Positions 1 to 64,000 of a DNA stretch of 64,000 nucleotides are shown here, one piece after another. Every line of letters begins with the position of its first letter. The stretch's first letter is position 1. Location: contig JAJCXO010000263.1 in assembly GCA_029263395.1 (NCBI GenBank), forward strand, positions 124,001-188,000. Reading direction: 5' to 3'. The notes beneath the pieces were generated by a model. It did no database searches. It saw only the letters and a list, made by a program, of their open reading frames with translations, and was not told where the DNA came from. The position numbers were made by a program, and so were the translations under genes. This DNA is from Acidobacteriota bacterium. GTDB taxonomy: Bacteria; Acidobacteriota; Thermoanaerobaculia; Multivoradales; J023.

Positions 1-438
1 GCGCAGCGTCACCAGCCGCTCGACGCCCCCGGCCATGGCGATGCAAGCGCGATAGGAGTCGTAGAACGGCTCGAAGAAAATGACCTCGTCGCCGACCTCG
101 AACAACGCCTGGAAGGTGGCGAATAGCGCTTCGGTGGCGCCGTTGGTCACTGTGATCTCGAGGTCCGGGTCGAACTCGAGGTCATAAAAGCGCTTTTGGT
201 GGGCGGCGATTGCGCGGTTGAGCTCGGGCTGGCCGGTCATCCGGCAATATTGGTTGTGACCGTCGCGAATCGCCCGAATGGCGGCCTCCTTGAGGAGGTC
301 TGGCCCGTCAAAGTTCGGGAAACCCTGGCTTAGATTGACCGCGTCGTAGCGCTGGGCCAGCGCGGTCATCTCGGTGAAGATGTTGGTCCCGAAGCCCTGA
401 AGCCGCGAGGTGAGGTAAGGCTGGCGTAAGCTGCTCAT
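1..438 (-). CDS. PLP-dependent aminotransferase, class I/II (5' part only)
   Basis: This is the N-terminal 146 codons of a fold-type I aminotransferase, reading leftward off the window edge from an ATG at 438. The translation begins MSSLRQPYLTSRLQGFGTNI and contains NLSQGFPNFDGP, VTNGATEAL and FFEPFYDSY. These are the substrate-entry, phosphate-binding and cofactor-ring segments of the kynurenine/methionine aminotransferase (YbdL-like) subgroup. The catalytic lysine would lie beyond the edge. The subgroup is inferred from the GFPNFDGP signature, and the exact amino-acid substrate cannot be told. The next gene (FHA-EAL) is on the same strand, with its stop 62 bp upstream of this start, so co-transcription is possible. 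Confidence 0.85.
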   Translation of the reverse strand, partial: MSSLRQPYLTSRLQGFGTNIFTEMTALAQRYDAVNLSQGFPNFDGPDLLKEAAIRAIRDGHNQYCRMTGQPELNRAIAAHQKRFYDLEFDPDLEITVTNGATEALFATFQALFEVGDEVIFFEPFYDSYRACIAMAGGVERLVTLR

Positions 439-499
439 CGGCGGTCCCACGTTGTCTTGGGGAGTTGTCTTGAGGAGAGACTTCGAGGCTCGAATCGAG

Positions 500-1609
500 T
501 CAGCTGGGATTGGCGAAAATAGTTACTGGCGCGGGCCGACCAAAGTAGTACCCCTGGGCGTAAGCGAAGCCGATTTCTCGGCAGGCATCAGCTTCTTCCT
601 GGCTCTCGATACCCTCGGCGATGGTCTCGATGCCCATATTCGTCACCATGTTGGTCAGGGTGGCAACCATATCGAGCCGTCTACGGGTCGCTCGATGGAG
701 GTTCTCGACCCAGATGCGGTCGAATTTGACGTACTGTGGAGCAACATCGGTCAATTCCAGCAGTCTGGCCTGGCCGGTGCCGAAGTCGTCGAACGCGATC
801 CCGATATCGATCGTTTCGAGGCGTGAACGCAGGCTCTGGAGAGCGGACAGGTCGGCCACCGCGGACTCGTGGATCTCGAGGATCAGCGACAAATCCGGGA
901 ATCGATTGCGGAGCTCGGTCAGCGAAGTGAACAGGATGTCGCTGTGAGTCAACTCGGCGGGGTGTGTGTTGACGAAGATCGCCGGTTCTCCGGGCAGCTG
1001 AGCGGCGTCCTGGGCGCCGCGGTTACGGAAAGCGGCACTCAAATCGAGTTCGAGGTTCTGGGCCTCAGCGAGGAAGAACAGCTCGGGTGGTGGGGTTTCG
1101 ATACCGGCGAGCTGGCCACGTCCCAGGACTTCGTAGCCCATGGTTTCGCCCGTTGTGAGATGGACCAATGGCTGGAACACAGCCCGAGCTTCGCCGCTGT
1201 GGAGCATGTTGCGCAAATCGCGCACCCGGTCGAAATTGCGAGACGGTAGATGGAAATCGTCGAGCCGAATCGTCTGGGTGGCCGAAGGTGGGTGCAGTGC
1301 GGAAAACGTGACCAAGCGGAACTCGTGGTCCGCAAAATGGACGATGTCGCCGTCCTTGAGTTGACACTCCTGGTCAACCCGCTTGCCATTGAGAAAGGTG
1401 CCGTTGGTGCTTCCCATATCCCGCAGACACAATCCGGTGTGTCGCTGGATGAGCTCTGCATGTTGGTGGGAGACCCGACCAAAGGGCAACACAAGATCAG
1501 AATCAGCTCGTCGACCGACTTGAAACGGGACTTTATGGACCAGGGTCCGCCAGACCTCCCGCTTGTCGTCGACATAGCCTTCAAGACACCAAGTGGACGG
1601 TTCGTTCAT
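500..1609 (-). CDS. FHA domain-EAL domain protein (c-di-GMP phosphodiesterase-like)
   Basis: 369 aa. An N-terminal FHA domain (about residues 25-95) shows GRRADSDLVLP, RVSHQHAEL and DMGSTNGTFLNG, the phosphothreonine-binding signature. An EAL domain follows (about 135-365). Its signature is GYEVLGRG rather than the usual EALLR, but the glutamate is kept. FVNTHP, LEIHE, DDFGTG and the AEGIE loop with its glutamate are also present, so most metal and catalytic ligands are there. It probably degrades or senses c-di-GMP in response to a phosphorylated partner. No membrane segment is seen, so it is cytoplasmic. A GGDEF protein lies about 10 kb away. The domain calls are firm; enzymatic activity is inferred. 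Confidence 0.9.
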   Translation of the reverse strand: MNEPSTWCLEGYVDDKREVWRTLVHKVPFQVGRRADSDLVLPFGRVSHQHAELIQRHTGLCLRDMGSTNGTFLNGKRVDQECQLKDGDIVHFADHEFRLVTFSALHPPSATQTIRLDDFHLPSRNFDRVRDLRNMLHSGEARAVFQPLVHLTTGETMGYEVLGRGQLAGIETPPPELFFLAEAQNLELDLSAAFRNRGAQDAAQLPGEPAIFVNTHPAELTHSDILFTSLTELRNRFPDLSLILEIHESAVADLSALQSLRSRLETIDIGIAFDDFGTGQARLLELTDVAPQYVKFDRIWVENLHRATRRRLDMVATLTNMVTNMGIETIAEGIESQEEADACREIGFAYAQGYYFGRPAPVTIFANPS

Positions 1610-2147
1610 AGCTCTGCCGGCTAGTCTGCGTGAAGGGACTCGGAGTGTTACAGAAGGCCGATTGTACCGCAGATTTGAGACCTTGGCCGGTGTCGTCTAC
1701 CAGCGGCTGTCGTCGGCCAGAACTTCTTACGGATAGCGTCACAGATTGGCCTGCCCGCTAGGCGATTGGCCTGCCCTGCAGTCAATGGTGCGCTACCGCA
1801 ACCTGCGGTTTGCACAAAGCATGGAGAGAGCCTCGGTGCACTGAAGCTTGACAAGCAGGACCAGAGAGATCCAGAATAAGAAAGCTTCTATTGAGACTTT
1901 ATCTCAACAGGTGCCCTCTTTCTCACCCGACACGTTTTATCGAACGTATCGGATCCATGGCGTCGGCACGGCAAGTTGAGTTCCGAGGATGAGTGCACCT
2001 CTGAAGACAAAGAAGGCGAAATTTTGCAGCCTGTTGAGATTGAGTCTCAACAGGCTGGGTCTCAACAAACGGTGCTTCGAACAAACAGTGCTTCGAACAA
2101 ACAGTGCTTCCAACAGCGCTGATCTGTGAGTCGAAAAGGACGACAAC
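1610..2147. other. Non-coding stretch with short tandem duplications
   Basis: No convincing gene. It holds a repeated GATTGGCCTGCCC (about 1742-1778), an inverted TTGAGA/TCTCAA pair around 2033-2065, and three copies of a roughly 16-bp unit containing GTGCTTCGAACAAACA (about 2068-2112) just before the TonB-dependent receptor. The last cluster overlaps the expected promoter/leader of that receptor, but I see no recognisable Fur box. Confidence 0.6.
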
Positions 2148-4562
2148 ATGAATCAGGCCGCTTACACATCGATCCCAAGCCAGTTTTGTCAGAAAACGGG
2201 CACGTTCCAACAAACGTTGTCCGCTGTATTGATCGGTTGGCTGCTCCTGGGAGCTGCAGCCAGCGCCCAAGGTGTCCCAGGTAGCGCTGATGTCCCAGGT
2301 AGCGCTGATGACCCAGGTGAAGACAATCCTGCCGAGTCGTCACAGGCGACACCGGGCGGACCCGAAGAAGTGCCGGCGGTGGCAGATCCGGCGTCCGATC
2401 CGGAGTCCCGGGATTCCCAGGAGATCATTTACGACCGAGTGATGGTGGTTGGCAGCTCGACCAGCGCCGAGCGTGTTCCTGGATCTGCCCACTTTCTGTC
2501 GAAGATGGATCTCGAGAAGTATCACCACACCGATATTCAACGCATCTTGCGCCAGGTTCCCGGAATCAACATTCAAGAAGAAGATGGGTTTGGCCTACGA
2601 CCCAACATCGGAATGCGCGGTACCGGCGTCGAACGCAGCTCCAAGATCACGCTGTTGGAAGATGGCGTCCTGATCGCTCCAGCTCCCTATGCCGCGCCGT
2701 CGGCCTACTACTTCCCAACGGCCGGACGAATGGAATCGGTCGAGGTGCGGAAAGGTTCCGCGGCGATCAAGCAAGGGCCGTTCACCAACGGCGGCGCGCT
2801 CAACTTGATCTCGAGCACGATCCCTTCGACTCTCAGCGGAACAGTGGACTTGTCTTTCGGAGATCACGAAACCGCGAAGGGTCATGCGCAAGTCGGAGCG
2901 TCGTATGACCACGTCGGGTTTGTCTTCGAGACCTTCCAACATCAAACCGACGGCTTCAAGGACCTGGATGGTGGCGGAGATACTGGCTTTGAGCTCGAGG
3001 ACTATTTGTTCAAGCTCCGTTTCAACACGGATCATGATGCCCGGGTTTACCAAGAGGTTGAAGTCAAGCTTGGCCGAACCGATCAGGAGGGGCGCGAAAC
3101 CTATCTCGGGTTGACGCAGGGCGATTTCGACCGGACGCCCTATCGTCGTTATGCTGCTTCACAAGAGGATCGGATCGATACCGAGCACGAGCAGATCCAA
3201 CTGCGGCATTTTGTGCGGCCGAACGACCACTTCGACGTCACGACCATCGTCTACCGCAACAATTTCTTCCGTAACTGGTTCAAGAACGAGTCGACTCAGG
3301 GGATCAGCAATGGTCGGATCCTCGACGACCCTACAACCTATGCCACGCAGTTGGCTTTTCTGCGCGGCGACATCGATAGCCCGGACGATGCCTTTGCGCT
3401 GCGCAACAATCGTCGGGACTACTATTCCCAAGGTATTCAGTCGGTGTTGGGATGGCGCTACGACGGGGACGGTGTCGACCACAGCCTGGAAGTTGGGGTG
3501 CGCTTCCACGAAGACGAAGAGGATCGACTCCAGGAGGAAGATCTCTACGCTGTTCGGGACGGCCGGATGGTCCTCACTGCCACCGGACGTTCGGGAAGCC
3601 AGGCGAATCGGATCGGCAGCGCTGAGGCGGTGGCAATTTTTGTCCAGGACCAGATCACATTCGGCCGCTGGTCGTTCACTCCGGGGGTGCGATTCGAGCA
3701 CATAGAAACTCAGCGTCTAGACTATGGTCGTAACGATCCGCTGCGAGCCGGCGCCGATCTTTCGACCCGAGAGAACGAGATCGACGCGGTGATCCCGGGA
3801 CTCGGTATCAGCTACGACGTATCGTCCGAGTGGAGTATTTTCGGAGGGGTCCATCGTGGCTTTTCACCACCGAGTCCAAGTAGCAGAGAGCCGGTCGAAG
3901 AAGAGCGGAGTACCAACTTCGAGCTCGGAACACGCTACCGTCAGGGAGCTAGCGACTTGGAGCTGGTAGGTTTCTACAACGACTACGACAATCTCCTGGG
4001 TGCGGATACCGCCAGTGGCGGTGGCACCGGTTCCGGTGATCTTTTTAATGGTGGTGCGGTTGAGATCCAAGGCCTAGAGGCGAGCTTCTCTACCGATCTG
4101 GCCGGTCTCGGTAGCAAGGGGAGCGATAACAACGCACGAATTCGCATCCCGGTACGGACGACGTACACCTACACCGCGGGTGAGTTTCAGTCCAGCTTCG
4201 AAACCAGTTTTGCAGATTGGAGTCCCGAAGTGATCCGCGGTGATGAACTGCCCTACATCCCAGAACATCAGCTGTTTGCTGAGATTGGTCTCACTGGCCG
4301 TGGCTGGAGTACGTTTCTGTCCGCCACCTACGTGGATGAGATGCGGACCAACGCGGGGCAGGGTGAAATTCCCGACGCCGAGCTCATCGAAAGCCATGTG
4401 ACCGTTGATGTGTCGGGTGAAATCGAGCTGTTCGATCGTTATCGACTCTATGTGCAGGTGCGTAATCTCTTCGATGAAGCCTTCGTCGTGGCTCGTCGTC
4501 CTTATGGCTTGCGTCCCGGTTTGCCGCGCTCAGCAATGGTGGGATTTCAGGTTGATTTCTGA
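2148..4562 (+). CDS. TonB-dependent outer-membrane receptor, FecA-like
   Basis: 804 aa. A signal peptide (hydrophobic AVLIGWLLLGAAASAQ, cleavage near residue 42) is followed by a low-complexity linker with a six-residue tandem repeat (VPGSAD), then a TonB box-like segment (about 92-100, YDRVMVVG). The plug domain (about 105-240) has LRQVPGINIQEEDGFGLRPN and RGTGVERSSKITLLEDG, typical of ferric-citrate-type receptors. The rest is the 22-strand barrel, ending in an aromatic residue (GFQVDF) as usual for BamA recognition. The likely role is uptake of a ferric chelate or another scarce nutrient. No transport partner gene is adjacent. The ATG at 2148 opens this frame and is directly followed by the hydrophobic signal. 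Confidence 0.93.
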   Translation: MNQAAYTSIPSQFCQKTGTFQQTLSAVLIGWLLLGAAASAQGVPGSADVPGSADDPGEDNPAESSQATPGGPEEVPAVADPASDPESRDSQEIIYDRVMVVGSSTSAERVPGSAHFLSKMDLEKYHHTDIQRILRQVPGINIQEEDGFGLRPNIGMRGTGVERSSKITLLEDGVLIAPAPYAAPSAYYFPTAGRMESVEVRKGSAAIKQGPFTNGGALNLISSTIPSTLSGTVDLSFGDHETAKGHAQVGASYDHVGFVFETFQHQTDGFKDLDGGGDTGFELEDYLFKLRFNTDHDARVYQEVEVKLGRTDQEGRETYLGLTQGDFDRTPYRRYAASQEDRIDTEHEQIQLRHFVRPNDHFDVTTIVYRNNFFRNWFKNESTQGISNGRILDDPTTYATQLAFLRGDIDSPDDAFALRNNRRDYYSQGIQSVLGWRYDGDGVDHSLEVGVRFHEDEEDRLQEEDLYAVRDGRMVLTATGRSGSQANRIGSAEAVAIFVQDQITFGRWSFTPGVRFEHIETQRLDYGRNDPLRAGADLSTRENEIDAVIPGLGISYDVSSEWSIFGGVHRGFSPPSPSSREPVEEERSTNFELGTRYRQGASDLELVGFYNDYDNLLGADTASGGGTGSGDLFNGGAVEIQGLEASFSTDLAGLGSKGSDNNARIRIPVRTTYTYTAGEFQSSFETSFADWSPEVIRGDELPYIPEHQLFAEIGLTGRGWSTFLSATYVDEMRTNAGQGEIPDAELIESHVTVDVSGEIELFDRYRLYVQVRNLFDEAFVVARRPYGLRPGLPRSAMVGFQVDF
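2268..2318 (+). repeat. 18-bp tandem repeat inside the receptor gene
   Basis: The unit GATGTCCCAGGTAGCGCT occurs about 2.5 times in frame and encodes VPGSAD repeats between the signal peptide and the plug. Because 18 bp is a multiple of three, copy number can vary without a frameshift. Confidence 0.8.
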
Positions 4563-4699
4563 GGGTGGCTAGTTAAGTTAGTTAGCAGGCATCCGAGTAG
4601 GCATCGAGAGGTCAGTCTGTCGGCCCCCTCCCGAGTTCCGACTTGGCGAGCGGCGCTTGCTGGCCGTCCGGTGCCTCCACTATGCTTGGCACTGGCTGC

Positions 4700-7600
4700 A
4701 TGATGAAATCATTTTTGGGTTCGTCGGCCCTACGAGGCATTGGAGTCGTCGCCACTTTTCTTTTTTTCGTGGCGCCGTCAGCAGCGACCTCTAGCAATTT
4801 TCCGAGGTTGTCTGTTGACCTGGACACTCCAGGTCAACTTGTCGATCTTGCCGTCGTGTGGAAATTCAGCGCTGGTGATGATCTCGCCTGGGCCCAGCCA
4901 GATTACGATGATTCTGGCTGGCTCGAGATCAAGGTACCTACCGGGGCTCGGCACGATCTCGACGCGGAATATTCCTGGTATCGGTTGGCGATGCAGGTCG
5001 GTTCTGGGCAGGCTACGACCCCAGAGATACTCGCGAATCTGCGGCTGGGTCTGACCCTCGGCAAAATCGACAGCGCCTATGAAGTTTTTGCTGGTGGGCG
5101 GCGACTCGGTGGGGTTGGATCGCTGCCGCCGTCATCGGCCATCGATTACGACCAGCATCGGACCTATGCGATTCCGGTCGAGGCTTTGAGTCGTGAGGGC
5201 GTCCTAGTGATCGCGATCCGGGTGTGGAAGTCCTCCCAGACTCCAGGCATCTGCGGCAGTCTGACGGAAGGCCCCTTCTGGCTCGGGCGAATCGATGAGT
5301 TGACACGCCGTGAACTCGTCTCCGAGCTTCCAGCATTTTTCCTGGCGGGATTGTTCTTGGTGGTCGGCCTGTTCCATATCGAGCTCTACCGCCGCCGCCC
5401 GCAGCTTACGGGCTACTTGTGGTTTGGTGGCTGCTCCATGGGTTTTGCGGCCTATACGTTCCTGCGCACCCAATGGAAGTACTCGCTCGGTGATCACTTC
5501 GTTGTGTTCAAGGAAGTCGAGTATGTGCTTGCCTTTCTCTTGGCGGCGGCGTTTATCCAACTATTGTGGCCCCTACTGGGATTGAAAGTCAGTCGCTCGT
5601 TGCGGGTCTACCAAGGGCTCAATACTGCTGCCGCATTGCTGGTTGCAGTGGCGCCAGGCCTCAAATTGAATCTGATGATTCTTCCGTTCTGGCAGCTCAG
5701 CTTGATCGGCTTGGTCGTTTTGGGAACGTGGACCATTCTCAGCGAAGCTTGGCGTCGGCATCCCGAGGCTCGGATCGTGGCCGTAGGGGCGATCGGCTTC
5801 GGTGTTGCGTTCAGCCATGATATTGCGGTCGACCGAGGTCTGGTTGTTGGTCCCAGGCTAGCCAGCTTCGGGTTCGCCTTCCTGGTCGCTTCTCTAGCTG
5901 CATCGCTGGCCAATCAATTCATGCGCACCCATGCTGAGCTGGAAGACTTGCGAGGTGAGCTCGAGAAGCGAGTTCAGGATCGGACCAGTAAGTTGCTCGA
6001 GGCCAGCCAGGCCAAAACTCGGTTCTTGGCTACGATGAGTCATGAGATCCGGACACCGCTGAATGGCGTGATCGGCATGGCTGACCTGCTGCTGGACACC
6101 GATCTCGATCCGTCACAACGTGAGTTCACGGAGATTGCCCGTAAGAGTGGCGATGCTGTGCTCGCTTTGATTGACGAGATCTTGGACTTTTCCAAAATCG
6201 AAGCTGGGCGAATGGAAATCCATCACCGGCCCTTTCGGCTGCGAGATTGTATTGAAGGGGCTCTAGGATTACTGGCTCCCCGCGCCGCGGAGAAAGGGCT
6301 CGATCTAGCCTACTCGGTCGACCGGGATCTACCCGTAGTGGTCGAAGGCGATGCGATGCGGTTGCGGCAGATCCTGGTCAATCTCCTCGGGAATGCTGTC
6401 AAATTTACGGCCGAAGGCGGTGTGCTCCTCCGTGTTGAGTTTCTGAGCGGAGATGCAGCGTCTGGTGATGTAACGGCTAGCGGTGCACCCTCCAGTGAGG
6501 ACGCCCCCGAAGCAGGCCAGCACTGCCCGCTTCACTTTACGGTCGAAGACACAGGTATCGGCGTTTCGCGGCACCATCTAAATGGGCTTTTCGAAGTCTT
6601 CAGTCAAGTCGACACCTCCGACGCCAGAAAACATGGCGGATCCGGTCTGGGGCTAGCGATCAGTCATCGACTTTGCGAGCTGATGGGCGGCAAGATGTGG
6701 GTGGAGAGTGTGACTGGCGTTGGTTCGAATTTTCATGTTGCATTACCGCTCGAAGGTCTCCCGGCCAGTGTCGACAACTATCTGGGCTCGGTACGGCCGA
6801 GCTTCCGAGGGAAACGCGTGTTGATACTGGAGGACGCTCCGTTTACCCGCCGAGTCCTGACCGAGAACATCGAGTCATGGGGTATGGATCCGAAGGCCAT
6901 GACCTCGGCTGATTCTGTCACCGACACCATCAACGCCGCTGAAGCTCCGGATCTGGTCGTCTTGGGCAGCTCTGTCAAGGATGGCGCGCTGGGCGAGTGC
7001 TGCCGTTTGTTGGGACAACTCAACATCCCGGCTATCGGTCTCAGACGTTTGAACGCCCAAAACTTCAGCGTGACGGAGGGTCTCGTGGAGACCCGGCTGA
7101 CGGTTCCGATCAAGCCCGCGGAACTGCACGCGGCTCTGTTGTCGATTCTCGAACCGCGAGACTCGCTGCCGTTGGGCCAGGCGATGCCTCCCTTGCCGAT
7201 GGATGACTGGGGGTTGAACCCGCCGTCCATCCTGCTAGCCGAGGACGACGAGGTCAATCGCAAAGTGACCCTCCATATGCTGGACCGCTTGGGCTGTCCG
7301 GCCGACGCCGTCACCAATGGCCAAGAGGTGCTCGACGCTCTGCAGCACCAGCCGTACGACGTGGTTCTACTCGATATCCAGATGCCCGAGTTGGATGGCC
7401 TCGAGACGGCTCGCCGCATCCGCGAGCGCTGGCCGCCCACAGGTAGCGGTCCGCACCGGCCTTGGTTGATCGCGGTGACTGCAAACGCTATCCGCGGCGA
7501 TCGGCAACGCTGTTTGGCGGCCGGCATGAATGACTACGTCAGCAAGCCGCTTAAACTGGCTGACTTGAGAGGTGTCCTAGAAAACAGCTACGAGGCTCTT

Positions 7601-8020
7601 GCCGATAGGCGAGACGCCGCAACAGAGCCGTTTGCGGTTGCCGGTCCAGGCGGTGTGCGGGAGCCGATCTCCGAAGCCAAGATCCTCGATCTCAACGTGA
7701 TCGATGGGCTCCGTGAACTCGACGACGGCTGTGGTGACATTTTGCGCGAAACAGTCGAGATTTTTCTCGACTCGACGCCGGATAAGCTCGATCATCTCGA
7801 AGTTGCACTAGCCGATGCTGACATCGAGGCTATCGAGCGACTTGCTCACACCCTCAAATCGTCTTCGGGCATTATTGGTGGCGGACGAATGATGGAGGTT
7901 TGTGCCAAACTAGAGCAGGACTCGAGTCGTGGTTTTATGGAAGATAGCGTTGCACATTCGAAAGCAATCCATCGTCATTTTGCTGACTTGAGGGCCGCAC
8001 TGGCCGACCTGGTCGGTTGA
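4700..8020 (+). CDS. Hybrid sensor histidine kinase (jelly-roll-7TM-HisKA-HATPase-REC-REC-HPt)
   Basis: About 1106 aa from the ATG at 4700, chosen because a signal peptide follows at once ([17 protein letters not shown]); TTG 4643 or ATG 4682 are alternatives. The periplasmic part resembles a galactose-binding jelly roll ([13 protein letters not shown]), followed by a 7TM block of 7TMR-DISM type. The phospho-acceptor His is in the [11 protein letters not shown] motif (residue 448 from this start). The ATPase has [17 protein letters not shown] and GSGLGLAIS. The first receiver is degenerate (LVVLGSS where Asp is expected). The second is intact ([11 protein letters not shown], Asp 892; VTANA; KPL). 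A C-terminal HPt carries [10 protein letters not shown] (His 1050). It is a complete phosphorelay whose input is probably a sugar-like or cell-envelope ligand, by inference. Confidence 0.9.
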
Positions 8021-8163
8021 ATCAAAAGATTTTTTCGACACCGAGTGGCAATGGCTGTCTGCTGTCGAATAAATGTTCTATCGGGTATAAAAATTCATCT
8101 CCTCCGATCCGTGAGTTGATTGTTTTAGCGGCTCGAGCGAATCCCCCGTGAGCGAACGCAGGA

Positions 8164-10422
8164 TCAAGACGACTGGGACCGCGATATTTCTTTGGTAACT
8201 TTGCGATGCTCTTCTTCCAGTAGCTGAAGGTGAGTCTGGCAGCGGTTGAGATCACCGTCCTCCGCTAGGGTTTCCAACGTCCGGCAAAGTTCTGATAGCT
8301 CCGATGCGCCGAGGTAGATGGCGCTGCCGGCCAGCGAGTGCGCCGTTTTTGCCAGCAGGTCGGTGTCGGCCTGACTGAGTGCTGTGTGCATCGTCTCGAT
8401 CCGAGTGGAGCCTTCTGCCAGAAAAAGTGCGTGCATCTGCGCTACCAGATCCTTGCCGGTCTTTTGTCCCAGTTGTTCGACGTCTAGCGGAGGCTGTAGA
8501 TTGCGAGGTACCTGGTCGTGGGTTTCGAATTTGTCGTTGGCATCAACAGGCTGGGCTTCCAAATCGGGGAGAGGTCTCTCTTGGTCAACGGGTAGCCAGC
8601 GCTCGAGTTTCATTGCGAGATCACCGCCGCGAAGTGGCTTCGAAACATAATCGTCCATTCCGGCGGCCAGACATCGTTCTCGCTCCCCTTTCATGGCATG
8701 AGCTGTGACCGCGATGATGACCGTGTGGTGCTGACTCGTTTCTAGTTGGCGGATTCTCCGAGTGGTTTCGTAACCGTCGAGGTCTGGCATTTGGCAATCC
8801 ATCAAGATGGCGTCGTAGCAATTACCAGCGAACCGGTCCAGCGCCTCCTGGCCGGCTGCGACGGCTTCTGCCGCGAAGCCGAGGTCCTCGAGTTGGCTCT
8901 CGGCGACCAAACGGTTGATATCGTCGTCGTCGACAACCAGAATCTTCAGAGTTTCTCGTCGTTCGATCGTTACGGTGTTGGTCTTTGGAGACTTGGCACG
9001 AGTGGTCACGACAAGGCCCTTGGGCACTCCCTGCCGAGCCTGCCACAATGGCAGCCGGAACCAAAACGTCGATCCTTCTCGAGCTTTACTTCGGAGTCCA
9101 ATCTCACCACCCATCAACTCGACGAGACTCTTGGCGATGGCGAGACCGAGTCCGGTGCCTCCGAACTTGCGGGCTGAGGTGGCATCTGCCTGGATGAATG
9201 GCGAGAAGATACTGGCTTGATGTTCGGTTGGGATACCAACGCCGGTGTCGTGTACCGAGAACAGAGCCGAGACTTCAGTCTCGCTGCGATCGATTTGCTC
9301 GACGCTGACCGTGACTTTACCTCGGGAAGTGAAACGAATGGCGTTGCTGATGAGGTTCAGCAACACCTGTCGCAGGCGCTGCGCATCACCGTAGAGTTTA
9401 TCCGGCAGCTCTTCAGCGATCGAGAGCTCGAGGTCGATGCCTCTCTCTGCTGCCTTCGGAGCAAGCAAGGCAACCGCTTTCTCCAGCAGGTCTCGGAGTT
9501 TGAAGTCCATGATGTAGAGCGATAATTTTCCCGCCTCCATCTTCGAAAAATCGAGCAAGTCATCCACCAAAACCAACAAGGTCTCGGCCGAAGTGTCGAT
9601 GGCCTCCACCAACCGGTGGTGGGATGGATCGAGATCTGCCTTGGTCAGCAGGTCGATCATGCCGACGACCCCATTCATCGGCGTCCGGATCTCGTGGCTG
9701 ACATTGGCCAGGAACTCGCCTTTGATGCGATCTGCCTCGCGAGCGCCTTGTTCGGCTTGTTTTCTTGTGACGATTTCTGCCTCGAGACTGGTCTCGGTTT
9801 GGCGCTGAAAGAACACAGCGATGGTTGTCAAGACGGCGACCGCCAGTATGCCGGTGATACGATGCACCAAACTCTGGATGCTACTCGCGGGAGCCAGGAG
9901 TGTCGGATTCAGCTCCGGCCCAGGCGAGAAAGCCCAGAATCCAAGGGTGGTCAGCAGGAACACGGCGATCCAGTACCAACCTCCCCTCAAGCCGGTGGTG
10001 AGCATTGCGGCCAAGGCAACGATGTAGAGCCAACCGAAGCTTGGATCGCTCAAGTTCCTACTGGAAAGATTGCCGAGCACAAGCATTGCATAGGCTGCAA
10101 GAATCGCGATGTGTGCTGCTAGCGCCGGAGCCCGACTGCGGCGCAAAAAGAGAATATTTCCGACACAGAGCAGCGTTGCGACACATAAGGCGAAGGATAT
10201 GAAAATCCTTCCAACCGACCAATTGAGCGCAACAAATGGGATCGCCAACACGCAAAGTGCGACGTTCATAACGTTGGTAATTCTAATTTGGCGAAGGAGC
10301 TGAGGTTCGGCATCGCTCGGTGCGATTCCCGAGCTGAGGAACGCATCGAGAAACGGCAGCCATACTCGAGTCGTAGGTGATTGCTCTCTGGCGGTTTCCT
10401 TCACGGTGCCCTCGCTCTTCAA
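8164..10422 (-). CDS. Hybrid sensor histidine kinase (6TM-HisKA-HATPase-REC-HPt)
   Basis: 752 aa with a TTG start at 10422; a GTG seven codons in is an alternative. Residues about 40-215 form roughly six membrane helices with no large periplasmic loop, suggesting a membrane-embedded input. HisKA has [12 protein letters not shown] with His 243. The ATPase has [16 protein letters not shown] and GTGLGLAI. The receiver has [23 protein letters not shown] (Asp 542), AVTAHAM and SKPL. The HPt has TAHSLAGSA (His 695). It converges on the preceding kinase gene and diverges from the NarL-type regulator at 10539. The HPt could pass phosphate to that regulator, but partnership is only inferred. Confidence 0.9.
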
Positions 10423-10538
10423 TTCACAACCGTGTTAAACTTGAGGCTCTCTAGCAGAGTTTTCATTCTTTTCCTCAAAAATCTTGCGGCCTTGCGACCT
10501 AGTCAATAACTGACCTGGTCCGTGACAGACTTGATGTC

Positions 10539-11171
10539 ATGATCCGAGTGATGATTATCGACGATCATCCGATCGTCCGAACGGGAATCAAAAGCCTGCT
10601 CGCTGGAGCGAGTGATATAGAAGTCGTTTGCGAAGCAGCGGATGGTGAAGATGGCCTGGTACAGGCGGCGAGGGTCCATCCGGATGTGATTATTCTCGAC
10701 ATTTCGTTGCCGGGGATGAGTGGCATGGAGGTATTGCAGAGCCTCAAGCAGCAAACTCACGGCGCAGCGATTCTAGTCCTCAGTTTGCATCCCGAGGATC
10801 GCTACGCGATTCGTTTGCTGAGAGCGGGTGCCAGTGCCTATTTGACCAAAGGTGCTCCGGCTGAGACTCTGATCCGAGCGATTCGTAAGGTCAGCCGTGG
10901 CGGCAAGTACATCAGCTCCAAAGTCGCAGAGAGGCTGGCGTTCAATCTCGATCTGGATTCTGATAGCCCGTTGCATGACAATCTTTCGCGTCGCGAGCTG
11001 GAAGTCACCCGCTTGCTCGCCTCTGGCAAAACCGTGACCGAGATCGGTCGCCAGCTCGCCATCAGTGTCAAAACAGTCAGTACGTATAGACGTCGGATCC
11101 TGGAAAAGCTTGCGATGCAATCGACCGCCGAAATTGTCCGTTATGCGGTCGAGAACCGACTGGTGGAGTGA
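10539..11171 (+). CDS. NarL/FixJ-family response regulator
   Basis: 210 aa. The receiver (about 1-120) has the DDH acidic pocket at residues 8-10, phospho-acceptor Asp 54 in IILDISLPGMSG, the switch Ser in LVLSLHPED and the conserved Lys in YLTKGA. The LuxR-type helix-turn-helix is at 145-205 (LSRRELEVTRLLASGKT, ISVKTVSTYRRRI). It is a DNA-binding transcription factor activated by phosphorylation. The gene diverges from the hybrid kinase at 8164-10422 with about 115 bp between them, a likely shared regulatory region. No clear Shine-Dalgarno precedes the ATG. Gene targets cannot be read from this window. Confidence 0.92.
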   Translation: MIRVMIIDDHPIVRTGIKSLLAGASDIEVVCEAADGEDGLVQAARVHPDVIILDISLPGMSGMEVLQSLKQQTHGAAILVLSLHPEDRYAIRLLRAGASAYLTKGAPAETLIRAIRKVSRGGKYISSKVAERLAFNLDLDSDSPLHDNLSRRELEVTRLLASGKTVTEIGRQLAISVKTVSTYRRRILEKLAMQSTAEIVRYAVENRLVE

Positions 11172-11179
11172 TACCTCCA

Positions 11180-12721
11180 CTAGCCTCGCCTGGCTGCCGT
11201 TTTGAGTAGTCGACTCACTCGGGCTCGGAGCTCGCGAGACGAGAAGGGTTTGACGATGTAGTCGTCGGTGCCGAGTTCGAAAGCCGCCAGCGCTTCGTCT
11301 TCGCTGTCGTTGGCCGTCAGTAGAATGATGGGAGTCTCGGCATGCGCGGCGGTCTTGCGGAGTTCCTTGAGCAACTCCATACCGTCGATTTCCGAGGCCG
11401 TCGTGGCCAGAATGGCTAGATTGATCTTGGTATCGTGAGCGGCGGCTAGTGCCGACGGTCCATCGATGCAATGCACAACGTCGAGACCAATTTCCACCAG
11501 TCGCTGCTGGATCTGTTGCACGGCTTCGAGATCGCTATCTGCGATAAGCACTCGTTTTTTTGGCGCCCGCGGCCGCTGGCGTGAGGTCAAGATGCGGCTT
11601 CCTCCAGCCGCTTTGGCGCGATAAAGCAAGTGGTCGGCTTTGGCGACAACCTCGTCGAGGTGGGCGGTTTTGCCAACACCCACGACTCCGGCTGAGAATC
11701 GCACCCTGAGGGGTTCACCTTGACCGAAGGTCTCCTGTTCCAGCACCTTGAGAACTTTGTTCAGAGCGACAGTCGCCCCGGCAGGGGTACCGTCCGGAAA
11801 CAGAATCACGAACTCGTCACCGCCCCACCTGGCGATACGGTCTGAACGACGCAGGCTCTTGGTGAGGATTTCGGCTACTCGCCTGAGAACTTCGTCGCCG
11901 CATCCATGGCCGTAGGTGTCGTTGAGTCGCTTGAGGCCGTCGAGATCCGCGAGTGCCAAGGATAGGGGGTAGCCGGCGCGTTGCGCCAGGGAGTGAGCCC
12001 GTACGAACGCAATCGAGACTCCGCCACGGTTCAATAGGCCGGTGAGAGAATCGTAGCGTGCTTCGCGCGATACCTCCCCAGCGCGCAACAGCTTGGTCGC
12101 GACTGTAGCCGACAGCGCATCGAGATCGACCGGCTTTTCGAAATACTCGTCGGCCCCCAGGGCATAACACTCCGTCTTGTGTTGTGAGCCTCCAACCGCT
12201 GAGACAACGATGATTGGAGTCGCCATGAACTTTGGCTTGCCGCGTAATCGAGCCAAGAGGTTGCGCCCGTCCTCGTCAGGCAAGATCAAATCCAAAATGA
12301 TCAAGTCGACCGGGCTCTCAGCCAAGTGATGCTCGGCTTCGGCCAACGTTTCGGCGATCAGTACTTCACGGCTGGTACCGGAAAGTTTGTTCTCGAGGAG
12401 TTTTTGTGTGGTGTGCTCGTCCTCGATGATAAGAATTGTCGCGACATCGTCCGGCCCGGCGACGGTCACTCGTCGCATAGTGTCGAGTAGCTGGTCTACG
12501 GCTTCGACCAGCGAGCTATCGGAAGCGGCGAGCAGGGTGTCTGCGGCACGACTGATTTCTGAAACGCCATAGGCAGTTCCAGTACTCTTCAGGGAGAGGG
12601 CGATTCTCTTGATGGACTCGCGGGCTTCTTCATCCCCCTTGATCAGGGCCAGCTTGACCTGCTTCAGTGTCTCGATGCGGTTCTTCAGGCTACCCTGGTA
12701 GAAGGCTCTGAGATTGTCCAT
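11180..12721 (-). CDS. HPt-REC-GGDEF-REC diguanylate cyclase-like protein
   Basis: 513 aa from the ATG at 12721 (a TTG two codons earlier is possible). Order: an N-terminal HPt-like helical region (about 1-95), receiver 1 (Asp 144 in LIILDLILPDEDG; KPVD), a GGDEF domain (DSLTGLLNRGG, then WGGDEF near residues 299-304), and a C-terminal receiver. The GGDEF motif is canonical and the product would be c-di-GMP. Receiver 2 reads LAILATTASEIDG where LxxxD is normal, so the phospho-acceptor Asp is missing, though YIVKPFSSRE is kept. It probably acts as a protein-interaction or pseudo-receiver module. The gene is convergent with the NarL regulator (9 bp between stops). Confidence 0.9.
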   Translation of the reverse strand: MDNLRAFYQGSLKNRIETLKQVKLALIKGDEEARESIKRIALSLKSTGTAYGVSEISRAADTLLAASDSSLVEAVDQLLDTMRRVTVAGPDDVATILIIEDEHTTQKLLENKLSGTSREVLIAETLAEAEHHLAESPVDLIILDLILPDEDGRNLLARLRGKPKFMATPIIVVSAVGGSQHKTECYALGADEYFEKPVDLDALSATVATKLLRAGEVSREARYDSLTGLLNRGGVSIAFVRAHSLAQRAGYPLSLALADLDGLKRLNDTYGHGCGDEVLRRVAEILTKSLRRSDRIARWGGDEFVILFPDGTPAGATVALNKVLKVLEQETFGQGEPLRVRFSAGVVGVGKTAHLDEVVAKADHLLYRAKAAGGSRILTSRQRPRAPKKRVLIADSDLEAVQQIQQRLVEIGLDVVHCIDGPSALAAAHDTKINLAILATTASEIDGMELLKELRKTAAHAETPIILLTANDSEDEALAAFELGTDDYIVKPFSSRELRARVSRLLKTAARRG

Positions 12722-13152
12722 GACCAACAGTCAATACAACGAGAACGGCAGCGAAATGGTCGAGTCCAAGCTAAAGTCTCGATTCTGGTCAGTTGTACCT
12801 CTCGCCGCACGGTGTTCACCTCGAGACCTGTGTTCGCCTCGAGACCTGCGTTTGCCTCGAGAAGAGTGAGAACCAAGGTGACTCGAGACAGGCTGATGTT
12901 GCCAGGCTTGGTGACTAGAGATCAAAGCTGCGGTTACTGATCGCAATGGGCTGAGTATACTCCGTGTGAAAAAGTCGTTCGGGAGTCCGAGACAATAACT
13001 GAAGCAAGGCGGATGCCAAGAGCTGGTCAGCAAATCAAGTTCGACAAGAACGAACCCTTGCAGGCAGAAACCAGGTCGAGTCATGGGTTGCGCCAGCCAC
13101 GGGCGGATTCCATGGAACGTAGGGAGTATCTCCTATCCTGGGAGGAATTCAC
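12722..13152. other. Intergenic region with 18-bp repeats before pyrF
   Basis: No gene seen. Around 12814-12862 the unit CCTCGAGACCTGTGTTCG recurs about 2.5 times. The last bases (13139-13148, GGGAGGAATT) form the strong Shine-Dalgarno of pyrF. The divergent promoters of the GGDEF gene and pyrF should lie here, but no clear -35/-10 pair could be assigned. Confidence 0.5.
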
Positions 13153-14070
13153 ATGCAGCAACACTTCGCGGATCAACTGATTCAACGAATTCGTAGTCTT
13201 GGCCACCCTCTATGCGTGGGTCTGGATCCACATCTGGATCGACTGCCGGAGCTTTTTCGATGCGGTTCGATGAGCCCGTCTGATCCCCAGACTGGCGAGG
13301 CGGTCGAGGCGTTTTTGGCTGCGATACTCGAGCAGGTTGCCGGCCGGGTTGCCATCGTCAAGCCACAGATCGCCTTCTTTGAACAGCTCGGATGGCGCGG
13401 TCTGCGAGTGCTGGAGAACATCGTGCTAAAGGCGCGGCAACATGATCTCTTGGTGTTGCTGGACGCCAAGCGGGGCGATATCGGTTCGACGGCGCGCGGT
13501 TACGCGGACGCTTATCTCGGTGTGCAGCCCGCGATCGAGTGTGATGCGATCACCCTCAATCCCTATTTGGGGCGCGATACGCTGGCGCCGTTCCTGGAGT
13601 GTGCCCATCAGCACAAACGCGGTCTCTTCTTATTGGTCAAGACATCCAATCCCGGCTCTGGCGACTTTCAGGATCGCCGACTCGAATCAGGTTTGACGGT
13701 GTTCGAAGCTGTTGCGGAGTCCTTGAGTGAATCGTCGCAAGGCTTGCGCGGTTCCACCACGGGGTGGTCCTCTTTGGGGGTGGTAGTAGGCGCGACCTAT
13801 CCAGGACAGAGCGAGCGTATCCGCGAGCTATTACCTAATGCACTGTTCTTGGTACCGGGTTATGGTGCGCAGGGTGGAAGTGCCGAGGCGGCGCTGCGAG
13901 GATTCGTTCGGGGAGCCGGCGGGATATTGGAGGGTGGGATCGTCAACTCATCCCGCGGTATCCTCTTCCCGTCGGGCTCTGCAACGGCAGATGCGAAACG
14001 TTGGGAACGCGCCGTTGACGAAGCCCTCGATCGTTCGATTGACGAGCTGTCCACAGCTGCCACAGCCTAG
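13153..14070 (+). CDS. pyrF: Orotidine 5'-phosphate decarboxylase, type 2
   Basis: 305 aa, cytoplasmic TIM barrel catalysing OMP to UMP, the last step of de novo pyrimidine synthesis. CVGLDPHLDRLPE at the start, KPQIAFFE and the catalytic LLDAKRGDIGSTA (Asp-x-Lys-Arg-x-Asp) identify the family. The length and the LNPYLGRD and VGATYPGQ segments match the long (type 2, mycobacterial/myxobacterial-like) class rather than the roughly 240-aa E. coli form. The start at 13153 is supported by GGGAGG a few bases upstream. It stands alone, with no other pyr gene nearby. Confidence 0.95.
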   Translation: MQQHFADQLIQRIRSLGHPLCVGLDPHLDRLPELFRCGSMSPSDPQTGEAVEAFLAAILEQVAGRVAIVKPQIAFFEQLGWRGLRVLENIVLKARQHDLLVLLDAKRGDIGSTARGYADAYLGVQPAIECDAITLNPYLGRDTLAPFLECAHQHKRGLFLLVKTSNPGSGDFQDRRLESGLTVFEAVAESLSESSQGLRGSTTGWSSLGVVVGATYPGQSERIRELLPNALFLVPGYGAQGGSAEAALRGFVRGAGGILEGGIVNSSRGILFPSGSATADAKRWERAVDEALDRSIDELSTAATA

Positions 14071-14089
14071 AATCTACGGAGACGTCGAT

Positions 14090-14257
14090 ATGGCACCCTT
14101 CACGATACGCCAGTTTCTGGATGACTCCGGAGTCGAAGCCGTAGGTGTCGAGCCGGCTGGACATTGGCCGTTTTCTCGATCAGCACGACGCTTTTGTCGA
14201 GGTCCTGGCTACTTTTCTGAGTGGCGTCTCGGCGACGGCTCAGCAAAGGTGACGTGA
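14090..14257 (+). CDS. Small ORF of unknown function, overlapping the NADH dehydrogenase start
   Basis: 55 codons from an ATG preceded by ACGGAGACG at a plausible distance. Its TGA overlaps the ATG of the NADH dehydrogenase gene (TGATG), an arrangement typical of translational coupling. The first 25 residues (MAPFTIRQFLDDSGVEAVGV) look protein-like. The second half looks more natural in another frame (RLDIGRFLDQHDAF), so it may be a frameshifted remnant rather than a working gene. No family recognised. Confidence 0.3.
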   Translation: MAPFTIRQFLDDSGVEAVGVEPAGHWPFSRSARRFCRGPGYFSEWRLGDGSAKVT

Positions 14258-15606
14258 TGGCAGACCATCATGTAGTGATCGTCGGGGGTGGTTTCGGTGG
14301 CCTGTGTGCAGCCCGTGCGTTCCGTCGGTCGGCAACCAAGGTGACGATGATCGATCGACGGAATCATCATCTGTTCCAACCCTTGCTCTATCAGGTGGCG
14401 ACCGGCGGTCTGTCCCCGGCCAATATAGCGACCCCGCTGCGGTCACTACTCCGAGGGCGCTCCAAAGCTCACGTTCGCCTCGGTGAAGTGACAGGCATTG
14501 ATCTCGAGCGTCGACGGGTATTAGTCGAGGCCGGCGAGGGCGAGGCAAATGCGCTTGAATACGACTCGCTGATTGTGGCGGCAGGGGCGGGACAAAGCTA
14601 CTTTGGACATCCGGAGTGGGCGGAGTTGGCGCCAGGGTTGAAGTCGCTTGAAGATGCGACGCGCATTCGTCGCAACGTGTTGCTGGCATTCGAGCGCGCA
14701 GAACTCGAATCGTCCCCCGAACGGATCCGCGCGCTGCTCACGTTTGCGGTGGTTGGTGCTGGACCGACCGGGGTCGAGCTTGCTGGTGCCTTGGCTGAGA
14801 TCTCGAAGCGAACGTTGGCCGGTGAGTTTCGTAACATCGATCCAGCAATGGCCACCATCCTCTTGATCGAAGGTGCTGAGCGAGTTCTGCCGTCTTTCCC
14901 CGAGGTACTTTCGCGCAAGGCCACCGATAGCCTCGAGCAACTCGGTGTCACAGTTCGCACCGGTTGGATCGTTGAGCACATAGAACCCATGAGTATCGTC
15001 ATCCGCGCCGGGGAAAGTGAGCGCCAGACCGTGGCTTGTGACAATGTGCTGTGGGCTGCTGGAGTCGAGGCCTCGCCGTTGGGGAAAGCACTTTGCGAGG
15101 CCAGCGCTGCGGTTCTCGACCGAATCGGCAGGGTTGTGGTCGAGCCAGACTGCAGCCTGGCCGGGCGGCCCGAGGTTTTTGTCATCGGCGATCTGGCGAA
15201 CTATGGTCACCAGCTCGAGCGTCCGCTGCCAGGACTGGCAGCAGTGGCCATGCAGCAGGGGCGATACGTAGCACGTCTTATCGAAACACGGCTTAGCGAA
15301 GGCACAGTGCAAGATCAAAGGCAGGTCGCACCGTTTCGTTATCTCGACAAGGGCAACATGGCGACGATCGGGCGCAAGAAAGCTGTTGCCGAAATCGCCG
15401 GCCTGCGTTTTTCAGGCCTCTTTGCCTGGTTGACCTGGCTATTTGTCCACTTGATGTACTTAGCTGAGTTCCAGAACCGGGTTTTGGTGTTGGTGCAATG
15501 GGGGTGGAACTATGTCACGCGCAATCGAAGCGCACGCCTGATCACCCAACCACCAGCCGATAAACGGTCGCCACCAGATGCATCGAGTGCTCGGTCTACC
15601 TTGTGA
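14257..15606 (+). CDS. ndh: Type II NADH:quinone oxidoreductase
   Basis: 449 aa from the ATG at 14257 (an upstream in-frame GTG at 14221 is less likely). N-terminal FAD Rossmann motif VVIVGGGFGGLCAARAF, then RRNHHLFQPLLYQVATG. The NADH-binding Rossmann is near residue 165 (VVGAGPTGVELAGALAE), and the second FAD site is VFVIGDLANY. The C-terminal amphipathic/hydrophobic stretch (LFAWLTWLFVHLMYLAEF) is the usual membrane anchor. It transfers electrons from NADH to quinone without pumping protons, at the inner face of the cytoplasmic membrane. The start overlaps the stop of the small ORF upstream. Confidence 0.93.
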   Translation: MADHHVVIVGGGFGGLCAARAFRRSATKVTMIDRRNHHLFQPLLYQVATGGLSPANIATPLRSLLRGRSKAHVRLGEVTGIDLERRRVLVEAGEGEANALEYDSLIVAAGAGQSYFGHPEWAELAPGLKSLEDATRIRRNVLLAFERAELESSPERIRALLTFAVVGAGPTGVELAGALAEISKRTLAGEFRNIDPAMATILLIEGAERVLPSFPEVLSRKATDSLEQLGVTVRTGWIVEHIEPMSIVIRAGESERQTVACDNVLWAAGVEASPLGKALCEASAAVLDRIGRVVVEPDCSLAGRPEVFVIGDLANYGHQLERPLPGLAAVAMQQGRYVARLIETRLSEGTVQDQRQVAPFRYLDKGNMATIGRKKAVAEIAGLRFSGLFAWLTWLFVHLMYLAEFQNRVLVLVQWGWNYVTRNRSARLITQPPADKRSPPDASSARSTL

Positions 15607-15621
15607 GCTGCGCAGCAGCTC
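15605..15621 (+). terminator. Short perfect hairpin after ndh
   Basis: GAGCTGC-GCA-GCAGCTC, a 7-bp perfect stem beginning at the ndh stop codon. No T-run follows, so a Rho-independent role is uncertain. Confidence 0.35.
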
Positions 15622-15656
15622 CGAATTCAAGGACCAACCCTGCATCTACCGTCTGG

Positions 15657-15722
15657 TTCCCCCTCTCCCGGGAGGGTCTGAAGGGTGGGTGGGAGAAGGG
15701 GGCCAGGGGGTGAGGGGCTCCG
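15657..15722 (-). repeat. Dispersed GC-rich intergenic repeat, copy 1
   Basis: On the minus strand this reads CCCCTCACCCCCTGGCCCCC, then TTCTCCCACCCACCC, then CAGACCCTCCCGGGAGAGGG. A close match lies on the plus strand at about 60010-60080 after the acyl-CoA dehydrogenase gene. Both sit at 3' ends of genes. The CTCCCGGGAG/CTCCCAGGAG core is palindromic and might form a hairpin. Confidence 0.8.
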
Positions 15723-16130
15723 TTAGTGCGAAATGACCGGGTCCATTTCCTTGGCCCGGGCGATCCAACGACTGACGGTGCTGACTCCTGGAGCGGTCCG
15801 GGTCAGGCGCTTTTCTTGCTGGACTTCTTTCATTTTGGTCGCGAGGTTTTCGGCGTTGCGGTTGCGGAGCTCCTTGACGGTATCGACGCCCGCGGCTTCC
15901 AACAATTCACTGAACTGCGGCCCGATACCCGAGATCCGCATGAGGTCGGCGAGGTTGGCCCACTTCAACACATGCTTCTCCGACAGGTCCGTTTGTGCGC
16001 AGACCTGCTTACGGCCCTTGCGGTCGCAACACTTCTCGAGAAAGGCGTCGGTATTTTTGATACCCACGCTGGCAAGCTTCTCGGCATACGCCGGACCGAT
16101 ACCTTCGATGTCCTCGATTTTGTAACCCAT
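15723..16130 (-). CDS. DUF4332 helix-hairpin-helix protein
   Basis: 135 aa from the ATG at 16130, preceded by GGAGACGAAAC on the minus strand; the longer reading from 16220 lacks support. Two helix-hairpin-helix-like segments are visible: DIEGIGPAYAEKLASVGI (about 6-24) and RISGIGPQFSELLEAAGV (about 70-87), the pattern of DUF4332. Such proteins are expected to bind DNA or act in DNA-associated complexes, but the function is not established. It stands alone, convergent with ndh, and has no signal peptide. Confidence 0.85.
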   Translation of the reverse strand: MGYKIEDIEGIGPAYAEKLASVGIKNTDAFLEKCCDRKGRKQVCAQTDLSEKHVLKWANLADLMRISGIGPQFSELLEAAGVDTVKELRNRNAENLATKMKEVQQEKRLTRTAPGVSTVSRWIARAKEMDPVISH

Positions 16131-16656
16131 GTTTCGTCTCCTCTGATGACACAGTTCCGGGTGATAAGTGCGCTGTTTGCAGAGTCCCAATTCAAGCAGG
16201 GTCCAATTCAAACAGGGCACAGCGTTGAATGCTTGGGCAGCGGCACGAGGCTGTACCCAGCTTCGATTTCAACGTACTGACTTTCTAGCGGGCTGACTTT
16301 CTAGCGTGCTGACAGTCCTTGGAGTAGCAAAGCACATGCCAACCTCTGATACCCTCCAAGCTCTTGATTCACCGGCTCGATCTTGGATTTTGTGGTCTGG
16401 CAGCCCGGGAAAATCTACTAGATAGGTAAGTTCTCCCTGGGCCAAGGTGAGAATGTTTACCCGTCAAAAGGCATGACATGCCGCAACAGCGGCGCACAGC
16501 CTCGACACCTGTCGAGGTCGGCTCGAGGTTACGATCAGGCAATCTTTCGACGGCTGACGTCCAACGACAATTTTTGAGTTACCGTTACAGTACTGACTAT
16601 TACAGTACAACTCTCGAAGACTTAGCAAGTCGCGCAACCCCACTGGAGGACAAACG
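16131..16656. other. Intergenic region before the gamma-glutamyltransferase gene
   Basis: No gene seen. Contains two approximate 16-bp tandem duplications: GTCCCAATTCAAGCAG (about 16183-16220) and GCTGACTTTCTAGCGG (about 16276-16311). It also has a direct repeat TTACAGTAC at 16585 and 16600 (15-bp spacing) close to the downstream gene, which could be an operator or part of its promoter. Confidence 0.5.
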
Positions 16657-18540
16657 ATGCGGTGGAGAGCCAGAATCCGAGCCCTGTTCACGCTAGCTCT
16701 TGTGAGCGGTTGCATCGCACCGCTGGCTTTTGCTCAGCGGACCGTCAAACCGGTTCTCCATGGCAAACACTGGGTGGCGATTACGGGCAAGCCTCTGGCA
16801 GCAACTGCTGGAGCCACAATTTTTACTCGTGGCGGCAATGCTGTAGACGCTACCTGTGCGATGCTCGCCGCTACCAGCACAATGTGGGACACTCTGGGTT
16901 GGGGCGGTGAAACCCAGGCACTGATCTACAATCCCCATACTAAAGAGGTGAAGGGGATCAATGCGTTGGGTGTTGCTCCCAGCGGTGCGACGGCGAAGTT
17001 CTTCCGCGACCAAGGCATGCAGTATCCGCCTGAATTTGGTCCTCTGGCAGCAGTGACGCCGGGAACCCCTGGCGGTTTGATGGTGATGCTCGCCGAGTTC
17101 GGGTCGATGAGCCTGCAAGAGGTTCTAGAGCCGTCGATTCAGATGGCAGACGGTTATCCGATTGAGGCGTCGCAAGCCAACAACATGGAGCGACGACGAG
17201 AGATCCTCAGCCAATGGCCGGCCTCGAAGAAGGTCTTCCTACCGCATCTGGACGCCAAAGGCTCACGGGCGGCTCCCTACCCAGGGGAGATTTTTCGCCA
17301 ACCTGATCTGTTGGCAACGCTGCAGAAGCTCGTTGCTGCCGAGCAGGCGGCGCTGAAGGCAGGGAAAAATCGCAAGCAGGCGATCTACGCTGCCTACGAT
17401 CGTTTCTACCGTGGAGACATTGCGGAAGAACTGGTCCGTGCGACCCGTGATCAAGGTGGCTTGATCACGATGGAAGATCTCGATCGCTGGCAGGTCTACG
17501 TCGAAGAGCCAGTGAGTACCGACTACCGGGGTGTCGAGGTCTACAAACTCACCCATTGGGTCCAGGGCCCGGTGATGCTGCAGGCGCTCAACATCCTCGA
17601 GAACATCGACCTCGAGGCCCTCGGTTACAACAGCGCCGGCTACATCCATGCCCTTTATCAAGCGATGAACTTGGCCTTTGCGGATCGTGATTTTTATTAT
17701 GGTGACCCTTATGTGCCGCCCGAGGAGCCGATCACCGGGTTGCTGTCGAAGGATTATGCCCGCAAGCGTTACGAGCAAATCGACTGGCGGAAGAACAATG
17801 CCAATGCCAAGCCGGGGAACCCTTATCTTTTCCAGAATGGCGACCATCCGTTCTTAGAACTCTTGGATCAGTGGACGCCGATTCCGCCGGCTGCTGATGC
17901 CGAGGGAGAAGACAGCTGGCAGCAAAGCTTGTCCTTGACCCATGACGAGGCCTTTCGAGTGGGCACCACGTCGATCCAGGCGGCCGACGCCGAGGGTTGG
18001 GTGGTTTCGGTGACACCCAGTGGCGGTTGGATTCCAGCTTTCATCGCGGGCGATACCGGCATCGGTCTGTCGCAGCGTATGCAGAGCTTCGTGCTCGATG
18101 AGCGCATGAATCCCTACAACCTCGTACAACCCGGTCAACGTCCGCGGGCGACCTTGACCCCAGGTATCGCGCTCAAAGACGGAACGCCCTATCTGTCGTT
18201 CGCCGTCCAAGGGGGGGATACCCAGGATCAGAATCTGTTGCAGTTTTTTCTCAACATCGTCGAGTTCGGTATGAACGTGCAACAGGCTGCCGAAGCTTCA
18301 AATATCACCAGTTATCAGATGCAGAGCTCGTTCGGCGCTCACAAGTCTGAGCCTGGTCGTCTGGTCGTGCGCGACGATGTGCCGGCTTGGGTTCGATCCA
18401 AGCTCGAAACCATGGGTTATGAGGTCGAAGCCAGGCCCCGTACTTCAGGGCCGATCACCGCGATCTATTTCGATCGTGAACACGGCACGATGTGGGGTGG
18501 TGCCAGCAATTTTGGTGAAGACTACGGAATCGCTTGGTAA
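16657..18540 (+). CDS. Exported gamma-glutamyltransferase family protein
   Basis: 627 aa. Signal peptide (ALFTLALVSGCIAPLAFAQ, cleavage near residue 27). The Ntn-hydrolase large subunit starts with the family pattern AATAGATIFTRGGNAVDA. The autoprocessing site and catalytic Thr probably lie at FRVGTTSIQAADAEGWVVS (about residue 430), followed by GIGLSQRMQSF and PGQRPRATLTPGIALKDG, typical of the small subunit. The family cleaves the gamma-glutamyl bond of glutathione and related compounds in the periplasm after self-cleavage into two chains. Length is near the family norm, with somewhat divergent spacing. The ATG is preceded by GGAGGACAAACG. Confidence 0.9.
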   Translation: MRWRARIRALFTLALVSGCIAPLAFAQRTVKPVLHGKHWVAITGKPLAATAGATIFTRGGNAVDATCAMLAATSTMWDTLGWGGETQALIYNPHTKEVKGINALGVAPSGATAKFFRDQGMQYPPEFGPLAAVTPGTPGGLMVMLAEFGSMSLQEVLEPSIQMADGYPIEASQANNMERRREILSQWPASKKVFLPHLDAKGSRAAPYPGEIFRQPDLLATLQKLVAAEQAALKAGKNRKQAIYAAYDRFYRGDIAEELVRATRDQGGLITMEDLDRWQVYVEEPVSTDYRGVEVYKLTHWVQGPVMLQALNILENIDLEALGYNSAGYIHALYQAMNLAFADRDFYYGDPYVPPEEPITGLLSKDYARKRYEQIDWRKNNANAKPGNPYLFQNGDHPFLELLDQWTPIPPAADAEGEDSWQQSLSLTHDEAFRVGTTSIQAADAEGWVVSVTPSGGWIPAFIAGDTGIGLSQRMQSFVLDERMNPYNLVQPGQRPRATLTPGIALKDGTPYLSFAVQGGDTQDQNLLQFFLNIVEFGMNVQQAAEASNITSYQMQSSFGAHKSEPGRLVVRDDVPAWVRSKLETMGYEVEARPRTSGPITAIYFDREHGTMWGGASNFGEDYGIAW

Positions 18541-18772
18541 GGCGATGGCAAGTGGCGGTCTAGATTTGCTGGCTGAGGCATCCAAAAGTTTGAAGAAGTC
18601 CCCAGATTCCTATCGCTCGGGCGAGAAAGGAAATTAAGGGTTGCGGTCGACCCACTGAAAGGTGCATTCTTAGAGGTGGTCTATAGCTCCATAGAGATAT
18701 CCTCGCCACAACTCCCCCCTTCGGCCTGGTTCAACACAACTCACTCCGCGTTTGGAGAACAGGAGAACCCTG
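18541..18772. other. Short gap with a possible 30-codon ORF
   Basis: Between the transferase and the protease. An ATG at 18545 opens a 30-codon frame (MASGGLDLLAEASKSLKKSP), but it has no clear Shine-Dalgarno and no recognised relatives. Not treated as a gene. The protease promoter should lie in the second half. Confidence 0.3.
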
Positions 18773-20815
18773 ATGTATCCGCCCAAAGTCCCTCTCTTGG
18801 CAATGGCACTCCTTTTACTTGTCGCTCTGGCGACACCCTCGTCGAGTCTTGCACAGTCAGTGATCTGGAGTGACGTCTCGGAAGTTGATACACCGATCAC
18901 AGGCGAACGTTGGATCGAAGCGTCCAGCTACCGCGCGGTGGCGGTGGATCAAGCGGCTCTCGAAGCTGTGCTCGGTGCAGCGCCGCTCGAGAACAGCGCC
19001 AATGCGCAGGTCGCAAATATCATCCTAGAGCTGCCGCTACCGGGTGGCGAGTTCGGTCGATTTCGCATCGAAGAGTCGCCAATCATGGCGCCGGAACTAG
19101 CGGCAAAGTTCCCTGAGATCCGAACCTTCCGCGGCCAAGGGATTGATGATCCGGCAGCGACCACGCGTTTCGATCTTACGCCTGCTGGTTTCCACGCCAA
19201 AATCTCGTCGCCGTCCGGCAGCATCTACATAGATCCGATGAACCGCGGTGACGACATCCATCACATCAGCTATTGGACACGGGCCACGATCAATCCGTCA
19301 GCCTCCGAGTTTCGCTGTGGGGTCACTGGTGAGCCGGTGGCGGCCGAGCTGGGGCACTCGAGTGCTGCCAATCAGCGCGGCGGAACATTGCCCAACGGCG
19401 ACATGCTGAAGACCTACCGGACAGCCGTCGCTGCGACCGGCGAATACACGGCGTTCCATTCCGCTGGCGCTCCCACAGTGGCCGAGGGCCAGGCGGCAAT
19501 CGTGACAGCAATGAACCGGGTCAACGAAGTCTACGAGCGCGACTTGGCGATCCGTATGACATTGATTCCGAACAACAATCTGATTGTCTATACGAATGGT
19601 GGTACCGACCCGTACACCAACACCAATGGCGTTGCGATGTTGGGTCAGAACCAGACCAATCTCGACAACGTGATCGGTAGCGCCAACTACGATATTGGGC
19701 ACGTCTTCTCCACCGGCGGCGGTGGTGTTGCCTCGCTCGGAGTGCCTTGCGTCAATGGCTCCAAGGCCCGTGGCGTGACCGGTCTCGGGTCGCCGACCGG
19801 CGATGTGTTCTGGATCGACTTTGTCGCTCACGAAATGGGTCATCAATGGGACGGCAACCACACCTTCAATGGCACCGCCGGCAACTGTGCCGGGGGTAAC
19901 CGCAACGGTTCTACTGCCTACGAACCGGGCAGTGGCACAACCATTCAGGCTTATGCCGGCATCTGTGGCAGCCAGAACATTCAGCCGAACAGTGACGATC
20001 ACTTCCACGCCATCAGCTACCAGGAGATCGTCAACTACATCACGGCTGGCTCCGGCAACAGCTGTGACACACCCACTGCCACCGGCAATACCCCGCCGTC
20101 GGTGGAAGCAGGGCCGTCCTACACGATTCCAATCAACACACCGTTTGAGCTCTGTGGCTCAGCCACCGACCCGAACCTCGACACCCTGACCTATGGTTGG
20201 GAGCAGTTCAACCTGGGACCGGCCGGCGCTCCCAATTCGCCGGTGGGTGATGCGCCAATCTTTCGATCGTTCTCACCGGTCCTCTCCAACTGCCGCACCT
20301 TCCCGCAGCTCTCGGATCTGGCGAACAATACGCAGACCCTCGGCGAGATCCTACCCAGTTATGCACGTACCTTGACCTTCCGGTTGATGGTACGTGACAA
20401 CCGTGCGGGCGGCGGTGGCGTCGACTACGACTCGACTGACGTTGTGGTCTCCGATGTTGGGGACAACTTCCGGGTCACCGCACCGAACACCGCGGTTAGC
20501 TGGAACGGTCTGGATACCGAGACCGTAACCTGGGACGTTGCCGGCACCACCTCGGCGCCGATCAGCTGTAGTGAGGTCGATATCCTGTTCTCTGCAGACG
20601 GTGGCGCAACCTACACCGAGACGGCACTGCTCGGAACTCCTAACGACGGCAGCGAGGCCATCCAGGTGCCGGACGTCGACTCGACTCAGACCCGTCTCAA
20701 AGTGCAGTGCTCCGGCAACATCTTCTTTGATATCTCGAATGCCGACTTCACCGTCGACAGCACTGGGATCATCTTCGCGGACAGCTTCGAGAGCGGCGAC
20801 ACCTCCGCCTGGTAG
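18773..20815 (+). CDS. Secreted reprolysin-like metalloprotease with FESGDTSAW tail
   Basis: 680 aa from the ATG at 18773, selected because AGGAG lies eight bases upstream and a signal peptide follows (MALLLLVALATPSSSLAQ). The propeptide-like region runs to about residue 190. The catalytic motif VAHEMGHQWDGNH (HExxHxxxxxH) is near residue 356, matching the M12B reprolysin-like bacterial group, zinc dependent. After about 440 come fibronectin/cadherin-like beta domains (PPSVEAGPSYTIPINTPFEL; SDVGDNFRVTAPN). It ends in IIFADSFESGDTSAW. The same kind of tail ends the giant repeat protein at 53-57 kb, suggesting a shared export or surface-anchoring route. Substrate unknown. Confidence 0.9.
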   Translation: MYPPKVPLLAMALLLLVALATPSSSLAQSVIWSDVSEVDTPITGERWIEASSYRAVAVDQAALEAVLGAAPLENSANAQVANIILELPLPGGEFGRFRIEESPIMAPELAAKFPEIRTFRGQGIDDPAATTRFDLTPAGFHAKISSPSGSIYIDPMNRGDDIHHISYWTRATINPSASEFRCGVTGEPVAAELGHSSAANQRGGTLPNGDMLKTYRTAVAATGEYTAFHSAGAPTVAEGQAAIVTAMNRVNEVYERDLAIRMTLIPNNNLIVYTNGGTDPYTNTNGVAMLGQNQTNLDNVIGSANYDIGHVFSTGGGGVASLGVPCVNGSKARGVTGLGSPTGDVFWIDFVAHEMGHQWDGNHTFNGTAGNCAGGNRNGSTAYEPGSGTTIQAYAGICGSQNIQPNSDDHFHAISYQEIVNYITAGSGNSCDTPTATGNTPPSVEAGPSYTIPINTPFELCGSATDPNLDTLTYGWEQFNLGPAGAPNSPVGDAPIFRSFSPVLSNCRTFPQLSDLANNTQTLGEILPSYARTLTFRLMVRDNRAGGGGVDYDSTDVVVSDVGDNFRVTAPNTAVSWNGLDTETVTWDVAGTTSAPISCSEVDILFSADGGATYTETALLGTPNDGSEAIQVPDVDSTQTRLKVQCSGNIFFDISNADFTVDSTGIIFADSFESGDTSAW

Positions 20816-20834
20816 GACCGCTGTCTTAATCGGC

Positions 20835-20853
20835 GTGGGCTAAATCAGCCCAC
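20835..20853 (+). terminator. Hairpin downstream of the metalloprotease
   Basis: GTGGGCT-AAATC-AGCCCAC, a perfect 7-bp stem 20 bp after the stop codon. No T-tract, so termination is only possible. Confidence 0.45.
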
Positions 20854-20888
20854 ACCGGAACTCCGATCCCCTGGCTACCAGAGCCGAA

Positions 20889-21199
20889 ACCAACACCCAG
20901 GGTTTACCCCCTGGGCTACCGTGTTCCGCCCTACGGGCTCTGATCTTGGACTCCGAACTCTTGAGCCCGGAGGGCGCCATCCAGTTGCCTCGGGTGTCAA
21001 CCCGTGGCGGGGTGGGCGATGATCAACCCGGCATCCACACCACAACCAACACCCAGGGTTTACCCCCTGGGCTACCGTGTTCCGCCCTACGGGCTCTGAT
21101 CTTGGACTCCAAACTCTTGAGCCCGGAGGGCGCCATCCAGTTGCCTCGGGTGTCAACCCGTGGCGGCGCTGGCAATGATCAACCGGCATCCACACCACA
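20889..21199. repeat. Tandem duplication of a 156-bp non-coding unit
   Basis: Two nearly identical copies (about 20889-21044 and 21045-21199) starting ACCAACACCCAGGGTTTACC, with a few substitutions and a one-base deletion. Inside each unit are inverted segments CCAGGG..CCCTGG and GGGCTC..GAGCCC. A partial third start (CACAACCAACTTCGC) follows. Open frames through the unit have low-complexity translations and are probably spurious. It resembles a dispersed intergenic repeat rather than an insertion sequence, as no transposase is present. Confidence 0.85.
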
Positions 21200-21296
21200 A
21201 CCAACTTCGCGACAAAACGATACCGCCCAACTGTGCGGGCGTGCGGTCTAACGGGAAACGAAACCCCTGGCGGTAACACAGTACCCATCACCACAC

Positions 21297-21818
21297 CTAT
21301 GCCGCCGTGTTGCCGTCAGGGGTGTTGGCCGCTGAGGAGAGCGGGCGCAACCAACTGAGATCAACCGCCACGGGCTTAGCTGGCGGCTGGAGAAAGTCTT
21401 GGATATGAGCCCGTCGCGTTTCGATGACGTAGGCCCGTTCGAGCGTGTGGATAACGGTGTCGAGTCTCCTACGCCGGCCTACGCCCGAAATGCGCTCACG
21501 GCGTGCAATGGCGAGCTGTAGCAGCGCGAGAGTGGGCGGTGCCTGGTCACCGATGATCTGTTGAGGTGTTCGCCAGCCAACCCGCCGCCGCTCTATGGTG
21601 TCGAGCCCTGTGGCCGTGCTCGCCACGGTGGCCGCGAGTTGCTCATCCTCGATCCCCCACGACCGGGCGAACTGCAAGAGATCAGCACGGGCAGGGCTGG
21701 CCAGCCACGTCCTCACAGTGAAGCTCAAGAGAGCATCAGAGGGGCATTCGCTCGCCAGCGCTTCGAGGCTGGCGAGTAGAGCTTGCGTCGTTTCGGGGCT
21801 TGTGTTCCTGCTGTTCAC
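21297..21818 (-). CDS. Hypothetical protein, helical
   Basis: 173 aa from a GTG at 21818; no strong Shine-Dalgarno. No family recognised. The sequence is largely alpha-helical by composition, with arginine-rich segments (AIARRERISGVGRRRRLD) around residue 110 and no signal peptide or membrane helix. It ends right beside the 156-bp repeats and is divergent from the palindrome and TPR gene to its right. It could be a DNA- or RNA-binding accessory protein, but this is not supported beyond charge. Confidence 0.5.
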   Translation of the reverse strand: MNSRNTSPETTQALLASLEALASECPSDALLSFTVRTWLASPARADLLQFARSWGIEDEQLAATVASTATGLDTIERRRVGWRTPQQIIGDQAPPTLALLQLAIARRERISGVGRRRRLDTVIHTLERAYVIETRRAHIQDFLQPPAKPVAVDLSWLRPLSSAANTPDGNTAA

Positions 21819-21856
21819 GGTAGGGAAAAAGACTACCGAGAAGAGTCAAGGCGAAA

Positions 21857-21896
21857 CCATAAGAAATAGGCTACCGATCGGTAACCTATTTCTTAT
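21857..21896. promoter_or_regulatory. 40-bp near-perfect palindrome
   Basis: Arms CATAAGAAATAGGCTACCGA and TCGGTAACCTATTTCTTATG are reverse complements except for one base. Length and symmetry fit a cruciform or an operator for a dimer/tetramer. Its right half resembles the conserved element found 3' of the TPR genes at 23193-23229 and 63646-63681. It lies between the divergent hypothetical gene (21818) and the candidate peptide ORF/TPR gene. Confidence 0.8.
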
Positions 21897-21961
21897 GAAA
21901 ATGGTCAACCTTGACCACGCCGGCCGCAATTCAGCGCGCCGTGCTTTCAGGAGGTTATGCG

Positions 21962-22021
21962 ATGCACGTTACAACAGCGGTGCGATCAGGCCACGGTCCA
22001 GGGATTATCCCGTCCGGTTAG
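21962..22021 (+). CDS. Candidate 19-aa peptide ORF (MHVTTAVRSGHGPGIIPSG)
   Basis: A tiny ORF whose ATG follows a perfect AGGAGG (21949-21954) at seven bases, the best ribosome-binding site in this neighbourhood. The peptide MHVTTAVRSGHGPGIIPSG ends at TAG. About 10 bp downstream is a GC-rich stem (AGCGCGC near 22034 with GCGCGCT near 22055), then the TPR gene start at 22086. It might be a leader peptide for attenuation, a signalling peptide sensed by the TPR protein, or chance. No relatives recognised. Confidence 0.4.
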   Translation: MHVTTAVRSGHGPGIIPSG

Positions 22022-22032
22022 GGTAACAACGA

Positions 22033-22065
22033 GAGCGCGCAGGGGTTTCTCGGCGCGCTCGTTTG
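22033..22065 (+). terminator. GC-rich stem-loop between peptide ORF and TPR gene
   Basis: GAGCGCGC..GCGCGCTC-type stem with a loop of about 11 nt (AGGGGTTTCTCG), followed by GTTTGCGC. It could act as an attenuator or terminator of the tiny upstream ORF. The T-run is weak. Confidence 0.4.
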
Positions 22066-22085
22066 CGCTAATCTCTTGACTTGAT

Positions 22086-23183
22086 ATGAATCAATCTGAG
22101 GAGAGGGCCAAGAGATTGCTGCGGGAGATGTCGGATGATCCGGCAAGTCTTACTCGGCGTAAGGCTTACCACCGATCAACTTTTTTGCGGCTCTACATGG
22201 ATCACTGCGATGGATTGATATTTGATAACCCGCAGTACGCTCTACCTTGGGCAAGGGTCGCGCCGGATATTGCTCTACTGGTGCCGGCCGACAAGGACCA
22301 TGCTGAAGGTCTAGCGATGGCACACGCTGTATTGGGGGGTGCGCTGCGATCGGTAGGCAAACACGATCAGGCGGACGCCGAGTATCAGATCGCACTGAGA
22401 ATTGGCGATTCCGATGCCGTCTCCCTCGATGTGAGAGCAGAGATAACTAGTAGATTCGCGATGTTGCGAGCTTGTCAACAAAGACTGGATGAAGCCCTTG
22501 ACCTAGCAAGTACAGCTGTCGCTCACTATAGGGGCCATAAGCACGCGAAGTTGGCGGAGGCTCTTGCTAGGCTGGGCTATGTGCTTATTGTGCGTGGCGC
22601 GTACGATGAGTCCATATACGTAACCGGCGAAGCTCTAGAACTATCAGAGCCGAGACTTTCGGCGAGGTCTGCTCGCGTACACCATACCGCTACACATAAC
22701 CTCGCTTGGGCCGCGCTCAACACATCGTCTGTGGGTGTGCTCCGCGATGGACTGATACAAGTGAGAACAGCCCGCAAGTTGCTGAGGTCTCACTGTGATG
22801 GAGTCCCTCGTCATAAACTGGGTTGGCTTGAGGGTCTTTTGTGGTGGGCGCTAGATATGCATCCTCGTGCAATTACCGCGCTCGCATCGGCGCGTCGAGG
22901 ATTTTTGCGGTTAGCTCTACCCTTCGAAATAGTACTAGTCTCGATCGACCTCGCGGCAATGCACGCCTACTTCCGAGACTATGAACAGGCGTCGATCATT
23001 GCGGCTGGTGCGTTTGAGTATGTCGAGGTGTTGAAGTCAGACCGCGAAGCCATCGCCGTACTCAAGGTTTGGCTTGACGCGATCCAAGCGGGCGAGCTGA
23101 CCGAGGCGATATCGACGACGACTCGCCAGATGATCGAGACACGTATAGGCCCAGGTGGCTGCTGCCGATCGCGGAAGAACTAA
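22086..23183 (+). CDS. Soluble TPR protein with GPGGCC C-terminus
   Basis: 365 aa, no signal peptide, no membrane segment and no helix-turn-helix that I can see. Helical repeats of TPR type run from about residue 75 to 330 (LAMAHAVLGGALRSVGKHDQ; LAEALARLGYVLIVRGAYDE; LEGLLWWALDMHPRAI). The family resembles soluble TPR regulators I associate with Acidobacteriota. It ends in TRQMIETRIGPGGCCRSRKN, and a truncated relative at 63391-63633 shares this tail. No clear Shine-Dalgarno precedes the ATG, though the reading frame is conserved from there. A peptide-sensing role is a hypothesis based on the TPR fold and the tiny ORF upstream. Confidence 0.75.
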   Translation: MNQSEERAKRLLREMSDDPASLTRRKAYHRSTFLRLYMDHCDGLIFDNPQYALPWARVAPDIALLVPADKDHAEGLAMAHAVLGGALRSVGKHDQADAEYQIALRIGDSDAVSLDVRAEITSRFAMLRACQQRLDEALDLASTAVAHYRGHKHAKLAEALARLGYVLIVRGAYDESIYVTGEALELSEPRLSARSARVHHTATHNLAWAALNTSSVGVLRDGLIQVRTARKLLRSHCDGVPRHKLGWLEGLLWWALDMHPRAITALASARRGFLRLALPFEIVLVSIDLAAMHAYFRDYEQASIIAAGAFEYVEVLKSDREAIAVLKVWLDAIQAGELTEAISTTTRQMIETRIGPGGCCRSRKN

Positions 23184-23192
23184 AGTCGACAT

Positions 23193-23229
23193 TCCTACCG
23201 GTAGGTAAGCGATTTCTCGTAGAAACGCC
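23193..23229. promoter_or_regulatory. Conserved 3' element of the TPR gene, copy 1
   Basis: TCCTACCGGTAGGTAAGCG followed by ATTTCTCGTAGAAACGCC. A closely related sequence follows the truncated paralogue at 63646-63681, even though the 10-30 bp between stop codon and element differ. The core CCTACCGGTAGG is a perfect palindrome. Function unknown: it could be a protein-binding site, a recombination site or an RNA element. Confidence 0.7.
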
Positions 23230-23302
23230 CTATTTGCATATCGTACAGTCGTTATATCCAATCAATATTGACCCCTTGAAAGGGGTCAAAGGAGAAACGA
23301 CT

Positions 23303-23992
23303 ATGCGTAGATTAGTAGTGCTGACGGCTGTCTTTTCATTTCTGGCTGCTGCAACACCGGCCGACGGTGCAACGTTGTCACGCTGCGGTAGCACCTACGA
23401 CTGTTTGTGTATCAGTTGGAATTCAGGCTTTGAGATCCGGTGTCCAATTGGTCCAGATCCCTTCGATACAACAGTAGCGAGAAATCCGAACCCAGAGCCC
23501 GGTAGAAATCCAGGTGCGGGGCCGCGTGGGTCAGGTGGTGGCCATCCGGGTACCTCATTTCTAGCCGATCAAACGTTTAAGTTGAACGCCGCAAAGCGCA
23601 AAGCTCTCAAGCGCGGCGCTCTTTCGCCGCTAAAACCTCTCAAGGATCCAGACTACGAACCCACTGACTGTATGATGCTTTTTGCTGGACTCGAAGTGAG
23701 CCATAGTGGGAAATGGCTACTCAACAACTTCATTATTTTTAGGAATGGTGAGGGCGTATCGTCAGGGTCAGAGGTACCCTGTAGCGCAGGTAACTCGGCC
23801 TGGACTGTCTCTCCCGGATCGCGGTATCCTTACGTGTTCTTGTGTGATTCGTTTTTTAACCTCACACAAGCGCAAGCGGCACGAAAGCTCGTACACGAGG
23901 CGCTCCATGTTGCGGGACAATTTGAGCTGACCGCAGGCATCACGCCGGCAGAGATTGACGGTCTCGTTTCAAGTAGCTGCTCAGGATTCTAA
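23303..23992 (+). CDS. Secreted cysteine-rich HExxH protein (putative zinc peptidase)
   Basis: 229 aa from the ATG at 23303, preceded by AAAGGAGAAACG; the longer frame from 23234 lacks a good start. Signal peptide MRRLVVLTAVFSFLAAATPADG. The middle is Pro/Gly-rich (PNPEPGRNPGAGPRGSGG). Near the C-terminus KLVHEALHVAGQFE gives HExxHxxGxxE, a possible three-ligand zinc site, followed by ITPAEIDGLVSSSC, a pattern I associate with small bacterial extracellular HEALH proteins. About nine cysteines suggest disulfides. Just downstream of the TPR gene and 2 bp before the next exported TPR gene. Activity is not established. Confidence 0.75.
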   Translation: MRRLVVLTAVFSFLAAATPADGATLSRCGSTYDCLCISWNSGFEIRCPIGPDPFDTTVARNPNPEPGRNPGAGPRGSGGGHPGTSFLADQTFKLNAAKRKALKRGALSPLKPLKDPDYEPTDCMMLFAGLEVSHSGKWLLNNFIIFRNGEGVSSGSEVPCSAGNSAWTVSPGSRYPYVFLCDSFFNLTQAQAARKLVHEALHVAGQFELTAGITPAEIDGLVSSSCSGF

Positions 23993-23994
23993 TT

Positions 23995-24660
23995 ATGAGA
24001 AAAATCATCACACTGTTATTGTTGGGGCTGGCTTTCTCTGCCGTGGCTGGCGAGCCTACAGCCGTTACTCAATCAGACCCATCCGAGCTAGAGCCCTATC
24101 GAGCAAGCATCATTGCTGCAATGGATGCGGCGACGAGAGAAGGTACCGACGAGGCGACCATCGTAGAGCTTGACACGCTTGGATCTAGTCATCTTGTTGA
24201 CCTAACCGACCGTCGAGCCCTGCTAGAGATGGCGCTCGAAAAGAAGCGCAAGCGATACGGAGAACGATCGGCAGAAGTCGCCGAGACGATGATGCTCTTG
24301 GCTGAGGTAGTCGACAGAGAAACGGCTCTGGAGTTTCCAGATGATCGAGATATCGCGAAACGGATCAAACCCGGCTGGGCTATCCGTCATGAAGCGAGGG
24401 GAATATTCGCCGAGAACTATGGCGATGTCTCTTGTGAAGTCGGCCACGTCGATATCTTGATTGGGCTCACTCATGAGCTGAACGGCGACCCACACAAGGC
24501 CGAACGACTTTATCGTTCGGTTATCGAGGCATGCCCGCCAATCGAGGAGATGCCCGAAACATCAGAGCCTAACGCCGGCTGGAATGCCGAGGCGATGTTG
24601 GCCGAACTCCTACAAAAGCAAGAGCGATATGCCGAGCTAGAGGCTATCGAAGGGTACTAA
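23995..24660 (+). CDS. Exported TPR-like protein
   Basis: 221 aa with signal peptide MRKIITLLLLGLAFSAVAG. The body is helical with TPR-like character (AERLYRSVIEACPP; AEAMLAELLQKQERYAELEA). It is a diverged paralogue of the next gene: both share a CEVG motif followed by a helix pair, KAE(R/K)LYR, and an AxMLAELLxKQ segment near the end. Starts 2 bp after the HExxH gene's stop, so co-translation is likely. Probably periplasmic or secreted; partner unknown. Confidence 0.7.
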   Translation: MRKIITLLLLGLAFSAVAGEPTAVTQSDPSELEPYRASIIAAMDAATREGTDEATIVELDTLGSSHLVDLTDRRALLEMALEKKRKRYGERSAEVAETMMLLAEVVDRETALEFPDDRDIAKRIKPGWAIRHEARGIFAENYGDVSCEVGHVDILIGLTHELNGDPHKAERLYRSVIEACPPIEEMPETSEPNAGWNAEAMLAELLQKQERYAELEAIEGY

Positions 24661-24685
24661 AAGAGATTCAATCCCGTAGGATCGT

Positions 24686-24708
24686 CCCCGTTTGGCGGTT
24701 CCACGGGG
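24686..24708 (+). terminator. Hairpin between the two exported TPR genes
   Basis: CCCCGT and ACGGGG pair around an 11-nt loop. Could be a partial terminator or processing site. No T-tract. Confidence 0.4.
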
Positions 24709-24755
24709 CCTAAACGGACCTGGAAGACCAACAACGCAGCGAAGGTGAAACAAGC

Positions 24756-25547
24756 ATGCGGGCTTTAATCCGATCTTTCGTCACCGTGGTCACTCTGTCT
24801 CTGTGTTTGCCCCTGGCGGCGGATGAGATCGAGAGCAGTCATCCCGAATGGGATGCCTTGATGAAAGAAGCAAAAAGACTGTGGGCCGTTGGGGATTTTG
24901 AAGCTGGCAACGGCAACCTGCTGCTAGCCGTCGAGCTTGCTCTCGACTCAGCCGAGCCGCTAACGCTTGCGCGGTCGCTCGACATGGCGGCGCGGGCTGT
25001 CAGTGACTCCAAGGAACAAATGAGGCTTCTTCTACAAGCCTACGAGATCAAAGAGAGTGCCCGAGGTCCGCGCTATGTGGGCCTGGCTGACACCCTGATT
25101 CTGATGGGCGGCACGGCTAGCACACTCGCCTATAAGAGGCGCGAGGATGGCAGCGACCCGGACCCGAGTACGTATGTCCCAGCGGCTCAAAAGTTGTATT
25201 CTCAAGCCCGCGCCATTTTGTTGGAGGAATACGGCGAAGGGTGCGAGGTGGGTCGTGCTGAAGGTTTGCTTGCTGGCTGTCTGGAATCTCTCGGTGATGT
25301 CGGCAAAGCCGAAAAACTCTATCGAAAGATTCTCGACTATTGCCCAGTCGATCCAGCAGACGCGGACTGGGAACAAGCGGGCACGTCGGCGGCCGTGATG
25401 TTGGCCGAGCTGCTTCGGAAGCAAGGGCGCGAAGCTGAGGTTGCCGAGCTGCCCGAGCTACCGTCTGGCCCCGGCCGAGACTATGGCGAGCCCAGCCCCG
25501 GCTATGAGGCCCCGTCGGATGTGTTTCTAATGCCCACTGACGGGTAG
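24756..25547 (+). CDS. Exported TPR protein, paralogue of the preceding gene
   Basis: 263 aa. Signal peptide MRALIRSFVTVVTLSLCLPLAA. TPR-like helices include WDALMKEAKRLWAVGDFEAG, AQKLYSQARAILLEEYGEG and AEKLYRKILDYCP, ending with MLAELLRKQGREAEVAELPE and an acidic, Pro/Gly-rich tail. Same architecture as the gene at 23995. Together with the HExxH protein these form a small set of exported products downstream of the cytoplasmic TPR gene. Specific role unknown. Confidence 0.7.
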   Translation: MRALIRSFVTVVTLSLCLPLAADEIESSHPEWDALMKEAKRLWAVGDFEAGNGNLLLAVELALDSAEPLTLARSLDMAARAVSDSKEQMRLLLQAYEIKESARGPRYVGLADTLILMGGTASTLAYKRREDGSDPDPSTYVPAAQKLYSQARAILLEEYGEGCEVGRAEGLLAGCLESLGDVGKAEKLYRKILDYCPVDPADADWEQAGTSAAVMLAELLRKQGREAEVAELPELPSGPGRDYGEPSPGYEAPSDVFLMPTDG

Positions 25548-25649
25548 CGGGTCCGGCGAAGCAAGTCGATTCCGCGGGACGGACCCGCAAAGTACTTCGG
25601 TTTTGTCCACTGTCACGATGCCAAGCCGCGCCGTCGACTCTTCGAAGTT

Positions 25650-25948
25650 TTGGCATCTGCATTCCCTGCGAGGCGCTGCATGAGATCGAAGACCTCGAGT
25701 GTTCCGTCGAGGAGTTTGGGGACACGTATCCAAAAGGGAGAAAACTCGAGCAGGCGGTCCGTGAATTTCGGACCTACATCGAGAAAAACGGCCGACTGAC
25801 CCCAAACTACGGCGAACGCTGGCGACACGGCGACGCCATCTCGACGGCTTTTGTTGAGTCGAGCGTCAACGCCGTGGTCAACAAGCGATTCCGCAAAAGG
25901 CAGCAGATGCAGTGGTCGAAGCGAGGAGGTTCACCGCCAGTGTCCTAG
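25650..25948 (+). pseudogene. Transposase C-terminal remnant
   Basis: From 25682 to a TAG at 25948 the plus strand encodes EIEDLECSVEEFGDTYPKGR, then REFRTYIEKNGRLTPNYGER, then ISTAFVESSVNAVVNKRFRK and RQQMQWSKRGG. This matches the conserved end of transposases of the ISKra4-like type (assignment from memory). The upstream part is in another frame with stops (SKFWHLHS near 25644), and the expected ending after KRG is lost. Clearly non-functional. Marks past mobile-element activity beside the palindrome array. Confidence 0.75.
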
Positions 25949-26112
25949 GCTCCGCGTGGACAAATTTAGCTCTCTGGGTTGAAAAGCCTAAATCTGTCGC
26001 AAGAAATAGACTTTTTATCCCTGGAGGGTTCTGAAGTGGCCGAGATCTCGAATCAGCTACCCGGTTTCAGGCCTTACACACACTTTTGTACCTCATAAGC
26101 GCCAGATCGGCC

Positions 26113-26280
26113 GATGGCCGATCGATTTTCGCGTGGCACAGCGATCAGCCATGGGATGGCCGATCAATTTTCGCGTGGCACAGCAATTAGCCATTGGATG
26201 GCCGATCGATTTTAGCGTGGCACAGCGATCAGCCATTGGATGGCCGATCGATTTTTGCGTGGCACAGCGATCAGCCATCG
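26113..26280. repeat. 42-bp tandem repeat, four copies (array A)
   Basis: Four units of GATGGCCGATCGATTTTCGC plus GTGGCACAGCGATCAGCCAT plus two bases, each 42 bp, with only a few substitutions. At each unit boundary GATCAGCCAT-TGG-ATGGCCGATC forms a palindrome, centred near 26154, 26196 and 26238. The unit continues in phase into array B. Open frames on both strands exist because 42 is divisible by three, but they carry no ribosome-binding site and are not considered genes. Confidence 0.9.
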
Positions 26281-26495
26281 TCGATTCTGACGGTTTGTGG
26301 CGTTTTGAATCGTCAGAATCTCAACTATTCTGACGATTCATTACACTTGAACCGTCAGACTTTCATTCGTTCTGACGGTTTGAAGCGTTTGAATCATCAG
26401 AATTTTGAGTTTTCTGATGATTCAACGGCGTTGAATCGTCATTTTTTTCAAAATTCTGACAGTTCGCAGGTCATTGAATCGTCAGAATTCTTGAA
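26281..26495. repeat. Palindromes at 42-bp period with varying arms (array B)
   Basis: Stem-loops centred at about 26323 (GAATCGTCAGAAT/ATTCTGACGATTC), 26365 (AACCGTCAGA/TCTGACGGTT), 26407 (GAATCATCAGAA/TTCTGATGATTC) and a weaker one near 26449, followed by a lone left arm at 26475. Spacing is 42 bp and continues the phase of array A. Arms change in a compensated way between stems. It lies between the 3' ends of two convergent transcription units, and no protein is encoded. Confidence 0.85.
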
Positions 26496-26551
26496 ATGAG
26501 AAGCTGAGTAAACACGCAGGAGAACGGGCGCGGAGGCTGCTAGAAGACGGT

Positions 26552-26587
26552 CTGTCAAAAAGACAGGTCTGCTAGAAAACAGGTCTG
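26552..26587. repeat. 16-bp duplication at the 3' end of the antiporter operon
   Basis: CAGGTCTGCTAGAAAA occurs twice in tandem and again starts at 26583. A related unit, GTCTGCTATGAAATAG, is duplicated upstream of the giant repeat protein near 57430. Confidence 0.75.
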
Positions 26588-28303
26588 CTAGAAAACAAAG
26601 TAGAACAACAGATAGCCGCCCAGCATCAACGCGACCCTCAGCGTGATGCTGCCAGTGGTCCAGTTGCGGGCGAAGATGCCCTGTGGACCGTAGAGTTTGT
26701 TGAGGCCCTGGCGGATCGCTGCCAACCCTCGTCCAAGAGTCGCCATTAGCGCGTTCCAGGCGCCACCACCGACGCGTGCGACGCTGCCAGTCAGGGACGG
26801 CAACGCCTTGCGATAGACCCAATCGGAGTCGATGTTGGTCGAAGCAACTTCCGGCGGATAGATCCGGGTTTTCATCAGTACCGCGAAGGCCAAGGCTGCG
26901 AACAACAAAAGCTGCAGTTGGGTGACAACATGGCTGCTGGTATATGGCTGGTAATCGACGGTGTAGGGCAAGAGGCTGTAGAGGGCGCTCGGGAAGGTGC
27001 CGATCAGGACGCAGAGAGTCGCCGCGATACCCATTGCGAGCAACATGTTCCAGGGTGCTTCTTTGCAGCGTTTGCCCGAGTCGTGGGCGAAGAATGCAAA
27101 AAATGGGATTTTGATCCCGGAATGCTCCATCACACCCGCGGAAGCGATCAACAATCCGATCCAAATAATGACGAGATGTTCCTCAGCCACCGCGCTCAGA
27201 ATCAGTGATTTCGAGATGAAACCGCTGAATAGTGGGAAGGCCGAAATCGACGCCGCGCCGACCATACAGAACGCTGCGGTCCATGGCATCGATTTGTAGA
27301 GCCCGCCGAGCTCGGTCGCCTTGATCGTTCCGACGCGGTGCAGCACCGCCCCCATCGACATGAACAGCAGAGCCTTGTAGAGAATGTGGCAGAAGGCGTG
27401 GGCGACGGTGCCATTCAACGCCATTTCCGTACCGACTCCGATGCCGACCACCATGAAACCCAGCTGGTTGTTCAGGCTGTAGGCCAAGACCCGTCGCAGG
27501 TCGTTCTCGATCACTGCGAACAAGACCGGGAACAAGGTCATGGTGACACCGATCCAGATCAAGATCTCAGTGCCGGCGAATGCCCGCGCCAGGGCGTAAA
27601 CCGCTAGCTTGGTGGTGAAGGCGGAAAGGAAAACTGTGCCGGTCACCGTCGCCTCGGGATAGGAATCCTGCAACCAATTGTGCAGTAGCGGGAAGGCACA
27701 TTTGATGCCGAAGGCGATGAAGATTAGTACCACCCCGGGGCCGGCTGAGCCGAGATCGCCGCTGGGGCCGATCAAGTTCTCGAAAGCCAGCGATCCGGTC
27801 GCCTGAAAATGCAGAATCACTCCCGAAAGTAGCAGCACGCCGGAGCCTACTTGGATCACCAGATAACGCATGCCGGCGCGATAAGAGCGCTCGGTCTCGC
27901 TGGCCCAGATCAAGTAGACCGACGAGATCGCGGTGATCTCCCAATAGATGAAGAGGGTGAGGAAGTCGCCCGCAAAAACGGCGCCGATGGCGCTGCCAGC
28001 GTACATCATGCCGGAGACGTGCTGCCGCACGTCGCGAACGTGCAAGGCGTAGAGCACGCTCAGGAAGGCCGCCAGATGAAAAATGTAGCCGAAGATCAGG
28101 CTCAGGCGGTCAACGCGGAGTAACGTGAGCTGATAACCGAACAGCTCGAGTTGACCGTGATTGCCGTGTTCGAGAGTCAGTAGCTGCGCGAAGCCCAGGA
28201 TTGGCAACAGCAACATCCAGGCCGACTGCAGCTTGCCCTTGAGCAGTGGGATGATCAGAGCGCCTACGATCAGGACCCAGCCGGGTGGCAGGCTATCGAT
28301 CAT
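26588..28303 (-). CDS. Mrp-type antiporter / proton-conducting membrane subunit (MnhD/NuoL-M-like), third copy
   Basis: 571 aa, about 14 membrane helices. Contains the quinone oxidoreductase/Mrp antiporter signatures LFIYWEITAISSVYLIWAS (the conserved Glu of helix 5) and FGIKCAFPLLHNWLQDSYPEA (the conserved Lys of helix 7), plus YSLNNQLGFMVVGIG and a His/Lys helix. It is the last gene of a nine-gene operon and overlaps the small membrane gene before it by 11 bp. Likely moves protons or Na+ in the membrane-bound complex. Confidence 0.9.
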   Translation of the reverse strand: MIDSLPPGWVLIVGALIIPLLKGKLQSAWMLLLPILGFAQLLTLEHGNHGQLELFGYQLTLLRVDRLSLIFGYIFHLAAFLSVLYALHVRDVRQHVSGMMYAGSAIGAVFAGDFLTLFIYWEITAISSVYLIWASETERSYRAGMRYLVIQVGSGVLLLSGVILHFQATGSLAFENLIGPSGDLGSAGPGVVLIFIAFGIKCAFPLLHNWLQDSYPEATVTGTVFLSAFTTKLAVYALARAFAGTEILIWIGVTMTLFPVLFAVIENDLRRVLAYSLNNQLGFMVVGIGVGTEMALNGTVAHAFCHILYKALLFMSMGAVLHRVGTIKATELGGLYKSMPWTAAFCMVGAASISAFPLFSGFISKSLILSAVAEEHLVIIWIGLLIASAGVMEHSGIKIPFFAFFAHDSGKRCKEAPWNMLLAMGIAATLCVLIGTFPSALYSLLPYTVDYQPYTSSHVVTQLQLLLFAALAFAVLMKTRIYPPEVASTNIDSDWVYRKALPSLTGSVARVGGGAWNALMATLGRGLAAIRQGLNKLYGPQGIFARNWTTGSITLRVALMLGGYLLFYFVF

Positions 28304-28550
28304 AGTAGTCCTCGCGACGCATCAAAATCTTGCGCAGGTTCTTGCCGATGATCACGATGACCCAGAAGGCGATAAAACCAAAGATGCCATAGAAGCCGGG
28401 GATGGCCTCCCAGGCGAAGTGGGCATGTCGGTGAAGGAAAAAGTCGATCCCCACCAACACCACACAGGCGCCGACGAGAACGCGAAAAATCCACTCGACG
28501 TGTTTGGGATCGTCCAACCACCTCTGGGGTTCGTCGTGTCGCTGGGTCAT
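28293..28550 (-). CDS. Small membrane protein of the antiporter operon
   Basis: 85 aa. Two hydrophobic helices (IFRVLVGACVVLVGIDFFL and GIFGFIAFWVIVIIGKNL) separated by HRHAHFAWEAIPGFY. Overlaps both neighbours (4 bp upstream, 11 bp downstream), so it is a genuine operon member. No characterised family recognised. It resembles small accessory membrane subunits sometimes seen with Mrp-like complexes. Confidence 0.8.
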   Translation of the reverse strand: MTQRHDEPQRWLDDPKHVEWIFRVLVGACVVLVGIDFFLHRHAHFAWEAIPGFYGIFGFIAFWVIVIIGKNLRKILMRREDYYDR

Positions 28551-30022
28551 CGCAGGATGATTCCGTTCAGCAATTGGTAGATGCTCTCAGCGAAGAAAAA
28601 CAGCGCGATGCAGCCGACCGCGGTGACTACCGGTGGCAGCACACAGAGCCAGGGCTCGCGCGGAGTCGAGTGGTGGTCCGTGGTCTCAGCCTTCTCCGGG
28701 GTGGCAAAAAAACCACGGCCGACAACCGGCATCAGATAGCCGATGCTCAACAGTGAACTGATCATCAACACCGCCATCATCACCAGGTGGTCCGCTTCCG
28801 CAGTACTCAGGGCCAGATACCATTTGCTCCACGAGCCGCCCAGCGGCGGCACTCCGATGACGCTCAGCGAGCCCACCAGGAAGGCGCCAAAGGTAAACGG
28901 CATCTGACGTCCCAGTCCACGCATGTCGCTAATTTCAGTCTTGTGGGCGCCGACGTAGATCGCACCGGCACAGAAGAATAGGGTGATCTTGCCGACCGCA
29001 TGCATGGCGATATGCATCGAGCCACCGATCACACCCCAGGTATTGGCCAGGGCTGCACCCAGCACAATGTAAGACAGTTGGCTGATGGTCGAATAAGCCA
29101 GCCGGGCTTTGAGGTTGTTGCGGGTGAGCGCAACGGTCGAGGCGGAAAGCAGGGTAAAAGCCGCAACCCAGGTCAGCCAGGTGCTGGCGCCGGTGGTCTG
29201 CAGGAGATCGATACCGAAGATGTAGACCACAATTTTCATCACCGTGAACACACCGGCTTTGACCACGGCCACGGCGTGTAACAAGGCACTGACCGGCGTC
29301 GGTGCGACCATCGCTGCCGGCAGCCAGCGGTGAAACGGCATCAATGCCGCTTTGGCGGTTCCAAAGGCGTACAGCCCCAACAGCACCGCCAGCGCTGAAC
29401 CCTCGACCTTGCCCGCCAGGATGCCGCCAGGTCGGAAGTCGGTGGTACCCGCCGCGAAGTAGGTCCAGACCATCGCTAACAACAAGAAGGCGATCGAGGT
29501 GCCCATCAAGATGCCGAGATAAACGCGGCCAGCGCGCTTGGCACTCTCCGTGCCATGGTGGGTGACCAACGGATAGGTCGACAGGGTGATCGCCTCGTAG
29601 AACACGAAGAGAGTGAAGACGTTGGCAGCGAAGGCCACTCCCAAAGCGCCCGCGATCGCGAGCGCAAAGCAGACGAAGAACCGCGTTTGATGCTGCTCGT
29701 CATGGCCGCGGAGATAACCGATCGCAAAAACCGTGGTGATGATCCACAAACTCGACGCGACCAGGGCAAAAAGCATCCCCAAGGGCTCGACTTCAAACGC
29801 GAGCGCCAACCCGGGCAACACTTCTAGCAGCTCGAAGCGCGGCCGTTCCCCTGCCTGGACCTCGGGCAAGATGACGGTGGCAACCAGCACCAACAGGCTG
29901 CTGGCAGTCACCAACGTTGCGGCTTCTCGGAGGTTGCGCCGTTTCTCTCCCAACAAGGCGACACAGACTGCACCGAGGAGTGGCCAGAGGACAGCAAGTG
30001 CCGCCGCTGACGATGCGCTCAC
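28547..30022 (-). CDS. Mrp-type antiporter subunit (MnhD/NuoN-M-like), second copy
   Basis: 491 aa from a GTG at 30022 that overlaps the previous stop as GTGA; the open frame upstream runs through the neighbouring gene and is not the start. About 14 membrane helices. FTLFVFYEAITLSTYPLVTH carries the helix-5 Glu, and GTAKAALMPFHRWLPAAM the helix-7 Lys. YSTISQLSYIVLGAAL is also typical. Belongs to the proton-conducting transporter family; its partner subunits lie on both sides. Confidence 0.9.
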   Translation of the reverse strand: MSASSAAALAVLWPLLGAVCVALLGEKRRNLREAATLVTASSLLVLVATVILPEVQAGERPRFELLEVLPGLALAFEVEPLGMLFALVASSLWIITTVFAIGYLRGHDEQHQTRFFVCFALAIAGALGVAFAANVFTLFVFYEAITLSTYPLVTHHGTESAKRAGRVYLGILMGTSIAFLLLAMVWTYFAAGTTDFRPGGILAGKVEGSALAVLLGLYAFGTAKAALMPFHRWLPAAMVAPTPVSALLHAVAVVKAGVFTVMKIVVYIFGIDLLQTTGASTWLTWVAAFTLLSASTVALTRNNLKARLAYSTISQLSYIVLGAALANTWGVIGGSMHIAMHAVGKITLFFCAGAIYVGAHKTEISDMRGLGRQMPFTFGAFLVGSLSVIGVPPLGGSWSKWYLALSTAEADHLVMMAVLMISSLLSIGYLMPVVGRGFFATPEKAETTDHHSTPREPWLCVLPPVVTAVGCIALFFFAESIYQLLNGIILR

Positions 30023-31500
30023 GGTGCGGCCCCGTTGACTAGCAAGTCGGCTGCCTGGCTGGCGACGCCGACGGTCAGCGAAGTCGAGATCCCGAAGTAG
30101 AAGGTGGCACCGACCAGGACCCAAGTTGGCCCCAGCATGCTCCAGGGCGCTTCCGTGAGCTTCGCCGCATCGTCGGGCGGCGGTTGAAAGTACATGACTT
30201 CAATCACTCGCCAGATGTAGATCACCGCCAGCAACGAGCTCAGCAGAATCAATACCGCCACCGGCCAGTAGCCACTCTCGAGGGCTGCGAGCACCAAGAA
30301 CCATTTGCTGACGAAGCCAGCGGTCATCGGTACGCCAATCAACCCTAAACCGGCACCGACAAATGCCGCTGCGGTGAGTGGCATGCGTCGACCCAGGCCA
30401 CGCATGTCGTTGAGCTGAGTCGATCCGATCCGCAGCACCACGCAGGCCAGCGCCAAGAACAGCGCGCTCTTCATGATGGCGTGATTGAAGAGATGTACGA
30501 TGCCGCCGGTCAGACCGGTGACCGATGCCAGGCTCAGACCGAGCACCATGTAGCCGATCTGAGCCAGGCTCGAATAGGCCAGTATCCGTTTGACGTCACT
30601 CTGGTAAATCGCCACCGTCGAGGCGATGAACATTGCCAGGATCGCCACCGGCATCAACACCGCATCTAGGCGCAGAGCGGTGAACGCAAGCTCGACCCCG
30701 AACACCCGGAAGACAAATTTCACCAGCATGTAATACGCCACCTTGGTGGCAGTGGCGGCGAGAAACGCGGTCACCAGAGCTGGGGCATAGGTGTAGGCGT
30801 TGGGTAGCCAGGCATGGAGCGGGAACAGCGCCATCTTGATGCTGGTACCGACAACAATGACCGCCAAGGCGACCAACACCGTCCGGTTGGGGCCGAGGTC
30901 ACCCAGGCGAGCCCCCATGTCGACGATATTCAGAGTGCCGGTGACCATGTAGAGCATGCCGACGCCGAGCAGCACAAACGTGCCGCCCAAGGTGCCCATG
31001 ACCAGGTATTGAAACGCGGAGTGTAGGGCGCGGCGGGTGGGTCCCAGGGAAATCAGGATGTAGGACGACAGCGACGAAATCTCGAGGAAGACGAACACAT
31101 TGAACGCGTCGCCAGTTGCGGTCATGCCGAGCAATCCGGTCATACACAGCAGGTAAGCGGCATAGAAAAGGTAATGCCGATCGCTGGAGATCTCCTTCTC
31201 TAGACTGCGGGGAGCGGCGGTCAACACAACCGAGCTGATCGCGGTCACGATCAGCAAGACGAAGACGTTGACCAAGTCGATACGCAGCTCGATACCCCAC
31301 GGCGGCGGCCAACCGCCGAGCTCGTAGCTTTGGGTGCCTTCGGCTAACACGCGGATCAGCAACTGGATCGACGTCGCCAGGGCGAACCAGGTGGCCGTCA
31401 GGGCCAGTCCCCAAGACACCAGGGGTCGTCGCGACAACACGCACAAGGGTGCCGTCAGCATTGGTACTAAGATCTGCAGGATCGGCAGATGTTCGATCAT
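30019..31500 (-). CDS. mnhD: Na+/H+ antiporter subunit D (MnhD/MrpD)
   Basis: 493 aa from the ATG at 31500, which overlaps the preceding mnhC stop as ATGA. The larger open frame (to 31917) is a shadow over mnhC. About 14 helices. AFNVFVFLEISSLSSYILIS holds the key Glu, and TSIKMALFPLHAWLPNAYTY the key Lys. YSSLAQIGYMVLGLSLAS and HAIMKSALFL are also present. Closest to true MrpD. It works in a hetero-oligomeric Na+(or K+)/H+ antiporter, or in a related membrane complex, for pH and Na+ homeostasis. Confidence 0.9.
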   Translation of the reverse strand: MIEHLPILQILVPMLTAPLCVLSRRPLVSWGLALTATWFALATSIQLLIRVLAEGTQSYELGGWPPPWGIELRIDLVNVFVLLIVTAISSVVLTAAPRSLEKEISSDRHYLFYAAYLLCMTGLLGMTATGDAFNVFVFLEISSLSSYILISLGPTRRALHSAFQYLVMGTLGGTFVLLGVGMLYMVTGTLNIVDMGARLGDLGPNRTVLVALAVIVVGTSIKMALFPLHAWLPNAYTYAPALVTAFLAATATKVAYYMLVKFVFRVFGVELAFTALRLDAVLMPVAILAMFIASTVAIYQSDVKRILAYSSLAQIGYMVLGLSLASVTGLTGGIVHLFNHAIMKSALFLALACVVLRIGSTQLNDMRGLGRRMPLTAAAFVGAGLGLIGVPMTAGFVSKWFLVLAALESGYWPVAVLILLSSLLAVIYIWRVIEVMYFQPPPDDAAKLTEAPWSMLGPTWVLVGATFYFGISTSLTVGVASQAADLLVNGAAP

Positions 31501-31895
31501 GACATTGGAGCGCCAATCTCCCGAGCGTTCGACTCTAGAGCGTTCGTCTCGCGGGTGTCTATCTCTGCGATCTCGTCTTCCTCGATGGTGCCATAGGCAC
31601 CATGCAGGCGCACGACCAGCGCCAAGGCAAGAGCCAGGGTGGCGACGCCGACGACGATGGCAGTCAGCATCAAAACATGAGGTACCGGGTTCGAGTAAAC
31701 CTCGAATCCCTCCTCGAGGATCGGCGCAGTGCCCCCTTTCACCTTGCCGATGCTGATGTAGAACATGATTACCGAGACCTGGAAGACGTTGAGGCCGATG
31801 AGCTTTTTGATCAAGTTGCTGCGGGAGATGACTACGTAGAGGCCGGTCATCATGAGCACGATCACCGCCCAGTAGTTGTAGAGCCCTACATCCAT
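31497..31895 (-). CDS. mnhC: Na+/H+ antiporter subunit C (NuoK-like)
   Basis: 132 aa, three membrane helices with the NuoK/MnhC signatures GLYVVISRSNLIKKLIGLNV and PVPHVLMLTAIVVGVATLAL. A charged C-terminal tail (EEDEIAEIDTRETNALESN) is longer than usual. Its start overlaps the stop of the MnhB-like gene by one base, and its stop overlaps mnhD. Confidence 0.92.
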   Translation of the reverse strand: MDVGLYNYWAVIVLMMTGLYVVISRSNLIKKLIGLNVFQVSVIMFYISIGKVKGGTAPILEEGFEVYSNPVPHVLMLTAIVVGVATLALALALVVRLHGAYGTIEEDEIAEIDTRETNALESNAREIGAPMS

Positions 31896-32839
31896 CAGAC
31901 TTGCTGCCGTCTTGCAAAGAGGAAAAATAAGGACACCATCACCGCAGCCACAGTGATGCCGACCCCGAGCTCGATCAACAAGATGCCATAGTGTTGGCCA
32001 TGCACCGGATCATGGGCGAGGACGTTGTAGTCGAGAAAGTTGCCGCCGAATAGCATCGAGACCACGCCGACAGCACCGTAGAGCAGCACCCCACCAGCAA
32101 CCAGCAGCTCGAGCCGGCGCCGGCGAAAGATCTTTTCCGCCTTGGCAAGGCCAAAAACCAGGGTGTAAAGCACGATCGCGGCAGCGAAGATCACCCCTGC
32201 CTGGAAGCCACCTCCAGGTCCATAGTCGCCGTGAAACTGCACGTAGAGTGCAAACACCATGATGAAGGGGATCGGAGCTTTGGCGCCGATGCGCAGGATG
32301 ATGTCGTCGCGTAGGGCGTCGTCCACCCGTCGCCCTCGACGCAGATCGCTGAGCAGCAGAAAAACCCCGATTGCAGCGGTGAAGACGACCGTGGTTTCGC
32401 CGAACGTGTCGTAGCCACGATAGGAGCCCAGTATCGACGTGACGATATTCGGGATGCCGATTTCGCTGGATTGTTCGAGGAATCGCGGAACCATGTGGGT
32501 GTGGATGGGAGCGTTGGGATCGCCGAACCGAGGCATGTCAAAGGTGCCGTAAATCAGCACCGCCCCAATCGCGACGACCACTGCCAGCGGCCCTAGCTCC
32601 AGGCGGTTGTAGCGCGGATCCGAGCGTCCCTCGGTGAGTGCCAGGGTGCGCAGCATCAGGATGGTCGAGATGCCGGCGCCCACCGCGGCTTCGGTGAAGG
32701 CGACGTCAACGGCGTCCATCACCATGAATAAGCAGGCCGAGATGAGGCTGAAGATTCCAGTCAACATGACCGCAGCGAAGAGGTCTCGTAGCTGAATGAT
32801 GGCCCATGTGATCGCCACTAGGAAGGCCAGCAAAACCAT
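31895..32839 (-). CDS. Fused MbhD/DUF4040-MnhB antiporter subunit
   Basis: 314 aa from the ATG at 32839; the frame stays open upstream across mnhG but without support. The N-terminal part (about 1-75) has the DUF4040/MrpA C-terminal pattern FAAVMLTGIFSLISACLFM and AFTEAAVGAGISTILML. The rest is MnhB-like (HGDYGPGGGFQAGVIFAAAI; HYGILLIELGVGITVAAVM). In many Mrp operons these pieces sit in MnhA and MnhB, and here they are one polypeptide. About 20 bp separates it from mnhG. The true start could be slightly upstream at a non-ATG codon. Confidence 0.85.
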   Translation of the reverse strand: MVLLAFLVAITWAIIQLRDLFAAVMLTGIFSLISACLFMVMDAVDVAFTEAAVGAGISTILMLRTLALTEGRSDPRYNRLELGPLAVVVAIGAVLIYGTFDMPRFGDPNAPIHTHMVPRFLEQSSEIGIPNIVTSILGSYRGYDTFGETTVVFTAAIGVFLLLSDLRRGRRVDDALRDDIILRIGAKAPIPFIMVFALYVQFHGDYGPGGGFQAGVIFAAAIVLYTLVFGLAKAEKIFRRRRLELLVAGGVLLYGAVGVVSMLFGGNFLDYNVLAHDPVHGQHYGILLIELGVGITVAAVMVSLFFLFARRQQV

Positions 32840-32859
32840 GTCGATCAGTCCGAGGTCGG

Positions 32860-33192
32860 TCAGTTCTGGGATGACGCGTTCTCCTCTTTGGATCGGAGCT
32901 GTGGATCGAGACCGAGTCGATAGGCCGCTTTGGCGAGGGTGTGGCTGGACGTCGGTCCGGTGATCACCAGAAACATCAACACCAGGCCCAGTTTCACGGT
33001 CACCAGACTGAGCCCGGCTTGGAAGACCAGACCGAGCAAGATCAAACCGGCTCCCATGGTGTCGGAAATGCTGGCGCCGTGAACGCGGCTGTAGAAGTCG
33101 GGCAAGCGCAGCATGGCGAGACTCGAAACCAGGGCGAAGAACGAGCCTGCGAGCAGACAAGCCCAGCTGAGGATATCGAGAGCACCTGGCAT
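32860..33192 (-). CDS. mnhG: Na+/H+ antiporter subunit G
   Basis: 110 aa with three helices. The MnhG signature SSLAMLRLPDFYSRVHGASI, then DTMGAGLILLGLVFQ and VLMFLVITGPTSSHTLAKAA, is complete. The start overlaps the mnhF stop by one base. Confidence 0.93.
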   Translation of the reverse strand: MPGALDILSWACLLAGSFFALVSSLAMLRLPDFYSRVHGASISDTMGAGLILLGLVFQAGLSLVTVKLGLVLMFLVITGPTSSHTLAKAAYRLGLDPQLRSKEENASSQN

Positions 33193-33488
33193 CAGGAGTC
33201 CGCCGCCTGAGGTTCAGTCGGCCGTAGTCGTTTCCCCGCCAAGCTACCGAAGCGCGTAAATTTCAGCACGGCGATCGTGCTGATGAAGTTCATCAGAGCG
33301 TAAACCAAAGCCAAATCGAGAAACGCTGGGCGCCCAGTGAGGAAGCCGAGGACCGCGATCAGCAGCACCGTTTTGGTGCCGAAGCTGTTGACGGAGAGGA
33401 TGCGGTCGAAGACCGTCGGGCCTTTGACTGCTCTGACCAAAAGCATGGCCATGCTGACCAAGATGGCTATCATCGGCGCCGCAAACAT
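33192..33488 (-). CDS. mnhF: Na+/H+ antiporter subunit F
   Basis: 98 aa, three membrane helices. VRAVKGPTVFDRILSVNSFG is the conserved MnhF loop. Start overlaps the mnhE stop, and the stop overlaps the mnhG start. Confidence 0.92.
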   Translation of the reverse strand: MFAAPMIAILVSMAMLLVRAVKGPTVFDRILSVNSFGTKTVLLIAVLGFLTGRPAFLDLALVYALMNFISTIAVLKFTRFGSLAGKRLRPTEPQAADS

Positions 33489-33991
33489 CAGGCCGTGTTC
33501 TCCATAGTCCCCGCGACACTTCCCTCGACTCGCGTGACCCGTCGATCCATCTCGCCTTTTAAGAGATCCTCAGCGATGTCGCTTGCCAAAGCATGGACCA
33601 CGAGGCGACCATCACTCGTTGCCTCGATGGTCACAGTCGAGGGCGTCAAGGTGATCGAATTGGCCAGTGTCACCAGGCCGAGGTCGGTCTTCTGTGTCGC
33701 CTGTAGCTCGATCAGCTGGGGGCTGATCGGCATGCGCGGACTCAACACCCGCCGCGCCAAGTCGAGGTTGGATTTCACCACTTCGAGTGCCAGCCAGGGG
33801 ATGTAGCGCAGCGTTCTCCAAGTGAGATCGAGAGGTAGGGCCTCACGGTCGACAATGCCCATGCGTTGGCATAACAGCACAACCCCGAGGCACGACACCA
33901 GCCCGATGCTGACCAGCAGTGGGGTGTAGTGGCCGGACCACAGCAACCACATGCCGAAGAGCGCCACCAGCAAGTTGAACGCTGCTTTCAT
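33488..33991 (-). CDS. mnhE: Na+/H+ antiporter subunit E
   Basis: 167 aa; first gene of the antiporter operon. Two or three N-terminal helices, then LALEVVKSNLDLARRVLSPR and TLANSITLTPSTVTIE, the MnhE hallmarks. The operon promoter should lie in 33992-34121. Confidence 0.93.
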   Translation of the reverse strand: MKAAFNLLVALFGMWLLWSGHYTPLLVSIGLVSCLGVVLLCQRMGIVDREALPLDLTWRTLRYIPWLALEVVKSNLDLARRVLSPRMPISPQLIELQATQKTDLGLVTLANSITLTPSTVTIEATSDGRLVVHALASDIAEDLLKGEMDRRVTRVEGSVAGTMENTA

Positions 33992-34121
33992 AGCGTCACT
34001 CGAAGCGAAGAGACTCTCACGCTTCTGGTCCTCCTCGGGTCGATCCCGGAACTGCCGTCGGTTCGATGTTCGCAGCGGAGAATATCAGAAGTTTGGAACG
34101 TCGCCGAGTATCCCCGATGGT

Positions 34122-34901
34122 CTACTGAACTTCACCTGTAAAGGCCTGGCCGCCTTGATCCCAGCGAGACATGCGGAGAGGTACACCGAGGTCGAACAGA
34201 CTGTCGACCGAACCTCCCGCAAATTGGGCTGGCTCGAAGGCCGGTAGGTCGCGTAGCGCAACCAACACACCGTAGACGAGCACGGGATGGATATCGGACC
34301 GTGCCATGACAGGGTGGCGGGCGCGCCCGCGGCGATCTACCAAAAACTCGACAAAAACAGAACCTGGGCGCTCACTCGCAATGGAGGCGTTGTAGAGGAG
34401 CTCGGGGGCCCATTTCGTGGGAGGAATAGCAGGCTTGAATTTGCTGTAGACCTGCTCTACTAGCTGAACGCTGGGCGGTGCTTTGCCAAGAGGCCTCAAG
34501 GGAAACTCGCGCAGCAGCTTAGCGGCGGATCCGTAACTGTCTAGGCTCTTGTTTCGGATGCGATGATCGATGTTTTGCGCCACTTGCCAGTACCAGATCG
34601 CGTCCTCGGTTTTGCCCAGATTGGCGTAGGCCACAGCCTGGTACATCGCGACATCGGCGAGTAATTCCTTGAGCCCTCGGTCGTGCCAGGCCTCATGCCT
34701 GATGTCTGTCGCTAGCTTGTTGGCCTTACGTTGAACCGCTTTCCACTTGCCTTCGCTCAGGCTTTTTTCGACGGACTCGACGTCGAGGCGCCATTTCGAA
34801 ATTGCAGCGGTTTGAGCCCCAGCGCCCGACGCCGATAAACAACACCAGCTATACGTGATCACAGCGACGAGGCCCAAGGCATGGGTCTTCACATCCATCA
34901 C
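34122..34901 (-). CDS. Exported protein with TonB-C-like domain
   Basis: 259 aa. The signal region is hydrophobic (LGLVAVITYSWCCLSASGAG). Residues about 40-130 are helical and TPR-like (VAMYQAVAYANLGKTEDAIW). The C-terminal part (about 180-245) reads GSVFVEFLVDRRGRARHPVM and ALRDLPAFEPAQFAGG, resembling the TonB C-terminal fold found in many stand-alone periplasmic proteins. No TonB transmembrane/proline segment. Role unknown. Confidence 0.7.
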   Translation of the reverse strand: MMDVKTHALGLVAVITYSWCCLSASGAGAQTAAISKWRLDVESVEKSLSEGKWKAVQRKANKLATDIRHEAWHDRGLKELLADVAMYQAVAYANLGKTEDAIWYWQVAQNIDHRIRNKSLDSYGSAAKLLREFPLRPLGKAPPSVQLVEQVYSKFKPAIPPTKWAPELLYNASIASERPGSVFVEFLVDRRGRARHPVMARSDIHPVLVYGVLVALRDLPAFEPAQFAGGSVDSLFDLGVPLRMSRWDQGGQAFTGEVQ

Positions 34902-34912
34902 CAGCTAGGTTA

Positions 34913-35656
34913 TCACTGACCAAACGTGTTCTTGAGATGCAGCCAGGCTTGGCGCTTCCACCAGATCCAGTCGTGACTGACGTCGTGACCCCAGATGTCG
35001 CGATGGTGGGGAATACCCTTCGCTTCCAGCACGTCGGCGAGGGCGTTGGTTTCTTCGATACACCCTTCCTCCCACTTGCCCTGTCCGCACACCAATGAGA
35101 GATGGGTATTGTTGCGTACCGTCTCCAAGTGCTCGCCGTCCAAATTCGAGACGTAGGCGAGGGGGTTGTTGAAGTAGATGTCGGTATTGGTATAACCGTC
35201 GGTGAAGTGGGAGGTGTTATAGCGACCGCTCAGGCAGAGAGCGTAGTGGAAGATCTCGGAGTGTTTGAGGGCGAAATTGGCTGCATAAAACGCGCCCAGG
35301 CTCGCCCCAGTGGTAGCGATGCGAATCGTTTCGCTGTTGCAATCGTGGCGGATTGCAGGGACCAGATCATTCAGAATGAACTGCTCATAGAGCATGTGGT
35401 ACTTGACCCGTAAACGGGGATCAGTCTCTTTGTCGGTCCACGACTGCGAGACGTTGGACTCCGGGCAGTAGAGCTTGAGTTTGCCGGCTTGGATCAGTGG
35501 CGCCAGCAATTCGACCATCCCTTGCCGATCCCATTCGTGGGCGAAGCCGGCTGCGGACGGGAAGACCAACAGAGGGGCGCCCCAATCGCCAAACGCCCAG
35601 ACATGCACCCGTCGGCCCATAGCCGAGCTTTCGATCATCTCGTGTCGCCGTCTCAT
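34913..35656 (-). CDS. Esterase (alpha/beta hydrolase, esterase D/YbbA-like)
   Basis: 247 aa, no signal peptide. Alpha/beta-hydrolase fold with nucleophile elbow TTGASLGAFYA (GxSxG) near residue 118. LVFPSAAGFAHEWDRQGM supplies the oxyanion region, and a C-terminal WGHDVSHDW His is likely the catalytic base. It resembles cytoplasmic esterases of the YbbA/esterase D type (S-formylglutathione-hydrolase-like). Substrate not assigned. Confidence 0.85.
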   Translation of the reverse strand: MRRRHEMIESSAMGRRVHVWAFGDWGAPLLVFPSAAGFAHEWDRQGMVELLAPLIQAGKLKLYCPESNVSQSWTDKETDPRLRVKYHMLYEQFILNDLVPAIRHDCNSETIRIATTGASLGAFYAANFALKHSEIFHYALCLSGRYNTSHFTDGYTNTDIYFNNPLAYVSNLDGEHLETVRNNTHLSLVCGQGKWEEGCIEETNALADVLEAKGIPHHRDIWGHDVSHDWIWWKRQAWLHLKNTFGQ

Positions 35657-35689
35657 CTCGATTCACCTCGTATTGCGGTGTGGTCAGCC

Positions 35690-36757
35690 TCAGATCTTGT
35701 CACGCTCGATTGCCTGAGCAGCAACCTGCCCCAACAGTCCAACCATCTCGTTGAGATTGGCGAAACGCGGGTCCTGGGTGTGGCCTTTGAAGAAGCGATA
35801 GTAGATCTGCTGGACGATGACCGCTAGCTTGAAGAGGCCAAAACAGAAGTAAAACGTCAAGCTCGAACCATCGAAGCCGGTTTGTTGTTGGTATCGGTCA
35901 GCGAGCTGTTGCCGAGTCATGCTGCCGGGCATGGCGGTGGGCCCAAAACCGGCCGCACGCCAGCGTGGGTCGTCAGTCGCTTCGGTCCAATAGGCCAGGG
36001 TGGTGCCGAGGTCCATCAACGGATCGCCGACGGTGCACATTTCCCAATCCAGCACGCCAACGATCTGTGTCAAGTCGTCGGGGTCGAGCAGGATGTTGTC
36101 GTATTTGTAGTCGTTGTGCACCAACGAGGCTCCCGACTCGGTGGGCATGTGGGCATGCAGCCAAGCCGCAGTCTGATCCAACTCGGCCCAACTGTCGGTC
36201 TGAGCCTTCTGGTAACGCTTGGCCCAGCCACCGATCTGGCGCTCGACATAACCCTCCGGCTTGCCGAGATCACCGAGCCCCGCCGCCTGATAGTCGAGGG
36301 TGTGGAGGGTCGCCAAGTTGTCGATGAACGATTCGCACAATCGCTCCGCCATCACCGGGCTGAGCTCGAGTCCAGCCGGCAGCTCGCGCCGAAGAATCAC
36401 ACCGCGTCGCCGCTCCATGACGTAAAAGGGGGCCCCCAGCACCGCGTCGTCGTCGCAGTATAGGTACGGTTTTGGGGCTTGCGGGTAAATTGCGTTCAGC
36501 CGGTCGAGCACACGATATTCACGGCCCATGTCATGGGCGGACTTGACCCGATTGCCGAATGGTGGTCGGCGCAAGACGAATTCCATATCTCCGGCGCGCA
36601 GCAGATAGGTGAGATTCGAGAAGCCACTCGGGAACTGCTCGATCACCAACGGCTCACGGATCTCGGGAAGCTGGGCGCGTAGGTAAGGTTCCAGCTTGTC
36701 GAGGTCCAACGCCTCGCCTTGGCGGATCGGGCGACTGCTGTCCAACCATTGGTCCAA
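35690..36757 (-). CDS. Aminoglycoside phosphotransferase-like kinase (ACAD10/11 N-terminal type)
   Basis: 355 aa from a TTG at 36757, preceded by GGAG. Protein-kinase-like fold: FSNLTYLLRAGDMEFVLRRP (nucleotide loop and Lys), LVHNDYKYDNILLDP (catalytic loop, with Asn in the usual HxD position followed by Asp) and GVLDWEMCTVGDPLMDLG (metal site). This subgroup is typically found with acyl-CoA dehydrogenases and may phosphorylate hydroxyacyl-CoA or related small molecules. It is not necessarily an antibiotic-resistance gene. An acyl-CoA dehydrogenase is at 58801. Confidence 0.88.
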   Translation of the reverse strand: MDQWLDSSRPIRQGEALDLDKLEPYLRAQLPEIREPLVIEQFPSGFSNLTYLLRAGDMEFVLRRPPFGNRVKSAHDMGREYRVLDRLNAIYPQAPKPYLYCDDDAVLGAPFYVMERRRGVILRRELPAGLELSPVMAERLCESFIDNLATLHTLDYQAAGLGDLGKPEGYVERQIGGWAKRYQKAQTDSWAELDQTAAWLHAHMPTESGASLVHNDYKYDNILLDPDDLTQIVGVLDWEMCTVGDPLMDLGTTLAYWTEATDDPRWRAAGFGPTAMPGSMTRQQLADRYQQQTGFDGSSLTFYFCFGLFKLAVIVQQIYYRFFKGHTQDPRFANLNEMVGLLGQVAAQAIERDKI

Positions 36758-36875
36758 TGTTCAACTCCTTCACGAGTCAGGCTTCGTCGCGGTCTGTGAT
36801 GGCCAGGACGTTGATTCTAGTGCCCTGTTTGCCTATTCCCATCCGCTATTCTTGGTCTTTCTCGCGCCTGACGGG

Positions 36876-39080
36876 CTAGCCCCGATCGGCGACGGACGGC
36901 ACCTCGAGGGTCGACTCACCGGGTGATCCGCACCACGTCGTCAGGAGCTCGGTCAGGGTATCGAACGCCAGGGGTTTGGTCAGGAAGGCATCCATTCCAG
37001 CCTGCTCGGCACGTTGACGATCATCTTTTGTGGTGTGGGCGGTGACCGCCAGAATTGGCACTCGGTTGTTACCTGCCTGGCCTTCTTCGCGGCGAATCAT
37101 GCGGGTTGCCTCGAAGCCGTCGAGCACTGGCATCGAACAGTCCATCAGGAGGATGGCAGGGCGGTGCTCGCGCCAGGCTTCGACTCCCAGTTGGCCATCG
37201 GCGGCGGTGCGCACGCGACACCCCAGTTTTTCCAGCATCGAGCTCAACACCAGTTGGTTGATCAGGTTGTCTTCGACGACCAAGACCTCCAAGTCGGTGA
37301 ACGACGATCGCTGCTCGGTCGGCTGCCGCGTCGGCTCGCGGTGTTCGAGCGCTTCTTCGATCGCCACCGTTGTCACCGGCGTGCGGTAGGTCTGGACATG
37401 ATCCAGACTTGGTAAGTTCAGGCCCGAAGGCGAGAACACCAAGACGGTCTCGATTTCTTCCAGAGTAGCGGCGACCTCGTCAAAATTGTCACACCCCTCC
37501 AAGTAAACCAAGGCCACCTCGTCAGTCTCTGAAGGTCCGTTCGGGAACCATGAGGTGAGCAGCCGTTCCGCAATCGGTGGAAAACCGAACGGACGAATCG
37601 AGGGCCTTGAATCTGGCGTCCGATCCTGCGCCAGGACCGGCATCGGAATCTCGAAGGTCGCTCGAGTCCCTTCGCCTTCGACGCTGTCGATCCGTAACTC
37701 TCCGTGCATCGCCCTGGCGAGCTGGCGGCAGATCGCTAGACCCAGGCCCGAGCCCGAAATCGATGCACTGTCAGCGATCAGCCGCGCAAACGGCTGGAAG
37801 ATCGTCTCGATTTCGGAAGCCGGAATGCCGGGTCCCGTATCGTGGACAACAAAAAACACCCGATCGGATGCCGGAGCTGTCACCTCGAGCACAACATGGC
37901 CATGGCGGGTAAATTTCAGAGCGTTGGAGACCAGGTTGATCAGCACCTGTTGGATGCGCTCAGCGTCGCCACGACGTTGGCGTTCGACGGTCGGGGCTAC
38001 CAGGCCGAAGAGATCGAGGGTGCCCGGATCGGCGCGGTTGTGAGTCTTCTCGACCACCTCGTGGACCAGTTGTGCGAGGTCGAGCGTGTCGGAGTTCATC
38101 TCCAGGTTACCCGACTCAATCAGCGCCAAATCGAGAATGTCTTCGATCAACTGCAGCAGAGAGCCTGCTGCTACTTGGATGCCATCGAGACGATCGGCTT
38201 GAGTCGCGTCAACACCCTCGTTGCGTAACAAGTCGGCATGCCCCACGATCGCGTGTAGTGGGGTTCGTACCTCGTGGCTGAGGTTGGCCAGGAAACGACT
38301 CTTGAGCTTATTGGCGCGTTCTGCTTCCTGTCGCGCCTCCTCCGCCTCTTCCAGTGAGACGGTGGTCTTGTCTAGCTGGGACGCCATCCGGTCGATCGCC
38401 TCCGCCAGCTGGCGCAACTCGACAAACGACGAAATGTGCACCGGAGTGCGGAATCGCTGCTCGCCGATCTCCCTTACTGACTCGACTAGCTGGCGAAAGG
38501 GGCGGGTGCCGCGGCGCGCCAACGCCAAACCCATCAGACAGCCGGCGAGAGTTGCTGCAAGTGCCGTCGCCACCGCGGCGCCGGCCATACGATTGAGATC
38601 TTGCCGTAACTCAACGGTGGAATACTCAAAAACCACCGCGCCGTGGAATTCTCCCGAAGCGTCGACGATCGGCCCAAAGAAGCCCCAAGCCTCATCCCTA
38701 GTGTCGACACCTCGGGTGTCGATGCGCCAGCTGCCGGTGCGTTGTACCTCCTCGAACGCGACTTCAACTTCGTCTCGTTGCCAATCAACCCAGCCGCCAA
38801 AAGGCATTCCCTTGCGGTCGATCACCAAGCTACGCATCAGCGACGGATCGGAATTCGCCAGCACGTTGCGGAGTCGTTGCACCGCAAAAGCATCCAAGTT
38901 ATAAACTGGGTCGACCAACTGATAAGCAGATTCGCGGGCCGAAGCTTCGAACCGATTCTGATAAGCCTGCTGCAGACTCTGTCTTGCGATGGCATACATG
39001 CCCAACCCCACCGCACTGCTGACGATGAACGCCAGGCCCACGGTGTAGAGCAACGTCAGCGAACGGAGACTCGTCTTCAT
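36876..39080 (-). CDS. Hybrid sensor histidine kinase (periplasmic sensor-HAMP-HisKA-HATPase-REC)
   Basis: 734 aa. Helix 1 (about 10-30) and helix 2 (about 165-190) bound a periplasmic domain of about 135 aa. HAMP at about 190-245, then a coiled coil (SLEEAEEARQEAERANKL). Phospho-acceptor His 269 in NLSHEVRTPLHA. ATPase motifs LVNLVSNALKFT, DTGPG and GSGLGLAI. Receiver Asp 647 in ILLMDCSMPVLDG, followed by AVTAHT and TKPL. The start overlaps the stop of the PhnD-like lipoprotein gene (ATGA), so the lipoprotein is probably its ligand sensor. Confidence 0.93.
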   Translation of the reverse strand: MKTSLRSLTLLYTVGLAFIVSSAVGLGMYAIARQSLQQAYQNRFEASARESAYQLVDPVYNLDAFAVQRLRNVLANSDPSLMRSLVIDRKGMPFGGWVDWQRDEVEVAFEEVQRTGSWRIDTRGVDTRDEAWGFFGPIVDASGEFHGAVVFEYSTVELRQDLNRMAGAAVATALAATLAGCLMGLALARRGTRPFRQLVESVREIGEQRFRTPVHISSFVELRQLAEAIDRMASQLDKTTVSLEEAEEARQEAERANKLKSRFLANLSHEVRTPLHAIVGHADLLRNEGVDATQADRLDGIQVAAGSLLQLIEDILDLALIESGNLEMNSDTLDLAQLVHEVVEKTHNRADPGTLDLFGLVAPTVERQRRGDAERIQQVLINLVSNALKFTRHGHVVLEVTAPASDRVFFVVHDTGPGIPASEIETIFQPFARLIADSASISGSGLGLAICRQLARAMHGELRIDSVEGEGTRATFEIPMPVLAQDRTPDSRPSIRPFGFPPIAERLLTSWFPNGPSETDEVALVYLEGCDNFDEVAATLEEIETVLVFSPSGLNLPSLDHVQTYRTPVTTVAIEEALEHREPTRQPTEQRSSFTDLEVLVVEDNLINQLVLSSMLEKLGCRVRTAADGQLGVEAWREHRPAILLMDCSMPVLDGFEATRMIRREEGQAGNNRVPILAVTAHTTKDDRQRAEQAGMDAFLTKPLAFDTLTELLTTWCGSPGESTLEVPSVADRG

Positions 39081-40096
39081 GGCAGCTCAGTCTCTGACAC
39101 GAGACGATCCAGGCTCACAACGGACGCTTGCATGCGGTCAATGTCCGCGAGAAAATCGGCCGGAATAGCGTCGAAGCGATCGGTGGACGAAAACTTGGCG
39201 AGCATGTCCTTCCCCGAGTCGCTCTCATGAGCCGACATCAGTAGCTCGCGAAAGGTCGCCTCGGCCGCTGGGTCGAGATCCGAGCGCGCCGCAACCAGGT
39301 GTCGTGGGATGTTGTCGGTTGTCGCCAGGATGCGCAGCAGCGCACGGTCGCCACTCGACAAATGATCAACATTCCATCCGTTCATGGCACCAGCGGTCAC
39401 CTTGCCGGCCAAGACCCAGTGCATCGTGTTCGAGTCGCCGCCGGAAAAGACGAAACCCAGGCGATCCGCCGGTACTGGATCGTCAGCTTGGCGGAGAAAG
39501 ATTCCCTCGAATCCCTTCGACATCAGGAGATCCACCGGTAGGAAAAACGACGACGAGGAATAACGATCCTCGAATGCGATCGTTCGACCGCGCAGCGCTT
39601 CGAGGTTCTGGATGCCGGAGTCTTCGCGCACGAAAATCAACGACTCATAGGTCGGCGAGCCGAATTTCCAACGTCGTAAGATCGGCCGACAGCCACTCAG
39701 ATGACGCGCCAGCAAGATCGGATGGGGCGAATCCAAGTACAGGTCGGCCGTACCCGATTTCAGCCAGCTGGCGGCTTCCGGAACCGAACTGGCGACGCGC
39801 ACCCCAAGCTGCAATCCCTGTTCCCTCAGGCCCTCGTTCAGCCATGCGACCAATCCGCCCATCTCGGCGACTGCTGACGCCGGATAGGCTCCTACAACGA
39901 TCAGCGTCAGTTGGGTCAGGTCGTCTCGGGCGGTGAAGACCCCTTCGGGAGCAATCTCGTCTGGGTCTACACAGCCGCTCAGCACCAGAAACCCCGGTGC
40001 CAAAAGACACAGTGCCAGAAGGCACAGCCGCGCCAGAGGAAGCCGTTGCTTCCGTCTGTTGCCTCGCCCTCGCCCTGAGATTCTGGATGTACTCAT
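39077..40096 (-). CDS. PhnD-like substrate-binding lipoprotein
   Basis: 339 aa. Arg-rich N-terminus, hydrophobic stretch and lipobox LSGC (about residue 41). It has the periplasmic-binding fold of phosphate/phosphonate-binding PhnD type: YLDSPHPILLARHLSG, ESLIFVREDSGIQNLEALRG (a conserved family pattern) and FEDRYSSSSFFLP. No transporter genes are nearby. Coupled translationally to the hybrid kinase, it probably presents an oxyanion- or phosphonate-like ligand to that sensor. Ligand inferred from fold only. Confidence 0.88.
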   Translation of the reverse strand: MSTSRISGRGRGNRRKQRLPLARLCLLALCLLAPGFLVLSGCVDPDEIAPEGVFTARDDLTQLTLIVVGAYPASAVAEMGGLVAWLNEGLREQGLQLGVRVASSVPEAASWLKSGTADLYLDSPHPILLARHLSGCRPILRRWKFGSPTYESLIFVREDSGIQNLEALRGRTIAFEDRYSSSSFFLPVDLLMSKGFEGIFLRQADDPVPADRLGFVFSGGDSNTMHWVLAGKVTAGAMNGWNVDHLSSGDRALLRILATTDNIPRHLVAARSDLDPAAEATFRELLMSAHESDSGKDMLAKFSSTDRFDAIPADFLADIDRMQASVVSLDRLVSETELP

Positions 40097-40431
40097 CTCG
40101 CGGCGCCCCTTCGTCTATCTTAAAGGCTAGTTTGACAGGGTTTCGGTGATCTTTCGAGATCAGCAGCTTACCGGGGCTGGCATCTCGCTCGAACCTTGGC
40201 TTGAAGTCTCGGGTTGAAGTCTTGGCTTGAAGTCTTGGCTAGTAATAGTGAAACGAGACGCTCAGACTAACATTGTCGGTGCAACGGAACAGCCAATACA
40301 ACGGCACAGTCCAGTACAACGGAACAGCCGGTGAAACGGAAGCGTCGAGCTTAGTGGGAGGGCATTGGTGAATATCCGCGGACGTCAGGTGACGCCGGCA
40401 GATCTCGTCCGATGCTCTATCATTGCGACCC
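40097..40431. other. Divergent intergenic region with short duplications
   Basis: Lies between the PhnD-like gene (minus) and the UvrA-like gene (plus). Contains TTGAAGTCTTGGC repeated about three times (40197-40243) and an approximately 17-bp unit ACAACGGAACAGCC repeated three to four times (40280-40345). No gene seen. The promoters of both genes should be here. Confidence 0.6.
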
Positions 40432-43266
40432 ATGCCTGAGCTTACCCCCGCCATAGAAATTGTCGGCGCCCGCACCCACAATCTCAAAGGGGTTTGCTGC
40501 CGAGTACCCCACGCCCAAGTCACGGTGGTCACCGGGCTCTCAGGTGCTGGTAAATCCTCGTTGGTCTTCGACACGGTTTACGCCGAAGCCCAGCGGCGCT
40601 TCGTCGAGTCGATGTCGACCTATGCTCGGCAGTTTCTCGACCAAATGGAACGCCCGCCGGTCGAGACGATGACCAACATCTTGCCGGCAGTTGCGCTCGA
40701 AGCCCGTAATTCGATCAAGAATGCACGGTCGTCGGTCGGCACCATCACCGAGGTTTATGACGTCCTGCGACTGGTCTACACCCATTTGGGTGAAGTCAGC
40801 TGTCCCAATGGCCACGGTAGTGTGAGACGTTTTACCCCGCAAGAGGTTGCCGATGGCATCACCTCTGGCGAAGCTGGTGACAAGGTGCTGCTGCTGGCCC
40901 ACCTCGAGCGTCCGAAGCGGGAAGCCAACGTCAAGCTTGCCGAACTCATCCGTCAGGGCTTTTTTCGCCGCTACCAGGACGGTGAGGTGGTGCGCATGAA
41001 GCCCAGTGACCGCTGGCTGAAAGCGCTCGATCCCTTGCCCCTGGTGCTCGGTCGTTTCAAAGCGGGCGGCGGTGCCACGGCACGGCTTGCCGCGGCGATC
41101 GAGGAGGCTTTTCAGCTCACTGGCGGCAAGGTCCAGGTTCTGGCCGAGGGACAAGACAGGCCAACGCATTACGGTCGCGCCCTGACCTGCACCGACTGTG
41201 GTGCCAGCCTGCCGCGGCCGGTGCCGGCGTTGTTCTCGGTCAACTCGCCGCTCGGTGCCTGTGTCACCTGTCAAGGATTTGGGCGGGTGATCGGGATCGA
41301 TCCCGAGCGGGTAATTCCTGATCCGTCGAAGACTCTGTCCGAGAAGCCGCTTGCGCCGTGGAATACTCCGGCGCACGAAACCCGTTACCGCAAGCTGCTC
41401 AGTGCCTGCCGCGAGCACGGCATACCCCTCGACGTGCCTTGGCAAGAGCTGTCCGAGGCTGACCGTCGATTCGTGTGGAGTGGCCAAGGGACGTTCACCA
41501 GCCTCGACAAATTCTTCAAGCGTCTCGAACGCAAGATCTACCGCATGCACGTGCGCATTTTGCTGTCGCGCTACCGAGCCTACAACCCGTGCCCGGAGTG
41601 CGCTGGCGCCCGTCTCAAACCCGAAGCGTTGGCGGTGCGGTTGCGAGAGCGGACCTTGCCACAGCTCACCGCGTTGACCATCGAGCAGCTTCGAGCCTGG
41701 CTGGGTGATCAATCGTGGACGCATCGGGATCATGCCGTCGCCGGCCATTTATTGGAACAGCTCGACGAGCGACTCACCACCCTCCACCGGGTCGGGCTGG
41801 ACTACTTGAGCTTGGATCGCCACTCGCGCACCCTCTCCGGCGGCGAAGCGCAGCGTATCCAACTCGCTACCGCCTTGGGCTCCGGCTTGACCAGTACCCT
41901 CTACGTGCTCGACGAACCCACCATCGGGCTGCATCCGCAAGACTCCGGGCGCCTGGTTGCGTTGTTGCGAGACCTCGCCGCCCGTGGCAATACCGTTTTG
42001 GTGGTGGAGCACGATCCAACGTTGATTCGGGGTGCTGACCATGTCATCGATCTCGGGCCGATGGCGGGCGAACACGGTGGTCAAGTGATGGCGGAAGGTA
42101 GTCTCGACGACATCCTCGCCAACGACCGCTCCCTGACCGCTAGCTACTTACGGGATCGACCCTCCATGACCCGTCAGCAGCTGGCTGATCAATTCAGTGA
42201 AGCGACGTTGCCGCTCGCAGAACGTCCGCGGCTCGAGATCCTCGGCGCGACGGCGAACAATCTGCGCGGCCTAAACGTCGAGCTGCCTCTAGCCACCTTG
42301 GTGGCGGTGACCGGTGTTTCGGGCTCCGGCAAGTCGACCCTAATCGAAAATGTGTTGCACGGCACCTACCAACGGGCCAAAGGTGTCGTCAACGTCGAGC
42401 CTGGCGAATGTGATGGGCTAGTTGGGCTCGAAGCCGTGGCTGACGTCACGCTGGTGGATCAACGGCCGTTGGGGCGCTCCAGCCGCTCCAACCCGGTGAC
42501 CTACGTCAAAGCCTACGACGAGATCCGCAAGCTCTTCGCCGCCACGGACGCAGCCCGCAAGCGTCACATCGAGCCCGGTCATTTTTCGTTCAATCTCGAT
42601 CGCGGCCGCTGTTCGGAATGCCGGGGTACCGGTGTGCTCGAAGTTGACATGCAGTTCATGGCCGCGGTCACCGTGCGCTGTGATACCTGCGAGGGTCGTC
42701 GGTTCAGGCCCGAGGTGCTGGCGGTCACCTGCCGTGGCCGCAACATCTTCGAAACCCTCGAGCTGACGGTCGACACGGCGCTCGATGTTTTTGCCGATCG
42801 CACCCGACTCTGCCGTCGACTGCAAGCGTTGGCGGATGTTGGCCTTGGCTACCTGCGCCTCGGGCAGCCAACCTCAACTCTCTCCGGCGGCGAGGCGCAA
42901 CGTCTCAAGCTGGCCAGTTTTCTCGATCGCCCGGCGTCGGAAGGGCACCGACTCTTCATCTTCGACGAACCCACCACCGGCTTACATCTGGCCGATATCG
43001 ATCTGCTGTATGGCACGCTGAAGCGCCTGGTCGAACAGGGGCACGGGGTGGTGATCGTCGAACACGCTACCGAACTCATCGCCCGCACCGAGTGGATTGT
43101 CGACTTGGGACCTGGCGGCGGTGTGCATGGTGGTGATCTGCTCTACTCCGGCCCGATCGAGGCGTTCCTCGATCAGGTCGAGAGCCCCACCGCCCACGAA
43201 TTGCGTCGCCATCTCAAGTGGCGACGGCGGAGGAAGAAGAAGGCCGCGGTGGCGGGCCGTGCCTGA
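40432..43266 (+). CDS. UvrA-like ABC ATPase (excinuclease subunit A paralogue)
   Basis: 944 aa from the ATG at 40432. Two ABC modules: Walker A GLSGAGKSSLVFD (about 35) and GVSGSGKST (about 631), with signature motifs LSGGEAQRIQLA and LSGGEAQRLKLA. Zinc-binding CxxC pairs are present (CTDCGASL..CVTCQGFG; CSECRGTG..CDTCEGRR). The segment after the first Walker A reads ILPAVALEARNSIKNARSSV rather than the classical UvrA sequence, so this looks like the UvrA2-like or paralogous branch used in DNA damage recognition or drug tolerance. No uvrB is nearby. It overlaps the next gene by 8 bp. Confidence 0.9.
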   Translation: MPELTPAIEIVGARTHNLKGVCCRVPHAQVTVVTGLSGAGKSSLVFDTVYAEAQRRFVESMSTYARQFLDQMERPPVETMTNILPAVALEARNSIKNARSSVGTITEVYDVLRLVYTHLGEVSCPNGHGSVRRFTPQEVADGITSGEAGDKVLLLAHLERPKREANVKLAELIRQGFFRRYQDGEVVRMKPSDRWLKALDPLPLVLGRFKAGGGATARLAAAIEEAFQLTGGKVQVLAEGQDRPTHYGRALTCTDCGASLPRPVPALFSVNSPLGACVTCQGFGRVIGIDPERVIPDPSKTLSEKPLAPWNTPAHETRYRKLLSACREHGIPLDVPWQELSEADRRFVWSGQGTFTSLDKFFKRLERKIYRMHVRILLSRYRAYNPCPECAGARLKPEALAVRLRERTLPQLTALTIEQLRAWLGDQSWTHRDHAVAGHLLEQLDERLTTLHRVGLDYLSLDRHSRTLSGGEAQRIQLATALGSGLTSTLYVLDEPTIGLHPQDSGRLVALLRDLAARGNTVLVVEHDPTLIRGADHVIDLGPMAGEHGGQVMAEGSLDDILANDRSLTASYLRDRPSMTRQQLADQFSEATLPLAERPRLEILGATANNLRGLNVELPLATLVAVTGVSGSGKSTLIENVLHGTYQRAKGVVNVEPGECDGLVGLEAVADVTLVDQRPLGRSSRSNPVTYVKAYDEIRKLFAATDAARKRHIEPGHFSFNLDRGRCSECRGTGVLEVDMQFMAAVTVRCDTCEGRRFRPEVLAVTCRGRNIFETLELTVDTALDVFADRTRLCRRLQALADVGLGYLRLGQPTSTLSGGEAQRLKLASFLDRPASEGHRLFIFDEPTTGLHLADIDLLYGTLKRLVEQGHGVVIVEHATELIARTEWIVDLGPGGGVHGGDLLYSGPIEAFLDQVESPTAHELRRHLKWRRRRKKKAAVAGRA

Positions 43267-45253
43267 GCGGTCGACTCGCCAGCGCTGGCTGCTCGGCGCG
43301 ATCTTGCTGATCGGTGCGTTGCTGCGCCTCACCTATCTGCTCGAGGTCACCCGAGGACCGGATTTTGATGCGCCGCAATTTGAAGCCCAATACCACGACT
43401 ATTGGGCTCGTGCGTTGCTGTCCGAGGATTGGACACCCCCGGCCGGGGTGACCGATCCCGAGATCCCGCAGCGTCCGTACTTTCGGCCCCCCGGCTACCC
43501 CATCGCCTTGGCCGCGATCTACGCCGTCACCGGCGGCGGGTATGTCTGGCCACGGTTGTTGCAGATGATCCTCGGCCTCGCCAGCTGTTGGTTGCTCTAC
43601 CGCCTGGCGCAACGGGTTTATGGCGAAGTCGCGGCCCTGTGTTCTGCCTGGCTTGCTGCCATCTATTGGTTGTTCATCTTTTTCGAAGCCGAGTTGATGG
43701 CGGTCACCTTGCTGATTTTTCTGCTGTTGGCGTCGTTGACGGTGGTGGTGCGCTGGCCCCAGGGTTTTACCGTGCGCCGCGCCGTGGCCGCTGGCGTCTT
43801 GCTTGGCATCGCTGCCTTGGTGAGGCCCAACGCAGCGGTGTTGGTACCGGTTTTTGTGCTTTGGATCGTCTGGCTGGTTGCACGTCGAGAAGGGCGCGGT
43901 ACCTGTTTGCGGCGACCTTTCCTGATTCCGGCGTTCGCCTTCGTCATGGCGTTTATCGTCGCGACGATCCCCGCAACCCTCCGCAACCTCCGAGTGTCGG
44001 GCGACCTGGTGTGGATCACCTCCAACGCTGGCGTCAATCTTTTTGTGGGTACCCATCCACAAAGTGACGGCATGCAGCCCGGAGTTCCCGAGCTCGGGCA
44101 GATCGCTGGACTCACCGGCGGTTGGGACTCCTTCGACTATCCATTGATCGCCGCGGGTGTCGAGCGTCTAGTTGGGCAACCGATGGCCGACTCGGAGGTT
44201 TCGTCTTATTTCAGCCGCCGAGCCTTGGGCTATGCTCTCGCCGATCCCGGTGCGGTACTAGGGCTCATGCTGCGCAAGTTGGCACTATTCTGGGGACCGG
44301 CTGAAGTCTCGAACAACAAGATCCTCCACTTCGAGCGCCAGAGCTCATCGACCCTGAGATTTGGACCGAGTTTCGCCACCGTCCTAGCCCTCGCACTCTT
44401 AGGTCTGGCTTGGCTCGCTTGGGAGTGGAGAGGTCGTCCGCCGTCGCCAGGGCCAGAGCTCACGCGCCGTCTCGAAACAACCGTGCTGCTGATTGCCAGC
44501 GTCGACGTCTACTGTCTGTCGTTCCTGCCTTTTTTCGTCTCGGCTCGCTTCCGAGCCCCGGTGGTGCCGGTTCTTATCTTGTTCGCAGGTTATGGGCTCG
44601 CCGTCCTGGCCCGTGCCGCGATCGAGCGCCGTTACCGAGCACTGGCCATCGGCGTTGTGCTGCTGCTCGGCGCACGGATTCTGACCGGTATCGCCTGGGT
44701 ACCCACGGAGCCGGACCTTTCCCTCTGGCATTGGCGTAAGGGATTGCTTTGGAAGGCCAAGGGAGACGCCGACCGTGCTCAGGATGCCTTCCGTCAGGCC
44801 GTCGACGCCGATCCCGAGGATTCCGAAGCTCGTCTGTCCTTTGCCGAGAGCCTCGCCGCTGATGGCCTACTCGACCAAGCCATCAGCGAATACCGCGCCA
44901 CACTCTCCTTGGCGGCACTTCGCGAGACCGACGCAGTCGTCGCCCACAACAACCTCGCCGGTATCTTGGCCCGTCGAGGTGACATCACCGGCGCGGTCCA
45001 ACATTGGACTGCCGTCTTGGAGATCGATCCGGATCGTGTCAGCGCCCTCAACAACCTCGCCTATGCCCTCGCCACCCACACCGATCCTGAGATCCATGAT
45101 CCTGCCCGTGCCGTCGAGCTGGCGGAGCGTGCTGTCGAGCTAACCCGTCGTCAAGACCCTCGTCCCCTCGCTACGCTTGACGTTGCATATCGAGCGGCGG
45201 GTCGGGAGGTTGAGGTGGAGGAGATTCAGCGGAATCTCGAGCCTGAAAGATAA
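43259..45253 (+). CDS. GT39-like membrane glycosyltransferase with C-terminal TPRs
   Basis: 664 aa from a GTG at 43259 that overlaps the UvrA-like stop. About ten membrane helices. The first periplasmic loop has acidic residues (LEVTRGPDFDAPQFEAQYHD) and is followed by RPYFRPPGYPIALA, as in dolichyl/undecaprenyl-phosphate-dependent ArnT/PMT-type transferases. From about 500 on come TPR repeats (KAKGDADRAQDAFRQAVDAD; NNLAGILARRGDITGAVQHW). It probably transfers a sugar from a lipid carrier to protein or envelope glycan, with the TPR domain binding a partner in the periplasm. Donor and acceptor unknown. Confidence 0.85.
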   Translation: MPERSTRQRWLLGAILLIGALLRLTYLLEVTRGPDFDAPQFEAQYHDYWARALLSEDWTPPAGVTDPEIPQRPYFRPPGYPIALAAIYAVTGGGYVWPRLLQMILGLASCWLLYRLAQRVYGEVAALCSAWLAAIYWLFIFFEAELMAVTLLIFLLLASLTVVVRWPQGFTVRRAVAAGVLLGIAALVRPNAAVLVPVFVLWIVWLVARREGRGTCLRRPFLIPAFAFVMAFIVATIPATLRNLRVSGDLVWITSNAGVNLFVGTHPQSDGMQPGVPELGQIAGLTGGWDSFDYPLIAAGVERLVGQPMADSEVSSYFSRRALGYALADPGAVLGLMLRKLALFWGPAEVSNNKILHFERQSSSTLRFGPSFATVLALALLGLAWLAWEWRGRPPSPGPELTRRLETTVLLIASVDVYCLSFLPFFVSARFRAPVVPVLILFAGYGLAVLARAAIERRYRALAIGVVLLLGARILTGIAWVPTEPDLSLWHWRKGLLWKAKGDADRAQDAFRQAVDADPEDSEARLSFAESLAADGLLDQAISEYRATLSLAALRETDAVVAHNNLAGILARRGDITGAVQHWTAVLEIDPDRVSALNNLAYALATHTDPEIHDPARAVELAERAVELTRRQDPRPLATLDVAYRAAGREVEVEEIQRNLEPER

Positions 45254-45600
45254 CAAGTGCATGTACGAGAACCATGCACAGTTTACCCGTTGGGAAACAT
45301 TGTTGGAACAGTTGAATCTTGCTTGCTCTTCCAGTTCCGAGTGAAACGCTTCGTTGCTGTAGCTCGGTGACAATTGACCAGCCACCGAGTACTTCAACTC
45401 AATTTTTTCTGTAGATGTAAATCGAGCGAGTCAGTCTTCCGCTCGGACGGCTTGTTCGAAAATACCGTCAACACTCGGCCAAGCGCCAGGGTTGGTCAGG
45501 TCAATGTCGGCCAGCAGCGATTAGCCTGCTGTGCCCATGTCCCCGTTGTGAGTCGTCGCCACGACGCCGGCCTTGGTTTTTATGGTGAAGTGTTGGCTGT
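45254..45600. other. Intergenic, nothing recognised
   Basis: Between the glycosyltransferase and the PH-domain gene (convergent). More AT-rich than its surroundings. No hairpin with a T-run, repeat or plausible gene was found. Confidence 0.5.
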
Positions 45601-45981
45601 TCAGAGGCTGAGCACATAGTGTGCGAGTGCCTGTTGCACCTCGTAAACATTCACCTTCTTGTTGAACTGTTTCTGTATAGGTGCCGAAGTGCCGGAGATC
45701 CAAATCTTGAGCTCTGCATCTAGATCGAAGGTGCCTGCGGTCTCAACCGAAAAACGTGTAATGGATTTGTATGGAAGAGACTGGTATTCAACCTTGATGC
45801 CACTGATGCCTTGGCGATCAGCCATAATGAGGCGGCGTGGTGTGAAAAGAAACGCATCGCGTATCAGTTTGTAAGCACGGTGTACCTCTTCGTCGGGTAA
45901 AAATAGCTGCTGGAACTCCGCTTGAGCTTCTTTGGGGTCGCATTCTGATGCATTGCCGAGAAGGCCGCTAAGTATTCCCAT
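45601..45981 (-). CDS. Bacterial PH-domain protein
   Basis: 126 aa, no signal. FLPDEEVHRAYKLIRDAFLF, RRLIMADRQGISGIKVEYQS and YKSITRFSVETAGTFDLDAEL match the bacterial pleckstrin-homology fold (bPH_1/YvbH-like). Cytoplasmic, role unknown. The next three genes are also small with no clear operon partners. Confidence 0.85.
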   Translation of the reverse strand: MGILSGLLGNASECDPKEAQAEFQQLFLPDEEVHRAYKLIRDAFLFTPRRLIMADRQGISGIKVEYQSLPYKSITRFSVETAGTFDLDAELKIWISGTSAPIQKQFNKKVNVYEVQQALAHYVLSL

Positions 45982-46438
45982 GCTGAATTTCCTTTTTCTT
46001 TCGGATGATGAGTTGGTGTGCGATCGGTAGTCCAGGTTCGTCTATTCACTGCATTGCCAGCCCAATAGGTGTCAGCATTTTGGCTCGCAAGCAAACTTGC
46101 CCGTCAGAATCTGAAACCCGAAGAACCGATGGCCGCTAACTAGGTAGCCAGGCACGCTCCTCGCGCTCCGGGTGCGGTGTATCCGAGCTCCAAGCTCGTA
46201 CCCTACTCGTCAGCGGAATTTCTGACGGTCTGCTGCCGGGTCTCGGAAAAAAGCAGGCTGCGGTATTACCTTTTCAACCAATCGCTCGAGATGGTGTCAA
46301 ACAGATGTAGAGCGCGACTCTCACAGTTGCCTCTGCCATGTAACCATTCGCAGATTGCCTTCATGCCGCGGCGCCTCGGCTACTCAGCAGCAGTGATTGG
46401 ACGATCTCGGGCAATGTGGCTTGGAGAATCGAGGGAGC
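45982..46438. other. Intergenic, nothing recognised
   Basis: A 457-bp stretch between two minus-strand genes. The open frames seen on the plus strand have no ribosome-binding site and are antisense to the DUF3892 gene at their ends. No repeats noted. Confidence 0.4.
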
Positions 46439-46747
46439 CTAGCTCTTCCAATTACAAGAACGAAGGGAGTCTAGATTGTTGTCGGTTACAGCATCGGCTT
46501 TCGAGCGGATATGCCACGCAGGGCAGGCAGCACACCAATATTTCTCGACCTCGGCTACCCGCCCGCTGGTCTCACCCTCGGTGTAGAAGGTGTCGCCAGA
46601 ATCCATTGCCGTCACAACTTCGGCTACGGTCCAGCGCTTTTCGGCTTTACCTGGATCCGTACCTGTCCCGACAGCAACGATCTTGGCGTTGTTCGGATGT
46701 GCGGTGGCTGACACTTGTTCGGTGCAAACGATTCGATAACGAGCCAT
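46439..46747 (-). CDS. DUF3892-domain protein
   Basis: 102 aa from the ATG at 46747, preceded by AAGGAGAAACAGTC. MARYRIVCTEQV, GTGTDPGKAEKRWTVAEVVT and a Cys-x-x-Cys (YWCAACPAW) near residue 75 match the DUF3892 pattern. Function unknown; some relatives sit near stress or phage genes. Confidence 0.75.
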   Translation of the reverse strand: MARYRIVCTEQVSATAHPNNAKIVAVGTGTDPGKAEKRWTVAEVVTAMDSGDTFYTEGETSGRVAEVEKYWCAACPAWHIRSKADAVTDNNLDSLRSCNWKS

Positions 46748-46878
46748 GACTGTTTCTCCTTGGGTCAATTAGAAAACTTGAGGCTATTTCCTCACTCTGG
46801 AAACGTATTCGATGAACCGTGACATGAGCTTGGACGGTCGCGGTTCCTCGTACTCTTACTGAGAAGATTGGAAGAGAC

Positions 46879-47556
46879 ATGAGGCTACCGTTAGCACCGA
46901 AGTCGAGGATAGATTTTTCTGGAGAAACGGATGCAGACCTACTGGGCCTTATGAGTCTCCGTGATGGGGACGAAGATGCGGCCCGCGACGCATACGCAGA
47001 GTTGTTCAGACGTCATGCAACATGGCTCTATTCAACGATATGCAGCAGTCGTATGAGGAACGTTGTGATAAACGGCGAAGAGGATGTCGTTCAAGAGACG
47101 TTTAGGCGAGCCTACCAAGGCGCAGAAACATTCAGGTATGAAGGGCCGGAGAACTCGAAATCGCGAAGCCGGGGAATCCGAGCATGGATCGGCGGAATTG
47201 CCAACAATGTTATTTGCGACACGCTGCGCTCTCACGACTGCATGGATATAGCTCTCGGAATGGATAACCCTGACGAATTCTGCGAACTGCCTAGAGCCAT
47301 GCCGTCAAGGCAAACTGAACTCGCCAGAGAAGCCTTAGACTCGCTCTCTGATCGAGAAAAGGATGTAGTACTAGAAAGGCTCTATCACTACAAATGGGGG
47401 GAGAGGCACCAGAGGATGCCCAACGAAGCATCATCGGCACTTGCGAAGAGATGGAACACCACGAACGTGAACATTCGTGCCATTTATAGTCGAGCGCTCA
47501 AGAAAATAGGCGCAAGAGTAAAGGCTGGCTTGTCGGAATCGGAGAGGTCAGCGTAA
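46879..47556 (+). CDS. Sigma-70 family (ECF-like) RNA polymerase sigma factor
   Basis: 225 aa. Sigma region 2 is at about 35-115 (AYAELFRRHATWLYSTIC; EEDVVQETFRRAYQGAETF; RAWIGGIANNVICDTLRSHD). Region 4 is at about 145-215 (LDSLSDREKDVVLERLYHYK; TTNVNIRAIYSRALKKIG). The order and length fit an ECF-type sigma. No anti-sigma gene is adjacent; the following gene is an XRE regulator. Confidence 0.85.
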   Translation: MRLPLAPKSRIDFSGETDADLLGLMSLRDGDEDAARDAYAELFRRHATWLYSTICSSRMRNVVINGEEDVVQETFRRAYQGAETFRYEGPENSKSRSRGIRAWIGGIANNVICDTLRSHDCMDIALGMDNPDEFCELPRAMPSRQTELAREALDSLSDREKDVVLERLYHYKWGERHQRMPNEASSALAKRWNTTNVNIRAIYSRALKKIGARVKAGLSESERSA

Positions 47557-47598
47557 TGATCCGGTTGGTGTACAATCCATTTGTGGGTAGCCAGAAAC

Positions 47599-47871
47599 AT
47601 GACTAAAAAAGGCAAGAGTTCTGCGATTCGTTTCCTCGAAGGTGTCAGCGGTAACCCCCTGACACTGAGCGATCTCCTACTCTCGATCCGGCTTGGCGAA
47701 GAAGCCAGCCAGGCCAACTGTGCTCGACAGCTGGGTATCTCTCGATCTCATCTCTGCGATATCGAAAAGGGCAGGAAAAACCTCAGCCTCAGGCGTGCTG
47801 CGCAGTTCGCCCGAGTGCTTGGCTATAGCGAGAGGCAATTCGCCCGACTAGCGCTCCAAATGGCACTCTAG
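47599..47871 (+). CDS. XRE-family helix-turn-helix protein
   Basis: 90 aa from the ATG at 47599. The helix-turn-helix is at about 30-80: SQANCARQLGISRSHLCDIE, then KGRKNLSLRRAAQFARVLGY. Size and composition resemble antitoxin or phage-type repressors, but no toxin gene is next to it. A TACAAT near 47571 could be the -10 of its promoter. Its stop overlaps the end of the hydrolase remnant on the other strand. Confidence 0.8.
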   Translation: MTKKGKSSAIRFLEGVSGNPLTLSDLLLSIRLGEEASQANCARQLGISRSHLCDIEKGRKNLSLRRAAQFARVLGYSERQFARLALQMAL

Positions 47872-48150
47872 CGAAGGTGGGACGCGAGAAAGCTGAGCAC
47901 TTCTCTCCAGGCGTCAACGCCTGCGATGGAGTTCCCCTGTCGGGACCCTCCCCGCGAATCCCCACGGTCCTTCGGCGGAAGGTTGGGAACACCGTAAGCC
48001 TGTTGACCGCCCCCGAAATTGTGCCCCACATCTGGGTAGTGGACGTGGCGTACGGTGTGTGCGAATCCATTTGTCTCCATCGTGTCGACAAGCTGTTCCG
48101 CCATGGCGAGTCCTTGCAAGGCTCCAGCAAATGCAGTCCTGTTTGAACGC
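47868..48150 (-). pseudogene. C-terminal remnant of an acyl-CoA thioester hydrolase/BAAT-type hydrolase
   Basis: About 90 codons on the minus strand: AMAEQLVDTMETNGFAHTVR, then HVHYPDVGHNFGGGQQAYGV, then VDAWREVLSFLASHLR. GHNF and the flanking spacing match the catalytic-His end of the BAAT/dienelactone-hydrolase-type alpha/beta hydrolases. The nucleophile elbow and all of the N-terminal part are missing. Cut off next to the glycerophosphodiesterase gene. A leftover of deletion or transfer. Confidence 0.65.
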
Positions 48151-48155
48151 AGAGT

Positions 48156-49160
48156 CTAGGCTGGTGGCTCGTAGCGGTTACGGACGGCGGGACCGATGAG
48201 GTCAATACGGTTCGTCCAGATCCCTCCAGAGTAGTCTTTCGGAAGCGCCTCGACACGACTTGGATCGTCGAAGCCCTTTGAGAAGCTCTCGCCACCGTAA
48301 TCGCCGATCAGCACGATGCGGGTGCCGATTTGGTCCATCCGCTGCAAGAGTCGGTTGGGCCAGCCCCAGAGCCACGGTGCAACGTTGGCCGGCACGGTGA
48401 GCACTTTATGCTGGCAGGCGGCCGGCACATAGCCTGTCCAGCCGACCGCGATGTAGCGCATCAGGCATTGCTTCAGCATTGGACGCGTGATCGTGCGGAT
48501 GTTGGGTAGGTGCTCATGGATGACACTGACCACCCTCGTGGCACCATGGACCGCGATCTCGCCGTCGCGGTTACCATTCAGCTCGGTCAGCCGCTCCGCC
48601 AGTCGCCTGCCCTCCTCAGCACGGTTGCCCTTGACGTCGATCAAGAACTCCCGATCGGGAAAGCGCGTCAACACTTGCTCGAGCGAAGGTATCATCCCGA
48701 CACCTTGACCTCGAAAGGGCCATGTCTTGCCGTCGTCTGCGGTATAGCCGTAGCCAATGTCGAGCGTTTGCAGGTATTCGAGCGAATGTTCTCGGGTGAT
48801 GCCCTCACCCTCCGTTTGGCAATCGATCGTCCAATCATGGAACACGACGAACCGGTCGTCGACCGTTCTGTGCACGTCGAATTCAATGACGTCCGCTCCG
48901 TAGTCGAAGGCGGCTTGCATGGCCGGGAGTGTGTTCTCGAGGAAGTTGTGCTCCGGGGGCAGCATCCTGGATGCGGTGCAAGTTTTCCCGGTCAGGCCCT
49001 CTAGGCTGAATCCCTGGCCGAGGGCCCGGTGAGCAAAAAGGAGCGGCCGGTCTGCAATGGGTTCGGCCAGCCACGACGCGTTGTTCAAGTAGACCAAGAC
49101 GAAGAAAACTGCCAGCGCCACGGCCACGATCTTCAGACGTTTAAGTCGCTTCGAGTTCAC
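48156..49160 (-). CDS. Glycerophosphodiester phosphodiesterase family protein
   Basis: 334 aa from a GTG at 49160. An N-terminal hydrophobic anchor (VAVALAVFFVLVYL) is followed by a GDPD TIM barrel: FAHRALGQGFS (catalytic His), ENTLPAMQAAFDYGADVIEF (Glu and Asp), DVHRTVDDRFVVFHDWTIDC (second catalytic His) and LIDVKGNR. Cleaves glycerophosphodiesters or related phosphodiesters, probably outside the cytoplasmic membrane. Shares a strand and a 33-bp gap with the thioesterase. Confidence 0.9.
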   Translation of the reverse strand: MNSKRLKRLKIVAVALAVFFVLVYLNNASWLAEPIADRPLLFAHRALGQGFSLEGLTGKTCTASRMLPPEHNFLENTLPAMQAAFDYGADVIEFDVHRTVDDRFVVFHDWTIDCQTEGEGITREHSLEYLQTLDIGYGYTADDGKTWPFRGQGVGMIPSLEQVLTRFPDREFLIDVKGNRAEEGRRLAERLTELNGNRDGEIAVHGATRVVSVIHEHLPNIRTITRPMLKQCLMRYIAVGWTGYVPAACQHKVLTVPANVAPWLWGWPNRLLQRMDQIGTRIVLIGDYGGESFSKGFDDPSRVEALPKDYSGGIWTNRIDLIGPAVRNRYEPPA

Positions 49161-49193
49161 ATCGCCCCTTGGGTTGTCCGTTTCCCCTCGATT

Positions 49194-49994
49194 CTAGAAG
49201 ATGACCCGCAATTGACGGATCCGTGCCACCGGCCGTCCGTCGCGGGTCCAGAGCTCGCCTTCGTCGATACCGTGGCCGGCGCTCCAATGGATGATGCGGC
49301 ACCGAAAAGCATAGAAGTCGTCGATCGCCGCGTCAGCGATGGGTAGCGGTTGCAAGATATCATACCGCAGATCCACCGATGCCGAGGCTCTTGGTGGTGC
49401 CAACGTCGAGAGAACGGCGGGTGGCCACACATCGAGTAGAGCTGCCATCGCCGCACCGTCGAGAGTCGTCGGCTCGGCGAATCGCAACCAACCCGCCACT
49501 TCGGGCTCTTCGGCGCCGGCATAAGGTTGGGTGCCGGGTACGAAGCGAGTGTCGAAGTGACGGGTGAAGACCGGGTTAGCCGGGTGCGGCGGCAGGCGCT
49601 CGATCGACTCTGGCTCGGGTAGGACAGGCGGCTCGGCTCCTTCGAAGACCAGGGGATCGTCACGGTCGCGGGCGTAGAGGGCGATAGCCGTCGCCACGGT
49701 TTCCTCATTCTGAACCAGGCGAGCAGTGAAGTGGCTGACGTAGCGTCCACCACGCTCGAGCCGTGCTTCGATCTCGATGTCTCCTGCCGCGGCAGCCTTG
49801 CAAAACGACAGCGACAATGTCCGCAGGCGGCGGCTGTCATCCTCTATCAGGCTGTCGCAAGCCCTTACCATCAGCGCTGCCTGAATACCTCCGAACAACG
49901 CCCTTCCCTGGCCCCAGGATGTGTCGAGGTGGGCCAGGTATCGCCCCGGTTCGAGTGTTTTCAGGGTGCTGGCGGCATCGAAGTGTTGTGGCAT
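49194..49994 (-). CDS. Acyl-CoA thioesterase (tandem hot-dog, TesB/4HBT_3-like)
   Basis: 266 aa, preceded by GGGGAGGTTCGCCC. Double hot-dog layout: LDTSWGQGRALFGGIQAALM (first domain helix), LSLSFCKAAAAGDIEIEARL and ERGGRYVSHFTARLVQNEE, then the second domain DGAAMAALLDVWPPAVLST, SVDLRYDILQPLP. Likely hydrolyses acyl-CoA thioesters; specificity unknown. Probably co-transcribed with the phosphodiesterase. Confidence 0.85.
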   Translation of the reverse strand: MPQHFDAASTLKTLEPGRYLAHLDTSWGQGRALFGGIQAALMVRACDSLIEDDSRRLRTLSLSFCKAAAAGDIEIEARLERGGRYVSHFTARLVQNEETVATAIALYARDRDDPLVFEGAEPPVLPEPESIERLPPHPANPVFTRHFDTRFVPGTQPYAGAEEPEVAGWLRFAEPTTLDGAAMAALLDVWPPAVLSTLAPPRASASVDLRYDILQPLPIADAAIDDFYAFRCRIIHWSAGHGIDEGELWTRDGRPVARIRQLRVIF

Positions 49995-50039
49995 GGGCGA
50001 ACCTCCCCTATTGAAAGCCTGGCCGAAGAAAGGCGATCG

Positions 50040-51032
50040 TCAAGCGATCGGTACCCCGGTGCGTTCGGCGATGGTGCGTGCCAACGCTTCGAAGTCGCGA
50101 TAACAAGACCGCACCGCCTCGACGTGGCCGCCGAGCGCGCCGTCCGCAGGCTTGAGAAAGAACATTGGCTTGCGAGCATCTTGGGCCATTGGCATCAGAC
50201 TACGGTAGTGCTTGAGAGTTGCTAGGCAACTCGGATCACGATCAACAGACAAGCCGGTCGTCGTCAACGGGTCATCGATCACAGCGGTTCCGTAAACCGA
50301 GGGAATTCGTGCCATCCAGCGTTCATAAGCCTTGACGGGTCGATCGAGGCGGACAGCATGCTGCATCAGGACATAGCCTGTAGGGGCCATTTTCCCGGAT
50401 GGCAGCGAAAGACCGTCCACCGGATTACGCTCCGATCGTTCAATCCATTGGTTGCGCCAACGGCGAAGTGTAGGCCCAAGGTTGCGAAGACCTTGGAGCG
50501 AATAGAGATCAGGAGCCAGCGGAATCACGACGTGTTCTGCGGCGATCAGAGACGAGCGGTTAAGAGCGCCTAGATTGGGTCCGACGTCGATCAAAACGAC
50601 GTCAGCCTCACGCGCCTGAGCAGCCTTTTCGATTACGCGCCAGATGGCCGAGATGACGCGGAAGGCTCGCGCCTTGCGGTCGAGACACGCCGGCCATTGA
50701 CTGGTCAACTCGTCCTCCGAAGCCGATAGGGCCAAATCTCCCACCAGCAGGCCGATGTTCTGTGTGATGGATTCAATGTGAGGCGGCGCGATGTCGCCGG
50801 TTCCATCGAGTAGCGGATCCATCGCACCATAGACGGTCAGAGCGTGGCTGTTTTCAGGCCACAGCTCCTCCAACCGATCATCGGAGACGAACATGCTGGT
50901 CAGGTTGGCCTGTGGGTCCAGGTCGGCAGCAACCACGGACAAACCCATGTCGCCGTACATCCAGGCGAGGTGGTAGACCAACGACGTTTTGCCGACGCCC
51001 CCTTTGTTGTTGAAAAAGGCGATTGTCTTCAT
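50040..51032 (-). CDS. ParA-like P-loop ATPase
   Basis: 330 aa. FFNNKGGVGKTSLVYHLAWM is the deviant Walker A of ParA/MinD/Soj proteins. VAADLDPQANLTSMF and VVLIDVGPNLGALNRSSLIA follow. No ParB is next to it, so classical plasmid partition is not evident. Its ATG overlaps the stop of the AlbA_2 gene (ATGA), suggesting a two-gene module. The C-terminal half is longer than minimal ParA and includes AVRLDRPVKAYERWMARIPS. Function beyond ATPase unknown; defence or regulatory roles are possible. Confidence 0.88.
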   Translation of the reverse strand: MKTIAFFNNKGGVGKTSLVYHLAWMYGDMGLSVVAADLDPQANLTSMFVSDDRLEELWPENSHALTVYGAMDPLLDGTGDIAPPHIESITQNIGLLVGDLALSASEDELTSQWPACLDRKARAFRVISAIWRVIEKAAQAREADVVLIDVGPNLGALNRSSLIAAEHVVIPLAPDLYSLQGLRNLGPTLRRWRNQWIERSERNPVDGLSLPSGKMAPTGYVLMQHAVRLDRPVKAYERWMARIPSVYGTAVIDDPLTTTGLSVDRDPSCLATLKHYRSLMPMAQDARKPMFFLKPADGALGGHVEAVRSCYRDFEALARTIAERTGVPIA

Positions 51033-52213
51033 GGGCGTTTCCGGAGGGTCGCTAGAACATATCCGTGGTCGAACTGGAACTCAGCTGGAGGGTTGCCGTT
51101 GCGTTGGAGAGTTTGCTGAGCTCGCACGACACCGCGCCCATAACGGTTGACGTAGCCCAAGGCTTTGAGGGCTTCCGCCACGACAGGGTTGCGGTAGCTG
51201 GTCTGACGCGGAAAGTTCTCAGGGGAGGCTTCGCCATAGAGACCACCCGGGCTCTGAATCTCGATTCGATCGTCAAACCAGGTGATGCGTACCGGCGCTG
51301 TCGAAGCGTAGTCGCGGTGCATGATGGCGTTCATCACCAACTCACGTACTGCCACACGCGGGTAGGTTTCGACTTCGACTTCACGTAGACCGCTTTCGTG
51401 GACCGGATACCGAGTGGTTTGCGCATCGAGGAGGGCTGTGAGCTCGCGGAGGTTGGTCAGCAGATCGCCGCTCAAAACATGGTCGTCAGTGACCGGCTCG
51501 GCCAGCGAATCTCCGGCCACTCGCAAAAACTGGACGTAGGCTCCAGCAAGCCAGTGCCTGACATCGAGGCCGAACAATAGGATTCCCGCGTGTGTAGGTG
51601 TTGCCGTTTTGAGCTCGAAGAATCGCAAACCAGCAAGTTGCTGCTCCAGAGGTCGGTTGTTTTCTTCGATCACTTCGGGTGCGACGGCTTGCTGCAGATA
51701 GTCGATCAAGAATAGAGATCGGTGAAGATCCCCTAAGCTGCTGCCGAGACAGGGTTGTGCGTCGAAAGTCTTGGCATGTGCCACTCTGCGTTCGATCAGG
51801 ATGCGTTCATCCTGCTCGGTCGCGTAGCCTCGGCGCGGGCCGATGCGGACACAGATCCGGCCTTTGTAGCGGACTGGCGGCAAGGGGGAGGGTTGGACCG
51901 TGACGATTGCGACTTCGCCATCGGACGTGATGACTTTTTCAACGGTTAGACTCGGCAAAGGTTGGATATTGCCGTCATCGCGTAGTCCACCGAGATTGCG
52001 AAGCAGCTCGTCAGTGACAGCCAGCCCGGCGAACTGGCCGCTGTCATCGACGCCGATGACGAGGTGGCCGGGCTGCCCGTGGTTTGGTAGATCGTTGGCG
52101 AACACGCAGACTGCTGCCGCGAACTTGTCCGTGTTTTTGGTCGAGACTGTGAACTCGACACGATCGGCTTCGTGATCGGCGATCAGTGTTCGGAGTTGTT
52201 CGTCGGTCATCAT
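51029..52213 (-). CDS. AlbA_2/Schlafen-type DNA-binding ATP-binding protein
   Basis: 394 aa. An N-terminal AlbA_2 domain (about 10-130: DRVEFTVSTKNTDKFAAAVC, HLVIGVDDSGQFAGLAV, VRYKGRICVRIGPRR) is followed by the helical region and a C-terminal GHKL-like/HATPase_c_4 segment (RVAVRELVMNAIMHRDY; FDDRIEIQSPGGLYGE). Such proteins are annotated as transcriptional regulators or as components of defence and DNA-processing loci. Overlaps the ParA-like gene by four bases. Confidence 0.88.
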   Translation of the reverse strand: MMTDEQLRTLIADHEADRVEFTVSTKNTDKFAAAVCVFANDLPNHGQPGHLVIGVDDSGQFAGLAVTDELLRNLGGLRDDGNIQPLPSLTVEKVITSDGEVAIVTVQPSPLPPVRYKGRICVRIGPRRGYATEQDERILIERRVAHAKTFDAQPCLGSSLGDLHRSLFLIDYLQQAVAPEVIEENNRPLEQQLAGLRFFELKTATPTHAGILLFGLDVRHWLAGAYVQFLRVAGDSLAEPVTDDHVLSGDLLTNLRELTALLDAQTTRYPVHESGLREVEVETYPRVAVRELVMNAIMHRDYASTAPVRITWFDDRIEIQSPGGLYGEASPENFPRQTSYRNPVVAEALKALGYVNRYGRGVVRAQQTLQRNGNPPAEFQFDHGYVLATLRKRP

Positions 52214-52429
52214 GAGCGTCTTCTAGGACTGCCCTAGGCGAAGGCCCTGTCTCTGACCCAGCTGGTCGAATTTGGCCCATTGATGTCATTGTAGATACCC
52301 ATAGGGTCCCGTACAACCACGGGTCGAACGGGACCAAGCTCAGCGAGAGCCGCTCGGGTGGTGGAATCGACGTGATCGAAGCCGATGAGCGCCTCGTTCT
52401 GCTGCCTGGCTAGAATCTCGTAGGTTCGA
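52214..52429. other. Gap between AlbA_2 and RidA genes
   Basis: A minus-strand open frame spans about 52234-52455 (73 codons, TYEILARQQNEALIGFDHVD), but it overlaps the RidA 3' end in another frame, has no ribosome-binding site and no recognised family. Probably not a gene, possibly a remnant. Confidence 0.3.
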
Positions 52430-52825
52430 CTACTCCGCGCAAGCCACCACTTCAACTTCTACCAGCCAATCCGGCGACACCAGGCCGGCGACGAAGATTG
52501 TGGTGATGGCCGGTCGAACGCCGTCCAGCATTTCCTTGCGGACGTCGACCAAGGCGCTCATGTCTTCCCGTCGCGTCAAGAAAAAGGACATTTTGACGAT
52601 GTCGGACAAGGTCATGTTGGCGGAATGAAGCACCGATTCGACGTTCTTCAGTGCTTGTCGGCATTGGCTGGGGAAATCCGGGGGCAGGTGCCCGTCGGGG
52701 GATTGGGGGATTTGGCCGGAGATGTGGAGCATCCGGGCACCGGCGCGGGTCTCGACACCATGGGCGTAGATGCCATGGTAGGGGTCTAGGACGGGGATGG
52801 GGTCGTGGCGTGTCGATACAGTCAT
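52430..52825 (-). CDS. RidA family protein (YjgF/YER057c/UK114)
   Basis: 131 aa. YHGIYAHGVETRAGARMLHI, SGQIPQSPDGHLPPDFPSQC and QALKNVESVLHSANMTLSDI match the RidA family, whose members deaminate reactive enamine/imine intermediates. The conserved Arg (DGVRPAITTIFVAGLV) and terminal Glu (VEVEVVACAE) are kept, consistent with an active deaminase-like member. Confidence 0.9.
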   Translation of the reverse strand: MTVSTRHDPIPVLDPYHGIYAHGVETRAGARMLHISGQIPQSPDGHLPPDFPSQCRQALKNVESVLHSANMTLSDIVKMSFFLTRREDMSALVDVRKEMLDGVRPAITTIFVAGLVSPDWLVEVEVVACAE

Positions 52826-53047
52826 GGTCTCTCCTAGTCTTTACTAGATCCGAGTAGTAGGCCTCGCTCGTCTGAGGCACGGCCTCGCGAGCGGAAATGT
52901 GGTCCTTCTACGGTTCTATCTAGGAAAGGTTCGAGAGCGGTTTGGGGGTCAAGTCGCCTGCAGCGTCTGCACAGCCATGGTGCGATTTGCACCACGGCCG
53001 CGCAGCGCCGCCACGGGCGTCGCAGCGGTGACTGAAAGCCGCGGGGA

Positions 53048-56000
53048 CTATTCGTTATCGGTGCTGTTGGACCAAGCGGTAGTATCCCCCGTTTCAAAGC
53101 CGTCGCTGAATACGATCGAGCTGCCGAGACTGAAATCGATCCCGTCGGTCACCCCGGGGTCGCCCGCGGTGCCCGAAGACGTTACCGAAATTGCGGTTCC
53201 GGTGGTGGCATCACAGAGGCTGCCGAAGGCTGGCGCTGGGCACGAGATGTCGTCGTAAATCTCGTCCATTAGCAGGCCGGAGTTGGCGTCGGTCGAGGCG
53301 AAGTAGGCGTTCGTCGGCAAGCTGACGAAGTAGGTACCAGCGGCGCCGGTAATGGCGGTGGTGACACGGATACCCGCCGTGTTCCAGATGTCGATCAGCA
53401 CGTTGGGCAAGGGCTCACCGGTGGCTTGATCGGTGACGGTGCCGGTGAGCCCGGTCGACGTCAGCAGCAGCTCGAAGTTGATACCGGTCACTACCGAGTC
53501 GAGGGCCACCGGAATGGGTGTCCCCTTATCGGGTTCGCAGCCAGCTGGCGCTCCGTTGTAACAAGGTAGGTTGTCGTAAAGCTCATCGAGGTAACCCTGG
53601 GTGTTGCCAGTGGTGACAAAATAGGTACCCGGCTCCAAGCGATCAAATAGGTAGTTGCCGTCCGAGTTGCTAAAGCTCAAGTCGACAAACTGTGAGTCGG
53701 TGTCCCACAACACGACCCGAATATTCCTCAGAGGCACGCCGTTGGCGACATCGGTGACAGTGCCGGTGAGCGTACCCAAGGTGGAGAGTGCGAAGTCGAT
53801 GCCGCTGACCGTCGTATTGTTTGTTACCGCGATCGGTTGACCGGTGGTTGGGTCGCAGCCGCTGGGTGCCCCACCCGGACAAGGGATATCGTCGTAAAGC
53901 TCCTCGAGAAAACTGGAACCGACAGCCGTCGAAACATAGTAGGTACCCGGCAGCAGACCATCGAAAACATAAACGCCGACGCCGTTGGTGAACTCGGAAT
54001 TGACTCGCAATCCGTTCGCGTCCCACAGCACGACAAACTCGTTGGTGATCGGCGGGCCACCGGATGTTCGAGACACGGTGCCGGTGATGGCACCCCCTCG
54101 ATCGAGGCTGAAGTTGACGTGGCGGGTGGTAGTGCTGGACGTCACCCGGATCGGCTGGCCGGCGGTTGGGTCGCAACCGCCTTCACAGGGTAAGCCGTTA
54201 AAGAGCTGGTCGATCCAGGCACCGCTCGAGGTGGTGGCAAAGTAGCTGCCGGCCGGTAGCCTGCGGACGGTGTAGAGCCCAGTGGCGTCGGAGGCGGTCG
54301 AACTGATGAAGGTTCCAGCACCATCCCAGATCCTGACTTCGACGTTGGCGGCGGGCAGGCCTGCCGACGACTGGACAACCCCAGAGATGGCACCGGTGCG
54401 CTCGAGCGCAAAGTCGATACCGGTGGTTGTTGTGCCGAGGGTGACGACAATCGGCGTGCCGGTGGTGGGATCACAGTTCCCTTGGCAAGGCAGGCCGTCA
54501 TACAGCTGATTGGCGTAGATGCTGAAGAATTGAACGGTCCGAGCGAAGTAGGTGCCAGGCTCGACGTTGTCGAACTCATAGGCCCCCGACGGGCCGAAAA
54601 ACGCCGAGTCGACGAAGTTGCCGGCACTGTTGAAGAGGTCGATGAAGCCGGTATCTTCGAGCGTGCCGGTAGCGGCGTCGGTGACGGTGCCGGAGATCCC
54701 GCCCAGCGGCTCGAGGGCGAAGTCGATTCCGGCGGTGGTGCTGCCGACGGTCACTACAATCGGCGTCCCGGTGAGCGGATTACAGCCGCCGATGCACGGC
54801 ATGTCGTCGTAAAGCTCTCGACGATGGCCATCCTCCTGGGCGGTTGCGTAGTAGGTGCCGGTGTCGAGTCCACCGATCGCAAAATCGCCACTACTGTTGG
54901 AAGACTGCGCTCGGACCTCCGATCCAGTAGTGTCGTAGATTCTGACTCGACCCAAATCGATCGGGTCGCCGGTTTCGGCGTCGGTCAAGGTGCCGGAGAT
55001 CACACCGCCAGTACCGAGGGCGAAGTCGATCCCGGTGGCGGCTGTACCGGCGGCCACGGTGACCGGTGTTCCGGTAGTGGCATCACAGCCGAAGGGAGCC
55101 CCTCGTAAACACGGGATGTCATCGAAGAGCTCGTCGAGGAGACCCTCTGTCGAGACATCGGTGCTGACAAAGTAGTCACCATCGTCGAGTGCCTGGACCA
55201 CGTAGAGCCCATTTGCGTCGGTGGAGGTAGATCTCACGAAAAAGCCGTCGGTGTTTCGGACTTCGACTCTACGGAAGGAGACCGGAAGGCCATTTTCCTC
55301 GCGTGTGACGGTGCCGGTGATTTTCCCTTTGGAGACCAACGTGAAATCGATGTCGTCGACCGTCGAGTTGACGGTGACGGCGATCGGTGAGCCGGTAGTT
55401 GGATCACAACCGCCTTGGCACGGTAGGTCGTCGAACAGCTCGTTGACAACCTGGCTGCTGTCGGTGGTGGCGAAGTAGGTGTTGGAGTCCAGGCCATCAA
55501 TCTCGTAGAGACCACTCGCATCACTGGATGCCGATCCGGCAAAGGAACCGTTGGCCCTGTAAGCCTCGACTCGCACGAACGGGATCGGATCACCGCTCCC
55601 GTCTTCGGTGAGGGTGCCGGCAAGAGCGCCGCGTTGGTCGAGGACGAAGTTGATACCTGGTGTCGTCGCATTGAGCGTGACGACAACCGGCGTGCCGGAG
55701 TCGAGGTCGCATCCAAAGGGGGGCCCGCCAGGACATGGAATGTTGTCGTAGAGTTCGTCGATTTGGTCGAAAAAACCATCGGTGCCGACAAAATAGCTAC
55801 CCGCGACCAGACCACCCAACTCGTAGAAACCTGCGCCGTCGGTGTAGGCGAAAGCTACCCGCGAACCGTCGGTATCGTAAGCTTCGACGAAGACCGAGGT
55901 CAGGGGATCGCCACTGAGGGTGTCGGTCACCGTGCCGGTGATCGAACCTTGACGGTCGAGCTCGAAATTGATGCCCGGGCTCACCGTGCCGAGGCTGACC

Positions 56001-57403
56001 GCAACGGGCGTGCCGGTGGTGGCGTCGCAACCGAAGGGTAAGCCGCTTGGGCACGGCAGGTTGTCATAAAGCTCGTTGAGAAAAAGTGGGGAGTTGGTGC
56101 TGACGAAGTAGTTGCCGGTTGCCAGCTTGTCGATGGTGTAGTCGCCGTTGGTATCGGTCATCGCCGCGTTGACGAATTCGCCCGCGGCGTCCCAAACCTC
56201 GATGCGCAGGTTGTTGATTCCGCCGCCTTCGGCGCTGGCCGCGGTCACCGTGCCGGACAGGCTGCCGCCGAGATCGAGGGCGAAGTTGATGTCGGTGGTG
56301 GTCATCTCGTTCTCGACCAGCACCAGCTCGCCGAGGGTCGGGTCGCAGGTGGGCATACAGGTGACGTCGTTGTAGACCTCGTTGATGTAACCCGAGTTGT
56401 TCGACGTGAAGGCATAAAAACCGCCGGGCGACAGGTCGTCGAAGGTGTAGCTACCGATCGCGTCCGTTGTCTGTGTGCCGACGGAGAAACCCTCGCCGTT
56501 CACCAGGGTGACGTTGATATTGGGCAGTGGATCGGACGTTGCGTTGTCGATCACGGTACCCGAGAGACTGCCCCCGGAGCCGACGTTGAGGGTGTAGGTG
56601 CCAGCTTCGTTGCCGAAGCCTGAGACCCGGACCCAGCGTTCGGTGCCGACCGTGCCGAAGAAGCCGACGGCCGACGCGTCGCCGAAAATATCGTCATTGC
56701 AGGATTGTTCGTTGATCACGGTGCCCGGGCACGAGGTGTGGATCGACAGCACAGTGTCGAGGGCTGAGCCCACGGTGTCGACAAACACCGGGCCGTTCTG
56801 CGTCACCTCGATCTTGAACCAAACATCGGGACCAAACAGCGAGGAGCCGCATGACGCCTCGCCGTCGTTGGTGGCGTCCGAGGTGTCACCCAGGAAGGTG
56901 CCGAGGGTGCCGATGACGGTGGCATTCTCACAGGCATCATTAGGGGGAGGTGTCGGTCCACGCCGCGGATCGCCGTGGGTGATGCGAATCGGTTCGAAGC
57001 CGGCGGCGCTGGCCGCAGAGCGCGCTACCGGCGGACACTTGCCGCGTTCGGCGGCAACCTCGAGATCCCGTACTCGCAGGCGAAACAGCTCGAGCTTGCG
57101 CTGTAGGATCGTGGCTTCTTCGCTGCCCAGCAATTGGATTTTTGCCTCCAAATGATTGAGCAGCCCGCTGGTGTCGTCGGCGTCTTGTCTCAAGCTGTCG
57201 GCCTCGAACGTCCCTTCCGCCATGTGATGGGCAGCCACCTCCAGACGACGGTCCAACGTCCGGTCGAGCTGCCGGAGAACGGTGTGGATAGCCTCCGCGT
57301 CTGGGCCAAAAGCCGGTTCGGCGGCGATCAGGTTCGGCACACTCAGCAGGTTCGGGACCACCAACAAGGCAACAAACGTCAAGATAAGGGATCTGTGTGT
57401 CAT
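53048..57403 (-). CDS. Giant secreted protein with 11 carboxypeptidase-regulatory-like repeats
   Basis: 1451 aa, preceded by GGAGACGTTCG. Signal peptide (LTFVALLVVPNLLSVPNLIA). Residues about 30-130 are a coiled-coil helix. About 150-285 is a beta domain with a PPC-like start (PPPNDACENATVIGTLGTFL) and two disulfide-prone stretches. Then come 11 repeats of about 95-105 aa, each beginning like GGAITGTVSRTSGG, containing GLYxxxxLxxGxYFxxT and ending near DELYDDIPC..GCDPTTGTPI and GIDFALD. The tail is IVFSDGFETGDTTAW. Likely an adhesive or surface-exposed rod. Repeat count and paired Cys-Cys-Asp motifs are read directly from the sequence. Confidence 0.92.
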   Translation of the reverse strand: MTHRSLILTFVALLVVPNLLSVPNLIAAEPAFGPDAEAIHTVLRQLDRTLDRRLEVAAHHMAEGTFEADSLRQDADDTSGLLNHLEAKIQLLGSEEATILQRKLELFRLRVRDLEVAAERGKCPPVARSAASAAGFEPIRITHGDPRRGPTPPPNDACENATVIGTLGTFLGDTSDATNDGEASCGSSLFGPDVWFKIEVTQNGPVFVDTVGSALDTVLSIHTSCPGTVINEQSCNDDIFGDASAVGFFGTVGTERWVRVSGFGNEAGTYTLNVGSGGSLSGTVIDNATSDPLPNINVTLVNGEGFSVGTQTTDAIGSYTFDDLSPGGFYAFTSNNSGYINEVYNDVTCMPTCDPTLGELVLVENEMTTTDINFALDLGGSLSGTVTAASAEGGGINNLRIEVWDAAGEFVNAAMTDTNGDYTIDKLATGNYFVSTNSPLFLNELYDNLPCPSGLPFGCDATTGTPVAVSLGTVSPGINFELDRQGSITGTVTDTLSGDPLTSVFVEAYDTDGSRVAFAYTDGAGFYELGGLVAGSYFVGTDGFFDQIDELYDNIPCPGGPPFGCDLDSGTPVVVTLNATTPGINFVLDQRGALAGTLTEDGSGDPIPFVRVEAYRANGSFAGSASSDASGLYEIDGLDSNTYFATTDSSQVVNELFDDLPCQGGCDPTTGSPIAVTVNSTVDDIDFTLVSKGKITGTVTREENGLPVSFRRVEVRNTDGFFVRSTSTDANGLYVVQALDDGDYFVSTDVSTEGLLDELFDDIPCLRGAPFGCDATTGTPVTVAAGTAATGIDFALGTGGVISGTLTDAETGDPIDLGRVRIYDTTGSEVRAQSSNSSGDFAIGGLDTGTYYATAQEDGHRRELYDDMPCIGGCNPLTGTPIVVTVGSTTAGIDFALEPLGGISGTVTDAATGTLEDTGFIDLFNSAGNFVDSAFFGPSGAYEFDNVEPGTYFARTVQFFSIYANQLYDGLPCQGNCDPTTGTPIVVTLGTTTTGIDFALERTGAISGVVQSSAGLPAANVEVRIWDGAGTFISSTASDATGLYTVRRLPAGSYFATTSSGAWIDQLFNGLPCEGGCDPTAGQPIRVTSSTTTRHVNFSLDRGGAITGTVSRTSGGPPITNEFVVLWDANGLRVNSEFTNGVGVYVFDGLLPGTYYVSTAVGSSFLEELYDDIPCPGGAPSGCDPTTGQPIAVTNNTTVSGIDFALSTLGTLTGTVTDVANGVPLRNIRVVLWDTDSQFVDLSFSNSDGNYLFDRLEPGTYFVTTGNTQGYLDELYDNLPCYNGAPAGCEPDKGTPIPVALDSVVTGINFELLLTSTGLTGTVTDQATGEPLPNVLIDIWNTAGIRVTTAITGAAGTYFVSLPTNAYFASTDANSGLLMDEIYDDISCPAPAFGSLCDATTGTAISVTSSGTAGDPGVTDGIDFSLGSSIVFSDGFETGDTTAWSNSTDNE

Positions 57404-57606
57404 CGAACGTCTCCAATCATCGGCTATGAAGAAGTCTGCTGTGGAATAGGTCTGCTATGAAATAGGACAAAAGCACAGCTGTACACGGTAGGGTGCTCCC
57501 CAACCTTCCGCACACAGGGCTACCAGCAGTTCTGGCTCTCTCACTAAGAAAGGCGAATTCTAGAGGCGAAAACGATCAAGCAGCTGTGATCCAGCATCGA
57601 ACTCGA
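57404..57606. other. Short intergenic with 16-bp duplication
   Basis: Upstream of the giant repeat protein. GTCTGCTGTGGAATAG and GTCTGCTATGAAATAG are adjacent near 57429-57460. No gene or clear promoter. Confidence 0.5.
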
Positions 57607-58695
57607 CTACCTTACGCCTGCGCCTGTGATCACATTCAAGAGACAGTCGGTCCAACCGTCTATCGGGGTCGGGTCGGGCGATCGACAACTCCGCGAGGTG
57701 TCAGCCTCACGAGGCATCGGGATGCCAGGAGTCTTCCCTAGGCGATGGCGGATCGCTTGTAGCGTGTGGTGTGCGACGGAGCCACGCGGCGGCGTGGCGG
57801 CGCCGAGCAGCATCGGATCGGGCCCAGGCTCGAGCTGAAGATACGTTTGGAGATGGCGCTCGGCGCGCTGTAGTGTCTGCTCGCTGAAGATGAGCGCGCT
57901 GCGTGCGGTCTCGAACAGGGCTGCCGGATCCTCCGCGGCCAGGACAAGCACCTGCTCGAACGTTTCGATCGCTTCAGGCCAACGTTCTCGGCGTTGCAGG
58001 TAATAGCCGAGCTCGCGCCAACTCAGCACGGACTCGGGATCAACCTCAACCGCGGTGCGGAGCTCAGCCTCGGCTGATTCGAAGTGCTCGAGATGTTCGT
58101 GGATCAAACCCTGCGTGACATACGCCAGCGCAACGTCTCGACGCCGAATCTCCGCCAGTTCGCGTTCCGCCCGTTCAGTGCTACCGCCGGCCATCGGCGG
58201 TGCCGCGGCGTAATAACGCGCCACCGCCACCCGCGCTTCGAGGTTCTCGGGATCGAGCGTGACCGCTTTCTCATAAGCGCTTCGCATGCGGTTGGCGATC
58301 GGCAACTTGATCAAAAACGGCACCTCGTCGATGCGTTGCACCAGGGCATCACCGAGCCACAGCTGGGCCTCCGAACTGGCAGGGTCGAGTTGAATCACCC
58401 GTTCAAACGCCTCGACCGCGTCTCGGGCACGCCCCTGCTCGAGGTTAACCTGGCCGAGGAGAAGGAGAGCCTCGGCGTCGTCGGCGGGGGCGTCGAGCAA
58501 CAGCCGTTCCGCCGTATCGAGCTCGCCGGCCGCAAGATAACGCAGGGCGTCTTGCCATGGCTCGGCCTGGGCAGGCTCGGTCTGAGCAGGCTCGGTCTGG
58601 GCAGGGGCCGCCGGGACAGGCTCTGCCGCGAAACAGATCGAGGCGAACACCAGGGGCACGGCAGAACAAAACATCACGCGGTGGCGGTTGAGCAT
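57607..58695 (-). CDS. Exported TPR protein
   Basis: 362 aa from the ATG at 58695, preceded by GGAGATCTG. The frame upstream of the ATG belongs to noise antisense to the acyl-CoA dehydrogenase. Signal peptide (VMFCSAVPLVFASICFAAE), then a five-residue repeat (QTEPA, about three copies). TPR motifs lie at about 45-290 (LRYLAAGELDTAERLLLDAP; AEALLLLGQVNLEQGRARDA; TQGLIHEHLEHFESAEAELR; RELGYYLQRRERWPEAIETF). A Ser/Pro/Cys-rich tail of about 40 aa is atypical and might be read-through of a decayed stop. Role unknown. Confidence 0.85.
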   Translation of the reverse strand: MLNRHRVMFCSAVPLVFASICFAAEPVPAAPAQTEPAQTEPAQAEPWQDALRYLAAGELDTAERLLLDAPADDAEALLLLGQVNLEQGRARDAVEAFERVIQLDPASSEAQLWLGDALVQRIDEVPFLIKLPIANRMRSAYEKAVTLDPENLEARVAVARYYAAAPPMAGGSTERAERELAEIRRRDVALAYVTQGLIHEHLEHFESAEAELRTAVEVDPESVLSWRELGYYLQRRERWPEAIETFEQVLVLAAEDPAALFETARSALIFSEQTLQRAERHLQTYLQLEPGPDPMLLGAATPPRGSVAHHTLQAIRHRLGKTPGIPMPREADTSRSCRSPDPTPIDGWTDCLLNVITGAGVR

Positions 58696-58800
58696 ACAGA
58701 TCTCCGGTAGCGGTAGCTTCCCATGACAGGAATGACGAGATAGCTTACCCTCACAACAGAAACACCTACCGAGACTGGATTCCCCAAAGGAGCGCGGCGC

Positions 58801-60003
58801 ATGATTTTCGAGATGTCCGAGCGAGCCCAGGACTACCATGAACGTCTGACGACGTTCATGGAGCGCCACGTGTATCCCAACGAACGCGCCTTTTACGATT
58901 GGGTGGATCAGGGTGATCGCTGGCAAGTGCCGCCGATGATGGAGCAACTCAAGGTTGCCGCTCGGGCGGCCGGCTTGTGGAATCTTTTTCTGCCCGACAG
59001 TGAACATGGCGCCGGCCTGTCCAACTTCGAATACGCGCCATTGTGCGAAGTGATGGGTCGGGTGGTCTTCGCTCCTGAGATTTTCAATTGTGGTGCGCCC
59101 GACACCGGCAACATGGAAGTGCTCGAACGGTATGGCAGTGACGATCAGAAGGAACGCTGGCTCAAACCCTTGCTGGCGGGTGAGATCCGATCCTGTTTTG
59201 CCATGACCGAACCCGAGGTCGCCTCCTCCGACGCCACCAACATCCGCTCCTCGATCACCCGTGACGGTGACGACTACGTGATCAACGGCACCAAATGGTG
59301 GACCTCCGGAGCCGGTGATCCGCGCTGCGAAATCGCCATCTTCATGGGTGTCACCAATCCCGAAGACACCCGCTATCGCCAGCAATCCATGATCCTGGTG
59401 CCGCTGGCGACTCCGGGCGTCACCATCAAACGCATGCTCACCGTTTTCGGTTACGACGATGCGCCCCACGGTCACGCCGAAATCAGCTTCGAGAACGTCC
59501 GGGTGCCGGCGTCGAACATGCTGCTCGGTGAAGGCCGTGGCTTCGAGATCGCCCAGGGACGTTTGGGCCCCGGGCGGATCCACCATTGTATGCGTCTGAT
59601 CGGAGTTGCCGAACGGGCCCTCGAGAGCATGTGTCGCCGGGTTCAGCAGCGGGTGGCCTTTGGTCGCACGTTGTCCGAGCAGGGCACGGTGCGGGCCGAT
59701 ATCGCAACTTCCCGGATCGAGATCGACCAGGCGCGGCTGCTGACCCTGAAGGCTGCACACATGATGGATACCGTCGGCAACAAAGCGGCCAAGGCCGAGA
59801 TCGCCATGATCAAAGTGGTGGCGCCAAATGTCGCCCTGCGGGTGCTGGATCGTGCGATCCAAGCCCACGGCGGTGGCGGTGTCAGCGGCGACTTCCCGCT
59901 GGCCTACCACTGGGCAATGTCACGCACTCTGCGTCTCGCCGACGGCCCCGACGAAGTCCACCGCGAGTCGGTCGCCAGGCTGGAACTGAAGCGGCATGCC
60001 TGA
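58801..60003 (+). CDS. Acyl-CoA dehydrogenase
   Basis: 400 aa, preceded by AAAGGAGCG. Complete: [18 protein letters not shown] (FAD/substrate loop), [40 protein letters not shown] and [20 protein letters not shown]. It resembles the ACAD10/11-type and long-chain FAD-dependent dehydrogenases. The catalytic glutamate probably lies near [13 protein letters not shown]. Feeds electrons to ETF during fatty- or branched-acid oxidation. The APH-like kinase at 35.7 kb belongs to a family often paired with such enzymes. Confidence 0.93.
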
Positions 60004-60009
60004 TGATTG

Positions 60010-60080
60010 CCCTCAGACCCCTCACCCCCTTGCCCCCTCTCCCGCCCACCCATCACACCCTCCCAGGAGAGGGGATCAGA
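60010..60080 (+). repeat. Dispersed GC-rich intergenic repeat, copy 2
   Basis: Begins CAGACCCCTCACCCCCTTGC and continues CCCCTCTCCCGCCCACCCAT, with CTCCCAGGAGAGGGG at the end. Matches the sequence at 15657-15722 on the opposite strand. Located directly after the acyl-CoA dehydrogenase stop. Confidence 0.8.
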
Positions 60081-60300
60081 AGGAAAAAGCAGGGTTGTTC
60101 GTTTGGTCCAGTGAGGGAAGCCTCGTGGAGCGAGCACCAGGGGAGCGTGTTTGAGCTGGTATGTCCTCTGGATTCGAGAACCCGTGGCATAGGGTTGATC
60201 TATGCGCCTCAGCAGCGACCCGGCGAGTTCGGAGCCTGGCGCGCAGCCCACGAGGCTGACCGAACTCTCGATGCATATTAGGACGGGATCACTAGCTAAC

Positions 60301-60435
60301 ATGCGTGCGATCTCCCTTCCGCTGTTGGCTCGGGTTGTTTTGGCCTTGGTTGCGGTTGGATTGTTGCCTTTTGCGATCAGTGCCTACCGTCGAGAGATAA
60401 GCGATCGCGCATCTCAGGCGGTCGGGTCGGCGTAG
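60301..60435 (+). pseudogene. 5' remnant of a sensor/HAMP-type membrane protein
   Basis: 45-codon frame: MRAISLPLLARVVLALVAVG, then LLPFAISAYRREISDRASQA, then TAG. This looks like the first membrane helix and start of the extracytoplasmic part of a sensor or adenylate-cyclase-type protein (the VGLLPxAIxAYR pattern), abruptly truncated. Followed by a duplicated GTAGATACAGGCA (60433-60458). No ribosome-binding site. Not functional on its own. Confidence 0.45.
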
Positions 60436-60538
60436 ATACAGGCAGTAGATACAGGCAAGAGCGGAGCTGCTATGCTCCGCGCCCCATTGCGCTGCTGTCC
60501 AAATTTTTCTGAGCTTCTCCAAAAACCGCCCACAATTT

Positions 60539-61762
60539 ATGTCTGATCCAAGCCCCATCGAGTTACCGCGTACCCGAGAAGCCCTTGAGCTTGGCATCGA
60601 ACAGGGGCTTCATTTTGGTGCGCAGGTGTACGTCTCACAGGGGGCTAGAGCCAGCGGTGGCAGCGGGCAGGGCCTGCGGCATACCGAACTCATGGTTGGC
60701 GACCATACCGTCAGTGAGGGCGGCACAGTGCGTCAGGCGATGACCCCCGAAACGTTGATGATCTGGCTGTCTTCCAGCAAGCCGGTGGCGGCGGTTGCCA
60801 TCGCCCAATTGTGGGAGCGCGGCCAACTCGATCTCGACGATCCGATCGCCCGCCATGTGCCGGAGTTTGCCGCTCGAGGCAAAGACCGAATCACGGTCCG
60901 GCACGTGCTCACCCACACCGGCGGCATCCGCATGCTGAGCGTCGGCTGGCCCGACGCCAGTTGGGACGAGATCCTCGACACCATCTGCCAGGCTCGCCCG
61001 GAGCCACGTTGGGTCCCGGGAGAGAAGGCGGGTTACCACCTGAGCTCGAGTTGGTTTCTGCTCGGTGAGCTGGTGCGGCGGATCGATGGCCGGCATTTCC
61101 GTCACTACGTGCGGCAGGAGATTTTCGAACCCCTCGGCATGAAGGACTCCTGGATCGGCATGCCGAAAGACCGTTTCCTGGCTTATGATGGGCGCCTGGG
61201 CACGATGTACGGTACCGAAAGCAGCACTCCGAGGGCGCGCCGCTGGAACCGCGAGTCTCACGTTGTGGGTTGTTCGCCGGGTGGCAACGGCTACGGTCCG
61301 ATCCGTGAACTCGGCCGGTTCTACGAGATGCTGTTGGCGCGTGGGCAGTGGCAAGACAACCGTATCCTCTCGCCGCAGGCGGTCGAAGCCCTGACTACCC
61401 CTCACCGTGTGGGCATGTTTGATCAGACCTTCAAGCACAAGCTCGATTGGGGGCTCGGTTTCATCGTCAACTCCAATCACTACGGGGCCGATTTGCCGCC
61501 CTATGGTTATGGACGCCATGCCTCGCGCCGCGCCTTTGGCCACAGTGGTTTCCAATCGTCCACCGGATTTGCTGATCCCGAGCACGATCTGGTGGTGGCG
61601 GTGGTAACCAACGGTAACCCCGGGGAGCCGCGTCACACCGAACGCTTTCGTGATCTCACCGAGGCGATCTACGAAGACGTTGGCCTCGCTAAAGACGTTG
61701 GCCTCGCTAGAGACCCTGGCCTCGCTAAAGACCTTGACCTAGCATCCGAGATAGCGAGTTAG
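60539..61762 (+). CDS. Serine hydrolase, beta-lactamase/esterase family
   Basis: 407 aa. SxxK motif in LSSSKPVAAVAIAQLW (Ser near residue 79) and a candidate tyrosine motif at AGYHLSSSWFLLGELVRRID; HSGFQSSTGFA takes the place of the KTG element. Similar to class C beta-lactamase-like esterases (LpqH/EstB type), with no clear signal peptide. Its last residues are a tandem repeat (AKDVGL.ARDPGL.AKDLDL) encoded by an 18-bp repeat, so the tail looks recently expanded. Substrate unknown. Confidence 0.88.
   Translation: MSDPSPIELPRTREALELGIEQGLHFGAQVYVSQGARASGGSGQGLRHTELMVGDHTVSEGGTVRQAMTPETLMIWLSSSKPVAAVAIAQLWERGQLDLDDPIARHVPEFAARGKDRITVRHVLTHTGGIRMLSVGWPDASWDEILDTICQARPEPRWVPGEKAGYHLSSSWFLLGELVRRIDGRHFRHYVRQEIFEPLGMKDSWIGMPKDRFLAYDGRLGTMYGTESSTPRARRWNRESHVVGCSPGGNGYGPIRELGRFYEMLLARGQWQDNRILSPQAVEALTTPHRVGMFDQTFKHKLDWGLGFIVNSNHYGADLPPYGYGRHASRRAFGHSGFQSSTGFADPEHDLVVAVVTNGNPGEPRHTERFRDLTEAIYEDVGLAKDVGLARDPGLAKDLDLASEIAS
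61687..61745 (+). repeat. 18-bp tandem repeat at the 3' end of the serine-hydrolase gene
   Basis: GTTGGCCTCGCTAAAGAC and variants repeated about three times in frame, encoding the C-terminal tail. Another example of the recent 13-18-bp expansions seen throughout this window. Confidence 0.8.
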
Positions 61763-61777
61763 CAGGAGGCGGATCCG

Positions 61778-62719
61778 GTGTTGTTTTCTCTAGTTTTGGT
61801 CCTCGCCGGTATCGGCCTGCTGTATGCGGGTGGCGAGTTGCTGGTGGACAACTCGATCAAGTTGGCCCGCAACTTCGGGGTCAGCTCGCTGGTGATCGGC
61901 TTGACCGTCGTTGCCTTCGCCACCTCCGCGCCAGAGTTGGCCACCACCCTCTCCGCCGCCTACAGAGGCTCGCCCGAGATGGCGATCGCCAACGTATTAG
62001 GCTCCAACGTTGCCAATGTCGGGCTGATCCTCGGCATCTCGGCGCTAATGGTGCCGCTCACCGTGACGGTACGCTTCATCCGTCGCGAAGTCGCCTTCAT
62101 GGTGTTCGTCACCATCCTGCTGTATCCCTTGATGGCCACTGGCCTTTACATCGGCCGGTTCGAAGGTCTCCTGTTGTTCGTGATGTTGGTGCTCTTCATC
62201 GCGACCCAGCTCCGCGAGACCTCCACTCAAGGCGATAGTGATCCAACGCCCACCATCGAACATGTTCCCGCCACCCGCTTGATCATCCTGATCGCCGTTG
62301 GGGTTGGCCTGTTGGTGGGTGGTGCCCAAGCTTTGGTTCACGGCGCCAGCACCATCGCCAGCGCCATGGGAGTGTCCGAGCGAGTGATCGGAGCCACCCT
62401 GGTTGCTCTCGGCACCAGCCTGCCAGAGCTGGCAGCCGCCATCGTCGCGGCGCGCCGAAAAGAAGGTGATCTGGTGCTGGGTAACGTCATCGGCTCCAAC
62501 ATTTTCAACATCCTGTGCATCCTCGGCATCACCGCCACCGTCCACCCAATCCAGATCAGCGCCAAGTCCCTAGCGGTCGACTTCTGGGTTGTCCTCGGCA
62601 TCAGCCTGTTGCTGTTGGTTGCCCTGGTGATCAATCGTCGCCTGGTCCGAGTCGAAGGTGCGGTGCTACTCGCCGCCTACTTCGGGTATACCGTCTTTCT
62701 TTTCCTCGGATCGAGTTAG
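61778..62719 (+). CDS. Calcium/sodium antiporter (YrbG/CaCA family)
   Basis: 313 aa from a GTG at 61778. Ten membrane helices in two inverted halves, with both alpha-repeat signatures: LTVVAFATSAPELATTLSAA with GSNVANVGLILGIS, and ATLVALGTSLPELAAAIVAA with GSNIFNILCILGI. The family exchanges Ca2+ for Na+ or H+. Near-complete length for the family. Confidence 0.92.
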   Translation: MLFSLVLVLAGIGLLYAGGELLVDNSIKLARNFGVSSLVIGLTVVAFATSAPELATTLSAAYRGSPEMAIANVLGSNVANVGLILGISALMVPLTVTVRFIRREVAFMVFVTILLYPLMATGLYIGRFEGLLLFVMLVLFIATQLRETSTQGDSDPTPTIEHVPATRLIILIAVGVGLLVGGAQALVHGASTIASAMGVSERVIGATLVALGTSLPELAAAIVAARRKEGDLVLGNVIGSNIFNILCILGITATVHPIQISAKSLAVDFWVVLGISLLLLVALVINRRLVRVEGAVLLAAYFGYTVFLFLGSS

Positions 62720-62812
62720 ATCTACCTCGCGCCGGCGGGACATCACATCTCCAACCTTCCAACTCCCACCCTGGGCCCACCAGGAGACGTGTTGTGACGA
62801 CCGAGGGCGTTT

Positions 62813-63376
62813 CCTCAATGGTGAGGACGCCGTTTTCAGATTCTAAAGTCGCATCCTCAATGGTGAGGAACGCTATTTGGAAGTCCGATTTCGGCTTCCT
62901 CAGCGGTGAGGAAGGCTTTCCGAGCCGGACAAATTGTCTCCTTCGGAGGAAATGTGAACGACCCAACGGTCTCGGGTCGCTCGCCTCACGGCCAAGACGG
63001 TCACCGGAGCGTCGCGGGTCGCTGTCCTCACCAGTGAGGGCGCCTCCTGAGACCCCGGCCAAGGGTCCCTCAGCGCTGAGGAGGGGTCCCGGAGTCTCTG
63101 GGATACCCGTCTCAGTGGTGAGGACACAGCTCGCGCCAAGCAGAAGGTCCACCTCAGTGGTGAGGCAAGCGACCCGACGTTCTCAGGTCGCTCGCCTGAC
63201 CGTGAGGAAGGTCACCCGAGCGTCTCGGGTTGCTGTCCTAACCGCGGGGGAATGCAACTGAGCGTCTTGGGTCACCGTCCTCACCGCTGACGGCGTGGCC
63301 CAAGACCGAGACGACGGCTCATTAGCGGTGAAGCCGTGGCCTGGAGCTTCTGAAATGACCGTCCTCAGCGGTGAGA
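62813..63376. repeat. Array C: CCTCA..TGAGG palindromes at 42-bp period
   Basis: Core TCCTCA-NNNN-TGAGGA (loops ATGG, GCGG, CCAG, GCGC, GTGG) centred at about 62820, 62862, 62904, 62944, a degenerate one near 62988, 63032, 63074, 63116, 63158, 63201, 63243, 63285, 63327 and 63369: 14 positions at 42 +/- 1 bp. About half-way between them, a second palindrome ACCCGAGCGTCTCGGGT or a variant recurs (centres about 62969, 63011, 63095, 63180, 63222, 63264). No protein or ribosome-binding site. Not a CRISPR. Confidence 0.85.
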
Positions 63377-63390
63377 ATAGAGGTGCCAGC

Positions 63391-63633
63391 CACCTCGGCC
63401 TCGCCGCCGCGCATTGTTACTTTCAGGACTACGAAGCGGCAGCGCACGTCGCCGCAGACGCCTACGAACATGGGGTGATGCTGGAGTCCAATCAGGAAGC
63501 GATCGCCGCGCTCAAGCTCTGGCTCGACGCCATACTAGCGGGCGAGCTCGACGAAGCAATCTCGACGTCGACTCGCCAGATGATCGAGTCTCGTATCGGT
63601 CCAGGTGGCTGCTGTCGGTCGCGGAAGAGATAG
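63391..63633 (+). pseudogene. Truncated copy of the GPGGCC TPR protein
   Basis: About 80 codons: SHLGLAAAHCYFQDYEAAAH, then VAADAYEHGVMLESNQEAIA, then ALKLWLDAILAGELDEAIST, then STRQMIESRIGPGGCCRSRK. It matches residues about 285-365 of the TPR protein at 22086-23183 (LDAI.AGEL.EAIST, GPGGCCRSRK). The 5' three quarters are absent; homology begins about 15 bp after the last palindrome of array C. A frame opens at 63295, but there is no ribosome-binding site, so it is probably a pseudogene. Confidence 0.8.
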
Positions 63634-63645
63634 ATAGACAGCCAG

Positions 63646-63681
63646 TCCTACCGGTTGGTAAGCGGTTACCGTAGAAACGCC
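63646..63681. promoter_or_regulatory. Conserved 3' element of the TPR gene, copy 2
   Basis: TCCTACCGGTTGGTAAGCG followed by GTTACCGTAGAAACGCC, matching the element at 23193-23229 with few changes. Lies 3' of the truncated paralogue. Confidence 0.7.
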
Positions 63682-63795
63682 AAAGTTGCTGAACGAGCAA
63701 GGCTCCGCACCGGTCTGAGGGAGTTATTGTCTAGACAGGACAAAACCCGGGTGAAGAGGTGTTGTTCGAGCGAGCTTGTGCCCCATAATTTACTA
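63682..63795 (+). promoter_or_regulatory. Possible CRISPR leader
   Basis: The stretch immediately left of the first CRISPR repeat, with CCCCATAATTTACTA just before it. In type I-E arrays the leader lies on the side where the repeat reads 5'-...CGGGGAAACC, that is, here. No cas gene in the window. Confidence 0.4.
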
Positions 63796-64000
63796 GGGTC
63801 GATCCCCGCGGGTACGGGGAAACCCCGTCAGCTTCAGGGTCGATCCAGGTCAGCACGGGTCGATCCCCGCGGGTACGGGGAAACCGAGAACCTTTTGAGC
63901 TTCGTCGAAGTACCCGTGGGTCGATCCCCGCGGGTACGGGGAAACCGGAAAGTAACGCTTAGCCAGCCCAACCCATTGAGGTCGATCCCCGCGGGTACGG
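63796..64000 (+). CRISPR. Type I-E-like CRISPR array, first units (continues past the edge)
   Basis: Repeat GGGTCGATCCCCGCGGGTAC plus GGGGAAACC, 29 bp, starting at 63796, 63857, 63918 and 63979 (the last cut by the edge and with A in place of one G at its start). Period is exactly 61 bp, so spacers are 32 bp. Repeat shape (CCCCGCGGGTACGGGG hairpin ending in AAACC) and 29+32 geometry are those of type I-E. Three full spacers are visible at 63825-63856, 63886-63917 and 63947-63978. The first contains GGGTCGATCC, identical to the first 10 bases of the repeat. No cas genes seen. Confidence 0.95.

Follow-up and report, generated by a model that had tools for sequence, protein, structure and literature searches.

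What is conserved when the unit sequence of a palindrome array changes and its spacing does not? This question is raised by a locus at 26113–26500 in the window, by which we mean the whole stretch of 64,000 nucleotides of Acidobacteriota DNA that was analysed. A preliminary description of the window reported there two arrays of 42-bp units, A and B, with different cores and a common phase, and argued that the period is what is conserved. Here we follow the arrays through the genome from which the window comes (G000) and through a second genome of the same genus (G001), and ask what might hold such a period.

Arrays A and B share one register

Array A (26113–26278, + strand) consists of four 42-bp units that show 92% matches among themselves and zero indels; its core, TCGATTTTYGCGTGGCACA(GCGATC), is the portion retained in the sister genome. 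Array B lies on the same strand and has five units with half-sites within 26285–26487: unit 1 (26285–26318; half-sites 26285–26297 and 26306–26318), unit 2 (26328–26360; 26328–26340 and 26348–26360), unit 3 (26370–26402; 26370–26382 and 26390–26402), unit 4 (26412–26444; 26412–26424 and 26432–26444) and unit 5 (26454–26487; 26454–26466 and 26475–26487). Tandem repeats of 16 bp (CTGCTAGAAAACAGGT) lie at 26537–26597, in the interval from array B to the convergent gene on its right.

All eight palindrome centres of the preliminary description were recovered. The linker dyads of A and B are centred at 26154, 26196, 26238, 26280.5, 26323, 26365, 26407 and 26449, the junction having earlier been placed at "about 26280". 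Modulo 42 these positions are 30, 30, 30, 30.5, 31, 31, 31 and 31, and the loop dyads move from 9 to 10.5. A joint phase fit gives a total drift of the 42-bp register from A into B of only 1–1.5 bp, so that A indeed runs into B without a break in phase. Certain single dyad centres, in A and at the junction, are weak (scores of 4–5, where chance gives a mean of 4.1 and a 99th percentile of 8), and the signal is carried by the whole series of centres and not by individual ones. Because the A-to-B register in other copies is shared by descent, the phase at this locus is not independent evidence for a fixed period; independent support comes from other arrays elsewhere, beyond A and B.

A and B form a single dispersed composite element

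Arrays A and B are parts of one composite element that opens with an inverted repeat at ~25974–26024 (+ strand; CTGGGTTGAAAAG ... CTTTTTATCCCTGG), located by alignment of dispersed copies and by its hairpin fold and seen in all copies with a readable left side. A connector of ~88 bp (26025–26112, + strand), taken from the alignment of an orthologous pair (contig C194 of G000 and C38 of G001), leads from this repeat to array A. The aligned copies comprise the left inverted repeat, the connector, 3–4 A units and ~5 B units, in constant order. We found the element at about seven places in the 10.7-Mb G000 genome, where a BLAST search with array A returned copies on contigs C94, C194, C49, C84, C162 and C269/C220; among 58 relatives it occurs in the same-genus G001 only. 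A sequence pattern for B has 31 forward matches in G000 (control matches, 0), every one of them inside a composite element, with no singleton genome-wide. The core of A has no exact copy in viral contigs.

In the window, the 3′ ends of two genes point toward the element: a TPR protein gene on its left (24756–25547, + strand) and, on its right, a gene that by eye putatively encodes an antiporter/NADH-dehydrogenase-like subunit (26588–28303, − strand). Immediately left of the element, an open stretch at 25640–25950 ending ...VVNKRFRKRQQMQWSKRG looks by eye like a transposase tail and has no Pfam match. A tandem duplication of 156 bp at 20888–21205 contains a REP-like palindrome (CCCAGGGTTTACCCCCTGGG). 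The window has no Rfam match, and a group I intron model found nothing in the bacterium's own genome.

The 42-bp period extends to arrays of unrelated sequence

A third array, C, had also been reported with a 42-bp period. We find it at 62810–63379 (+ strand), with ~14 units of ~42.3 bp built on the dyad CCTCA-NNGN-TGAGG and a mean spacing of 42.2–42.5 bp, in agreement with that report; single steps are estimated at 38.5–46 bp across its five copies. Array C is also dispersed, with four more near-full-length copies in the genome that are 75–91% identical. Directly past it, at 63420–63633, lies a fragment that by eye resembles the C-terminus of the TPR gene at 22086–23183 and looks as if the remainder of the gene was lost at array C. 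A CRISPR-like array with a 29-bp repeat (GGTCGATCCCCGCGGGTACGGGGAAACCG) and a period of 61 occupies 63796–64000, starting ~400 bp past array C and reaching the window end.

The class was inventoried with palindrome-chain, tandem-repeat and lag scans over 0.84–1.0 Mb of G000. In a lag scan of 835 kb, 11 tandem-array loci fall at lag 42 and nine at lag 84, and every lag outside this series has ≤3 loci; 42-bp units are not confined to one locus. Most of the further 42-bp arrays of G000 have units unrelated to one another. Three of them (L075, L085 and L071) have a TTTGGCAAAATGCCA-like motif in common and may be one family. A motif near CGAGCGT is common to L056 (9940–10150), L066 (10650–10910) and L101 (11950–12220), so that some families may be distantly related. 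The unit spacings are 42 bp in 66 of the 72 cases measured, 41 bp in five and 43 bp in one, figures that gauge precision and not enrichment, since the arrays were chosen for being near 42. A further in-phase change of unit, with CGGCCG every 42 bp, occurs on contig C680 of G001.

When the arrays are masked, the 42-bp signal left in intergenic DNA is not above coding-like multiples of three. No 42-bp peak appears in the DNA sampled from other genera, which came from five genomes (G002, G006, G010, G038 and G047); array sampling excluded G003–G005, ~2.3 Mb was read in total across seven genomes, and the assemblies of G000 and G001 are fragmented. One locus of another genus (L138 of G006, 10171–10600) repeats the motif AAGGTGCCACGTAGTTTCCGAGACG at varying distances of 26–42 bp, in contrast to the fixed pitch of this genus. 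In the limited open-access literature that we searched there is no description of an array class with a shared period.

Gene calls from a home-made finder place 26 of 27 arrays in intergenic DNA and one within a predicted gene. Of the intergenic arrays, nine have convergent, thirteen tandem and two divergent neighbouring genes, and two are at contig ends; gene 3′ ends adjoin 24 of the 26. In an unbiased sample, convergent genes flank six of nine arrays; among long intergenic regions the figure is 18 of 125 (p 0.001). Certain arrays, array C of the window included, adjoin truncated genes.

The period is kept between sister genomes

Two orthologous comparisons, of the kind proposed in the preliminary description, bear on what is conserved. 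First, the L075 array and its G001 orthologue (L218) differ by 64 substitutions over 261 bp with 0 gaps (75% identity); the intergenic flanks of these arrays are 51–60% identical with 40–63% gap columns. Second, the composite elements on C194 and G001 C38, which have their A-side gene in common, align with 2 gap columns in ~535 despite an identity of 47–68% (left repeat and connector 47.5% and gap-free, A 68%, B 58%). The gap-opening penalty was raised for this second alignment, and the stretch beyond the element nonetheless took 41 gap columns. The A units of G001 retain the asymmetric core TCGATTTTYGCGTGGCACA and have lost most arm complementarity, and their pitch is still 42 bp; the same pitch is found in a G001 B array whose arms are partly different. 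Of the palindrome arrays first described, then, the 42-bp period is kept and the palindromy of A is not conserved. These alignments support the view that the period, not the sequence, is the constrained property.

The arrays also turn over. L092 has eight dyads in G000 versus two, 41 bp apart, in G001; the L098 array is present in G000 and missing in G001; and near L089 the start of the array in G000 coincides with the point where a gene breaks off that runs on in G001. The G001 counterparts of the genes flanking L097 and L101 showed no array, and neither did the stretch inspected at the counterpart of the left gene of L085; the L085 result says little, since its two flanking genes are not adjacent in G001. 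At the window's own AB site, the corresponding G001 contig stops within the adjoining gene.

Such rapid change in copy number and presence at L092 and L098, the unrelated units of most arrays and the truncated genes beside some of them are all consistent with selfish or near-neutral minisatellites, functionless arrays that would be amplified from any sequence, in 42-bp steps, by an enzyme of recombination, replication or repair that measures out a fixed length. The arrays do resemble bacterial minisatellites and VNTRs in being tandem and in having a unit number that varies between relatives, as at these two loci. They differ from them in that one period runs across unrelated arrays and that indels are nearly absent between orthologues that are rich in substitutions. 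Moreover, arrays B and C, which are not homogenised, hold phase though every unit differs, the conservation of B is concentrated in its half-sites, and phase persists through changes of unit. We consider an origin as functionless minisatellites unlikely.

Dyad symmetry, half-sites and arm pairing

Dyads are clear in B, C, L092 and L098. Whole-unit dyad symmetry beats shuffles (p < 0.05) in B, L092 and L098 only, reaches 0.06 in A and is not significant in most other arrays. In B, the triplet TGA is invariant in 70 of 70 half-sites, the right-to-left spacing is 22 in 28 of 28 cases and the left-to-right spacing is 20 or 21, and the two sides of the dyad are conserved as mirror images of each other (r 0.85, rank 1 of 42). 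The corresponding symmetry is weak in L092 (r 0.49, rank 1) and was not found for A or L075, and for this reason we do not claim a dimer site for every family. Within-unit pairing of the arms is 0.763 in B (35 units), against 0.751 for random arms, and 0.867 in A (26 units), against 0.868; in C it is 0.743, compared with 0.697 for random arms and 0.723 for the same unit of another copy. The pattern in B fits independent protein half-sites.

The pairing data bear directly on whether the arrays act as RNA, as transcribed chains of hairpins that terminate transcription or shield mRNA 3′ ends. The position of 24 of the 26 intergenic arrays beside gene 3′ ends agrees with such a role, and both strands fold strongly (z −8.5 and −10.1), although strong folding follows from repeated palindromes as such. 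RNA hairpins are nevertheless quite improbable, because the palindrome arms in A and B do not co-vary; arm mismatches are about as frequent as chance, the pairing excess in C is small, and it is not obvious what a constant 42-nt pitch would do for an RNA. We also rejected protein-coding repeats of 14 residues: array substitutions are even across positions modulo 3 (p 0.47, 0.85 and 0.62), and all frames are closed across A and B in the window, although some shorter array pieces keep a single frame open.

Comparison with REP elements and guide-RNA arrays

As clustered extragenic palindromic repeats in alternating orientation, the arrays recall the REP and BIME elements of enterobacteria and Pseudomonas, and they might have been spread by RAYT (Y1) transposases. 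Y1 transposases have 18 matches in G000, one of them ~1 kb upstream of array L097. They are equally common in genomes without the 42-bp peak (17 matches in G002, 11 in G006), and we therefore rejected RAYT as the sole cause. The REP definition calls for a GTAG or CGTC tag, with a stem of 8–9 bp and a loop of 4–5 nt in the CGTC type (PMC3733652); B carries CGTC inside a 13-nt arm and has a loop of 7–8 nt, and the consensus dyads of A and C do not fit. REP and BIME sequences also differ from these arrays in that here the 42-bp pitch is fixed over unrelated units and the arrays are not made of dispersed singletons, the B pattern, as described above, being confined to composite elements. A REP-type origin thus has a low probability in our judgement, about as low as, or slightly lower than, that of an RNA role.

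Guide-RNA arrays of the TIGR-Tas type, suggested by the two conserved elements of the B unit that are split by short variable stretches (7–8 and ~9 nt), are largely ruled out, since a Nop-domain protein had 0 matches in G000, G001, G002 and G006 while control genomes did match; in addition, the units of other arrays are near-identical with nothing spacer-like, and tigRNA units measure 36 nt (PMC12045711).

CGNR zinc-finger genes adjoin some arrays

The reading that we prefer, protein binding, calls for a binder. We searched for the zf-CGNR domain (PF11706) because a gene encoding it flanked three copies of the composite element. G000 has 14 matches and G001 has 12; the counts for G002–G006 are 0, 0, 1, 1 and 1. 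Flanks were inspected for four of the 26 genes, and in all four a 42-bp array lies past the stop codon, at a distance of ~27 bp (C49), 61 bp (C536 of G001), 30 bp (C38 of G001) and 46–55 bp (C30). C49, C536 and C38 had been chosen for their AB arrays, and C30 came from the unbiased sample, in which about 20 of ~760 genes are array neighbours; this puts p for the C30 adjacency at about 0.03. The C536 and C38 proteins are 57–60% identical to the AB-linked C49 protein; the C30 protein is only 33% identical to it and adjoins an array of a different family. At this locus (L097, 17025–18860), 2 kb of DNA contain, one after another, a REP-like repeat of 74 bp, a Y1 transposase match, the ABATE-CGNR gene and the 42-bp array.

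Above cut-off, the C49, C536 and C30 proteins match PF07336 (ABATE) as well as PF11706; the C38 gene, which runs off the end of its contig, matches PF11706 only. In the published description of an ABATE-CGNR protein (PMC2954205), a dimer is considered likely and DNA binding is predicted for its treble-clef zinc finger. Compared with the family member Jann_2411 (PDB 3h0n, PMC2954205), the three full-length array-adjacent proteins share the two domains; the differences here are that each genome has 12–14 finger matches, that the protein extends C-terminally past the finger and that a tandem array lies just past the stop codon. The extension is missing from the G005 protein, the product of the sole CGNR gene of that genome, and no array lies near this gene. 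ABATE proteins of plasmids are distant (~30% identical). An AlphaFold2 model of the C49 CGNR protein, made with three sequences, is poor (mean pLDDT 57.7).

Most arrays do not adjoin a CGNR gene, and the position lists of array C copies and CGNR genes show no coincidence; the CGNR gene expansion in this genus may be a coincidence. The literature that we searched holds no description of DNA sites for the CGNR zinc-finger family.

A model of phased protein binding

We infer protein binding, the identity of the binder, one-to-one pairing and boundary function from sequence, and they merit different degrees of confidence. The arrays are probably phased protein-binding DNA. A 42-bp unit would correspond to four helical turns and would place every recognition core on one face of the helix; with all cores on one face, identical protein dimers could line up side by side and form a nucleoprotein string. 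The core of A, asymmetric in G001, is a poor fit to a simple dimer site.

A known arrangement of similar geometry is sopC, the partition centromere of plasmid F, in which twelve 43-bp repeats each carry a palindromic ParB site. Like sopC, the arrays have head-to-tail repeats of about four helical turns in which each unit would hold one dyad-symmetric protein site; the dyads are clear here in B, C, L092 and L098 and, over the whole unit, not significant in most other arrays. They differ from it in that each genome has many arrays of different sequence and that the candidate binder belongs to a zinc-finger family and is not ParB.

That paralogous ABATE-CGNR zinc-finger proteins bind the arrays is close to an even call. 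It is a more tentative proposal that the genus holds a set of such paralogues, each with its own 42-bp array, in which the pitch would be set by the protein assembly and kept while protein and site co-evolve and diverge. Each CGNR paralogue would then read its own unit sequence, with one copy of the array directly downstream of the cognate gene and other copies dispersed to intergenic sites, chiefly by gene 3′ ends. We find it doubtful, on present grounds, that these dispersed copies serve as boundaries or roadblocks, although they are possible elements of that kind.

If the model is correct, the genome would hold a set of orthogonal, addressable nucleoprotein elements. Repeat families are usually recognised by sequence, whereas here the conserved property is geometric, a four-turn pitch common to arrays with little or no shared sequence and kept through 25–50% divergence. 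Such conservation speaks for a structural constraint on DNA, one that would be invisible to sequence searches, and it offers a candidate target for the CGNR zinc-finger family.

What the first reader, a model, noticed from the sequence alone, without database searches (positions are those of the whole stretch)
62813..63376. Fourteen palindromes phase-locked at 42 bp, with a second palindrome set half a period away
The TCCTCA/TGAGGA cores recur at 42 +/- 1 bp for about 560 bp while loops and intervening bases vary. ACCCGA..TCGGGT palindromes fall near the midpoints, so symmetric elements occur about every 21 bp (two helical turns) and same-type elements every 42 bp (about four turns). Such regularity without sequence identity of the units implies selection on spacing, or copying by a mechanism that preserves it. 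Possible roles are a binding platform on one DNA face, a multi-hairpin RNA or a structural element. I do not recognise the class.
Basis: seen in the sequence. Interest (0 to 1): 0.85.

Follow-up and report, generated by a model that had tools for sequence, protein, structure and literature searches.

The report
Dispersed helically phased palindrome arrays
This bacterium's chromosome carries many short non-coding stretches built from mirror-image DNA sites repeated every two turns of the double helix; several unrelated sequences obey the same spacing, which suggests docking platforms for unknown DNA-binding proteins rather than ordinary repeats.

Summary
Window 62805-63376 is a non-coding array of about 14 imperfect CCTCA-N4-TGAGG palindromes. 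With no spacing imposed, 56 of 59 successive intervals at eight related loci lie within 2 bp of a multiple of 42.3 bp. The second palindrome set is present but weaker than described. The array is a discrete ~571-bp dispersed element: five near-complete copies in this 10.7-Mb genome, one in a sister species, with homology stopping at the array ends. It is one of at least 13 sequence-unrelated families sharing the geometry: period 42 (or 84) bp, dyad centres every 21 bp. About 14 arrays occur per 1164 kb sampled. Hairpin pairing is not what is conserved: no within-palindrome covariation and both strands fold alike. Site sequence is: in a second family TGA and TT are invariant in all 64 half-sites, and here cores outlast spacers. 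Best reading: a lattice of alternating duplex-DNA sites on one helical face, a docking platform for unidentified proteins, carried on an interspersed element. REP/BIME-like, neutral-satellite and RNA readings are rivals. Binder and function are not shown.

The parts
62805..63376 (.). F1 lattice element: ~14 phased palindromes, period 42-43 bp, dispersed ~571-bp repeat
62813..62826 (.). lattice palindrome 1, CCTCAATGGTGAGG
62855..62868 (.). lattice palindrome 2, CCTCAATGGTGAGG
62898..62911 (.). lattice palindrome 3, CCTCAGCGGTGAGG (8-bp arms with flanks)
62939..62950 (.). lattice position 4, variant palindrome TCCTTCGGAGGA
62959..62979 (.). second-type palindrome CGACCC..GGGTCG
63026..63039 (.). 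lattice palindrome 6, CCTCACCAGTGAGG
63068..63081 (.). lattice palindrome 7, CCTCAGCGCTGAGG
63110..63123 (.). lattice palindrome 8, TCTCAGTGGTGAGG
63152..63165 (.). lattice palindrome 9, CCTCAGTGGTGAGG
63168..63192 (.). second-type palindrome AGCGACC..GGTCGCT
63214..63230 (.). second-type palindrome ACCCGA-GCGTC-TCGGGT
63279..63292 (.). lattice palindrome 12, CCTCACCGCTGACG
63363..63376 (.). lattice palindrome 14, CCTCAGCGGTGAGA, at the right end of the element
26105..26281 (.). same class, other sequence: F3 array, four 42-bp units
26281..26495 (.). same class, other sequence: F2 array, ten alternating TTCTGACGATTCA half-sites spaced 20-22 bp

Best explanation
The array is one copy of an interspersed, non-coding chromosomal element whose body is a lattice of alternately inverted ~21-bp (two-turn) duplex-DNA sites, so a dyad falls every 21 bp and all sites face the same side of the helix. 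Shown: the geometry, its recurrence in many sequence-unrelated families, dispersal as a unit, base-specific conservation in half-sites, and no detectable selection on arm-to-arm pairing. Inferred: sequence-specific proteins (a different one, or a different specificity, per family) bind cooperatively along one face and make a long nucleoprotein platform, most simply for bridging, looping or marking chromosomal DNA, and copies spread by an unidentified mobilisation process.
For: Spacing: 56 of 59 unconstrained F1 intervals on the 42.3-bp lattice. F2 half-sites alternate with steps of 20-21 and 22 bp at all 7 loci, with TGA and TT invariant in 64 of 64 and the remaining variation mostly transitions. 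Dyad symmetry at p<=0.03 in at least one array of 11 of 13 families; not F7 or F8. Period 42 stands out: 6 arrays of period 42 against none of 31-41 or 43-59 in 484 kb, and 14 arrays of period 42 or 83/84 in 1164 kb overall. No within-palindrome covariation: 1572 matches observed, 1570.8 expected over 25 arrays; in six F1 homologs 84.3% of cells paired against 84.9% shuffled, and 4 double changes against 4.5. Among five F1 homologs cores are 0.79 identical, nucleotides 8-13 from the centre 0.65 (p=0.0009 for core against all other columns). Indels are mostly 1 nt, so not coding. No preference for flanking-gene orientation (9 ++, 7 +-, 5 --, 5 -+).
Against: No binder identified; no common flanking gene family among 54 flanking proteins. 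One protein cannot read 13 different sequences, so many binders or specificities must be assumed. The covariation tests have limited power (few loci, and many pairs never vary). Independent decay of units copied from one palindromic ancestor also gives no covariation. For F2, one of the two pairing registers shows a weak signal (p=0.034). Families are lineage-limited: F1 found in 3 of 40 genomes searched, the genome itself included and one of them a 29-bp hit; F3+F2 in 2 of 40, itself included.
Confidence: 0.42

Rival explanations
1. REP/BIME-like elements: palindromes read as single-stranded hairpins and mobilised by IS200/RAYT-type (Y1) transposases; the arrays are alternating-orientation REP clusters.
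For: The genome has 18 Y1_Tnp matches but one DDE_Tnp_1 match. Arrays of period 41-43 or 82-85 are dense near Y1 genes: 12 in 142.5 kb, against 16 in 1164 kb overall (2 of these in coding sequence, L101) and 4 in 150.7 kb around integrases. All 6 long RAYT-like proteins tested match NCBIfam REP_Tyr_transpos at E 2e-12 to 9e-11, below its bit-score cut-off. BIMEs are described as alternating, regularly spaced REPs (abstract of PMC2817692). F1 is dispersed as a unit.
Against: No GTAG tag (2 of 13 consensus units) and no excess of CGTC (7 of 13, background 0.43). Arm pairing not conserved. Three of the five IS200-like Y1 genes match their own up- and downstream flanks (L161, L162, L163), i.e. have other flanking repeats. 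No Y1 homolog by phmmer in the 1350 kb that holds most arrays. The integrase control is itself about twice the background.
Confidence: 0.27
2. Neutral or selfish satellite-like repeats: palindromic units amplified by slippage or template switching at a preferred period, then copied around the genome and decaying, with no cellular role.
For: Several arrays are near-identical tandem units (F3, F4, F7). F1 copies are 67-90% identical at unrelated places. No orientation or gene preference. Limited to the genus so far.
Against: Position-specific conservation: 5 of 13 half-site positions invariant in 64 sites while others vary up to 34%; F1 cores above spacers. A shared 42-bp period across unrelated families needs a special copying mechanism.
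Confidence: 0.21
3. A long multi-hairpin non-coding RNA.
For: Both strands fold far better than shuffles (z -7.6 and -8.1).
Against: Equal stability on both strands is what DNA palindromes give. RNAalifold covariation term is unfavourable (+5.76). No excess compensatory pairs. No Rfam match at gathering score and only two weak, implausible hits with relaxed limits.
Confidence: 0.07
4. A protein-coding repeat (42 nt = 14 codons).
For: Open frames cross parts of several arrays; some 21-bp arrays in other phyla read as heptads (L073).
Against: 71 of 98 pairwise indels among F1 copies are 1 nt; every frame of the finding has a stop.
Confidence: 0.02

Closest known systems
BIME / REP / REPIN clusters with RAYT (TnpA-REP)
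   Same: Intergenic, palindromic, alternating orientation, dispersed; arrays enriched near Y1 transposase genes here. Ordered tandem REP arrays, and REPIN clusters beside RAYT genes, are reported in P. fluorescens SBW25 (PMC3116915, passages read).
   Different: 21-bp pitch instead of the 71-112 bp spacings reported there; no GTAG/CGTC signature; pairing not conserved; many unrelated sequences share one geometry.
BOX elements of Streptococcus pneumoniae (boxA-boxB(n)-boxC)
   Same: Small interspersed element with an internal tandem module (PMC3049150, passages read).
   Different: boxB copy number varies between copies, whereas F1 keeps about 14 units in a set order; no boxA/boxC-like end modules seen; many sequence families here.
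Plasmid replication iterons
   Same: Sites spaced about two helical turns apart on one face (recalled).
   Different: Iterons are direct repeats next to a rep gene on plasmids (recalled); these are alternating inverted sites at chromosomal loci, with no match in 72,556 plasmid records.
CRISPR arrays
   Same: Regular repeats; a genuine-looking CRISPR begins 422 bp downstream (window 63798 on).
   Different: No variable spacers between constant repeats; period 42 with two dyads, versus period 61 in the neighbouring CRISPR.

Membership tests
REP/BIME | GTAG or CGTC tag at one end of the palindrome | tested here: not met
   GTAG/CTAC in 2 of 13 consensus units; CGTC/GACG in 7 of 13 against background 0.43, tag position not checked
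REP/BIME | single-strand hairpin with conserved pairing | tested here: not met
   no within-palindrome covariation; weak signal in one F2 register
REP/BIME | cognate RAYT flanked by the same repeat | tested here: inconclusive
   arrays enriched near Y1 genes, but the same array type lies near different Y1 types and some IS200-like Y1 genes have other flanking repeats
REP/BIME | alternating orientation, intergenic | tested here: met
MITE | terminal inverted repeats and target-site duplication | tested here: inconclusive
   sharp ends, no duplication seen by eye in the flanks; no empty site compared
CRISPR | constant repeats separated by diverse spacers | tested here: not met
   units conserved on a 42-bp lattice throughout
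Rfam RNA family | match to a curated covariance model | tested here: not met
   0 matches at gathering in the window; two weak chance-like hits
Phased protein-binding array | sites at integral helical turns | tested here: met
   42.0-42.3-bp period, dyads every 21 bp
Phased protein-binding array | base-specific conservation independent of arm pairing | tested here: met
Phased protein-binding array | a bound protein | not testable with these tools
   no binding data

The most novel reading that the evidence does not exclude
A new class of bacterial chromosomal element in which geometry, not sequence, is the conserved feature: unrelated sequences organised as dyad lattices of two-turn pitch, forming one-face nucleoprotein filaments that organise the chromosome, possibly with counterparts in other phyla, where 21-bp palindrome arrays were found.
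Probability: 0.3. Interest if true: 0.88.

Novelty: new variant of a known kind. Interest (0 to 1): 0.64.

Why it matters
If the arrays are protein-docking lattices, they would be a sequence-flexible, helix-phased chromosomal scaffold in bacteria, with a design that can be tested by shifting the phase by half a turn. If instead they are mobile repeats, they show a transposition or amplification route that fixes a 42-bp period regardless of sequence. Either way one genome offers over a dozen sequence families obeying one geometry, a natural experiment on what is being selected.

Tried and rejected
Terminator or promoter role: flanking genes occur in all orientations (9 ++, 7 +-, 5 --, 5 -+ of 26 arrays). 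Shared partner gene: 54 flanking proteins (of 102 listed) gave no family in more than 3. Plasmid or phage origin: no match to F1 in 72,556 plasmid or 50,697 phage records; two arrays from other phyla, L073 and L063, also had no plasmid match. Genome-wide strict-stem dyad autocorrelation (stem >=7): only a modest excess at 41-42 bp (12.5 against about 4), because the palindromes are imperfect. RNA: disfavoured. CGTC tag: no excess. DDE transposase as control family: only one copy, so integrases were used.

Rows left out before counts: two L101 hits (period 84, coding by my reading) count among the 16 but not among my 14; period-126 rows were set aside as TPR-coding. F4_L143 was mis-registered and stays in that table. 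F1_C176, F3_C49, F3_C84, F4_L143, F7, F8 and L122 were but not. C176 was left out as a near-duplicate of the window copy.

Literature: searches found no description of 42-bp or 21-bp phased dyad arrays; subscription papers are mostly not held. Passages only were read of PMC3733652, PMC3116915, PMC6006769, PMC3049150, PMC8266576 and PMC5294841.

Full report
Observation. The stretch 62805-63376 lies between a Na/Ca exchanger gene (61778-62719) and a CRISPR array that starts near 63798. Its best self-match lag is 42 bp. Searching CCTCA-N4-TGAGG with up to two mismatches and no spacing rule gives nine hits here, at intervals of 42-43 bp or multiples; over eight related loci 56 of 59 intervals are within 2 bp of a multiple of 42.3. 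The second palindrome type is real but only some midpoints carry a clear one. The array is non-coding: every frame has a stop, and 71 of 98 pairwise indels among homologs are single nucleotides.

A dispersed element. A 591-base query found five near-complete copies in the 10.68-Mb genome including itself (C263, C176, C5, C218, C18) plus fragments. Of 40 genomes searched, 3 matched at E<=0.001: the genome itself, one congener with a 75% copy over 522 bases, and one order-level genome with a 29-base hit. Homology ends at the array edges (62805 and 63376); the flanks of up to about 1 kb are unrelated. The copies keep about 14 lattice units in the same order at 67-90% identity.

One of many families. 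A sequence-blind lag scan of 484 kb gave six arrays of period 42 and none of 31-41 or 43-59. A further 400 kb and 280 kb brought the total to 14 arrays of period 42 or 83/84 in 1164 kb, or about 130 per genome by extrapolation; the set includes the window and a neighbouring stretch that were not chosen at random. The arrays fall into at least 13 sequence families. Families recur at separate places: F2 with F3 side by side at several loci, F4 at two, F6 at three or more. Consensus units are dyad-symmetric at p<=0.03 in at least one array of 11 of 13 families; F7 and F8 are not. Lattice plus dyad means alternating inverted sites of about 21 bp, two helical turns.

What is conserved. In F2, 64 on-lattice half-sites at seven loci keep TGA and TT without exception, while other positions vary, mostly by transitions; steps alternate 20-21 and 22 bp. 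Between five F1 homologs identity is 0.79 at 3-7 nt from the palindrome centre and 0.65 at 8-13 nt; core against all other columns p=0.0009. By contrast the arms of one palindrome are no more complementary to each other than to arms of other units (1572 observed, 1570.8 expected, z=0.05, 25 arrays). In six F1 homologs the pairing statistics equal shuffled ones (84.3% against 84.9%). One F2 register shows a weak excess (p=0.034), the other none (p=0.87). Both strands fold equally well, RNAalifold's covariation term is unfavourable, and Rfam has nothing convincing. This points to recognition of duplex sequence at fixed helical phase rather than hairpins, with the caveat that few independent variable pairs are available.

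Links to mobility. The genome has 18 Y1 transposase matches, several RAYT-like. Around them, arrays of period 41-43 or 82-85 number 12 in 142.5 kb, against 16 in 1164 kb overall and 4 in 150.7 kb near integrases. So arrays and Y1 genes share neighbourhoods. The REP signature is absent, three of five IS200-like Y1 genes carry other flanking repeats, and 1350 kb holding most arrays has no Y1 homolog by phmmer. I keep the REP-like reading as the main rival.

Distribution. Lattices are abundant only in this genome in what I sampled, with single family members in its congener: one 43-bp array in 321 kb of a same-family genome and no convincing non-coding one in 220 kb of four order-level genomes. 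F3+F2 was found in 2 of 40 genomes, itself and the congener. A spacing-biased pattern scan of other bacteria returned 40 stretches; some (Lysobacter, Rhodanobacter, an acidobacterium, a Bacillaceae) look by eye like non-coding 21-bp palindrome lattices, while others look like coding heptad repeats. This is a lead, not a claim.

Verdict. A real, unusual feature: a new variant among bacterial interspersed palindromic repeats, most likely a helix-phased protein-docking lattice. Binder and function are unknown. I found no printed description in seven searches.

Noticed in passing
window 63798-64000 and onward (L015): CRISPR array with repeat GTCGATCCCCGCGGGTACGGGGAAACC, period 61 bp, starting 422 bp right of the lattice element.
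   Followed up: no
L063:4640-4935, L078:1335-1620, L096:943-1545, L082:150-500, L092:211-440: 21-bp palindrome lattices in Lysobacter, Rhodanobacter, an acidobacterium, a Bacillaceae and an unnamed MAG, with non-codon spacing in some (lags 64/85/106).
   Followed up: partly
L073:4300-4720, L086:240-510: Flavobacterium and Kaistella arrays on an exact 21-bp lattice that also read as long open heptad frames (NLKFEV-like); coding or not is unclear.
   Followed up: no
L169, L170, L172, L173, L174, L176, L177: Seven close paralogs of a RAYT-like Y1 protein (MSRGPRYIPPGW...) with a conserved ~200-bp upstream region.
   Followed up: partly
L161-L165 flanks of Y1 genes: Hairpin repeats of the CCCAGGGT..ACCCTGGG kind lie beside several IS200-like Y1 genes; these look like their true REP-type repeats.
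   Followed up: partly
window 20888-21205: Two near-identical 156-bp tandem units containing CCCAGGGT/CCCCTGGG-type hairpins.
   Followed up: no
L122:17665-17850: A 43-bp-period array in a same-family genome, with GTTTGCAAAC and GGTTGGGGC-TT-GCCCCAACC palindromes.
   Followed up: partly
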